A stretch of 64,000 nt of DNA from assembly GCF_018449605.1 (NCBI RefSeq), contig NZ_JAAVUW010000008.1, forward strand, positions 124,001 to 188,000. The letters run 5' to 3'. The translations under genes and the position numbers were made by a program. The notes beneath the pieces are model-generated. The model was given only the letters and a program-made list of their open reading frames with translations, was not told where the DNA came from and searched no databases. The DNA comes from Luteibacter sp. dw_328. Its GTDB lineage: Bacteria > Pseudomonadota > Gammaproteobacteria > Xanthomonadales > Rhodanobacteraceae. This document shows, piece by piece, positions 1 to 64,000 of the stretch (within the stretch, counting starts at the first letter, position 1; every line of letters starts with the position of its first letter).

Positions 1-1215
1 TTCGATGTGCTGGTTCGCGATGTCCCACGCTGCCGACAGCACGGCGCCCGAGCGATTGATCGTATAGAGCGTGTTGCGGAAGATGATCGGCAACTGCTGC
101 GGCGTGCCCGGGTAGGAATACGTGCCGCTGTTCCAGTTGTGTCCTTCGCCCGCATCCTCGTGGTGATAGACCTGGGCGTGGATGGTGACCGAGTCGCTCG
201 GGAAGAAGTCGCCGGCGAGGTAGTAAAGATCGTCGTTGCGCAGGATCTGACCAGCGGTGAACGCACCGTCCGCGTCGGTATCCGCACCGCTCTTGTCACA
301 GAGCTTGGCGTTGAGCGTGCCGGCATTGCAGTAAGCCTTGCCGATCGCTTTCTGCCAGTTCGGTGCCGAGCCACCCCAGTCCCAACCCAGGCCGCGCGCC
401 AGCTCACTCTTCGACAGGTAGAAATAATCCGCCTGCGACGTGCGTGAGGTGTCTGCGAAGCCGGTGAAGCGCGCCCAGTCGAGGTCCCACACGGCCTTGC
501 CGTTGAACTGTTTCGTCGTCGAACCGTTGTAAGCCGTCTGGTCGTTCCACAGGTCGGACGTGGTTTTCGCGCCGGACAGGTACATCGAGAAGCCGTTGTG
601 CTCACCCGTGTCGAAGCGCGCATACGTGCGGCGATTGGCGTCGCTGCCGAAGGTCTGCGAGACGCGACCACCCATCGTCTTCGTCGGATCGTTCGATGTA
701 TAGGCGATGGTACCGCCGAGGTTGCTGGTCGACGGGGTGCCGAGATTGCCGATGCCCTCGGAGAGTTCGGCGCCGGCGAAGTTCTCGGAGATCAGCGCGC
801 GGTTGATCGATAAGCCGTTGTAGTTGTTGTAAGCGCTGTCACCCAGCGGCATGCCGTCCAGCGTGTACCCGAGGCGCGTGCCGCTGAAGCCGCGCAGGCT
901 GAGCGTCATCGACTGTTCGTTGGTACCCAGCGCGTCGACCGACTGTGCATTCACACCTGGCAGTGTGTTGAGAACTTTCTGAAGACTCGTTCCGGGCGGC
1001 AGGGCCTTCTGGTCCGAGGGACGCAGGCGCTGCACCTGGCGCGTCTCGCCCGTGCCGATCACGGAGACCGCATCGAGGTCCTGCACCTTGTCGCGCCTTG
1101 TGGCGCTGGCGTTATCAGCCGGGGCGTTGGTGTCGGTGGTATCGGTGTCGGTCGCGTAGGCAACGGAAGACAGGGCCATGCCGAGGGCGATGGCCAGAAC
1201 GGTCTGCTTGAACAA
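1..1215 (-). CDS. TonB-dependent receptor, N-terminal part (cut by window edge)
   Basis: An open frame of 405 codons runs off the left edge, so only the N-terminal part of an outer-membrane active-transport receptor is seen. It starts with a signal peptide (MFKQTVLAIALGMALSSVAYA) followed by a Thr/Asp-rich stretch and a plug domain at about residues 45-160, including SLQKVLNTLPGVNAQSVDA and the LRGF and YTLDGMPLGD blocks typical of TonB receptor plugs. I chose the TTG at 1215 because AAGGA lies about 9 bases upstream and the first in-frame ATG would destroy the signal peptide; the ATG at 1225 is out of frame. It lies 149 bp downstream of, and on the same strand as, a two-component system that may control it. 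The substrate cannot be told from the visible part. Confidence 0.9.
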   Translation of the reverse strand, partial: MFKQTVLAIALGMALSSVAYATDTDTTDTNAPADNASATRRDKVQDLDAVSVIGTGETRQVQRLRPSDQKALPPGTSLQKVLNTLPGVNAQSVDALGTNEQSMTLSLRGFSGTRLGYTLDGMPLGDSAYNNYNGLSINRALISENFAGAELSEGIGNLGTPSTSNLGGTIAYTSNDPTKTMGGRVSQTFGSDANRRTYARFDTGEHNGFSMYLSGAKTTSDLWNDQTAYNGSTTKQFNGKAVWDLDWARFTGFADTSRTSQADYFYLSKSELARGLGWDWGGSAPNWQKAIGKAYCNAGTLNAKLCDKSGADTDADGAFTAGQILRNDDLYYLAGDFFPSDSVTIHAQVYHHEDAGEGHNWNSGTYSYPGTPQQLPIIFRNTLYTINRSGAVLSAAWDIANQHIE

Positions 1216-1322
1216 GGGACTGCATCCTTACACTCGCGGACGCGTCGCGGCACACCTCCCCTGAGGGTGCCCATCACGCGCCGTGGAAGCGTCGGATAGT
1301 CGTGCAGTAAAATGGCAGCTTA

Positions 1323-1341
1323 GTGACAGCCCCTGTGACAG
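1323..1341 (-). promoter_or_regulatory. Direct repeat CTGTCAC-N5-CTGTCAC upstream of the TonB receptor
   Basis: On the minus strand two perfect CTGTCAC heptamers are separated by AGGGG, about 108 bp upstream of the receptor start. The heptamer equals the half-site of the classical Pho box, but the period is 12 rather than 11. A loose -10-like TTTACT follows 11 bases downstream. It may be an operator for the adjacent OmpR-type regulator or for PhoB. This rests on pattern only. Confidence 0.4.
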
Positions 1342-1364
1342 GACGCCTGGACGTCCGTCTTCGC

Positions 1365-2648
1365 TCAGCGGAAATCGATCGTCGAAATCGCGCCGGCCAT
1401 GTCGGCCCGCGGTCGCAGGGAAACGTCCCAGTCGTACAGTTCGCACAAGCGACGCACGATCGCGAGGCCTAGGCCCGCACCACCGCCCGTGGCACTTTCG
1501 CCGCGAATACCGCGCTGGAACAGCTTCTCGGCGTCTTCCGGCTTGATGCCGGGGCCGGTATCGATCACGTCCACGCGGCCGTCGAGCACGCGCACCGTGA
1601 CCTTGCCTTCCATCGTGTACTTGATCGCGTTGCCGATGAGGTTGGTCAGGGCCACCGAAAGCACCGAGGCCGGCGCGTTTACCGACACCGACCCATCGGA
1701 CACCAACTCGATCTCGATGGGCTTGCCGCCCATCTGCGGGCGCTGGCTTTCGATCACATCCGAGGCGACCTTGGCCACGTCGGTGGTTTCGCCGCGCGTG
1801 GGACCTCGACGTTCGGCGCGCGACAGCAGCAACAGGGCTTCGATCATCTCGGTTGCCTGGCGCGATGCGCGCTCGATGCGCTTCAGTCGCTCGCGCAACT
1901 TGTCTGTCAGATCGGGCGAGCCCTGCAGGAGCTCCGTCGTGCTGGCGATCACTGCGAGCGGGGTGCGCAGCTCGTGGCTCACGTCCGAGTTGAATTCGCG
2001 ATCGCGCTCGACGACCGAGGTCAGGCGCATGGCGTATTCATCGAGCGCCACGGCCAGCTCGCCGACTTCGTCGTCGGCGAAGTGCGGGGCCAGCGCCTCG
2101 GCTTTGCCCACGCGGCGGAAGTCACGCAGGCGCCTGGCCAGATCGGTCACCGGGCGCAGGACGCGCGCCGAAAGCCACACGCCAAGCACCAGCGAGAACA
2201 ACCCGAACAGAAAGACCGCCGCGATGACGCTGGTGATGAGCTGGCGCTTGCCGAGTTCGTCGCGCGAGACGTCGAACTGGAGGAAGTTGATGATGCCGCC
2301 TTCGCGCCGGACGGCCACCTTGAAGTGGCGCGGCTTGCCGTCCTTGCCGGTCTCGTAGAGCTCGTGCACGCCCGTATCGAGCGACTGCCAGTTCAGCGGC
2401 GCCTTGTAAATCGTACGTTCGCTGAAGGTGGCGGCCTGGATGATGTTGAACTGCGGCCTCTCAGCCGGGTTCGCCCGAACCTGCGCGTTGAGCGAGTCCG
2501 CTTCATCCTGCAAGGCCGAGTTGATCAGTTGCTCTTCGACACGCTCACGGATGTTGATCGCCGCGAACGCGAAAAGAGCGCTCAGCCCGAGACCGAACAG
2601 CGTAAAGGTGACAATCAGGCGAAAACGAAGCTTACGTCTGGACCGCAT
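1365..2648 (-). CDS. Two-component sensor histidine kinase
   Basis: This 427-residue inner-membrane kinase has transmembrane segments at about residues 10-31 and 138-160 enclosing a periplasmic sensor loop of about 105 residues. A HAMP linker follows (ARVLRPVTDLARRL), then a HisKA box DVSHELRTPL with the phospho-acceptor His225, and an ATPase domain with N box (LIGNAIKY), G1 (DTGPGIKPEDAEKLF) and G2 (GGGAGLGLAI). Its ATG overlaps the end of the response-regulator gene by 17 bp, so the two are translationally coupled partners. The sensor loop gives no clue to the signal. The TonB receptor lies directly downstream. Confidence 0.93.
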   Translation of the reverse strand: MRSRRKLRFRLIVTFTLFGLGLSALFAFAAINIRERVEEQLINSALQDEADSLNAQVRANPAERPQFNIIQAATFSERTIYKAPLNWQSLDTGVHELYETGKDGKPRHFKVAVRREGGIINFLQFDVSRDELGKRQLITSVIAAVFLFGLFSLVLGVWLSARVLRPVTDLARRLRDFRRVGKAEALAPHFADDEVGELAVALDEYAMRLTSVVERDREFNSDVSHELRTPLAVIASTTELLQGSPDLTDKLRERLKRIERASRQATEMIEALLLLSRAERRGPTRGETTDVAKVASDVIESQRPQMGGKPIEIELVSDGSVSVNAPASVLSVALTNLIGNAIKYTMEGKVTVRVLDGRVDVIDTGPGIKPEDAEKLFQRGIRGESATGGGAGLGLAIVRRLCELYDWDVSLRPRADMAGAISTIDFR

Positions 2649-3318
2649 CCGGATCGACCATGCGATATCCGATACCGTGACGCGTGTGGATCAGCGGCTT
2701 CTCGAAAGGTTTGTCGATGGCCGCACGCAGCCCGTGAATATGCACGCGTAACGAGTCCGAGTCCGGAAGCTCCTCTCCCCAGACCCGCTGCTCCAGATCC
2801 TGCCGCGTCACCACGGAGGGGCTGGCCTCCATGAGTGCCTGCAGCAGCTTCAGGCCGATCGGATTGAGCTGGATCGACTTACCTTCGCGGGTCACGGTAA
2901 GCGTGTCGAGGTTGTAGGTGAGACCGTCCACCTTGAGCACGCGGCTTTGCGGACCCTTGCCCCGACGCGCAAGCACTTCCAGCCGCGCCGCCAGTTCCTG
3001 CAGGGCGAAAGGCTTGGTCATGTAGTCGTCGGCACCGGACTCGAAGCCAACCAGCTTGTTGTCCAGCGAGTCGCGCGCCGTGAGCATGAGCACCGGCGTC
3101 TGCTTGTGCGCCTCGTGGCGGAGCTTCTTGGCGACATCCAGCCCGTCCATGCCCGGTAGGGTCAGGTCGAGCACGATGACGTCGAAATCGTGTACGACAG
3201 CCAGATGCAGCCCGGTGACGCCGTCGCCGGCGAAATCGACCACATGGCCGCGATCCTCGAGGTAATCCCCGATGTTGGTCGCGATGTCGGTGTTGTCTTC
3301 GATGACCAGAACGCGCAT
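2632..3318 (-). CDS. OmpR/PhoB-family response regulator
   Basis: This DNA-binding response regulator has 228 residues. The receiver domain (1-115) has acidic residues E7/D8, phospho-acceptor D51 (VIVLDLTLPGMDGL) and the conserved TKPF lysine. The C-terminal winged helix (about 130-225) ends with the usual HGIGYRM wing. I chose the ATG at 3318 because TGGAG precedes it by 7 bases and the protein then begins MRVLVIEDN like its family; an ATG at 3330 would add four residues. It is the first gene of the pair with the kinase, and probably also acts on the TonB receptor downstream. Confidence 0.93.
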   Translation of the reverse strand: MRVLVIEDNTDIATNIGDYLEDRGHVVDFAGDGVTGLHLAVVHDFDVIVLDLTLPGMDGLDVAKKLRHEAHKQTPVLMLTARDSLDNKLVGFESGADDYMTKPFALQELAARLEVLARRGKGPQSRVLKVDGLTYNLDTLTVTREGKSIQLNPIGLKLLQALMEASPSVVTRQDLEQRVWGEELPDSDSLRVHIHGLRAAIDKPFEKPLIHTRHGIGYRMVDPDAVQT

Positions 3319-3404
3319 TCGGCACTCCATTGTGCGGTCGCGGGTGAGTCTTATCAGTATTGCGACCGGAAGCTTAACGCCGAATCCGTGAAGCGGACAG
3401 CAGT

Positions 3405-3440
3405 AAAAGAGAGGCCCGGACGGGAAACCCCGCCCGGGCC
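3405..3440 (-). terminator. Rho-independent terminator of the rimK operon
   Basis: A 12-bp inverted repeat (3413-3424 with 3429-3440, one mismatch, loop of four) is followed on the minus strand by CTCTTTTACT, a short U-rich tail. It lies about 75 bp beyond the rimK stop codon and before the response-regulator start, so it separates the two minus-strand units. Confidence 0.7.
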
Positions 3441-3513
3441 GAAAGAACTACTGCCCCGATACCGTCACCCCGCGTCGCGGAATCACAGTGAAACCTTTAT
3501 AGGCGACACCCGT

Positions 3514-4449
3514 TTAAATCGCTGTTAACCCCTTCGGGGCCCTTGGGCGGCGCGGCTTGGCGACCGCGGGGCGGGCGGCAAGGCGGGTTTCACAGTGGGC
3601 AATAATGGCGTCGGCCACGTCGACGCCGGTGCTGCCCTCGATGCCCTCCAGGCCTGGCGAGGCATTCACCTCCAGCAACAACGGGCCACGGGACGAGCGC
3701 AGGAGGTCCACGCCCGCGACCTCCAGACCCAGGGCCGAAGCCGCCTGGATCGCAACCCGGCGCTCGTCGTCGGACAGCTCGACCGAAGCCGCCGTGCCGC
3801 CCCGGTGCAGGTTGGCGCGGAACTCACCCGGCGCCGCAGAGCGCTGCATGGCCGCGACCACCTGGTCGCCGACCACGAAGCAGCGCAGGTCGCTGCCATT
3901 GGCCTCCCGGATGAATTCCTGGACGAGGAAGTTCGCGTAGAGGCCACGGAAGGCTTCGATCACGCTCTGGGATGCCGAGCGCTTCTCGGCCAGGACCACG
4001 CCGGTGCCCTGGGTACCCTCGTTCAGCTTGATGATGTGCGGAGGGTCGCCCAGCATCGCCAGCAGGTCGGAGGTGTCATCCGGGTTGTCGCCGAAGGCGG
4101 TGACCGGCATGTCCACGCCCTTCACCGCCAGCATCTGCAGGCTGCGCAGCTTGTCCCGCGCGCGCAGCACGGCGTCGGAGGGGTTAGGCGTGAACACGCC
4201 CATCAGCTCGAGCTGGCGGAGCACGGCCGTACCGTAAAAGGTGCTGGAGGCGCCGATGCGCGGTATCACGCAGTCGATCGGCCCAAGCGGCTTGCCCTTG
4301 AAGTGGATCGCGAACATCTGCGGCGCGATGCTCATGTAGCAACGCAGCGGATCGATCACGCGGACGGTGTGCTTGCGCTTGCGCGCCGCCTCCACCAGTC
4401 GCTGCGTGGAGTACAGCCGCGCATTGCGCGACAGGATGGCGATCTTCAT
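3514..4449 (-). CDS. rimK: RimK-type alpha-L-glutamate ligase
   Basis: A 311-residue ATP-grasp ligase, close to the usual ~300 residues of RimK, which adds glutamate to the C terminus of ribosomal protein S6 in E. coli. It begins [18 protein letters not shown], the characteristic RimK opening, followed by a preATP-grasp region ([19 protein letters not shown]), an ATP-binding block ([15 protein letters not shown]) and the metal-binding end of the ATP-grasp fold ([14 protein letters not shown]). The C terminus is a basic tail rich in Arg, Pro and Lys. The ATG overlaps the stop of the upstream protease-like gene as ATGA, so the two are coupled. A longer frame upstream is rejected because it loses the RimK N terminus. 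Confidence 0.93.
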
Positions 4450-4895
4450 GTGGGTTCCCGGACGGCGCGGCGCGGCGTCTGTGAATAGGAAAGCGAAGGA
4501 TCGACCTGGAAGCGCCCGTTCAGCGCCGTCCGGCCGAGCAAAAGGGGAAAGAGCATGTGCCGCCGGTCGGTCAGGTTCACTTCGGCAAGGAACGTCTGTC
4601 CGGCCAGCTCGATCTCGGTCTGGATAAACCAGCGGGTGGTCGCATGGCCGCCAGAATCGGTCACGGTACGCTGGCCGATGGCTTTGGCCTCGCAAGGATC
4701 AGACACGCCGCCCTTTCGGGTCGTGCGCACCTGGAAGCGCAGCCATGTGCCGTCGTCTCGCTCGTCGATCTCCAGCCATTCGACGTGCAGCGACGACGAG
4801 CGCGCGCCCGTATCGAGCTTGGCCTTGAGGACAGCGACGCCGAGCGACGGAAGTGCGAGCCGTTCGCGCCAGCCTAGGGTGATGACATCAGTCAT
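4446..4895 (-). CDS. RimK-associated aspartic-protease-like protein (ATP-dependent zinc protease family, PF05618)
   Basis: This is a 149-residue cytoplasmic protein of the family often annotated as ATP-dependent zinc protease, found beside rimK in many proteobacteria. The retropepsin-like signature [13 protein letters not shown] is at about residues 22-34 and a second block [18 protein letters not shown] near the C terminus. I chose the start at [13 protein letters not shown]; extending upstream adds sequence unlike the family. Its TGA overlaps the rimK ATG. The pairing suggests it processes or edits a RimK product, but the biochemical role of the family is poorly established, so only the fold and the partnership are secure. 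Confidence 0.85.
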
Positions 4896-4968
4896 GGGTC
4901 TGGTGCGAAGGTAGGGGGACGGCGGTGGACCGGGGGAACGGTCCGGATGCAAAAGCATGCCGAAGGTG

Positions 4969-4989
4969 GTGCCGGGTTTCAACCGGCAC
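4969..4989. other. Inverted repeat between the MFS gene and the rimK operon
   Basis: A short hairpin (GTGCCGG paired with CCGGCAC, plus two further pairs after a one-base bulge) lies downstream of the MFS stop codon on the minus strand. There is no U-run behind it, so it is at best a weak terminator. Two smaller inverted repeats (GGACC...GGTCC at 4927-4945, and ATGC-aaaa-GCAT just after it) lie in the same 160-bp gap, which also has to contain the promoter of the protease-rimK pair. Confidence 0.35.
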
Positions 4990-5058
4990 GATCATCGGAC
5001 CCCTCCAGACTGTCACGCCCATGAAATCGACGTGAACAGCAAGGGGTCCGAGGCGCTT

Positions 5059-6360
5059 TCAAGGGCGAAGGGAGCCCCGCCCGGTCACCATCATGTAGAC
5101 GGACGCGCCCACGCCAGCCAGCGAGACGATGGCCACGTAGTGCGCCGGCCCCAGGCCACCGGCGGTTCTGGCGAGGATGGCCACGAGCACCGGCGTGGCG
5201 GCGCCGGCGATGGCATAGGCCACGTTGTAGGAGACCGATATCCCGGAAAAGCGGATCGCCGGCGGAAACGAAGCCACCAGGATAGCCGGGACGATGCCCG
5301 CTACCCCTGCGAACACGCCGGCAAGCGCATAGAGCGGAAACAGGTTCGCACCGCCGCCCTGCAAGTCGATGTACAAAGCATAGGTGCTGAGCATCAGGCC
5401 GATCGACGACAGCAACATGGCGCGGGCGGTACCCATCCAGTCGACGAGAAGGCCGCCGCCGATGCAGCCCAGACACAGGGTGAACGCCGCGATGCTTCCG
5501 CCTTCAAACGCGCGCGCCGGAGCAATGTGGAACGTCGTCTGCATCACCGTGGGGGTCGTCAGGATGACCACGACAATCGCCGCGGTGAGCACCCAGGTCA
5601 CCGCCATCGACAGCAACACACCCGGCAAGTGATCGCGAACGACGACCAACGCGGGAAGCTCTTCTGAAAGCTCCTTGCGCTCCCGCATGCGCGCGAATAC
5701 CGGCGTCTCACTCAGCCACCGGCGAAGGTACACCGCGATGAAGCCGAAAACGCCACCCAGAATGAAGGCGATTCGCCAACCGTGGTCCAGCATATCGGCT
5801 TCGGAAAGGTTGGCATTGAGCCATGCCGCCAGCAGCGAGCCCATGAGGATGCCGGCGGTGAGGCCTGCCGAGAGGCTGGCAACGGCGATCCCTACGCGGC
5901 GTTGCGGCACGTGCTCGGCCACGAACACCCAGGCCCCCGGCACTTCACCGCCGATGGCCAGGCCCTGCAAGACGCGAAGCAGGGTGAGCAGGATCGGCGC
6001 CAGTACGCCCAGCGTCGCGTAGGTCGGCAGCACGCCAATCAGCAGGGTCGGCACGGCCATCAGGAACACGCTGAGCATGAACATCCGTTTACGGCCGATG
6101 CGATCGCCGAAGTGCGCCATCACGATGCCGCCGAGCGGCCGGGCGAGATACGCGACGGCGAAGATACCGAACGTCTGCAGCGTTGCCAGCCACTCCGACG
6201 TACCGGGTGGAAAGAACAGGTGGCCGATCGTCTTGGCAAAATAAACGAAGATGACGAAGTCGTAGAACTCCAGCGCACCACCGAGGGCGGACAGGAGCAG
6301 CGTTTTCACATCGCCACGGTTGAGCGTGCGGCGGGCCGCAGTATCGAGGGTCGAGCTCAT
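5059..6360 (-). CDS. MFS transporter, metabolite:H+ symporter (MHS) type
   Basis: A 433-residue inner-membrane transporter with about 12 hydrophobic segments. The opening LLSALGGALEFYDFVIFVYFA, the loop PLGGIVMAHFGDRIGRKRMF between helices 2 and 3, and RVLQGLAIGGEVPGAWVFVAEH in helix 4 are hallmarks of the MHS branch (ProP, KgtP, ShiA relatives), which takes up organic acids or osmolytes with protons. The substrate cannot be assigned. The gene starts 8 bp after the stop of the HAD phosphatase on the same strand, so they form a likely two-gene operon. Confidence 0.9.
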   Translation of the reverse strand: MSSTLDTAARRTLNRGDVKTLLLSALGGALEFYDFVIFVYFAKTIGHLFFPPGTSEWLATLQTFGIFAVAYLARPLGGIVMAHFGDRIGRKRMFMLSVFLMAVPTLLIGVLPTYATLGVLAPILLTLLRVLQGLAIGGEVPGAWVFVAEHVPQRRVGIAVASLSAGLTAGILMGSLLAAWLNANLSEADMLDHGWRIAFILGGVFGFIAVYLRRWLSETPVFARMRERKELSEELPALVVVRDHLPGVLLSMAVTWVLTAAIVVVILTTPTVMQTTFHIAPARAFEGGSIAAFTLCLGCIGGGLLVDWMGTARAMLLSSIGLMLSTYALYIDLQGGGANLFPLYALAGVFAGVAGIVPAILVASFPPAIRFSGISVSYNVAYAIAGAATPVLVAILARTAGGLGPAHYVAIVSLAGVGASVYMMVTGRGSLRP

Positions 6361-6368
6361 GATTCGTG

Positions 6369-7145
6369 TCAGTCCTCGAGGAGGTTCGCGACGGAGTCGA
6401 GGATTTCCGCAGGACGGAACGGATAGCTATCGACGTCCGCCCGGGTGGCGATGCCGCTGAGCACCAGCACCGTGTGCAGGCCCGCTTCGATACCCGCGAC
6501 CACGTCGGTGTCCATGCGGTCGCCGATCATGCCGGTGTTGTGCGAATGCGCGCCGAGCTTGTTCATGGCCGAACGGAACATCATCGGATTGGGCTTGCCG
6601 ATGACGTACGGCTCGCGGCCGGTGCAACGGGTGATGAGCGCGGCCACGGCGCCCGTCGCGGGCAACGGACCCTCGGCACTGGGGCTGGTCGCATCCGGGT
6701 TGGTACAGATGAAACGCGCGCCGTTGCCGATCAGACGGATCGCCTTGGTGATCGCAGCGAAGGAGTAGGTCCTCGTCTCGCCCAGCACCACATAGTCCGG
6801 CGCGGTGTCGGTCATGATGAAACCCGCCTCGTGGATCGCCGTGGTGAGGCCAGCCTCGCCCATGACGAAGGCCGAGCCGCCGGGGGATTGGTCCTTGAGG
6901 AAGGTGGCCGTGGCCAGCGCGGACGTCCATAACTGCTCTTCAGGCACGTCCAGGCCCGAGGTACGCAGGCGCGCACTGAGGTCGCGCGGGGTGAAGATGG
7001 AGTTGTTGGTCAGCACCAGGAACGGCGTACCGCGATCCCGCCACTGGCGGATCAGTTCAGGTGCTCCCGGCAAGGCCTTGTTCTCGTGGACGAGGACGCC
7101 GTCCATGTCGGTCAGCCAGCAGGCAACGTTCTTGCGGTCGGTCAC
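6369..7145 (-). CDS. HAD-superfamily phosphatase, NagD-like (class IIA)
   Basis: A 258-residue cytoplasmic phosphatase. HAD motif I is DMDGVLVHENKALPGA (nucleophile Asp in DxDG), motif II LTNNS, and motifs III/IV lie in IGKPNPMMF and MIGDRMDTDVVAGIEAG. Layout and length match NagD/class IIA hydrolases, which act on small phosphates such as nucleotides or glycolytic intermediates. I chose the GTG at 7145 because AAGGA lies 7 bases upstream and the protein then has the usual length; a longer upstream frame lacks homology-like sequence. It is followed by the MFS transporter in an apparent operon. Confidence 0.88.
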   Translation of the reverse strand: MTDRKNVACWLTDMDGVLVHENKALPGAPELIRQWRDRGTPFLVLTNNSIFTPRDLSARLRTSGLDVPEEQLWTSALATATFLKDQSPGGSAFVMGEAGLTTAIHEAGFIMTDTAPDYVVLGETRTYSFAAITKAIRLIGNGARFICTNPDATSPSAEGPLPATGAVAALITRCTGREPYVIGKPNPMMFRSAMNKLGAHSHNTGMIGDRMDTDVVAGIEAGLHTVLVLSGIATRADVDSYPFRPAEILDSVANLLED

Positions 7146-7198
7146 GGGGAATTCCTTACAGAAAAACGGGACACAGGCGCCAAGGGTACCGCGACGGG

Positions 7199-7217
7199 AT
7201 GCCATTCGGCATGGCAT
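7199..7217. promoter_or_regulatory. Perfect inverted repeat ATGCCAT-N5-ATGGCAT
   Basis: A 7-bp perfect inverted repeat with a five-base spacer sits in the 153-bp gap between the divergent HAD and hydrolase genes. It is in position for an operator acting on one or both promoters. No regulator gene adjoins it, so the binding protein is unknown. Confidence 0.35.
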
Positions 7218-7298
7218 GACTAATCGCACGCTTGCCGGCCATCGCAAGCTCCTACGATGAATTCGAGCCCGCCACGGGCCCAGGGGAAAGGAAGCATC

Positions 7299-8276
7299 AT
7301 GCTCAAAGCCGTCGTAGCTCTCGCGGCGCTTGCCGTCACCTCCGCCCACGCCGAACAGACCCGCCACGACACCGTCGTGGACGGCGTTCGCATCACCTAC
7401 TGGACCTCCCGAGACATCAAGCCGACGGATACGCCCGTGGTCTTCCTGCACGGTGGGCCCGGCTACAACAGCTACAGCTTCCGTCGCACCGCGGGGCCGC
7501 TACTCGAAGGCGACGCGCCCATGGTCTACATGGACGAGCGCGGCTCCGGCGCCAGCGAGCGCCCCCTCTCCAAGGACTATTCGCTGGGCGCCATGGCAGC
7601 CGACATCGAAGGCGTGCGCAAGGCCATGGGCGTGGATCGCATCATCCCCATGGGGCATAGCTTCGGCGGGGCCGTGGCGGCCACCTATGCCACGACGTAC
7701 ACCGCGCACGTGGATCGCCTGATCCTGGTCGATGCGGCCATCGATATGCCGGCGGCGATGGGCGTGTGGATGGATGCACTCAAGGCGAGCCAGCCCGACG
7801 CCTGGAAAGCGGAACAGGCGTCCGACCCCGGCCGCGCGCTCGCGGCGACCGATCCGGAAGACCGCTGCGCCCTGAGCAGGGCACGATTTGCCTTCGTCAT
7901 GGATGCGGCGGAAAAACTCCCCGACCCAACGGTGTTCTACACCATGCAGCAGTTTCGTAAGCCCGAGGGAAAGACCGAGCAGAAACGTATCGACGCCGAG
8001 GGTGGCTTCCGCAGCTCGGGCGAGGTCGCGGGCGCCGTCTTCGGGCCGAAGTCCGATTTCGTTTGCTACCGCGCGGATCCTGCGGCGTTGTCCATGCCGG
8101 TGCTCGTCATCGTCGGCAAGTACGATTTCTCCGTCGGCGCCGCCCCGTTGAAAGCCTTCGCGAAGGAGCTAAGAAAAGGCCACTTCGTGCAACTCGACGA
8201 GAGCGCCCACTTCAGCTACCAGGAGCAGCCGCAGGCGTTCACGAGCGCCGTGGAAGGCTTCCTTCGGCAGCGTTGA
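7299..8276 (+). CDS. Secreted alpha/beta hydrolase, proline iminopeptidase-like (S33)
   Basis: A 325-residue protein with a signal peptide (MLKAVVALAALAVTSAHA), so periplasmic or secreted. The oxyanion block FLHGGPGYNSY and the motif MDERGSGASERP are typical of the prolyl aminopeptidase branch of the alpha/beta-hydrolase fold. The nucleophile elbow is GHSFGG (Ser121), the acid probably lies in VGKYDFS, and the catalytic His is in DESAHFSYQEQP. I chose the ATG at 7299, preceded by AAAGGAAG at good distance; an earlier ATG lacks a ribosome site and masks the signal peptide. Substrate unknown; peptidase activity is inferred from the family. It ends 3 bp from the convergent hemerythrin gene. Confidence 0.88.
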   Translation: MLKAVVALAALAVTSAHAEQTRHDTVVDGVRITYWTSRDIKPTDTPVVFLHGGPGYNSYSFRRTAGPLLEGDAPMVYMDERGSGASERPLSKDYSLGAMAADIEGVRKAMGVDRIIPMGHSFGGAVAATYATTYTAHVDRLILVDAAIDMPAAMGVWMDALKASQPDAWKAEQASDPGRALAATDPEDRCALSRARFAFVMDAAEKLPDPTVFYTMQQFRKPEGKTEQKRIDAEGGFRSSGEVAGAVFGPKSDFVCYRADPAALSMPVLVIVGKYDFSVGAAPLKAFAKELRKGHFVQLDESAHFSYQEQPQAFTSAVEGFLRQR

Positions 8277-8279
8277 GGG

Positions 8280-8735
8280 CTACTCGCTGGCGAGCCGCTT
8301 GTGCAGGGCGACGTACTCCTTGCGGTATTTCTTCGCCAGCGAGGTCTTCTGCCGATCGGTAATTATCTTGCCGCCCAGCTGGAAGAAACTGCGCTCCTCC
8401 TCGCGAAGATGGTCGTGCAGTTCGTCGGAGAGCTTGCTGAGGTTGGCGGTCCATTTGCGGCCGGAATGGGTCGCCGTCTGCAGCTCTTCCACGAGATCGT
8501 CCATCTTGTGGTGGTCGGCCAGCGCGTCCCGCGACGGATGCAGGCCGCGGTCATCCATCAGCATCGGCACATAGAGAAAGCGCTCCTCCGCCGCTTCATG
8601 GGCGGCCAGCTCGATGCGCAGCGCGGTGAACAACTCCACGCGATGCTCGCCCGGATCGGAGCGCATGAGCTTGCGCATCAGCGAGCGCTGGATGACGTGG
8701 CTTTCGCGGAGGGCTTCGAAGATCGTCTCGGACAT
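8280..8735 (-). CDS. Hemerythrin HHE-domain protein
   Basis: A 151-residue, fully helical cytoplasmic protein with the spaced iron ligands of a hemerythrin-like domain: an N-terminal ESH (about residue 13), LAAHEAAEERFLY (about 46-53), LADHHKMDDL (about 74) and ELHDHLREEERSFF (about 107-113). Such proteins bind a di-iron centre and are linked to oxygen, nitric oxide or iron-sulfur repair, but the exact role here cannot be read. It is monocistronic by position, convergent with the hydrolase and preceded by the end of the RND operon. Confidence 0.87.
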   Translation of the reverse strand: MSETIFEALRESHVIQRSLMRKLMRSDPGEHRVELFTALRIELAAHEAAEERFLYVPMLMDDRGLHPSRDALADHHKMDDLVEELQTATHSGRKWTANLSKLSDELHDHLREEERSFFQLGGKIITDRQKTSLAKKYRKEYVALHKRLASE

Positions 8736-8816
8736 GGCGTTCCCGGCGTTGTCATGGAGGCACCATCCTCGCCGGTGTCATGTCAGGGTTTCGTCAGCGG
8801 TTAAAAAGAGCCGGCG

Positions 8817-9335
8817 CTAATAGGGCCTCGGGTCCGGTTCCTGCGCAACGCTCTTCCATATGCCGTTCAAGAGCAGATGGCGAACCCTGCCGACATAGTC
8901 CCCAGTTGCCGCGAGCACCCTCGGCCTGGCATGGTCTCTGAACGAAACCACGGTGCGCGACTGGTCGCACAAGGCCGATACCACGTTCGCACCGTCAGCT
9001 TTCACGGGGGGAAGCCGTGTCTTCGGTTCAAGGACGCATAGGGTTTCGGAGGGCCCCGGGACATTCCCGACGTACACCTCGACACGATCCGAGCCACTGG
9101 CCTCGACGTGACTGCCCGCATCCGCCCAAACCTTTCCATGGTCGTCGAAGGCCTCCATACGACCGTCCGGGAAGTGGAACAGGAACGGCATGTGATCCAT
9201 CTGTTCGGACCAGTGCAGGTACGTGTCGGACGCCTCGACCGTACTGGTCTTGGTTATCGCACTGCACCCGACCGACAAACCTGTGCTGACGACGATGAAC
9301 AGGGCGTATCGAAGGGTTCTATTGACGCATGGCAT
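8817..9335 (-). CDS. Small lipoprotein at the end of the RND efflux operon
   Basis: A 172-residue protein I do not recognise. The N terminus has a signal sequence ending in a lipobox (TGLSVGC), so it should be lipid-anchored on the periplasmic side. The mature part is soluble, with Trp- and His-containing stretches (YLHWSEQMDHMPFLFHFPDG) and two further cysteines, and has no familiar motif. The start chosen gives a normal lipoprotein signal; upstream in-frame methionines do not. Its ATG overlaps the last 17 bp of the outer-membrane-factor gene, so it is translated as the fourth member of the efflux operon. A role as accessory or stabilising factor for the pump is inferred only from this coupling. 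Confidence 0.7.
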   Translation of the reverse strand: MPCVNRTLRYALFIVVSTGLSVGCSAITKTSTVEASDTYLHWSEQMDHMPFLFHFPDGRMEAFDDHGKVWADAGSHVEASGSDRVEVYVGNVPGPSETLCVLEPKTRLPPVKADGANVVSALCDQSRTVVSFRDHARPRVLAATGDYVGRVRHLLLNGIWKSVAQEPDPRPY

Positions 9336-10815
9336 GCTGTTGATTCTCCGGGTAACGTGAAACGAGAGGGGGACCGCCAGGCTCACCGCCGTTCCAGCCG
9401 CCGCCCATGGCGCGGATCAGGTCGACGCTGGCCTGCAGTTGACGAGTGCGTACACGCTCAGCCGCGCGCTCGGCCTTCAAGGCCGTCGCCTGGGCCGTTA
9501 CCACTTCGAGATAGCTGACGACGCCCTCGTTGTAGCGGTTGGTGGCGAGCGCCTGCGATGACTTCGCTGCCTCGGCCGCCGTGTTCTCTTGCCGTCGTTC
9601 GCGGCCCAGGGCCTGCAGTAACGACAGGTTGTCTTCCACCTGCTGGAAGGCCTTCAGCACCACGCTGCGGTACTGGGCCGAGGCGGTGGCGAATTCCGCC
9701 CGCGCCTCAGCCTCGCGCCCGCGACGCAGGCCACCGTCGAAGAGATTCAACGACACCAATGGGCCGAGGCTCCAGAACTGATTGCCGGCGGCCAGCAAGT
9801 CGCCATGACCGACGTCCTGCCAGCCCAAGGCGGCGCCGAGGCTCAGCGTCGGATAAAAGGCCGCGCGCGCGACGCCGATGCCTGCGTTGGCCGCAAAGGC
9901 GCGACGTTCCGCGGCTGCGATGTCCGGCCGACGCTGCAACAACGTGGACGGAACGCTCAAGGGAATCACTGGCGGCGTCAACGCGGTAGCACGAGCTTCC
10001 AGCGCGAAGGTCGATGCGGGCTCGCCGATCAGTGCCGCAATCGCGTGTTCCGTGAGAGCGCGCCGAACATCCAGGTCCGTGGCCTGGGCTTCGGCATCCG
10101 CATACAGCGCGTTTGCCCGGGCGACATCGAGTCCGGACGAAACACCGCCGGCCATGCGGTCCTGTGTCATCGTCTGGCCGTCGCCGAAGGCGACTAGGGA
10201 ATCCCGGAGGATGCGCAGTTCGACGTCGTCACCGCGCAGTTCGATATAGAGGTCGGCCAGTTGGCCCTGCAAGCTGAGACGGACGGTTGCCAGATCGGCC
10301 TGGGCGGCTTCACTCCGTGCCTTACCTTGCGCCACTTCGTTACGGACACGACCCCACAGGTCCAGCTCGTATCCGGCACGGAAGCCGACCGTCCGGCTGT
10401 CGTACTCATTGGGCTGATTGGAACCACGTAGCGGCCGGTTATCGGACTGCCGATCGTTCGTGGGGCTTGCTTCGATGCCCGCGTGTGGGGCCTGTTGTGA
10501 CCCCAGCTCCTGCAGGTACGCGCGCGAGGCGTCCAGCCGCGCCACCGCTACGCCGATATCCGGGTTATTGGCGTTGAGTTTGTTTTCCAGGTCATCCAGC
10601 ACCGGGTCGCCATATACCTTCCACCAAGGGCCCTTCCCAGCGGCGTCATCAGGCCGGGCCATGCTCCAGCCTTTCGGATAGGCAGCTCCCTTGTACGCCG
10701 CAGGCAGCTCGCCCACGGTCGGCCTGACATAGGCCGGCGCGAGCGAGCAACCACCCAGGGCCAGCAGCACGACGCAGCACCACGCGCGCATGGTCGACTC
10801 ATGCACTCTTGTCAT
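9319..10815 (-). CDS. RND efflux outer-membrane factor (OprM/NodT family lipoprotein)
   Basis: A 498-residue TolC-like channel protein with two OEP repeats. The N terminus carries a lipobox (VVLLALGGC) followed by SLAPAYVRP, typical of OprM/NodT lipoproteins; further blocks include PDIGVAVARLDASRAYL, GYELDLWGRVRNEVAQ, LLQRRPDIAAAERR and NRYNEGVVSYLEVV. It forms the outer-membrane exit duct for the upstream pump. Two starts are possible, ATG 10815 (MTRVHES...) or ATG 10791 (MRAWCC...); both keep the lipobox. The 10815 start overlaps the adaptor gene by 17 bp, mirroring the overlap at its own 3' end. Confidence 0.93.
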   Translation of the reverse strand: MTRVHESTMRAWCCVVLLALGGCSLAPAYVRPTVGELPAAYKGAAYPKGWSMARPDDAAGKGPWWKVYGDPVLDDLENKLNANNPDIGVAVARLDASRAYLQELGSQQAPHAGIEASPTNDRQSDNRPLRGSNQPNEYDSRTVGFRAGYELDLWGRVRNEVAQGKARSEAAQADLATVRLSLQGQLADLYIELRGDDVELRILRDSLVAFGDGQTMTQDRMAGGVSSGLDVARANALYADAEAQATDLDVRRALTEHAIAALIGEPASTFALEARATALTPPVIPLSVPSTLLQRRPDIAAAERRAFAANAGIGVARAAFYPTLSLGAALGWQDVGHGDLLAAGNQFWSLGPLVSLNLFDGGLRRGREAEARAEFATASAQYRSVVLKAFQQVEDNLSLLQALGRERRQENTAAEAAKSSQALATNRYNEGVVSYLEVVTAQATALKAERAAERVRTRQLQASVDLIRAMGGGWNGGEPGGPPLVSRYPENQQHAMRQ

Positions 10816-11986
10816 GGCGGCTCTCATCGGCCTGCGGCAGCGCCAGACGTACGACATCGCCCTGGCTCAGCGAGTCGGTGGGATGGTCGATGATCCGGTC
10901 GTGCGGGAGCAGGCCCTGATCGATCTGGAGCGTGTCGCCCAGATCCATCGCGATGTGGACGTCGCGCAACAGGACCTTGCTGTCAGGGCCCAACACTGCA
11001 ACCTGGGGCCCAGCCGCACGGAACAGCAGCGTGGTCGCTGGTATCGTCACCGTGTTCGCGGCAGCGTGCGTGCTCAGATGGACTTCGGCGAAATCACCCG
11101 GCAGCAGATCCTGCTGCGGATTCTCAACCTCGAACTGCGCCAATAACGTGCCTGATGTCCGGTTGATGGCCCGCGAGGTGCCAATCAACGTGCCCTCCAC
11201 GGTTTCGCCGCCGTGACCCAGGACCAGCAGCCTCACCTTCATACCGGGCACGATCGACGACGCATATCCTTGCGGCACCTGTGTGTACAGACGCATCCTG
11301 CTGGTGTCCGCGACGGAGAACAGCGGCTCTCCGCCGTTCGTGTTGGCCGTGATGAGGTCACCAATGTCCGTGTTGCGCGCCGTCACCGTGCCGTCGAACG
11401 GCGCGACGATGCGCTTGAACGATTCGAGCGCCACCAGGCGATCCACGTCAGCGCGTGCGGCAAGCTCATTCGCCCCTGCCGTCTCGGCCTCGCTGGCTTT
11501 CTCGTCGGCTTCCTGCTTCGACACCGAGTGCGATGCGAGCAGGTTGTTCCAGCGTCGCGCTGTGGTGTCGGCCAGACGCACGCTGGCCTGAGCACGCACG
11601 AGTTCGGCCTTGGCCTGCTCGAACTGCTGATCCAGCTCGGGCGTCTCGATCAGCCCCAACAACTGGCCGGCGTGCACCTTCTCGCCGATGTCCACGTTCC
11701 ATTGCTTCAGATAGCCGCCAACGCGTGCGTGGATGGGGGCCGCGATCCATGCATCGAGGTGGCCCGGCAAGGTGAGCCCTTGCGTACCGCTCAATGCGGA
11801 TGCCGAGATCACCTGCACGCTCGGCGTGAGCTGCGCCTGTGTCCACGCACTGAGGTCGCGTGATTCAACAGCACGTAACGCAAGCCCGGCAACGACGCCG
11901 ACCGATGCGATCACGACGCCCATGGCAAGGGCCAGCCGAACGCGGAGTGGCCGCCCCGGTGCCGGCGTGATGGCATCATGCGACAT
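10799..11986 (-). CDS. RND efflux periplasmic adaptor (membrane fusion protein)
   Basis: A 395-residue HlyD/AcrA-type adaptor with one N-terminal membrane anchor (about residues 16-35), a lipoyl-like half-motif GYLKQWNVDIGEKVHAGQLL, a long coiled-coil hairpin (about 115-185), a second half-motif IVAPFDGTVTARNTDIGDL and a beta-barrel C terminus. I chose the start at MSHDAITPAPG since longer versions add low-complexity sequence. It overlaps the pump gene by 11 bp upstream and the outer-membrane factor downstream. It links the inner-membrane pump to the OprM-type channel. Confidence 0.93.
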   Translation of the reverse strand: MSHDAITPAPGRPLRVRLALAMGVVIASVGVVAGLALRAVESRDLSAWTQAQLTPSVQVISASALSGTQGLTLPGHLDAWIAAPIHARVGGYLKQWNVDIGEKVHAGQLLGLIETPELDQQFEQAKAELVRAQASVRLADTTARRWNNLLASHSVSKQEADEKASEAETAGANELAARADVDRLVALESFKRIVAPFDGTVTARNTDIGDLITANTNGGEPLFSVADTSRMRLYTQVPQGYASSIVPGMKVRLLVLGHGGETVEGTLIGTSRAINRTSGTLLAQFEVENPQQDLLPGDFAEVHLSTHAAANTVTIPATTLLFRAAGPQVAVLGPDSKVLLRDVHIAMDLGDTLQIDQGLLPHDRIIDHPTDSLSQGDVVRLALPQADESRHDKSA

Positions 11987-14900
11987 GAGGCTGCTCTCCG
12001 ATGAGGTGGTGGCCAGACCGGACAGTCGCGACGCGACCGTGCACGATGGCGAAGATGACGGGTACGAAAAGCAGCGTGGCAAACGTCGCAAACAGGAGGC
12101 CGCCGATCACGGCACGGCCGAGTGGCGAGTTCTGCTCCTGGCTCAGCGCCATGGGCAGCATGCCGATGATCATCGCCAGCGCGGTCATGCATACCGGGCG
12201 GAAACGAGTGAAGCCTGCCTCGAGCGCCGCCCTGACGGGATCGCCGTGCTCGGCGAGCCGTTCGCGGCAGAAGGTCACCACGAGGATCGCATTCGCGGTT
12301 GCCACGCCCATGCACATGATCGCGCCCGTAAGCGCCGGCACCGAAAGGCTCGTGTGAGTGAGAAACAGCATCCACACGATGCCGGCGAGCGCCGCAGGAA
12401 GCGCCGTGACGATCACGAAGGGATCGAGCCACGACTGGAAATTGACCACGATGAGTAGGTAGATCAGCACGACGGCGCCAACGAGACCGAACAGCAGGCC
12501 ACTGAAGGCCTCGTTCATCGTGCCCACCTGGCCATGCAGACTGACCAGCGAGCCCTTGGGCCGTTGCGATGCAAATCGGGCCAGCACATTTTGTACGTCG
12601 CTGGCCACGCCACCCAGATCACGCCCTTGAATGGAGGCGTAGATGTCGTATGCGGGCATGATGTTGTAGTGGGACACGACCGCGTCACTCGGCCCACGGG
12701 TGAAACTGGCGACACCACCCAGGATCTGCGCGGCACCGTCGCCGGACGCCGTCACCGGCAAGGCCTTGAGGTCGGCCATGGAATCCATGAGGTACTGCGG
12801 CGTGGAAGCAACGATGGCATAGGAAACGCCATTCTTCGGATTCAACCAGAAGGCGGGAGCCACCTGGGCGCTGCCGGCCAGCGAGGACACCATGCTGTTG
12901 GTGACATCGCGCTCGGTGATACCCAGACTATCGGCACGCACGCGGTCCACCTTGACGTTGAGCTGCGGGTAGCTGGAGCTTTGTTGAAGGCGCACGTCGA
13001 CGATGCCATCGATCTTGCGCAGCTCCTTCATGATGTGTTCCGCGTATGCCTCATTGCCTTTCCTGTCGCGGCCGGCAATGGATACGTCCAGCGGCGAGGG
13101 AGAGCCGAAGTTGAGGATCTGGCTGGTCATGTCCGATGGCAGGAAGGCAAACTGCGTACCGGCGAAGCGGCGCGGAAGCGTCTCCCGCAAGCGCTTGATG
13201 AAGTCGGCCGCCGGCCGGTGCCCTTCCTTCAGCACGATCTGTATGTCGCCATCCTGGGACCCGATGGTGCCGCTACTGCTGTAGACCAGGTTCACGCCGC
13301 TCAAGGGCAGACCGATGTTATCGATGATGGTGTCCAGCTGGTCGGGGGGAATGACATCGCGAATGGCTCGCTCGATGTGGTCGAACTCCGAAGCGGTCTC
13401 TTCCACGCGCGTACCCATGGGGGCGCGCACGTGCATCGAGATGGCATCGGAGTCGACCGTGGGAAAGAAGTCACGACCGAGCGAAGGAACGAGTGCGAAG
13501 GAAGCCAGAACAAAACCCAGGAAGCCCACGACAAAACGCTTGCGATGATCCATCGCGATGGCGAGCGTGCCGTAGTAAGTATCCCGAACGAGGGTGAAGC
13601 GCCGCTCGAACCCGGCCTGAAACGCCAGCAGGCCACGCACCACGACGCCATGCTGCGTCGGGCGATGCTGGTCGCCTTCGTGATGATTGAGGTAGGCGTC
13701 CTCCGGGTGAGCGCCCCCGCCATCTTCGACGTGATGCGGCTTCAGAAGGAACATGGCCAGCGTCGGTACCAGCGTGCGCGAAAGAAGGAAAGACGACACC
13801 ATCGCGAAGATCACCGCCAGCGCCATCGGGCGGAACAGGAAACCGGCAATCCCGTCGAGCATGAACATCGGCACGAACACGATGCAGATGCAGAGGAGCG
13901 AGACGAAGGCTGGCGTAACGATCTGCTTCGCGCCATCCATGATGGCGGTCATCACGCCCTTGCCTTGCTCCAGGTGCCAGTTGATGTTCTCGATGGTGAC
14001 CGTCGCATCATCGACGAGGATGCCCACGGCAAGCGCGAGGCCACCCAGGGTCATGACATTCAGGGTCTGCCCGAATAAAGCGAGCAGGGCGATGGCCGAC
14101 AGGACCGACAGAGGAATGGATAGCGCGATGATGACCGTGGATCGCCAACTACCCAGGAACAGCAGGATCATCACCGAGGTAAGCACCGCGGCAATCACCC
14201 CCTCGCGCGCAACCGATGCCACAGCGGACTTCACGAAGACGGACTGATCGCCCAGCAGACTCATCGTCAGCGATTTGGGCTGGGTTTCCCCGATCAGAGG
14301 GAGCAGCTTCTTGATCCCGGCGACGACATCGAGCGTGGATGCGTTGCCGTTCTTCAGCGCTGGCATGAGTACTGCGCGCTTGCCGTCGACGCGAACGATA
14401 TTGTTCTGTGGTGGCGCACCGTCGCGAACATGGGCGACGTCACCGATGGTGATCGTGGCGCCATTGACCGTCTTGATCGGCAGATCGTTCAGTTCGTCGA
14501 TTGCGGTCGGACTGTTGTTGAGCTGGACGTGATACTCGAACGTGCCTATTTTCGCCGTGCCGACGGGAATGATCTGGTTCTGCGCGGCCAATGCACTGCT
14601 CACGTCCTGCGCGGAAAGGCCCTTGGCTGCCAGGGCGCGGGGATTGAGGTCCAGCGTCACCTGTTTCTGCTTGCCGCCGTACGGCGTCGGAATGGCAACG
14701 CCGGGAACCGATATCAGTGTCGGCCGCATGAAGTTCTGCGCGATGTCACGGATGGTGGCTTCCGATAGCACCGGACTGGACAATGCCATCTGCAACACCG
14801 GCACCGTGGAAGCGTTGTAGTTGAGAATCAGCGGCGGCGTGATCCCGGGTGGCATCTGCTTCACCACCGTTTGCGAAATGGAGGTGACCTGTGCCGTCGC

Positions 14901-15215
14901 CGTGCGAATGTCCACGCCCGGCTGGAAGAAGATTTTCACGATACCCACGCCAGGCAACGACTGCGACTCGATGTGCTCGATATCGTTGACCGACGTGGTG
15001 AGCTGTCGCTCGTAGTAGTAAATCACGCGTCCGGACATCTGGTCCGGTGGCAGACCGTTATAGGTCCAGACGACGCTGATCACCGGAATGCCGATGTTCG
15101 GAAAGATGTCCGTCGGCGTGCGCAGGACGGCGAGCGGTCCCGCGATCAGGATCAACAGGGCCAGCACGATGAAGGTGTATGGACGCGATAATGCGATGCG
15201 GACTAGCGCCAGCAT
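11976..15215 (-). CDS. RND efflux pump, inner-membrane permease
   Basis: A 1079-residue AcrB-superfamily transporter, full length, with helices at about 12-30 and a central helix bundle followed by a large second periplasmic domain. The proton-relay pair is D402/D403 in AVGILVDDATVTIEN, and the glycine-rich helix-end motif RSTVIIALSIPLSVL precedes it. An internal acidic/His-rich cytoplasmic loop (about residues 497-525, HHVEDGGGAHPEDAYLNHH) is longer than in AcrB. As first gene of pump-adaptor-channel-lipoprotein it drives proton-coupled export; the substrate is not readable. The two-component system 162 bp upstream probably regulates it. Confidence 0.94.
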   Translation of the reverse strand: MLALVRIALSRPYTFIVLALLILIAGPLAVLRTPTDIFPNIGIPVISVVWTYNGLPPDQMSGRVIYYYERQLTTSVNDIEHIESQSLPGVGIVKIFFQPGVDIRTATAQVTSISQTVVKQMPPGITPPLILNYNASTVPVLQMALSSPVLSEATIRDIAQNFMRPTLISVPGVAIPTPYGGKQKQVTLDLNPRALAAKGLSAQDVSSALAAQNQIIPVGTAKIGTFEYHVQLNNSPTAIDELNDLPIKTVNGATITIGDVAHVRDGAPPQNNIVRVDGKRAVLMPALKNGNASTLDVVAGIKKLLPLIGETQPKSLTMSLLGDQSVFVKSAVASVAREGVIAAVLTSVMILLFLGSWRSTVIIALSIPLSVLSAIALLALFGQTLNVMTLGGLALAVGILVDDATVTIENINWHLEQGKGVMTAIMDGAKQIVTPAFVSLLCICIVFVPMFMLDGIAGFLFRPMALAVIFAMVSSFLLSRTLVPTLAMFLLKPHHVEDGGGAHPEDAYLNHHEGDQHRPTQHGVVVRGLLAFQAGFERRFTLVRDTYYGTLAIAMDHRKRFVVGFLGFVLASFALVPSLGRDFFPTVDSDAISMHVRAPMGTRVEETASEFDHIERAIRDVIPPDQLDTIIDNIGLPLSGVNLVYSSSGTIGSQDGDIQIVLKEGHRPAADFIKRLRETLPRRFAGTQFAFLPSDMTSQILNFGSPSPLDVSIAGRDRKGNEAYAEHIMKELRKIDGIVDVRLQQSSSYPQLNVKVDRVRADSLGITERDVTNSMVSSLAGSAQVAPAFWLNPKNGVSYAIVASTPQYLMDSMADLKALPVTASGDGAAQILGGVASFTRGPSDAVVSHYNIMPAYDIYASIQGRDLGGVASDVQNVLARFASQRPKGSLVSLHGQVGTMNEAFSGLLFGLVGAVVLIYLLIVVNFQSWLDPFVIVTALPAALAGIVWMLFLTHTSLSVPALTGAIMCMGVATANAILVVTFCRERLAEHGDPVRAALEAGFTRFRPVCMTALAMIIGMLPMALSQEQNSPLGRAVIGGLLFATFATLLFVPVIFAIVHGRVATVRSGHHLIGEQPHVA

Positions 15216-15331
15216 GCAGAAAACTCTTGTCGCGTCGCGGATTGTCTTGGCGCGTTACGTTTCATCGGCGGTATCGATGGCATCTGACCTTGGCATGAGT
15301 GCCTGGGGTCATTCTCCGTACCGATGCTTGT

Positions 15332-15358
15332 GGAAATCTTTTGTCTGCGAAGGAAATC
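15332..15358. promoter_or_regulatory. Direct repeat GGAAATC, period 20, upstream of the RND operon
   Basis: Two identical GGAAATC heptamers begin at 15332 and 15352, exactly two helical turns apart, in the 162-bp gap between the histidine-kinase stop codon and the RND pump start. This is the arrangement expected of an OmpR-family response-regulator site. The gap shows no convincing terminator, so the pump could be read both from the upstream operon and from its own promoter. Confidence 0.35.
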
Positions 15359-15377
15359 CGGTGTAACGCCAGCTCGC

Positions 15378-16769
15378 CTAGCGGGCCGCGATCGAAATGT
15401 GCACGAGAAGGCCTTGCCCGGACGGTGCTTCCAACAAGGTAATCCAGCCATCGTGCAGTTCGACGGCGCGCTGGACGATGCTCAAACCGAGACCGAACCC
15501 CGCCTCCTTGCTATCGGCCCCACGGTGGAAACGCTGGAATGCCGCCTCGCGCCGTTCCGCGGGAATACCCGGACCGTCGTCGCAAACCGTGATCAGCGCC
15601 CTGCCTCCCTCGCGCGCCAGTCCGATGTCCACACGACTGCGGTCGGGCGTATGACGCAGTGCGTTCTCCACCAGGTTGCGAATCATTGCGGTCAGGGCCA
15701 CTTCGTGACCGGACACGATCAGCTCAGGCTCGTCGTGGTTCAGACTGAGTTCGATTTCTTTCTCGGCGATGCCCGGCGCCAGCTCCTCAACCACCTCAGT
15801 AGCAAGGGTGACCAGGTCGAGCGGTACACGGTGCTGTGACGCGGCGCCCGCTTCGAGCCGCGCCATAGCCAGGATTTGCTCGATGCGGCGTGCGAGCCGT
15901 GCGAGGCTGCGGCGCGCGTTACGCACCGTGTATTGGATCTCCACCGGATCGTCGGTGATGAGCGCGCTCTCCATGTGGATCATGGTGGCGGCGAGCGGCG
16001 TCCGTAGTTCGTGGGCAACATCACCTGCGAAGCGTTGCTCGCGTTCAATGGCGTCCTCAAGACGCTCCAGTTGCTGGTTGAGGGTAACGATGAGTGGCTT
16101 GATCTCGTCCGGCGAGCCGTCGACGGCAATCAGCTTGCGGCTGCCGGGTTCGCGGCGCGCAAGGACGCGGGTAAGCGTGTCCACCGGCCTGAGGCCACGC
16201 CTGACGGCAAGGCCCGCCAGAAACGCGAGCATCGGCAAGCCGATCACCAGGGGCAGACCGTGCTCCAGGATCAGTCCGTTTGTAATGTCACTTCGGTTAT
16301 CCGCGCGCTCGCCGATGCGAATCGTGAGATTGAAACGATTGGTCAGCGTGAACAACCGCCAGCGCGCGCCACCATGCTCCATGTCGCTGAAGCCGTGTTC
16401 ACCGTGCCCTGGCGGCGGGAGGTCAGCGAGATTGGCGGTGGCCGCAATCAGGGTGCCATGAGGGTCGTACGCCTGGAAGCCGACCTCGGGCTCGTAGTTG
16501 CGTGCATGCACCGAGATCACGACGGCGCCGTGCTGGGCCTCGGTGGCCAGTTGCAATGTGCGGGTGGGGTCCTGCCCCGCATAGCCGCCCTGGCCATAAG
16601 CAATCAGCGTACCCAACGTGCGCCCAGCCTCGGCCAGGCGTCCGTCGAGCAGATGATTCATCTCATGCCGTTCGCTCTGGTAGCTGAAAACACCCAAGGG
16701 GATGAGCACCACCACCTGCACGAGGATGATCAACCATGTGATGCGCGCGCGGAGGCTGCTCGATGTCAC
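15378..16769 (-). CDS. Sensor histidine kinase, QseC/PmrB-like
   Basis: A 463-residue inner-membrane kinase. Transmembrane segments lie at about 11-30 and 170-190, enclosing a sensor domain of about 140 residues with a short His-rich stretch (PPPGHGEHGFSDMEHGG). The HisKA box is AGDVAHELRTPLA with His253; N box LVENALRHT, G1 DDGPGIPAERREAAFQRF and G2 GFGLGLSIV follow. I chose the GTG at 16769 because it overlaps the TGA of the response regulator (GTGA); upstream in-frame sequence is the regulator read in another frame. It precedes the RND operon on the same strand. Confidence 0.93.
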   Translation of the reverse strand: MTSSSLRARITWLIILVQVVVLIPLGVFSYQSERHEMNHLLDGRLAEAGRTLGTLIAYGQGGYAGQDPTRTLQLATEAQHGAVVISVHARNYEPEVGFQAYDPHGTLIAATANLADLPPPGHGEHGFSDMEHGGARWRLFTLTNRFNLTIRIGERADNRSDITNGLILEHGLPLVIGLPMLAFLAGLAVRRGLRPVDTLTRVLARREPGSRKLIAVDGSPDEIKPLIVTLNQQLERLEDAIEREQRFAGDVAHELRTPLAATMIHMESALITDDPVEIQYTVRNARRSLARLARRIEQILAMARLEAGAASQHRVPLDLVTLATEVVEELAPGIAEKEIELSLNHDEPELIVSGHEVALTAMIRNLVENALRHTPDRSRVDIGLAREGGRALITVCDDGPGIPAERREAAFQRFHRGADSKEAGFGLGLSIVQRAVELHDGWITLLEAPSGQGLLVHISIAAR

Positions 16770-17431
16770 TTCGGCTCCCTCGGCATCATGTAGCCGATGC
16801 CGCGCACGGTCTGGATCACCTCCGCGCTCAGCTTGCGACGCAGCCAATGCACGTGCACCTCGATGGCGTTGCGGTCTACCACGGTGTCGAAGCCATACAC
16901 CGAACCCTCGAGGGACTCGCGCCTCACGATCCGGCCGGCGCGTTCCATAAGGATGCGCAGCACGGCGAACTCACGGCGCGTGAGCGCAATGCGTTCGCCG
17001 CGAAAGGTGACATCCGTCGTGTCCAGGTCGAGTACCAGGCCGCCGACCTCCACGCGGTTGTCAACCAGACCCTGGGCCCGGCGCGTCAACGAGCGAATAC
17101 GAGCGGCCAGCTCACCCAGGTGGAAGGGTTTGACCAGATAGTCGTCGGCGCCCAGGTCGAGACCCTTGATCCGGGCCTCCGGGGCGTCCCGCGCCGTCAT
17201 CACAAGGATCGGCGTCTTCACCCCCGCCCGCCGGGCTTCCAGCAGGACTTCCAGGCCATCCTTGCCCGGCAGACCCAGGTCGAGCAGCACCAGGTCGACC
17301 GAGCCATCAGCCAGTGCTGCCGCGCCGTGGCGGCCGTCGGTAAGCCAGGTCACCGCGTAGGATTGCTGCTCAAGCGCGTGCTTGATCGCTTCGCCCAGCT
17401 CGGCGTCGTCTTCCAACAGGAGGAGGTGCAT
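16766..17431 (-). CDS. OmpR-family response regulator, QseB/PmrA-like
   Basis: A 221-residue regulator: receiver domain with E7/D8/D9, phospho-acceptor D51 (LVLLDLGLPGKDGLEVL) and K101 (LVKPFHLGELAARI), then a winged-helix domain ending in VIQTVRGIGYMMPREPK. Its length and the LTRREFAVL and IEVHVHWLRRKL blocks place it with QseB/PmrA-type regulators. It is coupled to the kinase by a GTGA overlap and lies upstream of the RND efflux genes, the most likely target. Confidence 0.93.
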   Translation of the reverse strand: MHLLLLEDDAELGEAIKHALEQQSYAVTWLTDGRHGAAALADGSVDLVLLDLGLPGKDGLEVLLEARRAGVKTPILVMTARDAPEARIKGLDLGADDYLVKPFHLGELAARIRSLTRRAQGLVDNRVEVGGLVLDLDTTDVTFRGERIALTRREFAVLRILMERAGRIVRRESLEGSVYGFDTVVDRNAIEVHVHWLRRKLSAEVIQTVRGIGYMMPREPK

Positions 17432-17516
17432 GGCGGGGGTGCGGGCTCGGTATCGGCAGGGATCGAGGGCAGCATGATCCCCGAGAAGGCTTTTCCCAAC
17501 CTTTTTGCGCCATGCG

Positions 17517-18296
17517 CTACTTCGAGGTCACCGGGGGCGACACCGGGTCGATGGCGCCCACGCTGACGTGCCCGCTCCAGTCCTCGAATACGTCGGCAGC
17601 CTTGCTGTCGACGTATTTCACAACGACCGGCGACGGCGGACACGAAGCCGCCAATGAGCTCATCGCGCCGGCGTCCAGGGTCCCCGGACCACCCATGTCC
17701 CGTGCATCCCGCGTGCCCTCCATGCAATAGGTCCCGGTCGCGGCGGCGCCGACCAGACGGCGGGTGCCGTCCTGATAACGTTGCTCGGCTCGCGGCGCGG
17801 CGACAGCATCCGCGTAGGTTTTCTTCAGTGATGCGAGGTAGTCGTCCGCCTTGGCCAGTTCCGCAGGGCTCAGCTGAGCCTTCAACTCGTCGTAGGGCGC
17901 CTGGAAACGCGGCGTATGTCGCTCGGATGCCAACGCGAACCAGGCCAGGGCGAGCGGCCGATTCACCGGCTGCTGGTCACCGTTGAGGGCCATGACGCCC
18001 AGGACATACTGCGCGGGTTTGCTGGCCCAGCTCGCTGCTTCCTTGAAGAACTTATCGGCGTAGCGGTGTTTGTTCTCGCCGTAGCTCTGGGTGGCAAGGC
18101 AATAGAAATACTCACCGGGGAGAAACTTCTCCATACCCGAGATGCACTTTGCGGCGGCCAGTTGCTCGTTGCTAGGCGGCGCTGTCGATGTTTGAGCATC
18201 CTGGGCCTTGAGCGCTGGCGCGCCGAGGCAGAGCAGAACGGTAAGAAGGGCCGTTCCGACGCGACCTGATGACATGCTCCGACGTGACTTAGGCAT
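17517..18296 (-). CDS. Exported Sel1-like repeat protein
   Basis: A 259-residue protein with a signal peptide (about 1-33, ending LCLGAPALKAQ). The middle part (about 60-130) reads as Sel1/TPR-like helix pairs: YADKFFKEAASWASKPAQYV followed by LALAWFALASERHTPRF, the WF/A pattern of Sel1 repeats. The C-terminal third is less structured, ending in a Pro/Val-rich tail with cysteines near TYCMEG and SCPP. GGAGA precedes the chosen ATG by about 7 bases. Sel1 proteins act as scaffolds in envelope or signalling complexes; the partner here is unknown. Confidence 0.75.
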   Translation of the reverse strand: MPKSRRSMSSGRVGTALLTVLLCLGAPALKAQDAQTSTAPPSNEQLAAAKCISGMEKFLPGEYFYCLATQSYGENKHRYADKFFKEAASWASKPAQYVLGVMALNGDQQPVNRPLALAWFALASERHTPRFQAPYDELKAQLSPAELAKADDYLASLKKTYADAVAAPRAEQRYQDGTRRLVGAAATGTYCMEGTRDARDMGGPGTLDAGAMSSLAASCPPSPVVVKYVDSKAADVFEDWSGHVSVGAIDPVSPPVTSK

Positions 18297-18405
18297 CGTG
18301 TATCTCTCCGTGATTCCGCAAAGTCTAGCTGCAGAAATATCCCAGGAGAACGGCGCGAAAATGCGACATGTCCGCACGAGTTTGCGAGCTTAAGGAGAGA
18401 GAGCA

Positions 18406-18630
18406 ATGATGGCGTCGAACACCTATCACGTTGATCCCGAGGCAACAGCCCATGAGCTGATGAATGCCGCCACCGAATGGCTTCAGTTTGATCGTGGCCT
18501 TACTGGACTACTGGCCGATCTGGTGCACGACGCCGATATGGTCGACTGCCAGCGCATGGCGCTTGGATTGGAAGCGATCGGCGCACTGACCCAGATGGGC
18601 GTGCAATGCACGGCGCAGGCTCACGTGTGA
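18406..18630 (+). CDS. Small protein of unknown function (74 aa)
   Basis: A 74-residue reading frame with a strong ribosome site (AAGGAGAGAGAGCA directly before ATGATG). The protein is acidic and helical with a spaced Ala/Leu pattern (ATAHELMNAATEWLQFD ... CQRMALGLEAIGALTQMG). It resembles in size and pattern the small DUF3077/DUF6124-type proteins of pseudomonads, but I cannot confirm this. It is divergent from the Sel1-like gene and lies in a patch that looks less GC-rich than the surroundings, upstream of the nuclease-domain gene. Function unknown. Confidence 0.55.
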   Translation: MMASNTYHVDPEATAHELMNAATEWLQFDRGLTGLLADLVHDADMVDCQRMALGLEAIGALTQMGVQCTAQAHV

Positions 18631-18913
18631 ATGTGCTGGGAGAAGACTGCGGGGAACGGGTCTACGCCATTGTGGAGAATCGTTGGGCTCTTCTGACTCG
18701 GGCCTGCGCCTGCACCACGTACCCGTATCCGGATGCGAAATTTCGTGCACATGCAGTGCTCGATGGTATTGAGAGCATCCCCTCGCAACACCGACGCACT
18801 GGCTCGGAACAGCCCGTTGATCGACCTACCGATATCGCCACTCACGGGTGACGCGACTCTCCCATCGGTCCAATGGTAGGTTCGCATTCGCGGCACGCGC
18901 AGGAGCGCCTTGA

Positions 18914-19357
18914 ATGGATTCGAACTACCAGGCCTTGGTCGACGCTGTCATCCAGGCCGAGACTGCCGGTCACCCACGTCACGAACTGGTGTTGCACATA
19001 GGAGCGACGCCGCAATGTGTTCAAGGCGTGGGTTTCGAAGACTTACCGTTGGTGATCAAGGCGAAGACTGTTGGAAAGGCTTACTTCGACCATTGCGTCG
19101 CACTTGCTCTCTTGAAACGGCTGCCAGACATCGTCGGCGCCCCCAAAGCGATCTTCCGGTCGGATACGCAGGCAGGCTCGGTGGTGGTACTTACTTTTGA
19201 ACTGCACGGCGGCCATCCCATTGTCGTGCCGGTCGCTCCCCGTCGCCAGGTAGGTCGATCCGACTTCGTCAATGAAGTGACGAGCATCTACGCCAAGGAA
19301 GGCCCGAACCGAATCGCGCGATGGGCGCAAGCGGGGCTGCTCTTATGGCAGCCATAA
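18914..19357 (+). CDS. Stand-alone MuF-C / PBECR-type nuclease-domain protein
   Basis: A 147-residue protein with AGGAG 8 bases before its ATG. From about residue 28 it follows the pattern I know from phage MuF C-terminal and PBECR (Barnase-EndoU-ColicinE5/D-RelE-like) domains: an IGATPQ...G opening, DLPLVIKAKTVGKAYFDH with the conserved His, LKRLPDIVGAPKAIFRSDTQ, VVVLTFELHGGHPIVVPV, FVNEVTSIYAKE, and AQAGLLLW at the end. Such domains are toxin-like RNases carried by phages and mobile elements, usually fused to large proteins; here only a short helical N terminus is present. No immunity gene is obvious. It sits just downstream of the 3' end of a tRNA gene. Family assignment is from memory of the motif pattern. 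Confidence 0.62.
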   Translation: MDSNYQALVDAVIQAETAGHPRHELVLHIGATPQCVQGVGFEDLPLVIKAKTVGKAYFDHCVALALLKRLPDIVGAPKAIFRSDTQAGSVVVLTFELHGGHPIVVPVAPRRQVGRSDFVNEVTSIYAKEGPNRIARWAQAGLLLWQP

Positions 19358-19522
19358 AAAAACCGCATCCCACTCGACATTTCGGCTCTGTTCGCCTGGT
19401 GTGGAGTTTGGATACGGCAAGCCTGATTTTAGTCCCGCCGTGGAACAAAGGCAACTCTGAAGAGTCGTATCGCCCAGATATCGGACCGACACCGCTCACC
19501 GGTGCGAGGCAGGCCTTAGTAA

Positions 19523-19596
19523 TGGAGCGGGTGAAGGGAATCGAACCCTCGTCAGTAGCTTGGGAAGCTACAGCTCTACCATTGAGCTACACCCGC
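19523..19596 (-). tRNA. tRNA-Gly (anticodon CCC)
   Basis: On the minus strand a complete cloverleaf can be drawn: acceptor GCGGGTG/CACCCGC, D-arm GCTC-AATGGTA-GAGC, anticodon stem GTAGC/GCTAC with loop TTCCCAA (anticodon CCC), T-arm AGGG-TTCGATT-CCCT, discriminator T and an encoded CCA at 19525-19523. Length 74 nt including CCA. Its 3' end points toward the nuclease-domain gene. Confidence 0.96.
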
Positions 19597-19731
19597 GTCG
19601 GCAGGGGATGGTAATACGTCAGCGCAGTGAGGGGAAAGGTGGCGCCCGGCTGAACGCTCCGGGGAGGCGCCCCGCCGGCCCTCGGCGGCAAGCGCATAAT
19701 CGTGCCAGGGAATTCTTACGAGGACCGGGCC

Positions 19732-20484
19732 ATGCGTCGATTGCTCTCGCTTTCCATCACCGCAGCGCTGGCTCTGGGCGCGATCGGTGCGACCTCGGCC
19801 CAGTCCCGAACGGTGTCCACCGCCGACATGCCCAAGCCCGGCGTCAGCTATATCTCCGGCCCCTCGACGCCGGAGCGCCGGGAAACCGTGAGCACCGGTA
19901 CCCTGCCCCAGCCCGCCCGGCTTTATGTGAACGGCCAGGTTTCGGATGGTGGCTATGACAGCCAGGGCGGGGCCTATGGCAATGGAGGCTATGACAACCA
20001 GACCGCCAACACCAACGGTGGTGGCTATTATTCGGGCGGCTACGGCAACTATCCCGGAAATGGCAATTACCCTGGCGGCGGCAACGGATACGGCCACGGT
20101 CATGACCACGACCACGGCGGCTATCCCGGCAACGGCGGCTACCCAGGGAATGGTGGATACCCCGGCAATGGTGGTGGCAACGGCGGCAACGGCTACCAGC
20201 CGCCCGGCAACTCGAGTTCCGTCGTCTTGAAGCCCAAGCCGCCGACCGGCAAGCCGATGGTCAAGGTCGCTCCGCCACCCAGGCAGGACCGCGACTCGAA
20301 CCGCAACGGCAACAACGGCTGGAATGCCTATCCCCAGCCGATTCCCGTCAACACCGGCGTGAACGCCAATCGCCCCTCCCAGCCCGGAACCGGCATGGGC
20401 ACCGGCAACCAACCCGGCACGGGCATACCCCTCCGCAGCGGTGGTAACAACGGCGGCGGCTACGGTTACGGGCACGGCCGCTGA
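19732..20484 (+). CDS. Exported Gly/His/Asn-rich low-complexity protein
   Basis: A 250-residue protein with a clean signal peptide (MRRLLSLSITAALALGAIGATSA). The mature chain is dominated by Gly, Tyr, Asn and Pro: three perfect GGYPGN repeats, a GHGHDHDHGG metal-binding-like run just before them, then a basic Pro/Lys segment (VLKPKPPTGKPMVKVAPPP) and a C-terminal GGGYGYGHGR. GAGGA precedes the ATG by 7 bases; an earlier GTG would blunt the signal peptide. It is probably an envelope or surface protein without a globular fold; metal binding is inferred from the His run only. It is followed by thiS. Confidence 0.75.
   Translation: MRRLLSLSITAALALGAIGATSAQSRTVSTADMPKPGVSYISGPSTPERRETVSTGTLPQPARLYVNGQVSDGGYDSQGGAYGNGGYDNQTANTNGGGYYSGGYGNYPGNGNYPGGGNGYGHGHDHDHGGYPGNGGYPGNGGYPGNGGGNGGNGYQPPGNSSSVVLKPKPPTGKPMVKVAPPPRQDRDSNRNGNNGWNAYPQPIPVNTGVNANRPSQPGTGMGTGNQPGTGIPLRSGGNNGGGYGYGHGR
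20119..20172 (+). repeat. Three 18-bp tandem units encoding GYPGNG
   Basis: Three in-frame 18-bp units encode the same hexapeptide (GYPGNG) but differ at several third positions, such as GGCTATCCC, GGCTACCCA and GGATACCCC. The protein repeat is therefore older than any recent slippage event and appears to be kept at protein level. Confidence 0.8.
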
Positions 20485-20517
20485 GGCCTCCTGTTCGCGG
20501 CGGCTACGGCCGCCCGT

Positions 20518-20523
20518 TACAAT
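20518..20523 (+). promoter_or_regulatory. Candidate -10 box of thiS (TACAAT), possibly leaderless
   Basis: TACAAT matches the sigma-70 -10 consensus at five of six positions and ends 6 bases before the thiS ATG at 20530. Transcription would start at or near the A of ATG, and no ribosome-binding site is present. No convincing -35 box is visible and no TPP riboswitch-like fold was seen. Confidence 0.35.
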
Positions 20524-20529
20524 CGGCGG

Positions 20530-20730
20530 ATGCATATCACCCTCAATGGCGATGCGCGTGACTGCGCGCCCGGCACATCCGTGTCGACCCTGCTCGATGC
20601 CGCCGGCTATGCCGGCAAGCGCGTGGCCGTGGAAGTGAATTTAGAGATCGTGCCGCGCAGCGCGCACGCGACCCACCTGCTCGCCGACGGCGACCGGGTC
20701 GAGATCGTCCATGCCATTGGCGGCGGCTGA
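20530..20730 (+). CDS. thiS: Sulfur carrier protein ThiS
   Basis: A 66-residue ubiquitin-fold protein ending in the diagnostic Gly-Gly (VEIVHAIGGG, one extra Gly), which is adenylated and converted to a thiocarboxylate that donates sulfur for the thiazole of thiamine. The pattern MHITLNGD ... LLDAAGYAGKRVAVEVN ... LADGDRVEIV is typical. It is immediately followed by thiG, its partner in thiazole synthesis. Confidence 0.95.
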   Translation: MHITLNGDARDCAPGTSVSTLLDAAGYAGKRVAVEVNLEIVPRSAHATHLLADGDRVEIVHAIGGG

Positions 20731-20757
20731 GCCGCGCCCACCGACGGAAGACCCCGC

Positions 20758-21558
20758 ATGAACCACTACTCCCCCGCTGGCGACGATCTCCTCACCGTTG
20801 CCGGACGTACGTTCCACTCGCGCCTGCTCACCGGCACGGGCAAGTACAAGGATTTCGACGAGACCCGTCGGGCAACGGAAGCCGCTGGTGCGCAGATCGT
20901 CACCCTGGCCATCCGCCGGGTGAACATCGGCCAGGACGCGAGCCAGCCCAACCTGCTCGATGCCCTGCCGCCGGATCGTTTCACTCTGCTGCCGAACACG
21001 GCCGGCTGCTACACCGCCGACGACGCCGTGCGCACCTGCCGCCTCGCCCGTGAACTCCTCGACGGCCACAATCTGGTCAAGCTCGAAGTGCTCGGTGACG
21101 AGCGCACGCTTTACCCCGACGTGGTGCAGACGCTGGTCGCCGCCGAAAAACTGGTCGCCGATGGCTTCGATGTCATGGTCTACACCTCGGACGACCCGAT
21201 TCTCGCGCGCCGCCTCGAAGCCATCGGTTGCGCGGCGATCATGCCGCTGGCCGCACCGATCGGTTCGGGGCTCGGCATCCAGAACCGCTACAACCTGCTC
21301 GAGATCATCGAGAACGCGAAGGTACCGGTGATCGTCGACGCGGGTGTCGGCACGGCTTCGGACGCCGCCATTGCGATGGAGCTGGGCTGCGACGGCGTAC
21401 TGATGAATACGGCGATTGCCGGTGCCAAGAACCCGGTACTGATGGCGCATGCGATGAAGCTTGCCGTCGAAGCCGGTCGCGCCGCGTTCCATGCCGGCCG
21501 CATTCCGCGCAAGCGCTTCGCCTCGGCGTCGAGCCCCATCGATGGGCTGGTCGGCTGA
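20758..21558 (+). CDS. thiG: Thiazole synthase ThiG
   Basis: A 266-residue TIM-barrel enzyme that condenses deoxyxylulose phosphate, dehydroglycine and the ThiS thiocarboxylate to the thiazole phosphate of thiamine. Blocks seen are [13 protein letters not shown] near the N terminus, [31 protein letters not shown] with the Schiff-base lysine, [15 protein letters not shown] and [31 protein letters not shown] for phosphate binding. Length is normal. It lies 27 bp after thiS and 1 bp before trmB. Confidence 0.96.
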
Positions 21559-21559
21559 C

Positions 21560-22285
21560 ATGACGCAAGACGACGACACCCCGGGCGACGCACCCTACCT
21601 CCGCCGTATTCGCAGCTTCGTCCTGCGCGAAGGCCGGATGACGACGGCGCAGCAACGCGCCTTCGACGATCACTGGTCCCGTTTCGGGCTCGACTACAAC
21701 GCAAGCGAACGAGACCTCAGCGCAACGTTCGGCCGCGAGGCACCCCGGGTGCTCGAAATCGGCTTCGGCAATGGTGAGGCACTCGCCTGGGCCAGCGAGC
21801 ATGATCTGGCTCGCGACTATATCGGCGTGGAGGTGCACAGCCCGGGTGTCGGCCGCCTGATGAACGCGCTCGCCGCCCGCGAGGCAAGCAACGTGCGCGT
21901 CTACAAGCACGATGCCGTCGAGGTCCTCGAGCACGAGATCCCCGCGGGCAGCCTGTCCGAAGTCCGCATCTGGTTTCCCGATCCCTGGCACAAGAAGCGC
22001 CATAACAAGCGCCGACTGGTCCAGCCGGCCTTCGTCCAGCTGCTGGCCTCACGCATGGCCCCGGGCGGCCTGCTCCACCTGGCCACCGACTGGGAGGCGT
22101 ATGCGGAACACATGCGCGAGACGATGGAAGCCGCCGAAGGCTGGCATAACCGCGTCGGCCCGGGCGTGAGCGCCGAGCGGCCCGCGTGGCGCATCGAGAC
22201 CCACTTCGAGCGTCGCGGCACGCGGCTCGGCCATGGCGTCTGGGATTATTTGTACGAATGGCGCGGTTTGACCACGACACCTTGA
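21560..22285 (+). CDS. trmB: tRNA (guanine-N7-)-methyltransferase TrmB
   Basis: A 241-residue SAM-dependent enzyme that makes m7G46 in the tRNA variable loop. Motif I is [15 protein letters not shown] and the family signature [20 protein letters not shown] is complete; the catalytic Asp lies in [12 protein letters not shown]. The ATG at 21560 begins one base after the thiG stop codon, so it is cotranscribed with thiSG, an arrangement common in gammaproteobacteria. Confidence 0.96.
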
Positions 22286-22332
22286 CCGCTTAACTGGCAT
22301 AAGGGGGGCTTCGTGCTTACGGAGTCCCCCCG

Positions 22333-24066
22333 ATGTCCATTTCAAGCGTCGCCGATCTGATTGCGGAAACCCTCGAAGAAGCCGGCGTCCGCCGCATTTA
22401 CGGCCTGGTCGGCGACAGCCTCAACGCCATTACCGATTCCCTGCGCGAACGCAACCGCATCGATTGGGTGCATGTGCGCAATGAAGAGGCGGCCGCGTTT
22501 GCTGCCGGTGGCGAATCCCAGCTGACCGGCGAACTCGCGGTCTGCGCCGGCAGCTGCGGCCCCGGTAACCTGCACCTGATCAACGGCTTGTTCGACTGCA
22601 ACCGCTCGCGCACTCCCGTGCTGGCTATCGCCGCACATATTCCGAGCGCCGAGATCGGTAGCGGCTATTTCCAGGAAACCCATCCGACCGAGCTGTTTCG
22701 GGAATGCAGCGTGTACTGCGAGATGGTGTCCGATCCCGCGCAGATGCCCCATGTGCTCGACTCGGCCATCCGCGCCGCGGTCGGCCAGCGTGGCGTGGCC
22801 GTGGTGGTGATTCCCGGCGACGTGGCGATGCGCAAGGCACTCGTGAAGGCGGTCACGCCAGCCGCTGGACTGTTACCGCCCAAGCCCAAGGTGATTCCGG
22901 CCGAGCGCGAACTCGATGCCCTCGCCGCCCTGCTCAACGCAGGCAAGCGCATCACCCTGCTTTGTGGCCGCGGCACCGCGGGTGCCCACGACGACCTGAT
23001 CGCCCTGGCCGATGCCCTGAAGTCGCCGATCGTGCATGCGCTCGGGGGCAAGGAATACGTCGAGTACGACAACCCGTTCGACGTCGGCATGACAGGCCTG
23101 ATCGGTTTCAGCTCCGGCTACTACGCGATGGAAGACTGCGACACCCTCCTTATGCTTGGCACCGATTTCCCGTACCGGCAGTTCTATCCGGAGGACGCAA
23201 AGATTGCCCAGGTGGACCTGCGCCCCGGCAATATCGGTCGGCGATGCCGCGTCGACCTCGGCGTCGTCGGCGACGTGGGCGAAACGATCCGCGCCCTGCT
23301 TCCCCGCATCGAACCCAAGCGCGTGCGCGGCCATCTCGATCGCTGCCTCGCGCATTACACACGCGCTCGCCAGGATCTGGACGAACTCGCCGTGATCGAA
23401 CCCGGCCACGACCTGATCCATCCGCAACAGCTCACGCGCCTGGTCAGCGAGCTGGCGGAAGAGGATGCGATCTTCACTGTGGACGTCGGCACGCCCACCG
23501 TGTGGGCCGCGCGCTACCTGCGCATGAACGGCAAGCGCCGTCTGCTGGGTTCCTTCGTGCACGGCTCGATGGCCAACGCCATGCCTCAGGCGATCGGCGC
23601 ACAGGCGTCGCATCCGGATCGCCAGGTCGTCTCGCTCTCAGGCGACGGCGGCTTCACCATGCTGATGGGTGACTTCATCACCCTCGCCCAGCAAGGCCTC
23701 CCGGTGAAGGTGATCGTGCTCAATAACGGCACCCTGGGCTTCGTCGAGCTGGAAATGAAGGCCGCCGGACTATTGGAAACCGGCGTGGAACTAAAGAACC
23801 CGGATTTCGCCGCCATGGCGAATGCGATGGGCATCCACGGCCGTCGCGTCAGCCGCGCCAGTGATCTGCCCTCGGCCGTCGCCGAGGTGCTTTCGCACGA
23901 CGGCCCTGCCCTTCTTGACGTGGTCAGCAATCGCCTCGAACTGTCCATGCCACCGAAAATCAGCGGCGAGCAGGTGAAGGGTTTCAGCCTGTATGCGTTG
24001 AAGGCCGTAATGAGCGGACGCGGTGATTCGATCATCGACCTGGCCCTGAGCAACCTGAGTCGTTGA
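22333..24066 (+). CDS. poxB: Ubiquinone-dependent pyruvate dehydrogenase
   Basis: A 577-residue thiamine-diphosphate flavoenzyme (E. coli PoxB 572) that oxidises pyruvate to acetate and CO2 and passes electrons to ubiquinone at the membrane. The N-terminal PYR domain carries [14 protein letters not shown] and the catalytic Glu in [13 protein letters not shown]; the FAD domain is central; the PP domain has the ThDP motif [13 protein letters not shown]...VIVLNN. The C terminus ([20 protein letters not shown]) fits the membrane-activation tail. GGAG lies 8 bases upstream, inside the loop of a G6/C6 hairpin (22303-22331). Confidence 0.94.
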
Positions 24067-24075
24067 GGACCCGAA

Positions 24076-24100
24076 AAGCGGGCCGTATCACGGCCCGCTT
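24076..24100 (+). terminator. Hairpin after poxB
   Basis: A perfect 11-bp inverted repeat with a three-base loop (AAGCGGGCCGT/ACGGCCCGCTT) starts 10 bp beyond the poxB stop codon. The stem is strong, but the downstream strand has only CTT rather than a U-run, so termination is likely but not certain. Confidence 0.6.
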
Positions 24101-24205
24101 CAGCCGGGAGCCACCCCCAACGCGTATACTCCTGCGGCATCAATCGCCGCCTGGCAAGACCATGCCACCGCACGTCCCAACCGACCGGATCCGGATAGCC
24201 GGCTA

Positions 24206-26047
24206 GTGGCTCTTACCCTCACTCCCGAAATGATGCTTGTGCTGGGCCTGGTGGGCTTCACCATGCTCATGCTCGTTCTGGAGTGGATCCGGGCCGATAT
24301 GGTGGCCCTGCTCGTCGTGGTCACGATCGGCCTGACCGGCCTGATTCCCGGCGACCAGGTGTTCAACGGCTTCGCCGGCAACGCCGTCATCGCGATCATC
24401 GCGATCATGATCATGGGTGCGGGCCTCGACCGCGCCGGCGTGCTCAACCTCACCGCTGCCTTCGTCATGCGCATGGCACGCGGAGTGGAGTCGCGACTGG
24501 GGGTGGTGGTGAACAGCGTCACCAGCCTGTTCAGCGCGGTCATTCCCAGCCAGGCGCTGGCGGCACTGATGATTCCCGTGACCAGCCGCCTGTCCGCCCG
24601 TACGGGCGTGCCGATGTCGCGCCTGCTGTTGCCCATGGCGTTCTGCATCCTCACCGCCACCAACACCACGCTGATCGCCAACTCGCCACTGATCGTCCTC
24701 AACGACCTGATCGCCAGCGCGAACAGCAACCTGCCTCCCGGCGCGCACACCATCCCGAAGTTCGGCCTGTTCAGCGTGACCCCGGTGGGTCTGGTACTGG
24801 CCGTGGTCGGCGTGCTGTTCTTTTACCTGTTCACCCGCAAGCTCCTGCCCGAGCGCGAAGACGATCGCCTCAAGGTGACACCGGGCCGCACGGAGAGCTA
24901 CTTCGCCGATACTTATGGCATCGTCGGTGAAACCGCCGAACTCACCGTCACGGCGGAGAGTCCGCTGGTCGGCATGAGCATCGGCGAAGTGGAGCAGTTG
25001 CACGGAGCTCCACTGATCCTGGCCATCAAGAACGGCAACGAAAGCCGTGTCGCGCCACCGTCCGATCAGATGATCTGGGTCGGTACGGTGCTCGGCGTGC
25101 TGGCCCCTCGCGACGCCATCAATGCCTTCGCCAACAACCAGTTATGCCGCGTATCCATGCGCATGCGCCAGCTCGGCGAGCAATTCAACACCACGCGCGC
25201 CGGCATTTCCGAGGCGGTGGTACCGCCGAGCTCGCGCTTCATCAAGCAAACCGTCGGCGAACTGCGCCTGCGCAAGCGCTTCGGTATTTCCGTGCTTGCG
25301 GTGAATCGCGGCGACGAAGTCTTCCGCGAGGACGTCCGCTCGGTAAGCCTGCGCGCCGGCGACACGCTGGTGCTGCACAGCAAGTGGCGCGACCTGATAC
25401 TGGCCGAGGAAGACCGCGACTTCGTGGTGGTCACGGACGTGCCCAAGGAAGAGGCGCGTCCCGGCAAGATCTGGCAAGCCGTCTTCTTCTTCGTGCTGGC
25501 GAAGTGCCTGGCGCTGTTCACCCACCTCGACCTGTCCGTGGCGATGATGACCGGTGCCGTCGGCATGCTTCTCACCGGCGTGCTGAACATGGACGAGGCC
25601 TACAAGGCCATCAACTGGAAGACCATCTTCGTCACGGCCTGCCTGATTCCGCTGGGCTGGTCGATGGATTCCACCGGCACCGCCTCGTGGATCGCCCAGG
25701 AAGTCCTGGCCGTGCTCGGCCATGCGCCGCAGTGGACCCTGCAGCTGTCCATCGCCGTACTCACCCTGATGTTCTCGCAGGTCATGTCGAACGTGGGCGC
25801 GACCGTGATGATGGTGCCGATCGCCATCAGCGTGGCGGTGAGCACCGGGGGTAACCCCTCGGCTTACGCGCTCATCGTGGCCGTATCCTCGTCGAATACG
25901 TTCCTGCTGCCTTCCGGCCATCCGGCACTCATGATGGTGGCCGGCCCGGGCGGTTACCGCGCCAGGGATTTCCTACGCGTCGGCCTGCCCCTGACGATCA
26001 TCGTGCTGACCCTGACCCTGGTCACGATCAACTTCATGTATCGCTAA
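24206..26047 (+). CDS. SLC13-family permease with two TrkA-C domains
   Basis: A 613-residue inner-membrane protein. Hydrophobic segments at about 10-180 (GLVGFTMLMLVLEWIRADMVALL..., NSVTSLFSAVIPSQALAALM, LPMAFCILTATNTTLIANSPLIV) and 420-613 form the anion-transporter halves of the DASS/citrate-transporter fold. Between them, at about 245-400, are two RCK_C/TrkA-C ligand-binding domains (GMSIGEVEQLHGAPLILAI; LRLRKRFGISVLAVNRG...FREDVRSVSLRAGDTLVLHS). It likely moves a small anion such as a dicarboxylate or sulfate with Na+ or H+. It starts with GTG and no clear ribosome site; a start at MMLVLG is also possible. Confidence 0.88.
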   Translation: MALTLTPEMMLVLGLVGFTMLMLVLEWIRADMVALLVVVTIGLTGLIPGDQVFNGFAGNAVIAIIAIMIMGAGLDRAGVLNLTAAFVMRMARGVESRLGVVVNSVTSLFSAVIPSQALAALMIPVTSRLSARTGVPMSRLLLPMAFCILTATNTTLIANSPLIVLNDLIASANSNLPPGAHTIPKFGLFSVTPVGLVLAVVGVLFFYLFTRKLLPEREDDRLKVTPGRTESYFADTYGIVGETAELTVTAESPLVGMSIGEVEQLHGAPLILAIKNGNESRVAPPSDQMIWVGTVLGVLAPRDAINAFANNQLCRVSMRMRQLGEQFNTTRAGISEAVVPPSSRFIKQTVGELRLRKRFGISVLAVNRGDEVFREDVRSVSLRAGDTLVLHSKWRDLILAEEDRDFVVVTDVPKEEARPGKIWQAVFFFVLAKCLALFTHLDLSVAMMTGAVGMLLTGVLNMDEAYKAINWKTIFVTACLIPLGWSMDSTGTASWIAQEVLAVLGHAPQWTLQLSIAVLTLMFSQVMSNVGATVMMVPIAISVAVSTGGNPSAYALIVAVSSSNTFLLPSGHPALMMVAGPGGYRARDFLRVGLPLTIIVLTLTLVTINFMYR

Positions 26048-26086
26048 GGGCAGCCGCTAGGGCCAGCCGCTGAGCCGCGAAATTTC

Positions 26087-26428
26087 TCAGGCCAGCCGCA
26101 CCGCGCCATCGAGCACCGTCACCGGTACCGCACGCAGGCGATCGCCCCGGCAGGGTCCCGCAGTGCAGTCGCCGGTGTCGGCCGTGAAGGTGGCACCGTG
26201 CGCCGCGCAGATGATCGTCCCGTTGCGCACCAAGAACCGGCCCGGCGCGTAATCGAGCCGCCGGCCCGCGTGCGGACAGACGTTGAAATAGGCGCGAGCC
26301 TCATCGCCATGCCGATAGACCATGAGCGACTCCACCTCGCTGTTGACGACGGCGTCGACCTCGATGGCGTTGCCGTCGGGAATGTCCGCCAGGAGGCAGA
26401 GGGGAGGGGTATCGGTGTTAGGAGTCAT
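26087..26428 (-). CDS. Rieske [2Fe-2S] ferredoxin-like protein
   Basis: A 113-residue soluble protein made of one Rieske domain, with both ligand boxes: CPHAG (Cys51, His53) and CAAHGA (Cys74, His77). This matches small Rieske ferredoxins and NirD-like subunits. Electron donor and acceptor are not encoded next to it, so its oxygenase or reductase partner is unknown. I chose the ATG at 26428 to begin MTPNTDTPPL; an upstream start adds a Pro-rich stretch. It is convergent with the SLC13 gene. Confidence 0.87.
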   Translation of the reverse strand: MTPNTDTPPLCLLADIPDGNAIEVDAVVNSEVESLMVYRHGDEARAYFNVCPHAGRRLDYAPGRFLVRNGTIICAAHGATFTADTGDCTAGPCRGDRLRAVPVTVLDGAVRLA

Positions 26429-26507
26429 GGCACTTGTCTGTGGGGGTGGGTTGCCCCAAGGTAAAGGGGAACCACGCATGTCATTGTGCCATACGGATTT
26501 TTAACCA

Positions 26508-26795
26508 ATGCGCTTCGTCTTCCCGCCCGTTCGCCGCTCGCGTAATCCGCTCGCCCGCGCCTTGTCCGTCGTGGCCGGTCTGGCCGTGCTCGGCGTCCTG
26601 TTGGTGTTCGGCGTGGTCGTCATCGGCGTCCTGCTGGCCGGTGGCCTGGTGTTCCTGGCCGTGCGCCAGTGGAAGCTTGCCCGCGGTGGCCGTCCCGCGG
26701 CGGCCCAGCCGTCAGTCACGCGCCCCACCGACGATCCCAAGGTCCTCGAGGGCGAGTTCGTGGTGATCCACCAGCGCGATCCGGTCCACCACTAA
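26508..26795 (+). CDS. Small membrane protein of unknown function
   Basis: A 95-residue protein with a basic N terminus (about 1-18), a long hydrophobic stretch at about 19-52 that could form one or two transmembrane helices, and a soluble tail ending DDPKVLEGEFVVIHQRDPVHH. No family is recognised. It is divergent from the Rieske gene and followed by the Ada-like gene. The conserved-looking tail LEGEFVV is similar to endings seen on many small proteobacterial inner-membrane proteins, but no function follows from it. Confidence 0.65.
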   Translation: MRFVFPPVRRSRNPLARALSVVAGLAVLGVLLVFGVVVIGVLLAGGLVFLAVRQWKLARGGRPAAAQPSVTRPTDDPKVLEGEFVVIHQRDPVHH

Positions 26796-26843
26796 AACCG
26801 CGCGCAAGAAGCGGATGGTGAGGGGGCTTCGCCCCGTCTACGC

Positions 26844-26866
26844 TGGTCTCCAACGAGTGGAGACCA
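26844..26866 (+). promoter_or_regulatory. 9-bp perfect inverted repeat covering the ribosome site of the Ada-like gene
   Basis: TGGTCTCCA and TGGAGACCA, separated by ACGAG, form a perfect 9-bp stem two bases before the ATG at 26869. The likely Shine-Dalgarno sequence GGAGA lies inside the 3' arm, so the hairpin would block it in the mRNA. As DNA the same palindrome could be an operator. It does not resemble the Ada box. Confidence 0.6.
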
Positions 26867-26868
26867 CG

Positions 26869-27747
26869 ATGAAAACCCAGGTCCAGTTCATGCACAGCGC
26901 CACCGACGATGCTCTCGAACGTGCCCGCGCCACGCTCGACAGCGAGGACGGCGCCAGTGACCTCGCCACGCTTGCGGCCGTCGCAGGGCTCAGCCCAACC
27001 CATCTGCAACGCGCCTTCCGTCGCCGTTACGGGGTAAGTCCGGCCGAGTACGCCCGCGCGCGCCGTTTTGGCCAGCTCCGCGAGGCGCTTCGTGACGGTG
27101 TCGCGGTCACCGACGCCGTCTATGAGGCCGGTTTCGGCTCCGGCAGCCGCGTGTATGAGGAAAGCGACCGCCGGCTCGGCATGACGCCAGCCAGCTACCG
27201 CGCAGGCGGCGCGGGCGCCTCGATCCGCTACACCACCACCGGCACGTCACTCGGCCGCCTGCTGGTCGCTACGACGGCGAAAGGCATCTGCTCGGTAACG
27301 CTCGGCGAAGACGATACCGCCCTGGAAACGCGGCTCGCGGATGAATTTCCCCTGGCGGAACGTGAGCGCGTGGACGAAGGTCGCGACGAATGGCTCGACG
27401 CCGTGATCGCTCGCGTCGCCCGCGATCTCGGCTGGGGTGACGGCGACACACCGGCGATGCCGCCCATCGATGTGGCCGCGACCGCATTCCAGTGGCGCGT
27501 CTGGGATGCGCTGACGCGGATACCGCGCGGCGAAACCCTGAGCTACGGCGAGCTCGCCGCCAAGCTTGGCGTACCCAAGGCCGCGCGAGCCATCGGTCGC
27601 GCCTGCGGCAGCAACAAGCTCGCCCTGCTGGTCCCCTGCCATCGGATCATCCGCGAAGACGGCAGCCTCGGCGGCTGGCGATGGGGCATGGAAATCAAAC
27701 GGCAACTGCTGGCCACGGAGCGTGCCATGAGCGCCGCTCAAGGCTGA
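26869..27747 (+). CDS. Ada-like protein: AraC-type DNA-binding domain fused to O6-alkylguanine-DNA methyltransferase
   Basis: A 292-residue two-domain protein. Residues about 15-112 are an AraC helix-turn-helix pair (LATLAAVAGLSPTHLQRAFRRRYGVSP; VTDAVYEAGFGSGSRVYEES). Residues about 118-290 are the suicide methyltransferase, with the acceptor motif PCHRII (Cys257) and FQWRVWDALTRIPRGETLSYGELA. The N-terminal Zn/Cys38 methylphosphotriester domain of E. coli Ada is absent, so it cannot be activated in the classical way. It removes O6-methylguanine and may regulate transcription. The start at MKTQVQF follows GGAGA, which is buried in a hairpin. Confidence 0.9.
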   Translation: MKTQVQFMHSATDDALERARATLDSEDGASDLATLAAVAGLSPTHLQRAFRRRYGVSPAEYARARRFGQLREALRDGVAVTDAVYEAGFGSGSRVYEESDRRLGMTPASYRAGGAGASIRYTTTGTSLGRLLVATTAKGICSVTLGEDDTALETRLADEFPLAERERVDEGRDEWLDAVIARVARDLGWGDGDTPAMPPIDVAATAFQWRVWDALTRIPRGETLSYGELAAKLGVPKAARAIGRACGSNKLALLVPCHRIIREDGSLGGWRWGMEIKRQLLATERAMSAAQG

Positions 27748-27815
27748 CCTTCGAACGTTTCGCTACCGCCGCACCCGCGGCGACGATATCGTTCCGGATT
27801 CAGCCTGGATCGCCC

Positions 27816-28724
27816 ATGTCCGACGCCGCCTGTACCGCGCAAGAAGCTCCCGCCGCCGCCAGCCCCCGCTGGCTGGTGCCGCTGTCATTGCTGTCGATGT
27901 ACCTGATCTGGGGCTCGACCTATCTCGGCATTCGCTATGCGCTGGTGAGCTATCCCCCCTTCATGCTCGCGGCGATCCGCTTCGCCATTGCCGGTGTGGT
28001 GCTGTTCGCCGTGCTGCGCCTGCGTGGTGTCACGTTGCCGACGGCCCGCCAGTGGAAGAACGCAGCCATCGTCGGCACCTTGCTCCTCGCTGGTGGGAAC
28101 GGGTTGGTCTGTTTCGCCGAGCAATCGGTGAGTTCGGGTATCGCCGCGGTCGCGGTGGCGAGCATGCCGCTGTTCGCGGCGGTGTTCGGCGGCCTTTATC
28201 GCGAGTGGCCCACGCGTGGAGAAACGATCGGCCTGATGCTGGGTTTCGTCGGCGTCGTCGTGCTCAATCTCGGCGCCGGGTTGTCCGGGTCACCGCTCGG
28301 TGCGATCGCACTGATCTGTGCCGCCATGGCGTGGGCCTTCGGCTCGGTGTGGTCCAAGCGCCAGGACATGCCGTCGGGGCCGATGAACACCGCGGCGCAG
28401 ATGCTCTGTGCAAGCGTTTCCCTTTCGATCATCGCCCTGCTTCATGGCGAGCGTTTCCCCGCTCATCCGCAGGTCGGCGCCACGGTCGCCCTGGGCTACC
28501 TCATCGTGTTCGGCTCCATCGTCGCCTTCAGCGCCTACCTCTACGTGCTGAAAACAGTGCGCCCGGCGCTGGCCACGAGCTACGCCTACGTCAACCCACC
28601 GGTGGCCGTGCTGTTCGGCGTCGCTGTGGCCGGCGAACATGTCGGTCCCTTCGATCTCGCCGGCATGGCCATCATCCTGGTGGGCGTCGGCATTATCACA
28701 ATGATGCGTACGCGCAAGGCCTGA
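27816..28724 (+). CDS. EamA/DMT-superfamily exporter, YedA-like
   Basis: A 302-residue inner-membrane protein with ten predicted helices in two EamA repeats. The opening PLSLLSMYLIWGSTYLGIRYAL and the ending VRPALATSYAYVNPPVAVLFGV...EHVGPFDLAGMAIILVGVGIIT match the YedA/RhaT-like drug/metabolite transporter group. It probably exports a small metabolite or amino acid. It lies 68 bp after the Ada-like gene and could be cotranscribed with it; the ATG at 27816 gives a cytoplasmic N terminus of about 18 residues. Confidence 0.88.
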   Translation: MSDAACTAQEAPAAASPRWLVPLSLLSMYLIWGSTYLGIRYALVSYPPFMLAAIRFAIAGVVLFAVLRLRGVTLPTARQWKNAAIVGTLLLAGGNGLVCFAEQSVSSGIAAVAVASMPLFAAVFGGLYREWPTRGETIGLMLGFVGVVVLNLGAGLSGSPLGAIALICAAMAWAFGSVWSKRQDMPSGPMNTAAQMLCASVSLSIIALLHGERFPAHPQVGATVALGYLIVFGSIVAFSAYLYVLKTVRPALATSYAYVNPPVAVLFGVAVAGEHVGPFDLAGMAIILVGVGIITMMRTRKA

Positions 28725-28844
28725 AGGCCGCAGTTTGTGAAATCCGTCGCATAAATGGCCCATGTAGGGCACTTTTCAGAATTATTCGATGTTTGTCCGC
28801 GATAGCGACACCTAGGCTCGGGTTCTCAGTCGCAGGAGCGCCCG

Positions 28845-29114
28845 ATGTCCCGTCTTACCCCGAAATCGTCGCGGTGTTCGCGGCGCGTGTACCTGTGCTG
28901 CGCACGCGGCGGCACCCTCTTCGGCATCGCCATCCTCGCCGTGGCCTCGTGCCAGACCTTTAGGGAGGGGCCAGCGACGGGCGCCTCCTCGCCCGTCGCG
29001 GATTACCTGGAGTACGACGCCTGCCTCGACCGCGGCGGTCGATGGCTGATGCATGCGCACGCCTGCATCGAGCAAAGCGAGGCGGGCCTGCACGAACGAC
29101 GCGAAGCCTTTTAG
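28845..29114 (+). CDS. Small cysteine-containing lipoprotein-like protein
   Basis: An 89-residue protein with CAGGAG upstream of the ATG. A long basic N terminus (MSRLTPKSSRCSRRVYLCC) precedes a hydrophobic stretch ending in AVASC, a plausible lipobox with the Cys near residue 36. The mature part contains two further cysteines (YDACLDRGGRW and HACIEQ) and is predicted to be a small soluble domain. The CLDRGGRW...CIE pattern occurs in many small lipoproteins of unknown role. It is convergent with the ABC-exporter operon. Confidence 0.6.
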   Translation: MSRLTPKSSRCSRRVYLCCARGGTLFGIAILAVASCQTFREGPATGASSPVADYLEYDACLDRGGRWLMHAHACIEQSEAGLHERREAF

Positions 29115-29135
29115 GGCTTCGCGCAGGGGTTCGCC

Positions 29136-30458
29136 TCAGAGTTCGCGCAGTGCCGTGGTGACCGGCACGCGCGCGGCACGCAGTGCCGGGAACAGCCCGC
29201 CGATGAACCCGATGGCGAGCGCCCACTTGATGCCCGTCCACAGCAGTTCTCCGCTGACATGGAAGCGGAACACCACCTGGCTGAAGTTGGCGCCAAGCGT
29301 CGACGTGGTATAGCCGTTGAAGACGAGCCACACCACGCCCGCCCCGATGAGTCCACCGAGAAGGGCGAGCATCATCGTTTCGAGCATGACCGAGACCACG
29401 ACGGGGACCCCGCGAAAGCCGATGGCACGCAACGTGGCGATCTCGCGGGCCCGTGCCTGGATCGCGGCGAACATCGTGTTGAGCGCCCCGAAGATCGCAC
29501 CGATGGCCATGATGACGCCCACCGTGATGCCCACCGCGCGCAGCACCTTGGTCAGGCCTTCGGATTGCTTGCTGAAGTAATCCTGTGTCGTGCTGACGTC
29601 CACCTTGAGCCGCGGATCGGCGACGAGGTTGGCCTTGAAGGTGTCGAAGGCGGCGGGCGAGTCCAGCATGACCGTGACCGACTGCACGCTGCTGCCGCGC
29701 CGATAGGCAGAGGCCACGCTTTGCGTATCGGCCCACAGCTCAGACTCGAGGGCGTCGTGGGATTCGAACACACCGACCACCGTCCAGGTCTGCCCGGCAA
29801 GGCGGAGGGTTTTGCCGACATCGATACCGTCGAACTGCGCTTTCGCCCCTTTGCCAACGATGATCTCACCCAGGCCGGGTCGGAACTTCCGACCTTCGAC
29901 GATCTTCACCTGGTCCCTGAGCGTCCAGACATCGTCACTCACGCCACGAATCGGCACGTTGGAATCGCTGTTCGGGTCGCCCTTGCGCGGCAGGTTGGCG
30001 ACGACCACGAGTTCGCCCGACGCGATCGGCTTGCCTTGCGCATCCTTTTTTACGCCCGGCGCCTGCATCACGACGTTGGCACTGTCGCGATCGAGGATGG
30101 AGTTGAGCTCCGCCTGCGATCCGCCGCGCAGCACGATGGCGGTGCGGTCGTTGCCGGTGGAGCGGAGTGTCTCGGCGAAGCCGTCGCTCATCGCGAGCAT
30201 GGCCACGAGTACACCGACGACACCGGCAATCCCGACTACCACGACGGATGACGAACCCAGTCGCTGGGTCACGGTGGCGAGTCCCACACGGGTCACCTGC
30301 CAGGTCTGCCGGCCACGTCGGGTAAGCGCCATCCACAGCACGAGGATCACCGCCAGCGCCGCGATGCCTTGCCACGGCAGCGCGATCCACAGCGCGAGGA
30401 AAGCGGCGACGATCAGGAGCATCAACAGGCCGAAGCCGAGTTTCTTCATCGATTTCAT
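29136..30458 (-). CDS. ABC exporter permease, MacB/FtsX type (second permease)
   Basis: A 440-residue permease. Two helices at the N terminus (about 7-47) precede the usual N-terminal FtsX helix (SSVVVVGIAGVVGVLVAML, about 73-95), then a periplasmic MacB-PCD domain of about 200 residues, and three C-terminal helices (IMAIGAIFGALNTMFAAIQAR-EIATLRAIGF, about 318-430). The REIATLRAIGF block is diagnostic of FtsX permeases. GAGGAA lies 6 bases before the chosen ATG, and the gene begins 10 bp after the partner permease. The extra N-terminal helix pair is unusual for the family. Confidence 0.87.
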   Translation of the reverse strand: MKSMKKLGFGLLMLLIVAAFLALWIALPWQGIAALAVILVLWMALTRRGRQTWQVTRVGLATVTQRLGSSSVVVVGIAGVVGVLVAMLAMSDGFAETLRSTGNDRTAIVLRGGSQAELNSILDRDSANVVMQAPGVKKDAQGKPIASGELVVVANLPRKGDPNSDSNVPIRGVSDDVWTLRDQVKIVEGRKFRPGLGEIIVGKGAKAQFDGIDVGKTLRLAGQTWTVVGVFESHDALESELWADTQSVASAYRRGSSVQSVTVMLDSPAAFDTFKANLVADPRLKVDVSTTQDYFSKQSEGLTKVLRAVGITVGVIMAIGAIFGALNTMFAAIQARAREIATLRAIGFRGVPVVVSVMLETMMLALLGGLIGAGVVWLVFNGYTTSTLGANFSQVVFRFHVSGELLWTGIKWALAIGFIGGLFPALRAARVPVTTALREL

Positions 30459-30468
30459 GTCGTATTCC

Positions 30469-31635
30469 TCAGCGCCCGGCGAGCGCGTCGACGATGTTGA
30501 GACGCATCGCACGGATGGCAGGCAAGGCACCGACGAGCGCGCCGATCACCACCATCAACACGAGACCGAGAATCCACGTGGAAGCACCAATGGGCGGAAG
30601 GTTGAGCGCGCCGCCGCTCATCGTCGTGACGATAGGCACCACGACTCCGGCAGCCGCCAGTCCCAGCACGCCGCCCAGGACCAGCAGCAGCACACCTTCC
30701 GCAAGCACCATGCCGAGCACGCTCTGACTGGAGAAGCCGATGGTCTTCAGGACGGCGAGTTCGTTCGTGCGTTCGCGCACGGCCTGCGCCATGGTGTTTC
30801 CGGTCAGCAGGATGAGCGTGAAGAACACCGCGCCCATGATCGCCGAGACGATAAGTCCGATGTCGCCGAGTTGCTTGGCGAACGAGGCGTTGAAAGCCTG
30901 TTCCGTCTGCGTCTTGGTTTCATGGTCCGAATTGGCCGACAACGCATCGATTGCCTTTGCCACGCTGTCCGCCTTGTCGGCGGAGGTGAGCTTCACCACG
31001 TACCAGCCCACCGTCGTACCGACGCTGTGGAACGCGTTGGCATCTTCGAAATACTTGTGATGAAAGAAGAATTGCTGGTCCGTGCCGTTGGCGGCGCCCT
31101 TGGCTGGCGTGTAGATGCCGACGATGTCGAAGGGCCAGGTCTTGTCACCGTTACGCTGCGGGAAAATCGTCGACTGCAGGGGAATCTTGTCGCCCACCTT
31201 CCAGCCGAAACGCTTCGCCAACGCTTCGCCCACGACGGCACCTGTCCGCGTCGTCTCGAAAGCCTTGCGTTGATCCGCCGGCAATTCCATCTCGCGGTAG
31301 ATGTCGAGGTAGTTGTCGCTGACGGCGAAGCTGAGCACGAAGTTCTTCGGGTCCTGGTAAATGCCACCGAACCAGTTCGCATAGCCCACGGACTTCACTC
31401 CGGGGATGGCCTCCATGCGCGTCTGCAGGCTCGCCGGCAGGGACTGGATGATCGAGTAACGCGAGGTGGTGATCAGGCGATCCACACCGATTACGCTGTC
31501 GCCTGAGTCGAAAGCCGCACGCGTGGCGTCGAGCATGCCGAACAGAAGGAAGGCGGCGAGGATCGAGACCAGGGTGAGGAACGTGCGGGACTTGCGCCGG
31601 AACAACGCTGCCCAGATGAGATGCATGTATTTCAT
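30469..31635 (-). CDS. ABC exporter permease, MacB/FtsX type (first permease)
   Basis: A 388-residue permease with an N-terminal helix (about 18-38), a periplasmic MacB-like domain (about 40-260) and three C-terminal helices (about 262-380), with RERTNELAVLKTIGFSSQSVLGM and the end PAIRAMRLNIVDALAGR typical of FtsX-domain transporters. It forms a heterodimer with the downstream permease and is energised by the upstream ATPase. It starts 15 bp after the ATPase stop with GAGGAA in front of its ATG. Confidence 0.9.
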   Translation of the reverse strand: MKYMHLIWAALFRRKSRTFLTLVSILAAFLLFGMLDATRAAFDSGDSVIGVDRLITTSRYSIIQSLPASLQTRMEAIPGVKSVGYANWFGGIYQDPKNFVLSFAVSDNYLDIYREMELPADQRKAFETTRTGAVVGEALAKRFGWKVGDKIPLQSTIFPQRNGDKTWPFDIVGIYTPAKGAANGTDQQFFFHHKYFEDANAFHSVGTTVGWYVVKLTSADKADSVAKAIDALSANSDHETKTQTEQAFNASFAKQLGDIGLIVSAIMGAVFFTLILLTGNTMAQAVRERTNELAVLKTIGFSSQSVLGMVLAEGVLLLVLGGVLGLAAAGVVVPIVTTMSGGALNLPPIGASTWILGLVLMVVIGALVGALPAIRAMRLNIVDALAGR

Positions 31636-31650
31636 GCCGGCATTCCTCGC

Positions 31651-32337
31651 TCAGGCCACGGCTTGCTCGACAAGGGAACCCTTGTCGAGATGCAGCGTAT
31701 GGTTGGCGTACTCGGCCGCCTTGGGATCGTGGGTCACCATGACGATGGTTTTTCCGTGCTCCCGATTGAGCTCACGCAGCAGCCCGAGGATGTCCTCGGC
31801 AGACTGGCGGTCCAGATCGCCCGTCGGCTCGTCGCAGACCAGCAGCGTGGGATCGGACACGATGGCGCGCGCGATCGCCACGCGCTGCTGCTGACCGCCG
31901 GAAAGCTCGGAAGGCTTGTGCGTGGCACGATCGGAAAGACCGACCAACTGCAGTGCGATGGACGCGTTCTGCTTGCGCTGTGCCGCCGACAGCTTGGTCA
32001 ACAGCAAGGGCAGTTCCACGTTGCGCTGGCCGGTAAGCATGGGCATGAGGTTGTAGAACTGAAAGACGAACCCGACGTGCGCGGCGCGCCACTTGGCCAG
32101 CGCGCCCGAGCCGAGCTGATCGATACGTTCGCCGGCGACCGTGATGCTGCCGCCGGTCGGCGTATCCAGCCCGCCGATCAGGTTCAACAGGGTGGTCTTG
32201 CCCGAGCCCGATGGCCCCATCAGCGCGAGGAAATCACCTTCCTCGATCTTCAGGTTCACACCGTGCAGCACCTCGACCTTCTGCCGGCCGCGCTCATAGA
32301 CCTTCGAGAGATCCTGGATGTCGATCAGGGTAGCCAT
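31651..32337 (-). CDS. ABC transporter ATPase, LolD/MacB type
   Basis: A 228-residue nucleotide-binding protein with Walker A GPSGSGKT (41-48), signature LSGGQQQRVAIARA, Walker B LLVCDEPTGDLD and H-loop VTHD, giving the tight match to the LolD/MacB branch of mechanotransmission exporters. It is a separate subunit, not fused to a permease as in MacB. It lies between the adaptor gene (19-bp gap) and the first permease. Confidence 0.95.
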   Translation of the reverse strand: MATLIDIQDLSKVYERGRQKVEVLHGVNLKIEEGDFLALMGPSGSGKTTLLNLIGGLDTPTGGSITVAGERIDQLGSGALAKWRAAHVGFVFQFYNLMPMLTGQRNVELPLLLTKLSAAQRKQNASIALQLVGLSDRATHKPSELSGGQQQRVAIARAIVSDPTLLVCDEPTGDLDRQSAEDILGLLRELNREHGKTIVMVTHDPKAAEYANHTLHLDKGSLVEQAVA

Positions 32338-32356
32338 CGTTATGTCTCCGGACGCG

Positions 32357-33613
32357 TCAGGGTGAGGTTTTAGCGATGCTGACGGCGGTGCCGTCGGCGA
32401 GGGATTCGGGCGGTGCGACGACGACGGTTTCGCCCATGGTCACGCCGTCGGTGACCAGGCGCATGTCGCCGCTGGCCGGCTTCACGGAAGTCACCGGCCG
32501 GCGCTTCGCTGTGTTGTCGGCAACGACGAAAACGATGTCATGGCCATCGCGCTGCACGACGGCCGCGGCGGGAACGAAGACCCCCTTTGGCGCCGCGGAC
32601 TGGGCCGGTGCACGACGCTCGAGGAAGGAAACACGCACGCCCATGTCGGGGACGATGCGGCCGTCCTTGTGCTCCAGCGCGACGCGCACCTTCACGGTGG
32701 CCTTGCCACGATCGGCGGCCGGCACGATGGCGATCACATGGGCGGGAATCTTCCAGTCGGGATAGGCGTCGAGGACGGCTTCCGCGGGCATGTCCGGCTG
32801 TACACGGCCGATATAGGCCTCGTTGACGTCCACATCGATCTCCAGCGAATCCATGTCGACGATGGTGCCGACGCCGGTCCGCGTGAAGCCACCGCCGGCC
32901 GAGAGGGGCGAGATGATTTCGCCGACCTGGGCCGCCTTGTCCGTGATCACCCCATCGAACGGGGCGCGAACCACGGTGTAGTCGAGGTTGACCTGCCCGA
33001 CCTGGACCTGCGCATCGGCGGAGTCGGCCTGGCGCCGCGCCGTGTTGAGCTGCGCGCGAAAGGTGTTTGCCTGGGTGCGGGCCTGTTCCGATACCTGCTT
33101 GGATACCAGGCCGCGCCCGACGAGCGCCTCGGCGCGGTCGGCGTCGCGCAAGTCCTGGTCGAGCTGGGCCTGGGTCTGGGCCACGGTGGCATGGGCCGCC
33201 GCCGCGCTTGCCCGGGCAGCGTCCAGACTGGCGCGCAGGGCGTTGTCCTCGAGGCGGGCCAGCACCTGACCCTTCTTCACACGGTCGCCTTCTTCGATCA
33301 GCACTTCGGTCAGGGCGCCGGTGATCTGCGCGGAGACAGTTGCCTGGCGGCGAGCCGTCACGTAGCCGGTGGCCTGGAGCACCGCCCCGGCCTCCGCATT
33401 GGCAGAAGGCGACACGGCGGTGGCGGTCCTCACCTCGACCGGGCGATGGGCGACGAAGGCCCATGCACCGGCACCGACCGCGAGCAGGACGGCGACCACC
33501 CCGACCGTGACCAGCGCGAGCCGGAATCCCTTGCCGCCACCCCCACCCCCGTGGGATTCCTTGTGCGATTTATCGATCTTCAGCTGCCTCAGCAGCTCGG
33601 CGTTCGAATTCAT
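32357..33613 (-). CDS. MacA-like periplasmic adaptor of the ABC exporter
   Basis: A 418-residue HlyD-type adaptor. A cytoplasmic N terminus with a Gly-rich stretch (HGGGGGGKG) precedes one transmembrane helix (about 38-60), then half-lipoyl VLIEEGDRVKKGQVLARLED, a coiled-coil hairpin (about 125-195), the second half-lipoyl VRAPFDGVITDKAAQVGEI and a beta-barrel part. It is the first gene of the four-gene operon. The start at MNSNAELLRQ avoids a nine-residue extension with no support. Export substrate unknown; peptides, lipids or macrolides are all handled by relatives. Confidence 0.9.
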   Translation of the reverse strand: MNSNAELLRQLKIDKSHKESHGGGGGGKGFRLALVTVGVVAVLLAVGAGAWAFVAHRPVEVRTATAVSPSANAEAGAVLQATGYVTARRQATVSAQITGALTEVLIEEGDRVKKGQVLARLEDNALRASLDAARASAAAAHATVAQTQAQLDQDLRDADRAEALVGRGLVSKQVSEQARTQANTFRAQLNTARRQADSADAQVQVGQVNLDYTVVRAPFDGVITDKAAQVGEIISPLSAGGGFTRTGVGTIVDMDSLEIDVDVNEAYIGRVQPDMPAEAVLDAYPDWKIPAHVIAIVPAADRGKATVKVRVALEHKDGRIVPDMGVRVSFLERRAPAQSAAPKGVFVPAAAVVQRDGHDIVFVVADNTAKRRPVTSVKPASGDMRLVTDGVTMGETVVVAPPESLADGTAVSIAKTSP

Positions 33614-33703
33614 GCTTCCCTCTGTCCCCTGCGGTCCCACCTGATGGCAGGATCATGCGACCCGAGGCGACGCTGCACCACTTCCGCCCATCAGTCATCT
33701 GCC

Positions 33704-33717
33704 GTGACAGGTGTCAC
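33704..33717. promoter_or_regulatory. CRP/Clp-like palindrome GTGA-N6-TCAC
   Basis: GTGACAGGTGTCAC has the exact half-sites and spacing of CRP-family operators. It lies in the 120-bp gap between the ABC-exporter adaptor (start 33613) and the divergent FAH-family gene (start 33734). Its centre is about 97 bp upstream of the adaptor start codon, a position suited to activation there, but only 23 bp before the FAH start, where it would rather block. Confidence 0.5.
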
Positions 33718-33733
33718 CTGCTAACCTGATGCG

Positions 33734-34420
33734 ATGAATACGATCATCCCCGCGCCGGCCCAGCCGAGCATCCCCGTCCTCGGCCAGACTGCGCGTTTTC
33801 CGGTCCGCCGTATTTTCTGCATCGGCCGTAACTACGCCGACCATGCCCGTGAAATGGGCGCGTCGGTCGACATGTCGAACCCGATGTTCTTCACCAAGCC
33901 GGCCGATGCCATCGTCACCGACGGCGCCGACGTGCCCTACCCCTCGGCAACCAGCGATCTCCACCACGAAGTGGAAATGGTGGTGGCCCTGGGCGCCGGC
34001 GGTTCGGACCTTTCCGTCGAGCAGGCCGGCAAGCTGGTCTGGGGCTACGGCGTCGGCCTGGACCTGACCCGCCGCGACCTGCAGGCGCAGGCCAAGGCCA
34101 AGGGCGCACCGTGGGATGTCGCCAAGGGCTTCGACCATTCGGCTCCGATCTCGGCCCTGGTGCCGGCGTCGGAAGTCACACCGACCTCGTCCACCCGTAT
34201 CGCGCTGGAGATCAACGGCGAACTGCGCCAGGAGGCCACGTTGGGCGACATGCTCCTGGACGTGCCCGCCATCCTCAGTGCGCTGTCGAAGCTGTTCGAA
34301 CTGAAGGCCGGCGACATCGTCTACACCGGCACGCCGGCAGGCGTCTCCGCCCTCGTGCGCGGCGACACGTTCCGTGCGACCCTCGACGGCGTCGCGACGC
34401 TCGAAGGCCGGGTCAGCTGA
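33734..34420 (+). CDS. Fumarylacetoacetate-hydrolase-family enzyme (YcgM-like)
   Basis: A 228-residue single-domain member of the FAH family. It has the opening RIFCIGRNYADHAREMG, the metal-site block DLHHEVEMVVALG, and KGFDHSAPIS and IVYTGTPAGVSAL at the usual places. Relatives hydrolyse fumarylpyruvate or acylpyruvates, or tautomerise oxaloacetate; the sequence does not decide which. There is no strong ribosome site before the ATG. It is followed by mscL 71 bp downstream. Confidence 0.9.
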   Translation: MNTIIPAPAQPSIPVLGQTARFPVRRIFCIGRNYADHAREMGASVDMSNPMFFTKPADAIVTDGADVPYPSATSDLHHEVEMVVALGAGGSDLSVEQAGKLVWGYGVGLDLTRRDLQAQAKAKGAPWDVAKGFDHSAPISALVPASEVTPTSSTRIALEINGELRQEATLGDMLLDVPAILSALSKLFELKAGDIVYTGTPAGVSALVRGDTFRATLDGVATLEGRVS

Positions 34421-34491
34421 CTTCGCGAAGTGCCGACATCCGTCCCGCTAGTTTCCAACGTTCCACGTTCAGCCAATAAGGAGAAAGACCG

Positions 34492-34899
34492 ATGAGTTTC
34501 GTCGCGGAATTCAAGAAATTCGCTCTACGCGGTAATGTCGTCGACCTGGCGGTCGGTGTCGTGATCGGTGCGGCATTCGGCAAGATCGTTACCTCGCTCG
34601 TCGACAACATCATCATGCCGCCCATCGGCTGGTTGATCGGTGGCATCGATTTCTCCGACTGGAAGTGGGTGCTCAAGCCCGCCGATGCGGTTGCCAAGAA
34701 AGCCGAGGTCGCGATCCAGTACGGCGTCTTCATCAACGTACTCATCCAGTTCCTGATCGTCGCCATCGCGATCTTCGTCGTGGTCAAGGCGATCAACCGC
34801 CTCACCCGTCGCGAGGAAGAAGCCCCGGCTGCGCCGGCGGCCGACGTTGTACTGCTGACGGAAATCCGCGATCTGCTTCGTTCGCAGCAAGGGAAGTGA
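34492..34899 (+). CDS. mscL: Large-conductance mechanosensitive channel MscL
   Basis: A 135-residue channel that opens at high membrane tension and rescues cells from hypo-osmotic shock. The invariant N terminus [24 protein letters not shown] and the TM2 block [27 protein letters not shown] are complete, and the C-terminal bundle ([15 protein letters not shown]) is typical. AAGGAG lies 8 bases before the ATG. A REP-like element begins 11 bp after its stop codon. Confidence 0.97.
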
Positions 34900-34910
34900 G
34901 CTTGACGCAC

Positions 34911-35061
34911 TTGTAGGAGCCGCTTCAGCGGCGAACCCTCAGCGGTGATATTGCGAATGAGGGTTTGCGTTTCATCGTGGGAGCTGCTCAACCGCTCGCC
35001 CAATCACCGCAATGCCTCGTTCGCAAGCGCGACAATCCGAAGGTTCGCCGCTGGAACCTAC
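34911..35061. repeat. Composite palindromic REP-like element, copy 1
   Basis: The left arm starts TTGTAGGAGCCGCTTCAGCG and runs on as GCGAACCCTCAGCG; the right arm (35042-35061) carries the inverted, degenerate form GGTTCGCCGCTGGAACCTAC. Inner arms GCGAATGAGGG and CCTCGTTCGC are also inverted, so the whole ~150 bp can fold into one long interrupted hairpin. A second copy lies at 43400-43557. It is non-coding and directly downstream of mscL. Confidence 0.8.
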
Positions 35062-35083
35062 GCCTGCGCAGCGAGCGATCCGC

Positions 35084-35119
35084 AAAAAAAAGAGGCCGCC
35101 GATTGGGAATCGGCGGCCT
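35084..35119 (-). terminator. Rho-independent terminator of the TonB receptor gene
   Basis: A perfect 12-bp stem (AGGCCGCCGATT/AATCGGCGGCCT, loop of three) is followed on the minus strand by a run of eight T. It lies about 103 bp downstream of the receptor stop codon. This is the clearest intrinsic terminator in this half of the window. Confidence 0.93.
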
Positions 35120-35221
35120 ATCTGGGGAGACTCGTTATGCCCGGGAGTTGAGCCGTCACCGGCTCGGGCACTTATTATTGGTATTCGGGTAGTTTGTGGT
35201 CAGCGTTGAACACGGTCGTTA

Positions 35222-38200
35222 TCAGAAGTCGTAGTTGATGCCAAAGCGGACATAACGCGGCTGGCTGAAGTACGTGACCTTGTCGTAGTTGATATTGGGC
35301 GTGGTCGAGCTGCCGGCAATCACGTACGTGGCAGTCGGGACGGATTCGCCCAATGCGTTATAGACCATCACATTGAAGCCAAGTTTCTGGTTGGCCCACA
35401 TCGGACGATATTCCGCCGAGAGCGAAACAATGTGCTGCCAGGGCTGGCGACCGGCGGCACCCGGTGAAGACGGAAGACCGTCACAGTAGTGGTAGTAGCT
35501 GCCGTACCCCACCGGATTGCTTTCATCCGCACCGTAGTAACCCAGGCAGGTCTTCGGCGTGCCAGACATGATCGCGATGTTCGCCGACAGCATCCATTCC
35601 TTCGCCGCTTGCCACGAGCCGTAGATCTTGAGTTGGTGCTTGCGGTCGTTGGAGAGCAGGCCGTTGGAATTCTCCATCAGTTTGCCGAAGTCCCAGTCCA
35701 CCGTCGCAGACACGTCGGTCTGGTCGATATCCGAGCGAACCTGGCCTTCCGTGTCGCCGTAGCTACGCGAGAAGACATAGTCCACCTTGGCCTGCCACGT
35801 GCCGTCGAATGGATGCTCGAGGAACGTTTCCAGCCCGTAGTAGCTGCGCTTTGCCTTTGGCATGCCGAAATCGTCCGCCGACACGCTGACGCTGTTGTAA
35901 CCGCCGGCACCATCCGGGATACGGTAGGTGTTGCTTCGACCCGGGTTCGACAGATAGCAACCATTGAGTTGGCTGGCATCGACGGCGTAGCCGAGCGAGT
36001 TCGCCTTGGCGGTGATCGTGTCGGTGTCGCAGATATCGTCGAGGATATTGCGCAGCTTACGTACCTGCGCCTTCATGCCCCAAACGTAATCCGGGTTGAT
36101 CTGCTGCGTAAAGCCCAGCAGATACTCATCCTGGTATTCCGACTGGATGTTGCTGGCGGCGACGGTCTTCGCATCCGGCGACTGGCCGTACTCGTTGTTC
36201 GCCGACACCGCGCCACCCGTCGCCGAGGCAAGCTGGGTCAGGCCGGTTGGATTGCCGTTACCGTCGATACCGGTATAGGTGTAGTACTCGTTCGTGTACA
36301 GCGAGCCAGCAGCGGCGCGAAGGGCAACCGAAGCAGGCATGGCGAGGTAGTAACGACCAGCATTGCCGTAGACCTTGAGGGTGGAGTCGCCGTTCACGTC
36401 CCAGCTGAAGCCGAGTCGCGGAGCCCACTGCGGCTTGGTCATGCGCAGGAAAGCGTCTCCGTTCGGGTTGTAGTTGGTGAACTGGTCGTTGCGCAGGCCG
36501 ATCTTCACCAACCAGCGATCATCCACCTGCCAGCTGTCTTCGATGTACTGCGCGCGCTGCTTCACGCGAACCGAGGCGGCGGTATCGTAGAGATACTTCG
36601 AGACGTAATAGCCGTCTTCTCCGCCGGCACCTGTATTGGGCGCGGCCACGTAGGGGCTGTCACTGATCGCGGTGCCAGGGTCGCCGGAACCATAGTCCCA
36701 GGCCGTAGCGGTCTGACCATCGTCAATGTCGTGCGAGTTGAGGTTATCGATACCACCGGTGATCGTGTGGTCGCCGATCTTCCACGAAAGATCGATGCGC
36801 AGATTATTCGTCGTCGCCCGGTGGCTCGGGTCGTTGGCCGTCAGCACCGTCTGCGAATTGACGATGGGGTTGCCGCCAGTAATGCCGGGGTTCTCGAACT
36901 CGGACCCATTGATGTACGTCAGCGTCGGATCGTAGCCCGGCGTTTCGCTGTAGTACTTCATCTTCTGCTTGCCGTAGAGGGCGGTAAGCGTCAGGTCGTC
37001 GGTGATGTAGCTGGTGAACTTGGCAACGTAGACATCGGCACTGTTCTTCGTCGACGTGTCGTAGCTGTTCAGGGCGCCGGTGGTGTTGGTTGCATAGTCG
37101 TAGTCGTAGAGGTTGCCCTTGTACGAATGCTTCTGCGATGCGCCTGTCAGTTCGAGGATATTGTTGTCGGTGATGTTCCAGTCGACCTTCGAATACCATT
37201 TCGGATTGTGATATTCGTACGCCGTGTTGTAAGACGAGGTCACGGCGCCAACGCTGTCGCCGACGTTCTTCGATTGCTCGACGGCGGCGAAGAAGAACAG
37301 TTTGTCCTTGATCAGGGGACCGCCGACATACGCGCTTTCGGTGGTCGTCCACGACGTGTTGTTCGAGTAGCGACGATAGATGTCGCCCGCACTGGCACCC
37401 GAGACGTAGTACGAGCTCGGACTGACGCCTTCGAGCGAGGCCGGCGACCACTGCACCTGCGCGCCGAAATGCCACTCGTTCGTCCCGCGCTTGCCGCTCT
37501 GGCTGATGACGCCGCCGTCGGAACGACCATAGGCCGCACCGTAGCCGCCGCTGAGGATTTCCTCCTGGTCGATGGCGCCGTACGGCAGGCTGATGCCGCC
37601 AAAGCCGCTCAGCGGATCCGTCGTGTTGAAACCATTGAGGTAATAGGCGTTCTCGGTGACCGACGAACCGCTGAACGAGACCAGCGAGCCACCCGACGTA
37701 TTGCCCGTGAAGCCGCTGTAACCCGGCACGACACCCGGCGCGAGCAAAGCGATCGCTTCGGCGCTACGCGAGAGGGGAAGCTTCGCCAGCTGCTCGGAGG
37801 TGATCACGGTACGCGAGTCGACGCTCGTCACGTCGATGGCCGGCAAGGCATTGGCTGAAACGGTGACCGAGCCGAGGCTCGTGGCGGCCCCGGTAGCGGC
37901 GGCGAAGGATACTTCCGTACCCGAACCGACCCGTAGCGCGACATCGTTACGTGCATCGACGGCCTTGCCGCCCTGCATGAGCGCTACGGTGTATGACCCC
38001 AGCGGCAGCGAGCCGATGCTGTAGCGACCGTCCGCACCCACCGCCACTTCACGCGTCAGGCCCGACGAGCTCTTCGCCTGTACCGTCTCGCCTTCGGCGG
38101 CAGGCGCCTGGCCGAAGATGCTACCGGTGGTCGACTGGGCGATGGCCCCTGCGCTTCCGAGGGCCACGCCGAGCGCAAGGCTGATCCGGCTTAGGCGCAC

Positions 38201-38224
38201 CCATTGAAGTTTATTGATTCGCAC
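35222..38224 (-). CDS. TonB-dependent receptor, Oar-like with N-terminal carboxypeptidase-regulatory-like domain
   Basis: A 1000-residue outer-membrane receptor. A signal peptide (about 1-31, ...LALGVALGSAGAIAQ) is followed by a beta-sandwich domain (about 32-105, YSIGSLPLGSYTVALMQGG), a plug (about 120-240, with LPLSRSAEAIALLAPGVVPGYSGF and FGGISLPYGAIDQEEIL) and a 22-stranded barrel ending in VRFGINYDF with the C-terminal Phe of outer-membrane proteins. Such Oar-like receptors take up large or unusual ligands in Lysobacterales; no ligand is implied. I chose the GTG at 38224 because GGGGAG precedes it; a start 12 codons earlier is less likely. The AraC gene is 98 bp upstream on the same strand. 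Confidence 0.92.
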   Translation of the reverse strand: MRINKLQWVRLSRISLALGVALGSAGAIAQSTTGSIFGQAPAAEGETVQAKSSSGLTREVAVGADGRYSIGSLPLGSYTVALMQGGKAVDARNDVALRVGSGTEVSFAAATGAATSLGSVTVSANALPAIDVTSVDSRTVITSEQLAKLPLSRSAEAIALLAPGVVPGYSGFTGNTSGGSLVSFSGSSVTENAYYLNGFNTTDPLSGFGGISLPYGAIDQEEILSGGYGAAYGRSDGGVISQSGKRGTNEWHFGAQVQWSPASLEGVSPSSYYVSGASAGDIYRRYSNNTSWTTTESAYVGGPLIKDKLFFFAAVEQSKNVGDSVGAVTSSYNTAYEYHNPKWYSKVDWNITDNNILELTGASQKHSYKGNLYDYDYATNTTGALNSYDTSTKNSADVYVAKFTSYITDDLTLTALYGKQKMKYYSETPGYDPTLTYINGSEFENPGITGGNPIVNSQTVLTANDPSHRATTNNLRIDLSWKIGDHTITGGIDNLNSHDIDDGQTATAWDYGSGDPGTAISDSPYVAAPNTGAGGEDGYYVSKYLYDTAASVRVKQRAQYIEDSWQVDDRWLVKIGLRNDQFTNYNPNGDAFLRMTKPQWAPRLGFSWDVNGDSTLKVYGNAGRYYLAMPASVALRAAAGSLYTNEYYTYTGIDGNGNPTGLTQLASATGGAVSANNEYGQSPDAKTVAASNIQSEYQDEYLLGFTQQINPDYVWGMKAQVRKLRNILDDICDTDTITAKANSLGYAVDASQLNGCYLSNPGRSNTYRIPDGAGGYNSVSVSADDFGMPKAKRSYYGLETFLEHPFDGTWQAKVDYVFSRSYGDTEGQVRSDIDQTDVSATVDWDFGKLMENSNGLLSNDRKHQLKIYGSWQAAKEWMLSANIAIMSGTPKTCLGYYGADESNPVGYGSYYHYCDGLPSSPGAAGRQPWQHIVSLSAEYRPMWANQKLGFNVMVYNALGESVPTATYVIAGSSTTPNINYDKVTYFSQPRYVRFGINYDF

Positions 38225-38244
38225 TTTTAAACACTCCCCAGAGA

Positions 38245-38312
38245 ACGTGGCAATCCCCACGACCTCAATTTAGTGTTAAGACGACGTTCGCATGCGGCCG
38301 AAAGTGCCACGT
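38245..38312. promoter_or_regulatory. Inverted pair ACGTGGCA / TGCCACGT in front of the TonB receptor
   Basis: ACGTGGCA at 38245-38252 and its exact reverse complement at 38305-38312 lie 60 bp apart between the AraC stop codon and the receptor start. AraC-family regulators often use paired, distant half-sites. The distance is close to a whole number of helical turns (6 x 10 bp). Its use by the neighbouring regulator is inferred from position. Confidence 0.35.
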
Positions 38313-38322
38313 AACTTGACTA

Positions 38323-39291
38323 TTAATCGGACGTATGGACGTCCGTAATCGCTTTCGCCGTATGACTTCCGTCGAGGACAGCCTGGCGGTATCCGCGCGG
38401 GGAAACACCGAAAATGTCGCGGAATGAACGACTGAAGTGGGTCATGTCGCCAAAGCCCCAGGACTGAGCTATCTGCGCGATACTGCGGTGACGCAATGCG
38501 GGATCCGCAAGTTCACGACGGCAACGCGCGATTCGCTCGGCACGTACCCAGCGCATCAGGGTCAGCTTTTCGTCGGCAAACAGCTCGAAGAGGTAGCTAG
38601 GCGAAAGTCCCACGCCAGCGCCGATCATTTCCACGCATAGCTTCGGGTCGGCAAGATGATCCCGCGCGAAGCGGCGTACCTGCTGTTTGTACTGCTGTCG
38701 AAGTTGCGATGGCGAAGCCTCCACCGAAACCATCGACTCGAAGGCAGCGGCAAGCATGTGCGGGACGGCATCCGCCACGCGGTCGGCCACGGCCTCGGTG
38801 AGCTCGGAGGCATGCGCGAACAGTTCCTGGAAGAGAACACGCAGATAGCCGACGGCACTGAGGTGTCCGTGAAGGCCGACCGCCGACATCTGGTCCAGCC
38901 GCGGCATCGTCTCCCGCAAGGCGGCCAACGGCATGTAGAGCGTCTGTACCGTGGATTGATGGGTCTGCAGGCGAAAGGGACGGGACAGATCGATCAGGCA
39001 GAAATCCCCCGGCGAGATGTCGCCGCGACGGCCGTGTTGTTCCACCGATGCGCTGCCCTCCAGGTGGTGGCTGAGCAAGGCGGCGCCTCGGTGAATTCGC
39101 GCCACGTTGTCGCCGGTCAGGATATGCGGCGCATGGCGGAAGGTTCCCAGCCGAAGGCGCTCCCCGGCGTAGCCGTCGAGCATCACGCTCATGCCTTGCC
39201 GCTGGCAGACGCTTTGCCAGAAGGTCCGGGCAGCGACAGTTCCGCCCTGGGCACCCGGGAGCGGCGATGAATCCTGGAACTGGGTCGACAA
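38323..39291 (-). CDS. AraC-family transcriptional regulator
   Basis: A 322-residue regulator. The N-terminal ligand/dimerisation domain (about 30-215) has the pattern of the FeaR/NphR-type AraC-binding family (ISPGDFCLIDLSRPFRL; TLYMPLAALRETMP). The C-terminal double helix-turn-helix (about 220-315) reads LCVEMIGAGVGLSPSYLFELF and IAQIAQSWGFGDMTHFSRSFRDIFGVSPRGYR. It begins with TTG after AAGGGAG at a 10-base distance; a start at MSVMLDG, 33 codons later, would cut the domain. The gene is followed by the TonB receptor on the same strand, the most likely target. Confidence 0.88.
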   Translation of the reverse strand: MSTQFQDSSPLPGAQGGTVAARTFWQSVCQRQGMSVMLDGYAGERLRLGTFRHAPHILTGDNVARIHRGAALLSHHLEGSASVEQHGRRGDISPGDFCLIDLSRPFRLQTHQSTVQTLYMPLAALRETMPRLDQMSAVGLHGHLSAVGYLRVLFQELFAHASELTEAVADRVADAVPHMLAAAFESMVSVEASPSQLRQQYKQQVRRFARDHLADPKLCVEMIGAGVGLSPSYLFELFADEKLTLMRWVRAERIARCRRELADPALRHRSIAQIAQSWGFGDMTHFSRSFRDIFGVSPRGYRQAVLDGSHTAKAITDVHTSD

Positions 39292-39310
39292 CGGAGGCTA
39301 ACTCCCTTGA

Positions 39311-39613
39311 TCAGCGGATCGGGCGGCGCGGCGGGGGCCCGCCGTCCGGGCCTGGCGGTGGACCGGGCGGTGCATCGAAGCCCTTGTCGTCCATGCACAG
39401 GTCCATCAGGTCGGCATCGACGCCGTCATCCGGGTCGTCCGCCTTGCCATCGATGTCGATCCAGCAATCGTCCAGCGCGGCCGCGAGCTGCGGGTCCTGG
39501 GGCAGCGGGGCGCGCGGCGGCTCCTGCGCAGCGGCAACCGCCGCTAGCGCCGTGCCGAAAGCGAACAGCAGGGAGGGCAGCGTGGGAAAGGGCTTCATGC
39601 GTTGGATATCCAT
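39311..39613 (-). CDS. Small exported acidic, proline-rich protein
   Basis: A 100-residue protein with a signal peptide (MKPFPTLPSLLFAFGTALAAVAAAQ if begun at the second Met, 39598). The mature part is about 70 residues, very acidic in its middle (WIDIDGKADDPDDGVDADLM, then DLCMDDKG), with two cysteines, and ends in a Pro/Gly tail (GPPPGPDGGPPPRRPIR). The Asp-rich stretch looks like a Ca2+ or other metal-binding loop. It is transcribed away from a two-component system; their common 127-bp region holds three direct repeats. The sensor kinase has a similar Pro/Gly/Asp-rich periplasmic stretch. Function unknown; a regulated periplasmic metal-responsive protein is a reasonable guess. Confidence 0.7.
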   Translation of the reverse strand: MDIQRMKPFPTLPSLLFAFGTALAAVAAAQEPPRAPLPQDPQLAAALDDCWIDIDGKADDPDDGVDADLMDLCMDDKGFDAPPGPPPGPDGGPPPRRPIR

Positions 39614-39658
39614 GGACCGACGTTGAAGCCAAACTAAGGGGCGCCCGTCACCACCGGT

Positions 39659-39685
39659 TGTCCGTGTGTGTCCGGTTTGTGTCGG
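39659..39685. promoter_or_regulatory. Three direct repeats TGTCCG/TGTCGG at 10- and 11-bp spacing
   Basis: TGTCCG starts at 39659 and 39669 and TGTCGG at 39680, each preceded by T/G-rich sequence. The helical spacing on one face is the classical layout of OmpR-family response-regulator sites. The block ends 5 bp before a candidate -35 box of the two-component operon and lies about 45 bp upstream of the acidic-protein start, so it could serve both promoters. Confidence 0.55.
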
Positions 39686-39690
39686 GTTTT

Positions 39691-39719
39691 TTGCCGGGCT
39701 GACAAACGCGCCGTAGACT
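39691..39719 (+). promoter_or_regulatory. Candidate sigma-70 promoter of the two-component operon
   Basis: TTGCCG (39691-39696), a 17-bp spacer and TAGACT (39714-39719), four of six matches each. The predicted start near 39726 leaves a leader of about 15 bases before the ATG at 39741. The direct repeats directly upstream suggest activation by the encoded regulator. Confidence 0.45.
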
Positions 39720-39740
39720 GGTCTGGTATCAAGCTATCGC

Positions 39741-40460
39741 ATGGCCATGGATCTCCAGTCGCTCATCCTTGTCGTCGACGACGACCCCGAACTGCGCCGC
39801 CTGATCACGGCGTTTCTCGGTGGTCACGGCTATAGGGTGCAGGCGGCTGAGAATGCCCTGCAGATGAACCTGGCGATCGAGCGTGAGCGTCCCGATCTGG
39901 TCGTACTCGACGTGATGATGCCGGGAGAGGACGGCCTGAGTGCCGCCCGCCGCCTGGCCGCGGACAAGGGGCCGCCGGTGATCATCCTCAGCGCCCTGGG
40001 CGGCGATACCGACCGCATCATCGGCCTGGAGGTCGGGGCCGACGATTACCTCGCCAAGCCCTGCAATCCGCGCGAACTGCTCGCGCGCGTGCGTGCGGTA
40101 TTGCGCAGAACCGGCAACAGCGAACCGGTAGCGGTCGAGGATGCACGCCCCTACGGCTTCGCCGGCTGGCGCCTGGACGTGACCCGCCGCGACCTGCGCG
40201 ATCCCACGGGCATCTTCATCAACCTGTCCGACGGCGAGTTCGCTCTGCTGCGAAGCTTCGTCGAGCATCCGCAACGCATTCTCAGTCGCGACCAGCTGCT
40301 CGACCTTGTGCATGGCGGGCGCTCGGAAGTATTCGACCGCGCGATCGACACCCAGATCAGCCGTCTGCGACGCAAACTCAACGACCGCGTGCACGAGGAG
40401 ATGATCCGCACCGTGCGCAACGAGGGCTACATGCTGGTCCCCAGGGTGTCGCGCCTGTGA
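39741..40460 (+). CDS. OmpR-family response regulator
   Basis: A 239-residue regulator: receiver with D13/D14/D15, phospho-acceptor D57 (LVVLDVMMPGEDGL) and the KPCNPRELLARV block, then a winged helix (about 140-235) with LSDGEFALLRSFVEH, DRAIDTQISRLRRKL and VRNEGYMLVPRV. The last bases overlap the start of the kinase gene (GTGATG), so they are coupled. It probably regulates itself and the divergent acidic-protein gene through the direct repeats between them. Confidence 0.93.
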   Translation: MAMDLQSLILVVDDDPELRRLITAFLGGHGYRVQAAENALQMNLAIERERPDLVVLDVMMPGEDGLSAARRLAADKGPPVIILSALGGDTDRIIGLEVGADDYLAKPCNPRELLARVRAVLRRTGNSEPVAVEDARPYGFAGWRLDVTRRDLRDPTGIFINLSDGEFALLRSFVEHPQRILSRDQLLDLVHGGRSEVFDRAIDTQISRLRRKLNDRVHEEMIRTVRNEGYMLVPRVSRL

Positions 40461-41848
40461 TGCATCTGTCCCGCCTTTCAATCTTCTCCCGCACGTTCCT
40501 CATGATGATCTGCGCGGTACTGGTCGCCGCGGCGATCGGCTTTGCCGTGCTGTTCATCAGGCCACCCTCGCGCCTTTCCGCCGTGAGCCTGTTCGAACTG
40601 GCGGCCGTGCTGCAGCCGGAAACCTCGCCCTTCGGCAACCGGCCTTTCGGCGCACAACACCCCTTCCCCGGCGAAGGCGGCCCGCCGCCGGGCGCCGATT
40701 TCGACCGCGGCGGCGACGCCGACCTGGAGGTCGCCACGATGCCGGGCCCGCCAAGCGCCCCGGCCTCATTCGACGAGAAAGGTTCCGAACGCATCGCCAT
40801 GCACGTGGCGGACATGTTCAAGGTATCCAGCGACCAGGTTCGCGTGTTCATTACCGAGCACGACATGCCCGGCGCGCATGGCCCGATGCGCCTCGGTCTC
40901 GGAGGCGGCTCGGTGGTCGCTCTGAAGCAAGCGGACGGCCGCTGGCGCGTGGCCACCGTTCCGGTCGAGTCGTTCCCCACCGTGCTCCAGCAGCAGGTCT
41001 TCCTGTTACTCGCACTCGGCATCCTCGTCCTGCTGCCTCTCGCCTTCCTCTTCGCCCGCGCCCTTGCCGCACCGATCCGGCGTTTTTCAGAGGCCGCACA
41101 GCGGCTGGGCAGCGACACCAGCGCGCCGCCCGTCGTGCGCGAAGGGCCGCCAGAGATGCGTCAGGCCGTCGACTCCTTCAACGCCATGCAAGCGCGGATC
41201 AATCGCTTGCTGCAGGAGCGGACGCAAATGATCGCAGCGATCGCGCACGACTTGCGCACGCCGCTCACACGTCTCACCTTCCGCCTGGATGGACTGCCCT
41301 CGCCGCTCGCGGAGAAAGTCGACGCCGACATCCAGGAGATGAAGGCGATGATTTCCGCCGCGCTCGATTTCATTCGCGACCGTTCCCTCGGTGTGCATCG
41401 CCAGCGCCTGGACGTCCGATTGCTGGTAGAAAGCGTCGTCGACGACCTGGCCGACATCGGCCACGACGTGACCGTACAGGAGGGTTCGGCCATCACGATC
41501 GAGGGGGACCCGATCGCGCTGCGTCGCGCGGTGGTGAACCTGGTGGAGAACGGATTGAAATACGGTGAACGCGTGCGGCTGCGACTGCGTAGCACCGGCG
41601 ACGGCTGCATCCTGGAGATCGACGACGATGGACCGGGTATTCCCGAAGCCATGCAGCAGCAGGTGTTCGAGCCGTTCTTCCGCCTCGAGGCCTCGCGCAA
41701 CCGCGACACCGGTGGGATCGGCCTGGGACTGGCCACCGTTCGTGCGATCGTCCTGGATCACGGTGGCACCGTGACGCTGCGCAATCGCAAGGATCGAGGC
41801 CTTCGCGCCGTGGTGAGCCTGCCCGCCACGGCGCCTCCAGGCAGCTGA
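40457..41848 (+). CDS. Sensor histidine kinase with Pro/Gly/Asp-rich periplasmic loop
   Basis: A 463-residue inner-membrane kinase. Transmembrane helices lie at about 12-34 and 180-203. The sensor loop between them begins with a flexible Pro/Gly/Asp-rich part at about 57-100 (GEGGPPPGADFDRGGDADLE), followed by a small folded domain at about 108-170. HAMP, then the HisKA box IAAIAHDLRTPLTRL with His264, N box LVENGLKY, G1 DDDGPGIPEAM and G2 GIGLGLATV. It begins with GTG 40457 or ATG 40460 overlapping the regulator stop. The Asp-rich loop suggests a cation-type signal, an inference only. Confidence 0.92.
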   Translation: MMHLSRLSIFSRTFLMMICAVLVAAAIGFAVLFIRPPSRLSAVSLFELAAVLQPETSPFGNRPFGAQHPFPGEGGPPPGADFDRGGDADLEVATMPGPPSAPASFDEKGSERIAMHVADMFKVSSDQVRVFITEHDMPGAHGPMRLGLGGGSVVALKQADGRWRVATVPVESFPTVLQQQVFLLLALGILVLLPLAFLFARALAAPIRRFSEAAQRLGSDTSAPPVVREGPPEMRQAVDSFNAMQARINRLLQERTQMIAAIAHDLRTPLTRLTFRLDGLPSPLAEKVDADIQEMKAMISAALDFIRDRSLGVHRQRLDVRLLVESVVDDLADIGHDVTVQEGSAITIEGDPIALRRAVVNLVENGLKYGERVRLRLRSTGDGCILEIDDDGPGIPEAMQQQVFEPFFRLEASRNRDTGGIGLGLATVRAIVLDHGGTVTLRNRKDRGLRAVVSLPATAPPGS

Positions 41849-41871
41849 GCCTGGCCATCCATGACTTCCTA

Positions 41872-41897
41872 CCTACGCGGGAGCACCCTCGCGTAGG
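41872..41897 (+). terminator. Hairpin after the two-component operon
   Basis: An 8-bp perfect inverted repeat (CCTACGCG/CGCGTAGG, loop of ten) lies 23 bp beyond the kinase stop codon. No U-run follows; instead CATAAT at 41900-41905 could be the -10 box of the peptidase gene. Termination strength is therefore doubtful. Confidence 0.4.
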
Positions 41898-41931
41898 GTC
41901 ATAATCGACCTTTCCGTCCCCGGGGGTCCCC

Positions 41932-43374
41932 ATGCGCCATACGCTTCGTCTCCACGCGCTCGCCGCGTGCCTTGTGCTCGCCTTTTCCGCCCATGCCGCC
42001 GACAAGGCCACGACGATTCCGGACAAGGCCGTGACCGCGGCGACCGAACTGCGCGACCGCGCAATGAACGACAACACGGGCTATGAGTTCGTTTCCGCAC
42101 TCACCACCGAAGTCGGCCCGCGCCTCGCCGGTAGCTCCGCCGACGCCCGCGGCGTCGCGTGGACCGTCGCGAAGTTCAAGGCGATGGGCTTCGACAAGGT
42201 CTACACCGAGAAGGTGAGCTACCCGCTGTGGCAGCGCCGGAGCGAGCATGGCGCGATCGTCGCACCCTTCCCGCAGCCGCTGGCGCTCACCGCGCTCGGC
42301 TATTCCGCAGGCACCCCGGCTGGGGGCCTCACCGGCGAAGTCGTCGCCTTCAACGACCTCGACGCACTCAAGGCGGCGGATCCGTCGACCGTCAAGGGCA
42401 AGATCGTCTACGTCAGCACCCACATGCAGCAGCAGAAAGACGGTCACGACTACGGCCTGGGTTCGGCCACGCGTACCCACGGCGCCGTGCTCGCTGCCCA
42501 GATGGGTGCTGCCGCCTACCTGCTCCGCTCCGCCGGCACCGATGCGCACAGCCGCACGCCGCACACCGGCGTCACCGGTTTCACCGACCCGAAGCAGGCC
42601 ATCCCCGCCGCCGCCCTCTCACTGCCCGACGCGGACCAGCTGGAGCGCGTGCTGAAGGAAGGCAAGCCGGTCACGCTCAAGCTCGATCTCGATGTCGGCT
42701 TTGCCGGGACATACGAAGGCGCGAATGTGATCGCGGAAGTCACCGGTCGTAAATACCCGAACGAAGTCGTCGCTATCGGCGGCCATCTCGATTCATGGGA
42801 CCTGGGCACTGGTGCGATCGATGATGGTGCCGGCGTTGCCATCGCCGCCGCAGCCGCAAAGCTCATCAAGGACATGCCGCAGCGCCCGGACCGCACCATT
42901 CGTGTCATCGCGTTCTCGAACGAAGAAATGGGTTTGTGGGGTGGCCGCGCTTACGCCGAGGCCCATGCGAAAGAGGTGGCGAAGTTCCAGCTAGGCACCG
43001 AGTCCGACTTCGGCGCCGGACGCATCTGGCGCATGAGCGCGAGCGTGAAGCCCGAAGCCCTCGGCGCGATCCAGCAGATTGCGAAGGTGGTCGAGCCGAT
43101 CGGTGTCGCCTACGACGCCAGCAAGCCCGGCGGCGGCGGCTCCGACCTGTCGCAGATGCACGGCAAGGGTATGGCCGCCCTGTCGCTCACGCAGGACGGC
43201 ACGGACTACTTCGACTACCACCACAACGCTAACGACACGCTCGACAAGATCGATCCGAAGGCGCTGGCGCAGAACGTGGCGGTGTATGCGACGTTCGCTT
43301 ACATGGCGGCGCAGGCGAATGGCGACTTCGGCTCGAAGCCGGGCGCGTTCGCGAAGGATGGCGCACACGATTGA
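41932..43374 (+). CDS. Exported M28-family metallopeptidase
   Basis: A 480-residue secreted or periplasmic aminopeptidase-like enzyme with a signal peptide (MRHTLRLHALAACLVLAFSAHA). A PA-type insert domain (about 130-240) precedes the catalytic part, whose zinc ligands and acids are seen in GGHLDSWDLGTGAIDDGAGV (His, Asp), FSNEEMGLWGG (catalytic Glu and ligand), GTESDFGAG (Asp) and DYHHNANDTLDKI (His). This arrangement matches bacterial carboxypeptidase Q/M28 enzymes. GGGGG lies 5 bases before the ATG. It ends just before a REP-like element and is convergent with the RND operon. Confidence 0.93.
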   Translation: MRHTLRLHALAACLVLAFSAHAADKATTIPDKAVTAATELRDRAMNDNTGYEFVSALTTEVGPRLAGSSADARGVAWTVAKFKAMGFDKVYTEKVSYPLWQRRSEHGAIVAPFPQPLALTALGYSAGTPAGGLTGEVVAFNDLDALKAADPSTVKGKIVYVSTHMQQQKDGHDYGLGSATRTHGAVLAAQMGAAAYLLRSAGTDAHSRTPHTGVTGFTDPKQAIPAAALSLPDADQLERVLKEGKPVTLKLDLDVGFAGTYEGANVIAEVTGRKYPNEVVAIGGHLDSWDLGTGAIDDGAGVAIAAAAAKLIKDMPQRPDRTIRVIAFSNEEMGLWGGRAYAEAHAKEVAKFQLGTESDFGAGRIWRMSASVKPEALGAIQQIAKVVEPIGVAYDASKPGGGGSDLSQMHGKGMAALSLTQDGTDYFDYHHNANDTLDKIDPKALAQNVAVYATFAYMAAQANGDFGSKPGAFAKDGAHD

Positions 43375-43399
43375 TCCATGCCGAAGCACGCCGCAGCCC

Positions 43400-43557
43400 T
43401 GTAGGAGCCGCTTCAGCGGCGAACCCTCAGCGATGATGTAGCGAGAGAGGCTTTGTGTTGACTCGGGCGACGGTTTAACCGCTTGCGTGATCAGGGCAAA
43501 GCCTCACTCGCAGATCGGTTGAGCTGAGGGTTCGCCGGCACAGCCGGCTCCTACAAC
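43400..43557. repeat. Composite palindromic REP-like element, copy 2
   Basis: The left arm TGTAGGAGCCGCTTCAGCGG runs on as CGAACCCTCAGCG, almost identical to copy 1. The right arm (about 43524-43556) is its full inverse, CTGAGGGTTCGCC then GGCTCCTACAA. Inner arms GCGAGAGAGGCTTT and AAAGCCTCACTCGC pair as well, so the 158 bp forms one long hairpin. It fills the gap between two convergent genes and may also end both transcripts. Confidence 0.85.
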
Positions 43558-43567
43558 AGCACTGACA

Positions 43568-46500
43568 TCAGTGCACTGGATGAGGCTGCAGCTTCTTCGC
43601 GGGCGCGAGGCGCTCCTGCAGGCGGTTCATGTAGAGATAGATCACCGGCGTGAGGTAGAGCGTCAGGATCTGCGACACCACGAGGCCACCCACGACGGCA
43701 AGGCCGAGCGGCTGTCGTGTGGAGGCACCGGCGCCGATACCGAGGGCGATCGGCAGGGTGCCCGCAAAGGCGGCCGCCGTCGTCATCATGATCGGGCGAA
43801 AACGCACACGGCAGGCTTCCGCAATCGCCTCGGACGGCGCGACGCCACCGTCGCGCTGACGCTCCAGGGCAAAGTCGATCATCATGATCGCGTTCTTCTT
43901 CACGATGCCCACCAGCATGATGATGCCGACGAACGCGAACAGGTCCAGCGACGCGTTGAAAATCACCAGCGTCAGCAGCGCACCCACGGCTGCAGCGGGA
44001 AGCCCCGACAGAATCGTCAGCGGGTGGATGAAGCTCTCGTAGAGGATGCCCAATACCAGGTAGATCACGAACACCGCGAGCAAGAGCAGCAGACCCATGC
44101 CCTTGACCGAATCCTGGAAGGCCTGCGCCGTGCCCTGCACACTCCCGCTCAATGTCGGCGGCAGCTTGAGCTCCGTCGTTGCGCGACCGATGCTCGTCAC
44201 GGCATCACTGAGCGACACACCCGGCGCAAGGTTGAACGATACCGTTACGGCCGGAAGCTGGCCCTGATGATTGACCGTCAGCACCTGCGGCTTGCGCTCG
44301 AAGCTTGCCACGGTATTCAACGGCACCAGCTTGCCGCTGTCTGAGGTGACATAAAGCCTCGACAGCACCGCCGGGTCGTCCTGCATGCGACGCTCGACCT
44401 GAAGGATCACCCAGTACTGCGTGGCCGAACCGTAAATCGTCGAGATCTGGTTCTCACCGAACGCCGAACCGAGCGCCGTCTGCACCTGGTCCATCGTCAG
44501 CCCCAGCGGCGCGAGCTTGTTGCGATTGACGGTGACGACCATCGACGGACTGTTGAGGTCGAGATCGGTGGTGACGTCCTGGAAGCCGGGCAGCTTCTGG
44601 AACGCGGTGACGAGCTTCCCGGACCAGTCGTAAAGCGCATGTAGATCGGTCGACTGCACGGTGTACTGGTACTGCGCCTTCGACTGGCGCCCGCCGACCT
44701 GGATCGACGGTGGATTCTGGATATACGTGCGGATGCCCGGCACCTCGGCGAACTTATGCCGCAGTTCCTGGATGATCTGGTCAGGCGTGGTGTGCCCGCG
44801 CTCAGCGGAATCCTTCAGCCGGAGCAGCAACGAGCCGGAGTTGATCGTCGCGCGCGCGCCGCCGGCACCCACGCTGGACATGACGCCTTCGATGTTCGGG
44901 TCTTTCTGTGCGATCTCCGCTAGCGACTGCTGGCGTGCGGACATCGCGGAAAAGGAAATGTCGGTCGGACCTTCCGTGGTGACACGCAGCTGACCGCTGT
45001 CACCTGCCGGAATGAAGTCCTTCGGCGTGATCACGAACAACACGCCCGTCGCAGCGAGGCTCAGGGCAAACACGCCGACCACGGTTCGCGGATGGCGCAT
45101 GCACCAGGCGAGCGTGCTCGTGTATCCGTTGGTCATCGACGCGAAACCACGATCAAACCAGACGACGATGAAGCTGCGCTTGTCGTGTGCATGCGCCTTG
45201 ACGAAGCGGCTGCACAACATGGGGGTGAGCGTGATCGAAACGAAGCCGGAAATCAGGATGGAAACGCTGATGACGACCGCGAACTCGTGAAACAGCCGAC
45301 CGACGATGCCGCCCATGAACATCACCGGGATGAACACGGCGACCAGTGACAAGGTCATCGAGAAGATCGTGAAGCCGATCTCGTTGGCACCCTTCACGGC
45401 GGCGTCGAAGGGTGTCTCGCCGAGCTCGATGTGACGCATGATGTTCTCGAGCATCACGATCGCATCATCGACGACGAATCCCACCGCGAGGGTCAGGGCC
45501 AACAGGGAGAGATTGTCCAGGCTGTAGCCCAGCGCGAACATCGCACCGAAAGTACCGAGCACCGAGATAGGCAAGGCGACGGCTGGAATGAGTGTCGCCG
45601 AGGCATTGCCCAGGAACAGGTAGATCACGATGACGACGAGGATACCGGCGAGGATCAGGGTGAACTGGACGTCATGCACCGAATCGCGGATCGAGTCGGA
45701 GCGGTCGTACATCACGTCCAGCTTTACCGACGGTGGCAAGGTGGCGCTGAACGCAGGCAGCAGGGAGAGGATCTTGTCGACCGTCTCCACGGTGTTGGCA
45801 CCCGGCTGCCGTTGAATGGCCAGGGTGATCGCACGATTGCCGTTGTACCAGCTCGCTTTCTGGTCGTCCTGCACGCTGTCGCGCGGCACGGCGATATCGG
45901 AGAGCCGCACGGGCGCACCATTTCGATAAGCGACGACGATCTGGCCGTAATCGGCAGCCCGCATCAACTGGCCATCCGAACGAATGGACAGCAGCTGCCG
46001 CCGACCATTGAGCGAACCGGTCGCCTTGTTGACATTCGCGGCGGCGATCGCGTCGACCATCTTGTCGACGCCGATGCCCGTCGCGGCGAGCCGGTCCGGA
46101 TCCACGGCGATGCGCACGGCGTACTTCTGCGAGCCGTACACGCTCACCTGTGCCACGCCATCGACCATCGAGAGCCGCTGCGCCAGCTCGGTCTCGGCGT
46201 AGTCATCTACCGTGGACAACGGCAGCGTCGTCGATTGCATGGTAAGGAACAGAATCGGTGCGTCGGCCGGGTTGACCTTGCGGTAGGTGGGCGGCGTCGG
46301 CATGTCCTGCGGCAGCTGTCGCTGCGCGGCGGAGATCGCGGCCTGGACGTCCTGCGCCGCGCCGTCGATGCTGCGATCGAGCGAGAACGTCACGGTGATC
46401 GTGGTCGAGCCCAACGAACTGGACGAGGTCATCGAGTCGATGCCGGCCACGGTCGAGAGCTGCGATTCGAGCGGCGTCGCCACCGACGACGCCATGGTCT

Positions 46501-46669
46501 CCGGCGACGCTCCGGGCAATGAGGCACTGATGTTGATCGTGGGAAAATCGACGTTCGGCAGTTCGTTCACGGGCAGCCGCGGGTACGCAGCGATACCGAA
46601 GATGACCAGTGCCGCCATCAGCAGCGTCGTCATCACCGGGCGACGGATGCAGAGTTCCGGCAGGTTCAT
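43568..46669 (-). CDS. RND efflux pump permease, MdtB/MdtC-like
   Basis: A 1033-residue full-length AcrB-superfamily pump starting MNLPELCIRRPVMTTLLM, the signature opening of the MdtB/MdtC/MuxB group. Proton-relay residues are D401/D402 (AVGFVVDDAIVMLENIMRH). Both periplasmic halves and the C-terminal VGIVKKNAIMMIDFAL...RFRPIMMTT blocks are present. It follows its adaptor gene by 9 bp. Unlike mdtABC only one pump gene is present and no outer-membrane factor is encoded here, so it probably uses a TolC-like channel from elsewhere. Confidence 0.95.
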   Translation of the reverse strand: MNLPELCIRRPVMTTLLMAALVIFGIAAYPRLPVNELPNVDFPTINISASLPGASPETMASSVATPLESQLSTVAGIDSMTSSSSLGSTTITVTFSLDRSIDGAAQDVQAAISAAQRQLPQDMPTPPTYRKVNPADAPILFLTMQSTTLPLSTVDDYAETELAQRLSMVDGVAQVSVYGSQKYAVRIAVDPDRLAATGIGVDKMVDAIAAANVNKATGSLNGRRQLLSIRSDGQLMRAADYGQIVVAYRNGAPVRLSDIAVPRDSVQDDQKASWYNGNRAITLAIQRQPGANTVETVDKILSLLPAFSATLPPSVKLDVMYDRSDSIRDSVHDVQFTLILAGILVVIVIYLFLGNASATLIPAVALPISVLGTFGAMFALGYSLDNLSLLALTLAVGFVVDDAIVMLENIMRHIELGETPFDAAVKGANEIGFTIFSMTLSLVAVFIPVMFMGGIVGRLFHEFAVVISVSILISGFVSITLTPMLCSRFVKAHAHDKRSFIVVWFDRGFASMTNGYTSTLAWCMRHPRTVVGVFALSLAATGVLFVITPKDFIPAGDSGQLRVTTEGPTDISFSAMSARQQSLAEIAQKDPNIEGVMSSVGAGGARATINSGSLLLRLKDSAERGHTTPDQIIQELRHKFAEVPGIRTYIQNPPSIQVGGRQSKAQYQYTVQSTDLHALYDWSGKLVTAFQKLPGFQDVTTDLDLNSPSMVVTVNRNKLAPLGLTMDQVQTALGSAFGENQISTIYGSATQYWVILQVERRMQDDPAVLSRLYVTSDSGKLVPLNTVASFERKPQVLTVNHQGQLPAVTVSFNLAPGVSLSDAVTSIGRATTELKLPPTLSGSVQGTAQAFQDSVKGMGLLLLLAVFVIYLVLGILYESFIHPLTILSGLPAAAVGALLTLVIFNASLDLFAFVGIIMLVGIVKKNAIMMIDFALERQRDGGVAPSEAIAEACRVRFRPIMMTTAAAFAGTLPIALGIGAGASTRQPLGLAVVGGLVVSQILTLYLTPVIYLYMNRLQERLAPAKKLQPHPVH

Positions 46670-46678
46670 GCGCCTTCC

Positions 46679-47812
46679 TCAGCCTTTGTCGGCGCGTACG
46701 CGCGCACCGTCCACCAGAAGCATCTGCCCTTCGGTGACGACCTGTTCGCCGCCCTCGAGACCCTTGTCGATCACCGCGCGATCGGCCGTGGTCGCTCCGG
46801 TGGTGACGCTTCGCTGCTCCACGGTCTTGTCCGCTTTGACGACGAAGACGAACGAGCCCGACGTGGAACTCTGCAGCGCGATCACCGGAACGCTGACCGC
46901 GTCCGCAAGACGCGTCGTGGGCAGGGTCACGTCGGCGAACTGGCCGGGCGTGAGCCGACCGTCCGCGTTGTGGAACCGGCCTTTCAGGATGATCGTTCCC
47001 GTGGTCGGATCCACCGCGTTGTCGATGAACTCGAGTTCGCCCTGCAGCGGTGTGCCCTTGTCGCCGGGAATACTCGCCTGCACGGGCAACGGGCCCTTGC
47101 GCACGCTGCTGCGCACGGCGGAGAGGCTGTCTTCCGGAATGGAGAATGCGACACGGATCGGGTCGACTTCGTTGAGCACCACGATGTCGGTCGTGTCGGC
47201 CGTAAGCGTGGCGCCGGGGTAGGCCAGCGGGGCGCCGGTCACCCCGTCGAAGGGGGCGCTGATCGTGGTGAAGTCGAGCTGGGTCTGCGCGGCTCGCGCC
47301 GCGGCCCGATCGCTTTCCAGTGCCGCACGGGCGACACCGAGGTTGGCCTTGTACAGGTCGTAATCGGCGCGGCTGACGAAGCCCTTGCCAAGCATGTTTT
47401 CGTAGCGGGCCAGGTCGGCCTCGGCTTTCACCAGCTGCGCCTGGTCACGTGACACATTGCCCTGCGCCTGGTCGTAGGCGGCTTTCAGCGGCCGCGGATC
47501 GACCCGGGCCAGCAGATCCCCTTTTTTGACGTGGGTGCCGGGAGTGAACGCGAGTGCCTCCAGCTGCCCACTGACCCGCGAACGCAGATTGACCGTGGAA
47601 TACGCTTCGGCCCGACCGATCACCTTCAGCGAGAGGTCGATCTCGCCGCGGGTCGCGAGCGCGGTGGTTACCGGCACGCCGGCCGCGGTCTTATCGCCGG
47701 GCTTCGGGCCGTCCTTACCGCCGGCGTCGTGGCGCCAGATCGTCGCGGCAATGGCACCGACGGCGACCAGCACCGCTATGACGAGAAATTTCTTCCCTGG
47801 GGAACGTTGCAT
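46679..47812 (-). CDS. RND efflux adaptor, MdtA-like
   Basis: A 377-residue periplasmic adaptor with an N-terminal signal anchor (about 8-25), half-lipoyl motifs ([21 protein letters not shown] and [20 protein letters not shown]), a short coiled-coil hairpin (about 105-165) and C-terminal barrel. The [15 protein letters not shown] opening is typical of the MdtA branch. It lies between the MarR regulator (114 bp) and the pump gene, all on the same strand. Confidence 0.93.
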
Positions 47813-47915
47813 GTGGGCTCCGGCCGAATCCTGGGGGTCCGGTCGCCGCGCTCGGGAGCGCGGACTGGTTTTGGTTCGGACATCCTTCGTACAAACGCAG
47901 GTCGTGGCGTTTGGT

Positions 47916-47929
47916 TGACCGGCCGGTCA
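47916..47929. promoter_or_regulatory. Perfect 14-bp palindrome at the marR stop codon
   Basis: TGACCGGCCGGTCA is a perfect palindrome whose last three bases are the stop codon of the MarR gene (read on the minus strand). It lies about 104 bp upstream of the adaptor start and could be the MarR operator of the pump genes. With no loop, RNA hairpin formation is less likely than DNA binding by a dimer. Confidence 0.45.
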
Positions 47930-48400
47930 GCTTTCTTCGGACGGGCCGTCGAGGCTCTGGAGGTTCTCTTTCATGCGGTCCAGGACCGCAAGCATCATGG
48001 TCAGGTCATCGGGAGAGATGCCGGCCGTGGCGTCGCGGCGAAGGCCACGGGCGATATCTTCCATGCCATCGATGACACCACGCGCCTGCTCGGTGTCGTG
48101 AAGACGCCAGGCGCGCCGGTCCTTCGGGTCGGCGCGTCGTTCCACGAAGCCGGCGGCCTGCAGGCGGTCGATGACGCGTCCCACCGCGATCGGCTCCATG
48201 TCCAGCTGTTCAGCCAGTTCGTTCTGCCGCATGCCGGGGCGCCGGTGAAGGGCTTTGAGGGCACGCCACTGGGCGCGAGTCAGGCCGAAACGCACGGCTC
48301 TGCGGTCGAAGTGCTTGCGAAAGAGCAAGGTAACGTCATTCAGCAGGTAGCCGAACGAGATGTCTTCAACTTTGAGCTGATCGGCCATAACCTGGAGCAT
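47927..48400 (-). CDS. MarR-family transcriptional regulator
   Basis: A 157-residue winged-helix repressor of the MarR family. The DNA-recognition helix is in [33 protein letters not shown] and the wing has the conserved [10 protein letters not shown]. It precedes the MdtA-like adaptor and RND pump on the same strand and most likely controls them. The start is uncertain: ATG 48400 or 48388 (MADQLK), neither with a good ribosome site; longer frames overlap the divergent macrodomain gene. The inducing ligand is unknown. Confidence 0.88.
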
Positions 48401-48463
48401 GCTGCGAAAGGGAGTACATCCATCGTAGCCAATTGCGGCGCCACCGTCACAGAAGGAGGCGAG

Positions 48464-48970
48464 ATGGCTTTGGAGCTGATCGAGACGGATATCACGCGGC
48501 TGGCGGTCGACGCCATCGTCAACGCCGCCAACGAGTCCCTGCTGGGCGGCGGCGGGGTGGACGGGGCCATCCACCGGGCCGCAGGACCGGCCCTGCTGGC
48601 CGCTTGCCGGGCGCTCCCGGAAGTAGCCCCCGGTGTGCGCTGCCCAACCGGGGAGGCCCGTCTCACGGCAGGCTTCGCCCTCCCCGCCCACTTCATCATC
48701 CATACGGTGGGACCCGTGTGGCAGGGCGGTGGCCGGGACGAGGCCGACCGACTGGCCGCCTGCTATAGGAATGTTCTCAAAATGGCAGAGACGCATGGCA
48801 TCGCGTCCATCGCGTTTCCCGCGATCAGCGCAGGGGTCTACGGCTACCCGGCCGATGCCGCCGCGCGCATCGCGGTCGATACGCTGCGCGCGGCGCCATG
48901 GCGTCCTGGACGCGTGGTGTTATGCACGTTCGGGCCGTCGATGACGCAGGCGTACGAGCGACTGCTCTGA
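48464..48970 (+). CDS. Macrodomain protein (O-acetyl-ADP-ribose deacetylase type)
   Basis: A 168-residue single macrodomain with a perfect AAGGAGG ribosome site. It shows all signature blocks of MacroD/YmdB proteins: [73 protein letters not shown]. These enzymes remove ADP-ribose from acceptors or hydrolyse O-acetyl-ADP-ribose. No ADP-ribosyltransferase is nearby. It is divergent from marR (63 bp) and convergent with batD (6 bp). Confidence 0.95.
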
Positions 48971-48976
48971 TCGAAA

Positions 48977-50659
48977 CTACCGGGGATACAGGGGCGGAAG
49001 GCCCGACGGCTCCTTCCCATCCGGCAGGGTCGACCAGTCGAATCCCCGTGTGAACGCTGCCTTCAGCACGACGGGGTCGACCGCTCCACCGGCGAAGCGC
49101 GCGCGCTGGAGCATGACGATCGCGGCCCGCTGATCCTCTCCGGCCAGCGCCTCCGACAAAGCACCTGTGCTGCGAAGGGACGGCCGTACCGCCTGTGCCC
49201 AGGCCAGCAGCAGAGCGTCCAACGTCCCGGCATCAACGGACGTCGAGAAAAGAAACGCATCGCGTGCCGGTCGTTCGCGAACAGGACCGTGGGACACGGG
49301 CGCCGCGGCGTTTGCCGCTGCCGTCGCCGGCCCACGGCGCCGACCGAAAAACAGCCACGCCGCGACCGTAGCCAACCACAGCAGCACCGCCGCCAGGAAC
49401 AGCCAGCGCCAAGGCGTGGAAGAAGCTGACGGCGCCAGTGAGGTAGCGGCAGAGGTCGAAGCGACCGCGGACGGCTGCGCGACGGATGCGCCCGAGACGG
49501 GTGGCGGTGTCGCGCCCGCGCCGGATGCCACCTCGATATCGTGGGCGGGCACCGTGGCGACTTCCGGCTTGTCGGTCACCACGTTCCACCAGTGCAACGT
49601 GGTTTCGGGAATGTGCAGCGTTCCGCTGCGCGTCGGCACGACGGCGAAACCCTGCTGGCGACGACCGGTTATCCATGCCCCGTTGCTGCCACCACCCGTG
49701 ACGGCTTTGTCCGGATAGACGTCCGCGCCGTCGATCCTGGGCAGCGAGAGCGCGGGCAACGCTTCGAAAGGCATGCCGACGGCGTCGAGCCGCATCGTCA
49801 ACGTGATCGGCTGGCCGACGCGCCCCTTGCCATCGGCCGGCAGGCCTTCGAGGGAGAGCCTGAGCTCGCGCGCCGGAATCCAGGCGGCGTCCGGTGCCGA
49901 CGCCGGACGATCGCGAACCGTCACACGCAGCCGCTCGGCCACGGCGCTGACCGGCGCGCCGGCACCGAAGAACGAGCCCCCATCGGATGGATCGATCGCC
50001 GTTCCCTGGAAAGTCGGTGGCTGGATATCCAGGCTGCCTGCGCGCTGCGGGAAAATGGCGTAGTGACGTTCGAGGACATTGAATCGCCGACCGCCACGCA
50101 TAGCCTGGTAGTTCGCGTCCTGTCCCACGCGACGGACCTCGGCACCTTCCGCCGCAGGATCGCCGAGTTGACCGTCAGCGAGGTTCACCGCGAGATAAAG
50201 ACGCAGCGTGTAGTCGATCTGTTGCCCGACATAGGCCTGCGTCGGCTCGGCCTTGCCTTCGAGCACGACCGGACGATCGGCCGCGGGTGCACTCGTGTTC
50301 GATGACGTCGCGACATCGAGCGGTACCGGCTGGGTGCGTTGACCGCCGACGACGAGGGCCGGGATCGTGACATGCCCCTCGCGCCGCGGACTCAACGAAA
50401 CGCCAAGAATGGTGTGGGCTTCGCGACGTCCGTTGACGATGCTGAGGGAGTGGTTGGTCGACGTGCCCAGGATCACGAAGTCGTTCTGTAGCGGCGACAG
50501 GTCCGGTTCGTCCACGGACTCATCGCCAATCTCGATATTCAACGTCACCGTCTCGCCGACGCCCACGCTGCTGCGATCGAGCGAAGCAACCGGCGGCGCG
50601 GATTGCGCCATGGCCATCGAGGGAATCGCTAGCGCAAGGACCAGCAACAGGTAACGCAT
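48977..50659 (-). CDS. BatD-like protein (oxygen-tolerance family)
   Basis: A 560-residue envelope protein with a signal peptide (MRYLLLVLALAIPSMAMA), an extended beta-rich periplasmic part of BatD repeats (about 20-380: VGVGETVTLNIEIGD, AYVGQQIDYTLRLYL, GQPITLTMRLDAVGMP), an Ala/Ser/Pro-rich linker, one transmembrane helix (about 415-437) and a cytoplasmic C-terminal domain. It is the last gene of the MoxR/Bat operon. I chose the ATG at 50659, with GGAGGAG 5 bases before it and 2 bp after the preceding stop codon; a GTG at 50665 is an alternative. Confidence 0.85.
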   Translation of the reverse strand: MRYLLLVLALAIPSMAMAQSAPPVASLDRSSVGVGETVTLNIEIGDESVDEPDLSPLQNDFVILGTSTNHSLSIVNGRREAHTILGVSLSPRREGHVTIPALVVGGQRTQPVPLDVATSSNTSAPAADRPVVLEGKAEPTQAYVGQQIDYTLRLYLAVNLADGQLGDPAAEGAEVRRVGQDANYQAMRGGRRFNVLERHYAIFPQRAGSLDIQPPTFQGTAIDPSDGGSFFGAGAPVSAVAERLRVTVRDRPASAPDAAWIPARELRLSLEGLPADGKGRVGQPITLTMRLDAVGMPFEALPALSLPRIDGADVYPDKAVTGGGSNGAWITGRRQQGFAVVPTRSGTLHIPETTLHWWNVVTDKPEVATVPAHDIEVASGAGATPPPVSGASVAQPSAVASTSAATSLAPSASSTPWRWLFLAAVLLWLATVAAWLFFGRRRGPATAAANAAAPVSHGPVRERPARDAFLFSTSVDAGTLDALLLAWAQAVRPSLRSTGALSEALAGEDQRAAIVMLQRARFAGGAVDPVVLKAAFTRGFDWSTLPDGKEPSGLPPLYPR

Positions 50660-50661
50660 CG

Positions 50662-52554
50662 TCACTCCTCCGGCTCGGCGCCGTGACGACGCTGGTATTC
50701 GAGCATGAATTTTCTTCGCAGCAGGCCACCGGGATCGTCGGGGACGCGCATCAGCGCGCGGCGCACGTCGGCCGGCAGCTTCGACGAGGCGTCTTCGGCG
50801 GAGAGCTCGCCGAGGTCGTGTCCCTTGTCATCGGCCGGCTTGCCTTTCTTGCCGGCAAGCGCCGCATCCATCTGCTGTTTCAACGCGGCCTGGGCCTGTG
50901 CAGCCTGCTGGCGCTCGGCAGCGGACTTGGCTTCCGCGTCGCCCTGGGGCGCCTGGGATTTGCCTGGCTCCTTGCCCTTGTCGCCACCTTCGCCTTCGCC
51001 GGTCTTGTCCTGCGAACCCTGCTGTTTCTGCTGTCCGTCCTTGCCATCGGCGCCGGGCTGCTGACTTTGCTGCCCCTGCTGACCCTGTTCGCCCTGCTGG
51101 TCCTTGCCCTGATCGCCCGATTGGCCCTGCTTCTTGTCTTGCGGGCTTTTTCCGCTCTGCCCTTCGTCTTTCTTGTCCTGCTTCTGCTTCTGCTTCTGCT
51201 TCTGCAGAAAATCCGCAACCGCCTTGCGATTCGCCGCAGCATCCGCGTTGCCTGGATTCACTTTCAGGGCACGGTCGTACGCGGCAAGCGCATCGTCGTA
51301 GCGCTCTTGTTTGGCCAACGCGTTACCGAGATTGTATTGAGAATCGCTATCGGCACGCTGGGCAAGGGCGGCTTCTGATCCCGCGTAATCACCGGCCCGA
51401 TAGGCAGCTGCGCCGAGCAGGCCCTTGCTCGTCGCCAGCGACTGCGCGCGCTTCGCATCGCCATCGGCCAGCGCCTTCGCCGCCTGCTGGTCGCGCGTAC
51501 GGAATGCGTTCGTGACGCCGTCGGCGCGCGCGGGCGCCAGGGGCATCAACATCAAGGCCAGCACGAGCAACCATCCACGCCGGAATGCCAGGGCGACGAT
51601 CGGCAGAAGCGGAATGAGCAACCACGGCCCCCGATCCTGCCATAGGCCCGACGTGGCGCCTTCGACGGCCTTGCCCTCGCCATCGCCATGCAGCGCCGAT
51701 GCGAGCGAGGCCACGTCGGACTGGTCGTCGGTGGTGACGACATAACGGCCACCGCCGGCGACAGCCACAGCGGACAGTGACGCGTCGTTACGGGCCGCCA
51801 TGACGATCGCGCCTTGCTCGTCCTTGAGAAAGCCGCCGTCATCACCGGGAACCGGTCCGCCACGCGGGGTGCCAAGACCGAGAACGGACACGGTGTTCCC
51901 GGCGGCACGTGCGCGGCTGGCAGCCCCCGCGGCCGAGGCGTCGGCGTGATCGGTCACCAGGACGATCGAACCGCCGCGAATACCGGCGTGACGAATCAGC
52001 TCGGTAGCCATGTCGATCGCCTTGCCCGGATCGTCACCGGCCACGGGCATCGTGTCGGGTGCCAGCGCGGTGAGCAGGTCGTCCACGCTATGAGCGTCGG
52101 TCGTTAGAGGAGCCACCGTGAACGCTTCACCGGTATAGGCAACCAGCGCGTTCATCCCGTCACGATTCGCGGCATAGAGTTCACGCACCTTGTAGCGCGC
52201 ACGACTGAGCCGGTCGGGCACGACATCGTGCGAGAGCATGTGTTGCGACATCGAGACGACCACGACCTGTGCGGCACGCTCGGCGAAAAGCGGCTGCGAC
52301 TGGCGATCCCAGGCGGGGCCGGCCAGGGCGAGAACGGCGAGGATGGCGGCGGCGATAAAGGCGACCACGGGAGCGCGTGACGCACCGGGTTTACCGTCGA
52401 GCAGATGCGGCAACAAGAGCGGATCCGCGAGGCGCGTTAGCATGCGCACTGCCGCCGACCGCCTGCCGACAAGCCACGCGAGCACGGGCACCGAAAGCAG
52501 TAGCCAGAGCCAGCGTGGCTCGATGAAATGCAGATGGCCGAGCCACTCGGTCAT
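50662..52554 (-). CDS. BatB/BatC fusion: VWA-like domain plus TPR and Gln/Lys-rich tail
   Basis: A 630-residue membrane protein: helices at about 12-30 and 61-80, a von Willebrand A-like domain (about 95-290), a helix at about 315-345, then TPR units (SDSQYNLGNALAKQERYDDALAAYDRALKVNPGNADAA, given here as two overlapping TPR motifs at about 405-445) and a long Gln/Lys/Gly low-complexity stretch (about 455-560) before a short conserved end. The MIDAS motif DxSxS is changed to SMSQH (Ser101, Ser103, His105), so it probably does not bind the usual metal ion. Its ATG overlaps the batA stop codon (ATGA). Confidence 0.87.
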   Translation of the reverse strand: MTEWLGHLHFIEPRWLWLLLSVPVLAWLVGRRSAAVRMLTRLADPLLLPHLLDGKPGASRAPVVAFIAAAILAVLALAGPAWDRQSQPLFAERAAQVVVVSMSQHMLSHDVVPDRLSRARYKVRELYAANRDGMNALVAYTGEAFTVAPLTTDAHSVDDLLTALAPDTMPVAGDDPGKAIDMATELIRHAGIRGGSIVLVTDHADASAAGAASRARAAGNTVSVLGLGTPRGGPVPGDDGGFLKDEQGAIVMAARNDASLSAVAVAGGGRYVVTTDDQSDVASLASALHGDGEGKAVEGATSGLWQDRGPWLLIPLLPIVALAFRRGWLLVLALMLMPLAPARADGVTNAFRTRDQQAAKALADGDAKRAQSLATSKGLLGAAAYRAGDYAGSEAALAQRADSDSQYNLGNALAKQERYDDALAAYDRALKVNPGNADAAANRKAVADFLQKQKQKQKQDKKDEGQSGKSPQDKKQGQSGDQGKDQQGEQGQQGQQSQQPGADGKDGQQKQQGSQDKTGEGEGGDKGKEPGKSQAPQGDAEAKSAAERQQAAQAQAALKQQMDAALAGKKGKPADDKGHDLGELSAEDASSKLPADVRRALMRVPDDPGGLLRRKFMLEYQRRHGAEPEE

Positions 52555-53537
52555 GCGAAGGCCCTCCGCCCGAGATAGCGCGGCAACGCGCCGATGGCGA
52601 ATAGCACGAGCGAGGCCAGCAACGGCCAGCGGAACAGTTCGTAGCGCGGCCTGAGGGCGGCGCCTTGCTGAGGTACGGGCTCCAGCGCATCGATCGCGCG
52701 ATAAGCCTGGGCGAGTTCGGCGCTGTCCGTCGCGCGGAAGAATCGCCCGCCCGTCTGGTTGGCGATATCGGTAAGCATGGACACGTCGAGATCGGCCGAA
52801 GGGTTTACCTCGCGACTCCCAAAGAAATCCGGAACGCGCATGGACGTCGCGCCGATACCGATCGTATAGACGCGAACCCCGGCAGCCTTGGCGGCGCGCG
52901 CCGCCTCACGCGGCGAAATGGATCCCGCATTGTTTACGCCATCGGTGAGCAGTACGACCACGCGCGCCTGTTCGGGCATGTCGGCGAGGCGCTTCACGGC
53001 GACAGCCAGGGCATCGCCGATGGCCGTCTCCCGACCGGGCAAGCCGACCACCGCACCGTGCAACTGCGCGCGGACCGCATCCAGATCGTAAGTGAGCGGT
53101 GTGACAAGGTAGGCCTGCGAACCGAACAGGATGAGGCCCAGCTCATCACCCGCGCGCCGATCGATGAAGTCGCCGGCGATCGCCTCGACGGCGGCAAAGC
53201 GCGTGACGTTGCGGCCAGCCAGCTCCATGTCGTCGAGCGACATGCTGCCGGAGAGATCGACCGCGAGCATGGTCGCGCGTCCGCTGCGCCGCTGTGGCTC
53301 CGGCGGTCCGAGCCACTGCGGTCTGGCCGCGGCGGTGACGAGGCAAAGCCAGGCAAGCGCCAGCAACAAGGTTGCCGAGAACGGCGCCCGGGTCACGGAT
53401 GCCGCCACGAGCGACAGGCCCGGCTGCGGCAGGTTCATGGCCTGCGCGGGTTTCAAGGGGCGCAACACATGACGCAACAGCCACGGTAACGGCAGGGCAG
53501 CGAACAGCCACGGCCATGCGAACTCAGGAAGCGACAT
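52551..53537 (-). CDS. BatA-like VWA-domain membrane protein
   Basis: A 328-residue inner-membrane protein with N-terminal helices (about 7-24 and 52-70), a von Willebrand A domain (about 88-285) with an intact MIDAS DLSGSMS (Asp94), TDGVNNAG and the conserved AIGDALAVAVKRL, and a C-terminal helix (about 308-324). Such proteins are chaperone-like partners of MoxR ATPases. GGAGG lies 8 bases before the ATG; longer upstream frames read through the preceding gene and are rejected. It overlaps that gene by 14 bp. Confidence 0.92.
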   Translation of the reverse strand: MSLPEFAWPWLFAALPLPWLLRHVLRPLKPAQAMNLPQPGLSLVAASVTRAPFSATLLLALAWLCLVTAAARPQWLGPPEPQRRSGRATMLAVDLSGSMSLDDMELAGRNVTRFAAVEAIAGDFIDRRAGDELGLILFGSQAYLVTPLTYDLDAVRAQLHGAVVGLPGRETAIGDALAVAVKRLADMPEQARVVVLLTDGVNNAGSISPREAARAAKAAGVRVYTIGIGATSMRVPDFFGSREVNPSADLDVSMLTDIANQTGGRFFRATDSAELAQAYRAIDALEPVPQQGAALRPRYELFRWPLLASLVLFAIGALPRYLGRRAFA

Positions 53538-54006
53538 GCGGCAACCTCCGTCGCAGGGCGACGCGCACCCAGGCTTCGACATCGAGCGCTGTCGACGGCA
53601 CGTCGAGCGCTGCCTCGGGACGGTAGATGGCGTCTTCAATCCGCGCCAGGCGCGTGACGTCCTGTCGGGGTGCCATGGCGGCGAGGGCATCGCGCCACGC
53701 CACGCCTTTCAGCACCACGCTGCGGGGGTCGTTCGTGCGGGCGACGCGACGCAGAAGCTGGCTTGCAACGGTGGCGAACGCGGCGACATTACCGTCTTGC
53801 GCGCAACGCGCGGTGGCGTCGCGAAGGTCGGCCAGCGCGGCATCGACACGACGGTTCCACGCCGCACGACGACGAAGGAACACTATGACAGCGACCGTCG
53901 CCGCGACGAGCAGGGCGAACAGGACCCACCACCCGGGGGCCAGCGGCCACCACATGGATACCTGTGGCACGTGGATGTCGCGCAGTTCGGGGCCCGGGGT
54001 CGGCAT
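53524..54006 (-). CDS. DUF4381-family membrane protein of the Bat operon
   Basis: A 160-residue protein with one transmembrane helix (about 24-45, APGWWVLFALLVAATVAVIVFL), a basic segment after it and a helical cytoplasmic domain with VASQLLRRVARTNDPRSVVLKGVAWRDALAAM. Opening RDIHVPQVSMWWPLAPGWW is diagnostic of DUF4381, which occurs between the DUF58 and VWA genes of MoxR operons. It starts with ATG in TGATG overlap with the DUF58 gene. Molecular function not established. Confidence 0.87.
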   Translation of the reverse strand: MPTPGPELRDIHVPQVSMWWPLAPGWWVLFALLVAATVAVIVFLRRRAAWNRRVDAALADLRDATARCAQDGNVAAFATVASQLLRRVARTNDPRSVVLKGVAWRDALAAMAPRQDVTRLARIEDAIYRPEAALDVPSTALDVEAWVRVALRRRLPHVAS

Positions 54007-54926
54007 CAACGTGCCCTTCCCGAACCGAGTAGCGCGACCACGGCATCGAGCGGATCGGCCGTGGTGTCGATCGTGCGCGCCCGCACGCTGAGTCCATCGG
54101 CAAGCACGGATAGTCGCCGCACGCCTTCACCGAGCGTGCGCGCGAAATCCGCGCGCTGGCGCTCACCCTCAAGGACGATGTCGTAGTGAATGCCGCCGTG
54201 CGCAAGCGGGTAGCGACCTGCCGGCGGCGGGGCGAGCTCCAGCGCATCGGCGACAGTGAGCACGGACACCTCCGCCTTGCCAACCAGCCCGAGCATCCGT
54301 CCGCGCGCGGCATCGTCCACGGCGAAACCGTCACTGACGATCAGCACACGCGATGCGCCGTGCATGAGACGGCCCGCACGTTGCAGGGCCGACGAAAGGG
54401 TTTCGTCCGCGCCGGGCGGCAACGCGTCCCATGCGGCGATCGCACCCACGACGGCAAGTGCCCCGCGAGCCCCGCCAAGGGGACGAAGCAGGCGGCGTTG
54501 ACCACCGAACGCAAGCACACCGACGCGATCGCCGCCGCGCACGGCATACCACGCGGCCATCGCCGCGGCGCGTGCCGCCTGCACGGATTTGAATCGCGTA
54601 CGGGTGCCGAAGCGCATGCTCGCATTGCTGTCGAGAAGGATCAGGAGACGACCTTCACGCTCTTCCTCGAAGAGCTTGGTATGCGCGACACCGCTACGTG
54701 CGGTCAGTCGCCAGTCCATGCGCCGTACGTCGTCACCGGCCTGGTAAACGCGAGACTCGGCGTAATCCATGCCCCGGCCGTGTAGCCGGCCGGGCCGCTG
54801 GCCGCTGCGCTGCACCCTCGACACGACAGGGGGCGTCGGCGCACGTGCCACGCGTGCACGTAGTGCGATCAGTTCGGGCAGCGACACGTGGACGCGCCCC
54901 TCCGGAATGGGGACGACGGCACTCAC
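54006..54926 (-). CDS. DUF58-domain protein of the MoxR/Bat operon
   Basis: A 306-residue cytoplasmic protein with the DUF58 signature ESRVYQAGDDVRRMDWRLTARSG (here at about 56-78), followed by a VWA-like core with LILLDSNASMRFG, GDRVGVLAFGG and LIVSDGFAVDD. It usually works with the MoxR ATPase upstream. It overlaps moxR by ATGA and DUF4381 by TGATG. Confidence 0.92.
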   Translation of the reverse strand: MSAVVPIPEGRVHVSLPELIALRARVARAPTPPVVSRVQRSGQRPGRLHGRGMDYAESRVYQAGDDVRRMDWRLTARSGVAHTKLFEEEREGRLLILLDSNASMRFGTRTRFKSVQAARAAAMAAWYAVRGGDRVGVLAFGGQRRLLRPLGGARGALAVVGAIAAWDALPPGADETLSSALQRAGRLMHGASRVLIVSDGFAVDDAARGRMLGLVGKAEVSVLTVADALELAPPPAGRYPLAHGGIHYDIVLEGERQRADFARTLGEGVRRLSVLADGLSVRARTIDTTADPLDAVVALLGSGRAR

Positions 54927-55915
54927 GGCAGCGGCACGAGATCCAGCAGGCGATCGATCACCGAATCGATGCGTACGCCTTCCGCCTCGGCCTCATAGCT
55001 GGGCAACACACGGTGACGGAGCACTTCGTGCGCAATGACATGGATGTCTTCCGGGATGACGTAATCGCGACCGGCAAGCCAGGCATGCGCGCGGGCGCAG
55101 CGATCTAGGGCGATGGTGGCGCGCGGGCTGGCACCCCAGGCGATCCAGCGCGCGAGCTCCGGGCCATATTTCGCAGCGTTGCGGGTGGCGACCACGAGCT
55201 GGGTGATATACAGCTCGAGCGGCGCGGCCATGTGTACGGCAAGCACGGCGTCGCGCCCGGCGAACACGTCAGCCGGACGCAGCATGTGAGCGGGAGGCGG
55301 CACCGGGTGCATGGCTTCGCGTGCCTGGTCGCGCGCCAGGCGAAGGATCGCCAGTTCGGCATCGGCGTCGGGATAGCCAATGGTGACGTGCATCAGGAAG
55401 CGATCGAGCTGGGCCTCCGGCAGGGCGAAGGTTCCTTCCTGCTCGATGGGGTTCTGGGTCGCCATGACCATGAACAGATCGGGCAGCGGCCAGGTGCGTC
55501 GGCCAATGGTGATCTGTCGCTCCGCCATGGCCTCGAGCAGGGCTGACTGCACCTTGGCCGGCGCGCGATTGATCTCGTCCGCCAGAACGATGTTGTGGAA
55601 CAGCGGCCCCCGCTCGAACTCGAAGGTGCCGGTCTGCGGACGGAAGATATCGGTGCCGGTGAGGTCGGCGGGCAGCAGGTCGGGGGTGAACTGGATACGG
55701 TGGAAATCCGCCTCCACGCGGGTGGCAAGGGCCTTGATCGCCGTGGTTTTGGCCAGCCCGGGCGCACCTTCGACGAGCAGGTGCCCGTCCGCCAGCAGGG
55801 CGATCAGCAGGCATTCGACCAGGTGCGGCTGACCGATGATGCCGCGGGACAACTCCTCACGCAGGCGGACGAACGCTTCCTGGAGAGGCGTCGTGGCAAT
55901 CGGCAGCTCGGACAT
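54923..55915 (-). CDS. MoxR-family AAA+ ATPase
   Basis: A 330-residue AAA+ chaperone-like ATPase. Walker A is EGAPGLAKTT (50-57), Walker B IVLADEINRAP (Asp113/Glu114), sensor 1 MATQNPIEQEGTFALPEAQLDRF, and a lid domain with the arginine-containing SPRATIALDRCARAHAWLAGRDYVIPED. It is the first gene of the six-gene operon moxR-DUF58-DUF4381-batA-batB/C-batD, which helps assemble or activate envelope or metal-dependent complexes and stress tolerance in other bacteria. Its upstream gap to the pil terminator is short (about 60 bp). Confidence 0.95.
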   Translation of the reverse strand: MSELPIATTPLQEAFVRLREELSRGIIGQPHLVECLLIALLADGHLLVEGAPGLAKTTAIKALATRVEADFHRIQFTPDLLPADLTGTDIFRPQTGTFEFERGPLFHNIVLADEINRAPAKVQSALLEAMAERQITIGRRTWPLPDLFMVMATQNPIEQEGTFALPEAQLDRFLMHVTIGYPDADAELAILRLARDQAREAMHPVPPPAHMLRPADVFAGRDAVLAVHMAAPLELYITQLVVATRNAAKYGPELARWIAWGASPRATIALDRCARAHAWLAGRDYVIPEDIHVIAHEVLRHRVLPSYEAEAEGVRIDSVIDRLLDLVPLP

Positions 55916-55978
55916 CGGGGGCTCTCGTGCGGGTAGAGGGACGATGAGACCACAGCCGGCCGGAGAAGTTTAGGGGCG

Positions 55979-56015
55979 AAAAAAAAGGGGCGGCCCTGAG
56001 GCCGCCCCTTTTTTT
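55979..56015. terminator. Bidirectional terminator after pilQ
   Basis: A perfect 9-bp GC stem (GGGGCGGCC/GGCCGCCCC, loop CTGA) is flanked by eight A on one side and seven T on the other. On the minus strand it ends the pilMNOPQ transcript 14 bp after the pilQ stop codon. The symmetry means it could also work on the plus strand, but no plus-strand gene runs into it. Confidence 0.95.
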
Positions 56016-56028
56016 CACTGCAGCCAGG

Positions 56029-58266
56029 TTATTGCAACGAATCGGAAAGGATTCGCGGTGTAACGAAGATCAGCAGTTCGGCCTTGTTGTTTTGACGGTT
56101 CGTGTTGCGGAAGAGGACGCCCAGACCCGGAATATCGCCCAGGCCCGGCACCTTGTTCGTCGTATTGGACTTGGTGATCTCGTAGATACCGCCAAGGACC
56201 ACCGTCTGACCGTTGTCGACCAGCACCGAGGTGTTGATCTCGCGGGTATCGATCGAGGGCACGAAGCCACCGCCCGGCGACGGGGTCTGGCTGGCCAGCG
56301 CGTCCTTCTTGACGTTGATCTTCAGATACACGCGGCTGTCGGCCGTGATCGTCGGGGTGACGCGGAGTTCGAGCACGGCGTCCTTGAACTGGACCGTCGC
56401 GTTCTGCGCACCGCCGCCCGAGCTCGAGGCCTGGTAGGTCACGTAGCCGATCTGGGTACCCTGCTTGATCACCGCTTCCTGCTGGTTGGCGGTAATGACA
56501 CGCGGGCTGGAGATCACTTCGCTACGGCCTTCGGTCTGCGCCGCCGAGAGTTCCAGGTCAACCGCATAGTTCGCCCCGAGGATGCCCAGGCCGATGCTGC
56601 CAGCCGGGTTCGAGACGGGCAGGTTGACGTTGTAACCACCCGGGAAGGTAAGCGTGTTGTCCGTCTGCGTACCGTTGTTCAGGTTGTGGACGTTGGTCAG
56701 CAGACCCGGCGTACCAAGCTGCGTGCCGGTACCGCTGCTCAGGTCCGGTGTCGTGCCGATGACCTGGCCGCCCGGGTTCGTCTTGAACGCCTGCACGCCC
56801 CAGCGAACACCGAGCTGACGGGTGAACTGGTCGGTGGCGACGACGATGCGCGACTCAATGAGCACCTGCTGCACGGGACGGTCGAGCGTCCCGATCAGTT
56901 CACGCAGGTCACGAATCTTGTCCGGCGTGTCGTTGATCAGCAGGGTGTTGGTACGGTCGTCGAACGAAACGCTGCCGCGGGTCGAGAGGAAGCCTCGCGA
57001 ACCACCCGATGACGAACCGCCACCACCCGAGCTCTGCATGCTTCCCGAGGTCAGGAGCTTGGCGATGTCTTCCGCCTTGCCGTAGCTGATCGGGATGTAG
57101 TCGGAGATCAGCTCCGCCGATTCCTCGGCCTTCTGGCGCGCATCGGCGAGGCTCTGCTCGTAGTTGGCGAGTTCGGCCTGCGGGGCGATCCAGATGACGT
57201 TGCCGCTACGACGCTTGTCCAGGCCCTTGGCACGCAGGATCACGTCCAGTGCCTGGTCCCACGGCGTATTGACCAGGCGCAGGGTGACACTGCCACCGAC
57301 GCTGTCGGACGCGACCAGGTTGAGCTTGGCTTCGTCGGCGATCAGCTGGAGGGCCGAGCGCACCGGAATATCCTGGAAGTTGAACGTCAGTCGCGAGCCC
57401 GAATAGGTCGGTTCCTGACCCTTGGCGGCCTTGCCCGTCAGCGCGGCAGTCTTCTTTGCAGCGACTTCGATCACATACTCGGTGCCGCTCTGGTAGGCGG
57501 ACGTCTCGATTTCACCCTTGGTACGGATGTCGAGGCGGGCGCCGCCCGGGGAGGCCTTGGAGTCGATCGACTGGACCGGCGTGGCGAAGTCGAGCACGTC
57601 CAGACGCTGGGCGAGCTTTGCCGGCAGGCTGGAACCCGCCAGGCTGACGATCACGTGATCGCCTTCGCGGTGCATTTCCGGCGTCGTCGCGGTGCTGCCG
57701 AGGGTCACGATGACGCGACCTTCGCCATTCGGACCGCGCCGGAAGTCGATGTTCGACACCGGGATACCCGCACTCGAGGGGAGTGCCTTGGTCGGGTCGG
57801 ACACGATGGCCGTGGTCGTCGTCGCGCCGGTCGGACCGTTGTTCACGGTGACGATGAGGTTCTTGCCCTCGGCGCGCGTGCGGTAGGCCGATTCGCGGAA
57901 CAGCTCGATGGTGACGCGAGTGCGCCCACCGGCGGCGACCACCGAGACACCCGCCGTGGAGCCCTTGGCGATGTCGATGTGACGACTGCTGAACGCGTTG
58001 GTCGTGTCAGGCAGATCGATGGCGATGCGTGGCGGATTGTTGGTCGTGAAGACCTTCGGATCCGGCGCATTTTCAGAGAACGCGAGGGTCAGTTCGATGC
58101 GCCCCCCGGGCTGTGCATCGTAGCTGACATTCTGCAGGGCGTTGGCCGCCGATGCGGTGCCTGCGAACACGCCGGTGAAAGCAAGCGTGGCGCCGAGCAC
58201 CCAGCGGCGCGCGCGCTGGCGCGCGCTACCCGGCAGATGATGGAAGTTGGTCGTCATGTGCGTCAT
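56029..58266 (-). CDS. pilQ: Type IV pilus secretin PilQ
   Basis: A 745-residue outer-membrane secretin that forms the pore through which the pilus leaves. A signal peptide (about 1-40) is followed by two AMIN domains (about 42-145 and 160-270), an STN domain (about 295-370, LTFNFQDIPVRSALQLIADEAKL), the NolW/secretin-N domain with a Gly/Ser-rich insert (SSGGGGSSSGGSRG, about 415-430), and the secretin core ending with VDNGQTVVLGGIYE...PGLGDIPGLGVLFRN. The ATG may be 58266 or the in-frame ATG at 58257. It is the last gene of pilMNOPQ, 10 bp after pilP. Confidence 0.96.
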   Translation of the reverse strand: MTHMTTNFHHLPGSARQRARRWVLGATLAFTGVFAGTASAANALQNVSYDAQPGGRIELTLAFSENAPDPKVFTTNNPPRIAIDLPDTTNAFSSRHIDIAKGSTAGVSVVAAGGRTRVTIELFRESAYRTRAEGKNLIVTVNNGPTGATTTTAIVSDPTKALPSSAGIPVSNIDFRRGPNGEGRVIVTLGSTATTPEMHREGDHVIVSLAGSSLPAKLAQRLDVLDFATPVQSIDSKASPGGARLDIRTKGEIETSAYQSGTEYVIEVAAKKTAALTGKAAKGQEPTYSGSRLTFNFQDIPVRSALQLIADEAKLNLVASDSVGGSVTLRLVNTPWDQALDVILRAKGLDKRRSGNVIWIAPQAELANYEQSLADARQKAEESAELISDYIPISYGKAEDIAKLLTSGSMQSSGGGGSSSGGSRGFLSTRGSVSFDDRTNTLLINDTPDKIRDLRELIGTLDRPVQQVLIESRIVVATDQFTRQLGVRWGVQAFKTNPGGQVIGTTPDLSSGTGTQLGTPGLLTNVHNLNNGTQTDNTLTFPGGYNVNLPVSNPAGSIGLGILGANYAVDLELSAAQTEGRSEVISSPRVITANQQEAVIKQGTQIGYVTYQASSSGGGAQNATVQFKDAVLELRVTPTITADSRVYLKINVKKDALASQTPSPGGGFVPSIDTREINTSVLVDNGQTVVLGGIYEITKSNTTNKVPGLGDIPGLGVLFRNTNRQNNKAELLIFVTPRILSDSLQ

Positions 58267-58276
58267 CCCCGAGTTC

Positions 58277-58804
58277 TTATTTTTCGCCGACCGCGATGCT
58301 TGCCGGACGCTCCATCCAACCGCCCTGGCCGTTAGGCACCAGTTCGACCAGATCGATCCGATCCTCCCCGACGGCCGTCACGCGACCGTAGGCCTGCCCC
58401 ATGTATTCATTGCGGTGGATGCGATGGATCACCCCACCCGGATCTTTTACGAGAGCTTCGAGACTGGAACCAGCACCCACCGTGCCAACCATCTTCAGGG
58501 TGTCGAGCGAGAACATCTCGAGCGGCTCCTTGGGACGGTTCTCATCCGGCCGCGGCCCCGAAGACACGTTCGTGTCCATTTCAGCCGTGCTCGGGCTGAA
58601 CGGGTCGCGAGCGCCCTGGTCCTGGTAAGCGAACGTCTCGAACGTGCGAATCACCGGAAGAACCGGAATCGGCTCCCCCTTCTTGTGCTTTTCGGCGTCG
58701 ACCCACTCGCGCAGGTCCGACGTTCCTTTCGTGCAGCCAGCCAGGGCGAGGGCCGCGAAAAGCATGGAAGCGGCAGGCCGCAGCTTGATGGACATAGCGT
58801 TCAT
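58277..58804 (-). CDS. pilP: Type IV pilus lipoprotein PilP
   Basis: A 175-residue lipoprotein with lipobox LALAGC. The mature N terminus is extended, and the C-terminal HR-like domain (about 90-165) has PLEMFSLDTLKMVGTVG...DPGGVIHRIHRNEYMGQAYGRV, the PilP signature. It links PilNO in the inner membrane with the PilQ secretin. Its ATG overlaps the pilO stop codon (TGATG); a start at MSIKLRP, three codons later, is also possible. Confidence 0.95.
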   Translation of the reverse strand: MNAMSIKLRPAASMLFAALALAGCTKGTSDLREWVDAEKHKKGEPIPVLPVIRTFETFAYQDQGARDPFSPSTAEMDTNVSSGPRPDENRPKEPLEMFSLDTLKMVGTVGAGSSLEALVKDPGGVIHRIHRNEYMGQAYGRVTAVGEDRIDLVELVPNGQGGWMERPASIAVGEK

Positions 58805-59451
58805 CACTTGGCCCCCTTGATCGGAGTCGCCGGGGCCGTGGTCTCGTCGTCTTCCAGGTAGCGATAGGTTTTCACCGTACCCTGGAGAACCAGCTGACCG
58901 GAGTTGGCGCTGTTCTTATCGCCGGGCTTCGGCGACAAGGACACGTCGTGCAGCGTCAGGATGACGACGCGAGGCAACGACGCCACGCCACTGATGAACG
59001 TACCGAACTGGTGGTACGTGCCGACCATGCGCAGCGTGATCGGTTTCTCGGCGTAGAAGTCTTTCGGTGTCTCCGGACCCGGCTGGAACAGCTCCGTCTC
59101 GATGCCGGCGGCGAGCGCCGTCTGCGAGATGTCGATGAGCAGCTCGGGCATTTCCGTACGGCTGGGCAGCTGGCGCAGCAGGGTGCGCAGCATGTCCTGC
59201 ATTTCGGTCAGCTGCTGCTCGAGGGCTTCCAGGTTGGCGGACTTGGCCTGTTTCTGGGAGAACTCGACCTTGAGCGACTCTTCCTTGGCCTCTGCCGAAG
59301 CGAGGTCATCCTGCTGCGTGCTGATCTCGAAGTACCAGCCGGCGAGCACGACGACCACGAACAGCAGGCCGGTGAAGAACAGCTTGATCGACTTCGGCCA
59401 GCCGCCGACGTTATGGCGATCGAGGTTACGCAGATCGTCAAAGAACTTCAT
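58804..59451 (-). CDS. pilO: Type IV pilus inner-membrane protein PilO
   Basis: A 215-residue bitopic protein with a transmembrane helix at about 23-43, a coiled coil (about 47-95) and a periplasmic ferredoxin-like domain (about 100-190, with MVGTYHQFGTFISGVASLPRVV). It forms a heterodimer with PilN. The ATG at 59451 overlaps the pilN stop codon (ATGA). The C-terminal tail is rich in Thr, Ala and Pro. Confidence 0.95.
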   Translation of the reverse strand: MKFFDDLRNLDRHNVGGWPKSIKLFFTGLLFVVVVLAGWYFEISTQQDDLASAEAKEESLKVEFSQKQAKSANLEALEQQLTEMQDMLRTLLRQLPSRTEMPELLIDISQTALAAGIETELFQPGPETPKDFYAEKPITLRMVGTYHQFGTFISGVASLPRVVILTLHDVSLSPKPGDKNSANSGQLVLQGTVKTYRYLEDDETTAPATPIKGAK

Positions 59452-60211
59452 GGCTTGGCTCCTGCCGTGGTGGCGGAAGCCGGACGCGGTGCAACGGCCG
59501 GAGTGGCGGCCGGGGCCGCGGCGGCGGTCGTCGAAGCGGGAGCGGTGGCGGGCTTGCCGACCACGGCATTCGCCCCGTTGACCAGTGCCGCCGGAACCGT
59601 CGCGACGGACGAAGCCGACGCCGGAGCCGCGCTGCTGGACGGGCCTGCCGGCGCGCCATCCGGCGTATCGCCCGGATGATTCAGGCGAACGTCGAGCCCG
59701 AACACGTAAGGCATCCGCGAGGCGTCGTGCGTGTTTTCGGTCTTGCGCAGGTCCGCATGGCCCATCCACGGCGACGCTTCGATGTTGCGCATGTACTCGG
59801 CCACGCTGGAGTTGGACTGCGAGACGCCGTCGAGGCTCATCGAGTCACCCGACTGCTTCATGCCTGCCAGGCGTGCGCTCGACGGGATGGTCTTCACCAG
59901 TTCGTCGAACAGGTGGACCATCTGCGACCGGTTCGCCTGCAGCTGCTCGATGATCTGCTTGCGCTGGAGCAGGCCCGCACGGACCTTTTCGAGGTCCTTG
60001 ATCTTGGCGATGCGGTCGTCGAGCTGCTTGATCTCGCCCTGCAGGTACGTATTGCGCTCGGCCTGGTTGTCGATGCGGGCGTCCATCCAGAAGGACCACG
60101 CGATCAACACCACGAGAGCGGCGCCAAACGCCATGCCGAGCTGGATGTAGAACTCGCGTTCGCGGAGTTTGCGCCGCTCGGCGCGCCAGGGAAGCAGGTT
60201 GATATGTGCCA

Positions 60212-60212
<1 letters not shown>
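59448..60212 (-). CDS. pilN: Type IV pilus inner-membrane protein PilN
   Basis: A 254-residue bitopic protein starting MAHINLLPWRAERRK, the conserved INLLPWR peptide that docks into cytoplasmic PilM. A transmembrane helix lies at about 23-43, followed by a coiled coil and a periplasmic domain up to about residue 180. The C terminus is a long Ala/Pro/Ser/Thr-rich tail of about 70 residues, longer than in Pseudomonas PilN. The start is TGATG with pilM. Confidence 0.95.
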
Positions 60213-61366
<1,154 letters not shown>

Positions 61367-61463
61367 TTACCGGCACTAATTCACAAATCCTGTCACTGGG
61401 TTAGCGAAAACCCTTCACTGCTGGTCGAGCGTCCCCCAGCCCTTCGCGTCCCCGGCTTAGCTC

Positions 61464-61469
61464 TATACT
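61464..61469 (+). promoter_or_regulatory. Candidate -10 box of mrcA (TATACT)
   Basis: TATACT matches the -10 consensus at five of six positions, 38 bp before the mrcA ATG in the divergent pilM-mrcA region. No good -35 box is found at the right distance, so only the -10 part is supported. Confidence 0.35.
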
Positions 61470-61507
61470 CCGCCACGACCCACACGGCGGTGACCCCTTC
61501 CCCCTCC

Positions 61508-64000
61508 ATGCGAATCCTCAAGCGTCTGCTGCGCATTGCGCTGTACCTCGCCCTGGCCGGCATCCTTTTCGTGGCAGGCGCCATTGGCGTCGCCTACTGG
61601 CTGCTGGCCCCGCGCCTCCCCTCGGTCGCGGTCCTGCGCGACTATCACATGCAAGTTCCGCTCCGGGTACTGAGCTCCGACGGACGGCTGATCGCCTCCT
61701 TCGGCGAGACCCGACGCATTCCGGTGCACATCGCCGACGTGCCGGCACGGCTCAAGAATGCTGTGTTATCGGCCGAAGATGCCGATTTCTATAGTCATCC
61801 GGGCATCGACTGGCACGGTATCGCCCGCGCCGGCATCCACGTCATCGTGTCCGGCGGCGACAAGGGCCCCGGTGGCTCGACCATAACGCAGCAGGTCGCA
61901 CGCAACTTCTTCCTCAGCCCCGAAAAGCTTTATTCGCGGAAACTGACGGAAGTATTCATCGCCTTGCGCATGGAGAACGAGCTCACCAAGGACCAGATCC
62001 TGGAGCTCTACATCAACAAGATGTTCCTCGGCCATCGCTCGTACGGCCTCGCGGCGGCGGCCTCGTACTACTACGGCAAGACGCTCGACCAGCTGACCGT
62101 GGCCGAGAGTGCCACCCTGGCTTCGACCTTCCAGCTGCCCTCGGTGGTCAACCCGCTGAACAACCCCAAGCGGATGATCGCCCGTCGCGACTGGGTGCTC
62201 GGCCAGATGCTCTCCAACCGCTTCATTACCCAGGCGGAGTACGACGAGGCCGTCAAGGAACCCAACGACGCCTTCCCGCACGAGCAACAGATCGAGGTGG
62301 ACGCGCCGTATCTTGCCGAAATGGTGCGCCAGCAGGTTCTGGAGAAACTGGGCAATGACGCCCTTACCGAGGGCTACGTGGTCCACACCACCGTGCCGAG
62401 CGACAGCCAGGCGGCCGCCAACGATGCGCTCCGCGGGCGGCTGTCCGCCTATGACCGGCGCCACGGCTACCGTGGCCCGGAAGGTCATGAAGAGCTCTCT
62501 GCCCAGGCTGGCCCCGAGGACTACGACCGCGTTCTCGCCGGCTACACGAGCGTGGCGGGCATGATGCCGGCCATCGTCACCGAAACCGGGGCGAAGGAGG
62601 CGACGGTGTACCTGTCCGCGAAGGAGTCGGCGACCTTGAGCCTGGACTCGATCGCCTGGGCCCGGCCCTACGTGAATGAGGGACGCGCGGGCGCGGCACC
62701 GACGCGTGTCGACGCCGTCCTCAAGCGCGGGGACGTGATTCGCCTCATCCGCAGCGAGAAGGACGACATCAACGAAGACGCGAAGGCATCGGACACCGCG
62801 AAGGCCACGACGGAAGCGAAGCCCGATCCAGGCAAGGGCGCCTGGCACCTGACCCAGATCCCCGCCGTGCAGGCCGCCCTCGTCTCGGTCGACCCCGAAG
62901 ACGGTGCCGTCCGTGCGCTGGTGGGTGGTTTCAGCTTCCTTCGTTCGAAGTTCAACCGTGCCGTGATGGCAGCGCGCCAGCCGGGTTCGAGTTTCAAGCC
63001 ATACCTGTATTCGGCCGCCTTCGAGCGAGGCTTCACGCCCGCCTCCATCGTCAACGATGCGCCGGTCGCTTTCCCCGATCCGTCGCGCCCCGATGGCATG
63101 TGGACGCCGGCGAACGACGACAACAAGTTTGCAGGGCCGATGCGCCTGCGCGAGGCGCTGGTGCAGTCGAAGAACCTCGTTTCGGTTCGCCTGCTCGATG
63201 CCATCGGCGTGCGCTATGCCCGCGAATACATGACGCGCTTCGGCTTCACGCCGGACGCCCTGCCACAGAACCTGTCACTCGCCCTCGGCACCGCATCGGT
63301 CTCGCCAATGAGCATGGCGCGTGGCTACGCCGTATTCGCCAACGGCGGCTACCTCGTCACCCCGTATTTCATCGCGCGCATCGACGACCGTGACGGTAAT
63401 CCGGTGTACCTCGCCAACCCGGAACGCGCCTGCGCGGATTGCCAGGAACGCTTGCTCAATCCCGCTCCGGCCGGCCCACCGACCCAGCCTTCCACCGCCC
63501 TCATTCCGGCCAAACCGGCGGCTGCCAGCAGCACGGGGGGTAACGGCACGGGCGATGCCGTGCTTCCCGCCGATGCCCACGCCGACCAGGCGAAGGTGCC
63601 GAAGCTCGCTCCCCACGTGATCGACGTGCGCAACGACTACCTGGTGACGTCGCTCATGCAGGACGTGATCAAGCGCGGCACCGGTTCGGCAGCGCGAGCC
63701 CTTGGTCGCGACGACCTCGCCGGCAAAACGGGCTCGACCAACGACCACCGCGACGCCTGGTTCGTCGGCTTCAACGGCGACGTTTCCACGGCTGTCTGGG
63801 TCGGCTTCGACGACTTCAGCTCGCTCGGTCGGGGCGAGTTCGGCGCGAAGGCCGCTTTGCCCATCTGGATGGACTACATGGGCGCGGTACTCAAGGACAA
63901 GCCGTCGCACACGTTGGCCATGCCGCCAGGCATCGCCACGCTGCAGATCGATGCGGGTTCGGGCCTGCCCTCACCGGGTGGCATGAATGAAATCATGAAG
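61508..64000 (+). CDS. mrcA: Penicillin-binding protein 1A (bifunctional peptidoglycan synthase), C terminus cut by window edge
   Basis: An open frame of 831 codons without a stop reaches the right edge, so only the extreme C terminus is missing. A membrane anchor (about 10-33) precedes the glycosyltransferase domain with catalytic Glu90 in SAEDADFYSHPGIDW and GGSTITQQVARNFFL. The transpeptidase domain shows Ser494 in the SSFK motif, the SKN-like VQSKNLVSVRL and KTG at 740-742. A Pro/Ala-rich insert (GPPTQPSTALIPAKPAA) lies within the transpeptidase part. It polymerises and cross-links the cell wall. Position divergent from pilM is conserved in the group. Confidence 0.96.
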   Translation, partial: MRILKRLLRIALYLALAGILFVAGAIGVAYWLLAPRLPSVAVLRDYHMQVPLRVLSSDGRLIASFGETRRIPVHIADVPARLKNAVLSAEDADFYSHPGIDWHGIARAGIHVIVSGGDKGPGGSTITQQVARNFFLSPEKLYSRKLTEVFIALRMENELTKDQILELYINKMFLGHRSYGLAAAASYYYGKTLDQLTVAESATLASTFQLPSVVNPLNNPKRMIARRDWVLGQMLSNRFITQAEYDEAVKEPNDAFPHEQQIEVDAPYLAEMVRQQVLEKLGNDALTEGYVVHTTVPSDSQAAANDALRGRLSAYDRRHGYRGPEGHEELSAQAGPEDYDRVLAGYTSVAGMMPAIVTETGAKEATVYLSAKESATLSLDSIAWARPYVNEGRAGAAPTRVDAVLKRGDVIRLIRSEKDDINEDAKASDTAKATTEAKPDPGKGAWHLTQIPAVQAALVSVDPEDGAVRALVGGFSFLRSKFNRAVMAARQPGSSFKPYLYSAAFERGFTPASIVNDAPVAFPDPSRPDGMWTPANDDNKFAGPMRLREALVQSKNLVSVRLLDAIGVRYAREYMTRFGFTPDALPQNLSLALGTASVSPMSMARGYAVFANGGYLVTPYFIARIDDRDGNPVYLANPERACADCQERLLNPAPAGPPTQPSTALIPAKPAAASSTGGNGTGDAVLPADAHADQAKVPKLAPHVIDVRNDYLVTSLMQDVIKRGTGSAARALGRDDLAGKTGSTNDHRDAWFVGFNGDVSTAVWVGFDDFSSLGRGEFGAKAALPIWMDYMGAVLKDKPSHTLAMPPGIATLQIDAGSGLPSPGGMNEIMK

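Follow-up and report, generated by a model that had tools for sequence, protein, structure and literature searches.

Small envelope proteins of the CpxP–CpxA, Spy or MgrB type are encoded beside, or controlled by, a two-component system, and the operators of PhoB/OmpR regulators are built from a pho box, CTGTCAT, that is repeated every 11 bp. Among the TonB receptors of the Xanthomonadales there are, to our knowledge, many for which neither a substrate nor a trigger is known. In Xanthomonas campestris, according to one report, the regulator of the VgrS/VgrR system directly controls the TonB-receptor gene tdvA, which it represses; VgrR has hundreds of genes under its control, and the VgrS-type iron-sensing kinase has an ExxE motif in its periplasmic sensor (PMC5231390). 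A second paper reports that the TonB-dependent transporter Oar of Myxococcus xanthus is needed to export the protease PopC (PMC6434023). A third describes an upregulated kinase in Luteibacter sp. 9143 that is clustered with a sugar epimerase gene (PMC9040847); the cassette that we describe here contains no such gene, though that kinase may or may not belong to the same system. A literature search found no paper on such a cassette by title or start of abstract, which does not prove that it is absent from print.

The window analyzed here is the whole stretch of 64,000 nucleotides from Luteibacter sp. dw_328. It contains a cassette of five genes in less than 7 kb: a TonB-dependent receptor, an AraC regulator, and a small exported gene, and then a divergent response regulator and kinase. 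The first-pass annotation had linked the small gene to the two-component system, and this link stands, but it had overlooked the AraC and TonB-receptor genes, and the unit is larger than it proposed. The features, with positions in the window, are:

35222..38260, minus strand: TonB-dependent receptor (plug, barrel, and weak CarboxypepD_reg); the true start is probably downstream of 38260.
38265..38279, minus strand: conserved element TTAACACTAAATTGA between the AraC and receptor genes, a proposed receptor promoter or AraC site.
38323..39291, minus strand: AraC-family regulator (AraC_binding_2 and HTH_18), 19 bp after the small gene.
39311..39613, minus strand: open reading frame of the small exported protein, 100 aa, coding, in 13/15 cassettes; the likelier start is 39598 (conserved MKPF).
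39659..39683, plus strand: triple direct repeat TGTC-N6-TGTC-N7-TGTC, a proposed response-regulator site, conserved in 15/15 cassettes.
39691..39719, plus strand: the −35/−10 promoter that the first-pass annotation assigned to the regulator–kinase operon, TTGCCG-17-TAGACT, weak and lineage-restricted.
39724..39732, plus strand: alternative extended −10 candidate TGGTATCAA.
39741..40460, plus strand: OmpR/PhoB-type response regulator (Pfam PF00072 and PF00486).
40457..41848, plus strand: EnvZ/CpxA-like sensor histidine kinase (Pfam HAMP, HisKA, and HATPase_c).
40625..40717, plus strand: Pro/Gly-rich insert at residues 57–87 of the kinase, within its periplasmic sensor; its length varies in the alignment.

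The regulator and kinase are arranged as had been described, both on the plus strand and divergent from the small gene, and their domains score above the Pfam cut-offs (PF00072, 100.1 bits, and PF00486, 78.7 bits; HAMP, 38, HisKA, 30.1, and HATPase_c, 91.2 bits). The kinase is below the NCBIfam equivalog cut-offs for EnvZ (193.7 vs. 415), CpxA (177.9 vs. 486), and RstB (169.2 vs. 478), and by eye there is no ExxE motif of the VgrS iron-sensing type in its sensor. For the AraC-family regulator, the best NCBIfam match is FeaR (133.6 bits, below the cut-off of 199). The receptor is above the cut-offs for PF07715 (40.8 bits vs. 23.9) and PF25183 (73.9 bits vs. 30), and its N-terminal CarboxypepD_reg match (PF13620) is weak, at 28.0 bits under a cut-off of 32.3. 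This build may be Oar-like, on the assumption that an N-terminal CarboxypepD_reg extension is an Oar trait.

Among the 233 genomes of the family that we surveyed, 15 have an orthologue of the kinase, and all 15 have the four large genes together. The AraC orthologue is present in 16 genomes (the same 15 and G007), and the receptor orthologue, which is 78–92% identical in 15 other genomes, adjoins AraC in 14/14 mapped loci and in G007. The order receptor–AraC–regulator–kinase is identical in all 14 other loci, 12 of which include the small gene, and it is the same in Pinirhizobacter and Rhodanobacter, though the outer neighbors differ there. Luteibacter genomes have one common site, which is filled by the cassette in 11/23 genomes and empty in 12/23 (flanking genes 88–472 bp apart). 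Some soil bacteria thus carry the cassette and close relatives cleanly lack it. Its five genes are kept together, with the small gene optional and with two conserved non-coding sites. Absence of the small gene beside orthologous two-component systems would have counted against the first-pass annotation; the gene is there in 13 of the 15 cassettes, which mostly answers that concern, and it is missing from G021 and G005, probably by two separate losses. Across 34000–43500 there is no match to an Rfam family, and the sole tRNA of the window is at 19523–19596. The small protein has no match in the plasmid and phage collections, and none of 22 viral-contig stretches encodes a relative of it. On the rpoB and cassette trees, the cassette may or may not have been transferred horizontally. 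(The cassette tree is based mostly on the regulator, kinase, and receptor, with AraC from two genomes only and the G003 receptor left out.) The G007 receptor groups with G005 and its rpoB groups with G015, both with support of 1.000, but because the G007 assembly is 80% complete and 3% contaminated, this conflict could reflect contamination.

As the first-pass annotation had it, the small gene encodes an exported protein of about 70 residues when mature: we read an AxA-Q signal-peptidase site that leaves ~71 aa. The reading frame is coding, given its 13 members (including the window's) and a dN/dS of ~0.10–0.18 in three pairwise comparisons of G000, G010, and G006, and it is evidently under purifying selection. 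The members share two invariant Cys and a CM..KGF core, followed by a Pro-rich tail. No described family had been recognized for the protein, and our Pfam and NCBIfam scans likewise gave none for the window's member, so by these profiles it belongs to an undescribed family. LTXXQ, which we take to be the name of the Pfam profile for CpxP/Spy, was not matched by any of the 13 members in a scan at E up to 5; that scan listed five families, each matched by one member. Sequence profiles from the PDB gave nothing at E up to 1 for the small-protein core or the sensor. The structure model of the small protein is weak (mean pLDDT 62.6), with helices at residues 41–57 and 67–76 and values of 84, 72, 69, and 83 in ten-residue blocks from residue 41; the protein may form a helical hairpin held by a Cys–Cys bond, with the Pro-rich tail flexible. 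The kinase model (mean pLDDT 54.3, and under 50 in the Pro/Gly-rich insert) was too weak for fold searches, as was that of the small protein.

We searched with the core profile in an evenly drawn sample of 398 genomes of the order and 369 of the class. Matches were confined to genomes with the kinase, except for a lipoprotein-like reading frame in G452 (E = 4e-4) that carries two Cys-pair units and may be a true distant relative; by reading, the 3.1 kb around it has no two-component gene among its reading frames. Three other weak matches outside the cassette were rejected: the one in G688 (E = 4.6e-4) lies within a 255-aa reading frame that lacks a Pro-rich tail, the one in G533 (E = 0.0025) has two internal stops, and the one in G030 (E = 0.006) covers just the beginning of a longer reading frame that, by reading, has PDZ-like repeats.

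The three repeats reported in the divergent gap are indeed there, with TGTC at 39659, 39669, and 39680 (10 and 11 bp apart). A lack of conservation in related species would have undermined them, and we find them in all 15 cassettes, exactly in 14 and with one substitution in the third core in G014. When conservation of the gap was scored in 103 segments of 25 bp, the segment at the first repeat was the best (mean identity 0.87, median 0.73). The repeat is of the OmpR-family kind, and its conservation supports the prediction that it is the regulator's site. The exact triple has a single match in the genome that contains the window, and four other matches across the 15 cassette genomes, against six for a reversed-pattern control. 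A wide regulon was set aside on the basis of that single match and because the window's own letters, with two mismatches allowed, gave one more, with little likeness. A terminator-like match at 39670–39687 (plus strand) overlaps the repeat (the region has three such matches vs. 1.2 ± 1.0 in shuffles), but direct repeats are the better description of the conserved cores, and a terminator in place of an operator was therefore set aside. In G021 and G005 the repeats are kept, with AraC bordering directly on the region of the divergent promoter, as expected if the promoter also serves AraC.

The promoter itself is less certain. In the promoter proposed by the first-pass annotation, the letters (TTGCCG at 39691–39696 and TAGACT at 39714–39719), the 17-bp spacing, and the start 5 bp past the last repeat are correct. 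However, by our count it has 8/12 consensus bases, only 9/15 cassettes preserve the −10 in the form TA[AGC]ACT, and a scanner with a threshold of nine consensus bases found no promoter in the region. Ten bp beyond this −10, TGNTAT is kept in 14/15 (counted by eye). The other non-coding element, TTAACACTAAATTGA, has one match per locus in 16/16 loci, with no mismatches in six, one in five, two in four, and three in one. An exact 18-base pattern was matched in 8/21 genomes, always at the cassette, and the element is restricted to the cassette in the genomes searched.

We give about even odds to the cassette being a self-contained, locally wired module for signaling and transport, with the small protein as a dispensable envelope accessory. 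The kinase would sense a signal in the envelope or from outside, and the phosphorylated regulator would bind the triple TGTC site and activate in both directions, increasing expression of its own operon and of the one with the small gene and AraC. AraC would then turn on the TonB receptor via the second conserved site, and the small protein would have an auxiliary, optional part in the envelope, serving either the sensor or the receptor. As the small gene is missing in 2/15 cassettes, the other four genes do not need it. The weak hairpin model, the lack of a promoter that passes the scanner, the terminator-like match over the repeat, and the chance-level sequence similarity between the sensor and the small protein count against this proposal. 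A feedback role for the small protein is possible, and we lean slightly towards its being a modulator of the sensor, so that the feedback would be one of function and not via a conserved acidic cation site. The first-pass annotation had instead suggested a cation-sensing feedback module, with the acidic small protein as a competitor of, or reporter to, a sensor whose loop resembles it. In its favor, the divergent arrangement is conserved and the protein is acidic in all nine Luteibacter members (12–15 Asp + Glu before KGF, with an Asp-rich tail in five), but the four members from Pinirhizobacter and Rhodanobacter have just 4–8, so we reject cation binding as a trait of the family. The long Asp-rich stretch is found in G000, G010, and G006 only, and there is no Asp or Glu in the 13 invariant columns, whereas EF-hand or other acidic cation-binding proteins would be expected to conserve their acidic ligands across orthologues. 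Nor does the loop match: its local score of 42 against the small protein was reached by 181 of 1,000 shuffles, so the similarity is compositional. Also, both kinases that lack the small gene retain the Pro/Gly-rich insert (P + G of 0.43 in G021 and 0.34 in G005, vs. 0.34–0.57 in nine others; values are for 11/15 kinases). We consider the cation-sensing explanation very improbable.

The small protein might instead be the receptor's partner, either exported by the Oar-like receptor or delivering a nutrient to it, with the sensor merely reporting. The gene is the first on the AraC–receptor strand, 19 bp from AraC, all 13 of the small genes sit in cassettes with a receptor, and Oar offers a precedent for protein export. 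But G021 and G005, which lack the small gene, retain both the receptor and AraC, PopC has no signal peptide and is 50.8 kDa (PMC6434023), and neither a fold nor a ligand lends support, so we view a receptor partner as rather unlikely. A bolder version, which we would call a long shot, is that the small Cys-pair protein is the cargo or carrier of the receptor and that the kinase monitors this protein as it passes or comes back, in a closed loop of exported protein, outer-membrane receptor, and sensor; if true, the cassette would use a protein for scouting or scavenging and would be acquired or lost as a whole. It is similarly improbable that the small gene is just a further target with its own purpose in the envelope and no contact with the sensor or receptor. 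The probable separate losses from two genomes that keep the rest would fit, but the gene's position in the cassette is invariant and, the G452 candidate aside, its core was found only alongside the kinase in the order and class samples.

Whichever role the small protein has, the cassette equips a single TonB receptor with a dedicated sensor, a pair of regulators, two conserved candidate control sites, and an exported protein. The filled and empty sites of Luteibacter are a natural comparison, and the substrate, the signal, and the role of the small protein could be tested with deletions and reporters.

Compared with known systems, the cassette resembles VgrS/VgrR and tdvA in that a two-component system is tied to a TonB-receptor gene (a link that is proposed for the cassette). 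It differs in that its exact site is local, it adds AraC and a small exported gene, and its kinase lacks ExxE. Like CpxP, Spy, and MgrB, the small protein is of an envelope type and encoded next to a two-component system, but it shares no Pfam family with them, has a Cys-pair core and a Pro-rich tail, and is linked with genes for a TonB receptor and an AraC regulator. As with Oar and PopC, there is a TonB receptor with a plug and perhaps an N-terminal extension, and a possible route for protein export; the Oar cargo is a protease with the size and lack of signal peptide given above, and the portion of that paper available mentions no two-component/AraC cassette. Finally, the TGTC cores recur every 10–11 bp as in PhoB/OmpR operators, but here there are three cores, spaced by 10 and then 11 bp, in an exact triple that occurs once in the genome.

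The response regulator and kinase belong to a five-gene unit, which we term the cassette. Its genes and putative regulatory sites (window positions) are:

35222-38260, minus strand: TonB-dependent receptor
38265-38279, minus strand: TTAACACTAAATTGA element, between the AraC and receptor genes
38323-39291, minus strand: AraC-family regulator
39311-39613, minus strand: small exported protein, an open reading frame read as 100 amino acids
39659, 39669 and 39680: TGTC cores, between the small gene and the regulator gene
39741-40460, plus strand: OmpR/PhoB-type response regulator, from a domain search
40457-41848, plus strand: HAMP-HisKA-HATPase kinase, from a domain search

The kinase (closest named match from Luteibacter sp. 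OK325, 85% identical) has orthologues in 15 of 233 family genomes (E ≤ 1e-100), and AraC has orthologues in 16 (E ≤ 1e-60), namely the same 15 and G007 (G and L numbers are our handles for compared genomes and for loci taken from them). Receptors of this type are frequent (122/233 family genomes at E ≤ 1e-250). Among the matches listed, the form that is at least 78% identical occurs in the same 16 genomes as AraC; the next receptors (72% in G136 and 68% in G126) are in genomes with no AraC orthologue and have no AraC-like gene visible beside them. When we mapped the window proteins onto the 14 other loci (tblastn), all 14 had the order receptor-AraC-regulator-kinase. (In each of G010, G198 and G215 [L106, L118 and L119], the aligned part of AraC contains one stop codon, possibly a start-site effect.) The small gene was found at 11 of these loci by tblastn and at a twelfth, in G198, via its reading frame. 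So, the co-occurrence of the small gene with the two-component system, as expected in the first-pass annotation, holds for 13 of 15 cassettes, window included, but not for G021 and G005, where AraC adjoins the divergent region. As G005 groups with G019, which has the small gene, in an rpoB tree and G021 is placed elsewhere, the small gene was likely lost twice separately.

In Luteibacter, the cassette is flanked by a gene at 34413-35003 and, at 41932, by the gene for an M28 peptidase, which all 23 Luteibacter genomes have. Eleven of the 23 carry the cassette at this site (both flanks are visible in 10, window included; only the peptidase side in G021). In the other 12, 88-472 bp separate the flanking-gene matches, and the stretches taken contain nothing that matches a cassette gene. 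In G007 the usual site is empty, and a receptor, closest to that of G005, lies with AraC on a separate 5.3-kb contig (L127 1-5345), which may be a second insertion or contamination; this contig breaks AraC near its start, so the small gene is not scorable there. Next to the cassettes of Pinirhizobacter and of two Rhodanobacter genomes, we found neither peptidase nor RND genes (in a third Rhodanobacter genome, G215, the contig stops within the kinase). A urocanate hydratase-like gene (hutU by reading) lies past the receptor end in two Rhodanobacter genomes and one Pinirhizobacter genome (L233 5189-6874, L235 6230-7927 and L237 4435-6105). Taken with the rpoB and cassette trees, the distribution may reflect either vertical descent with many losses or transfer as a unit.

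Conservation favors a start for the small protein at 39598 (MKPF...), from which the signal peptide ends AxA-Q and the mature chain is about 71 amino acids. An alignment of 13 members, window included, has 13 invariant columns, among them two Cys, CM, KGF and three Pro. Most differences among the small genes of G000, G010 and G006 are third-position changes, with a dN/dS of about 0.10-0.18. Judging from this conservation, the small exported frame, whose coordinates had been given correctly, is a real gene. Pfam and NCBIfam gave no family for the window protein. When all 13 members were scanned, five Pfam families and one from NCBIfam were matched, by one member apiece, which we took as chance (best E 0.004 and 0.0052). 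In an even sample of 398 order genomes, a profile of the 40-position core matched 12 (E ≤ 0.001), namely 11 kinase genomes and the distant G452; among 369 class genomes it matched 3 (E ≤ 0.01), namely the window genome and two others, which we rejected. The G452 match (L087 1486-2178, minus strand) is a lipoprotein-like frame with two Cys-pair units and Pro/Gly-rich stretches between, perhaps from a wider family of Cys-pair modules.

The first-pass annotation suggested a cation-sensing feedback module with an acidic small protein that resembles the kinase loop. The tail past KGF is Pro/Gly-rich in 13/13 members (P+G 0.40-0.71). The likeness to the loop is compositional: when the small protein was shuffled 1000 times, 181 of the shuffled versions scored equally well. 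The loop also varies in length among orthologues, and residues 57-87 have pLDDT < 50 in a weak model (kinase mean 54.3). The DIDGKADDPDDGVDADL stretch is confined to G000, G010 and G006; the six remaining Luteibacter members have DDPV at that position, and in five of these the C-terminus is Asp-rich; neither feature occurs in the four Pinirhizobacter/Rhodanobacter members. From signal peptide to KGF, the nine Luteibacter members carry 12-15 Asp+Glu, against 4-8 in the other four. By these counts, acidity is a trait of one genus and not of the family, and the cation proposal is reduced to a possibility for Luteibacter alone.

The triple repeat fared better: its coordinates and spacing had been reported correctly, and it is conserved in relatives. 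Its 25-bp window is the best of 103 in the 127-bp gap, and TGTC-N6-TGTC-N7-TGTC is exact at 14 of 15 cassettes (G014 has one substitution, in the third core). Elsewhere in all 15 genomes there are 4 further exact matches, versus 6 in a reversed control, so the strong putative regulator site looks local to the cassette. The proposed operon promoter is less clear: its −10 is preserved as TA[AGC]ACT in 9/15 cassettes, but a promoter scan reported none in the region, and TGNTAT, 10 bp beyond, is better kept (14/15; both by eye). A scan also gave a terminator-like match overlapping the repeat. GACA, the reverse complement of TGTC, at 39701-39704, 17 bp past the last core, is present in 10/15 cassettes (by eye) and is possibly an inverted fourth half-site.

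The TTAACACTAAATTGA element matches once at each of 16 loci, between AraC and the receptor (no mismatch in 6, one in 5, two in 4 and three in 1). An exact 18-base pattern was found in 8 of 21 genomes, each time at the cassette; all 8 are among the 16 genomes that have the cassette or part of it, and none among the 5 that lack it.

From this gene anatomy, the most likely working is that a signal would activate the kinase, and the phosphorylated regulator would bind the triple site and raise both divergent promoters. AraC would then be made and would switch on the receptor via the second element, while the small protein would reach the envelope in the first wave. As genomes that lost the small gene retain the other four, its product appears to be an accessory; it probably serves those four, because it was always found in their company, except for one doubtful distant relative. 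Of its two candidate sites of action, we slightly favor the sensor over the receptor.

Some of these arrangements have precedents. An Oar-type TonB transporter in Myxococcus is reported to be required for export of a protein (PMC6434023), and VgrR-tdvA in Xanthomonas resembles the cassette in its two-component control of a TonB receptor (PMC5231390). In the literature searched, we did not come across such an arrangement joined to AraC and an exported Cys-pair protein. Thus, the cassette has known parts, an undescribed small-protein family and new local wiring.
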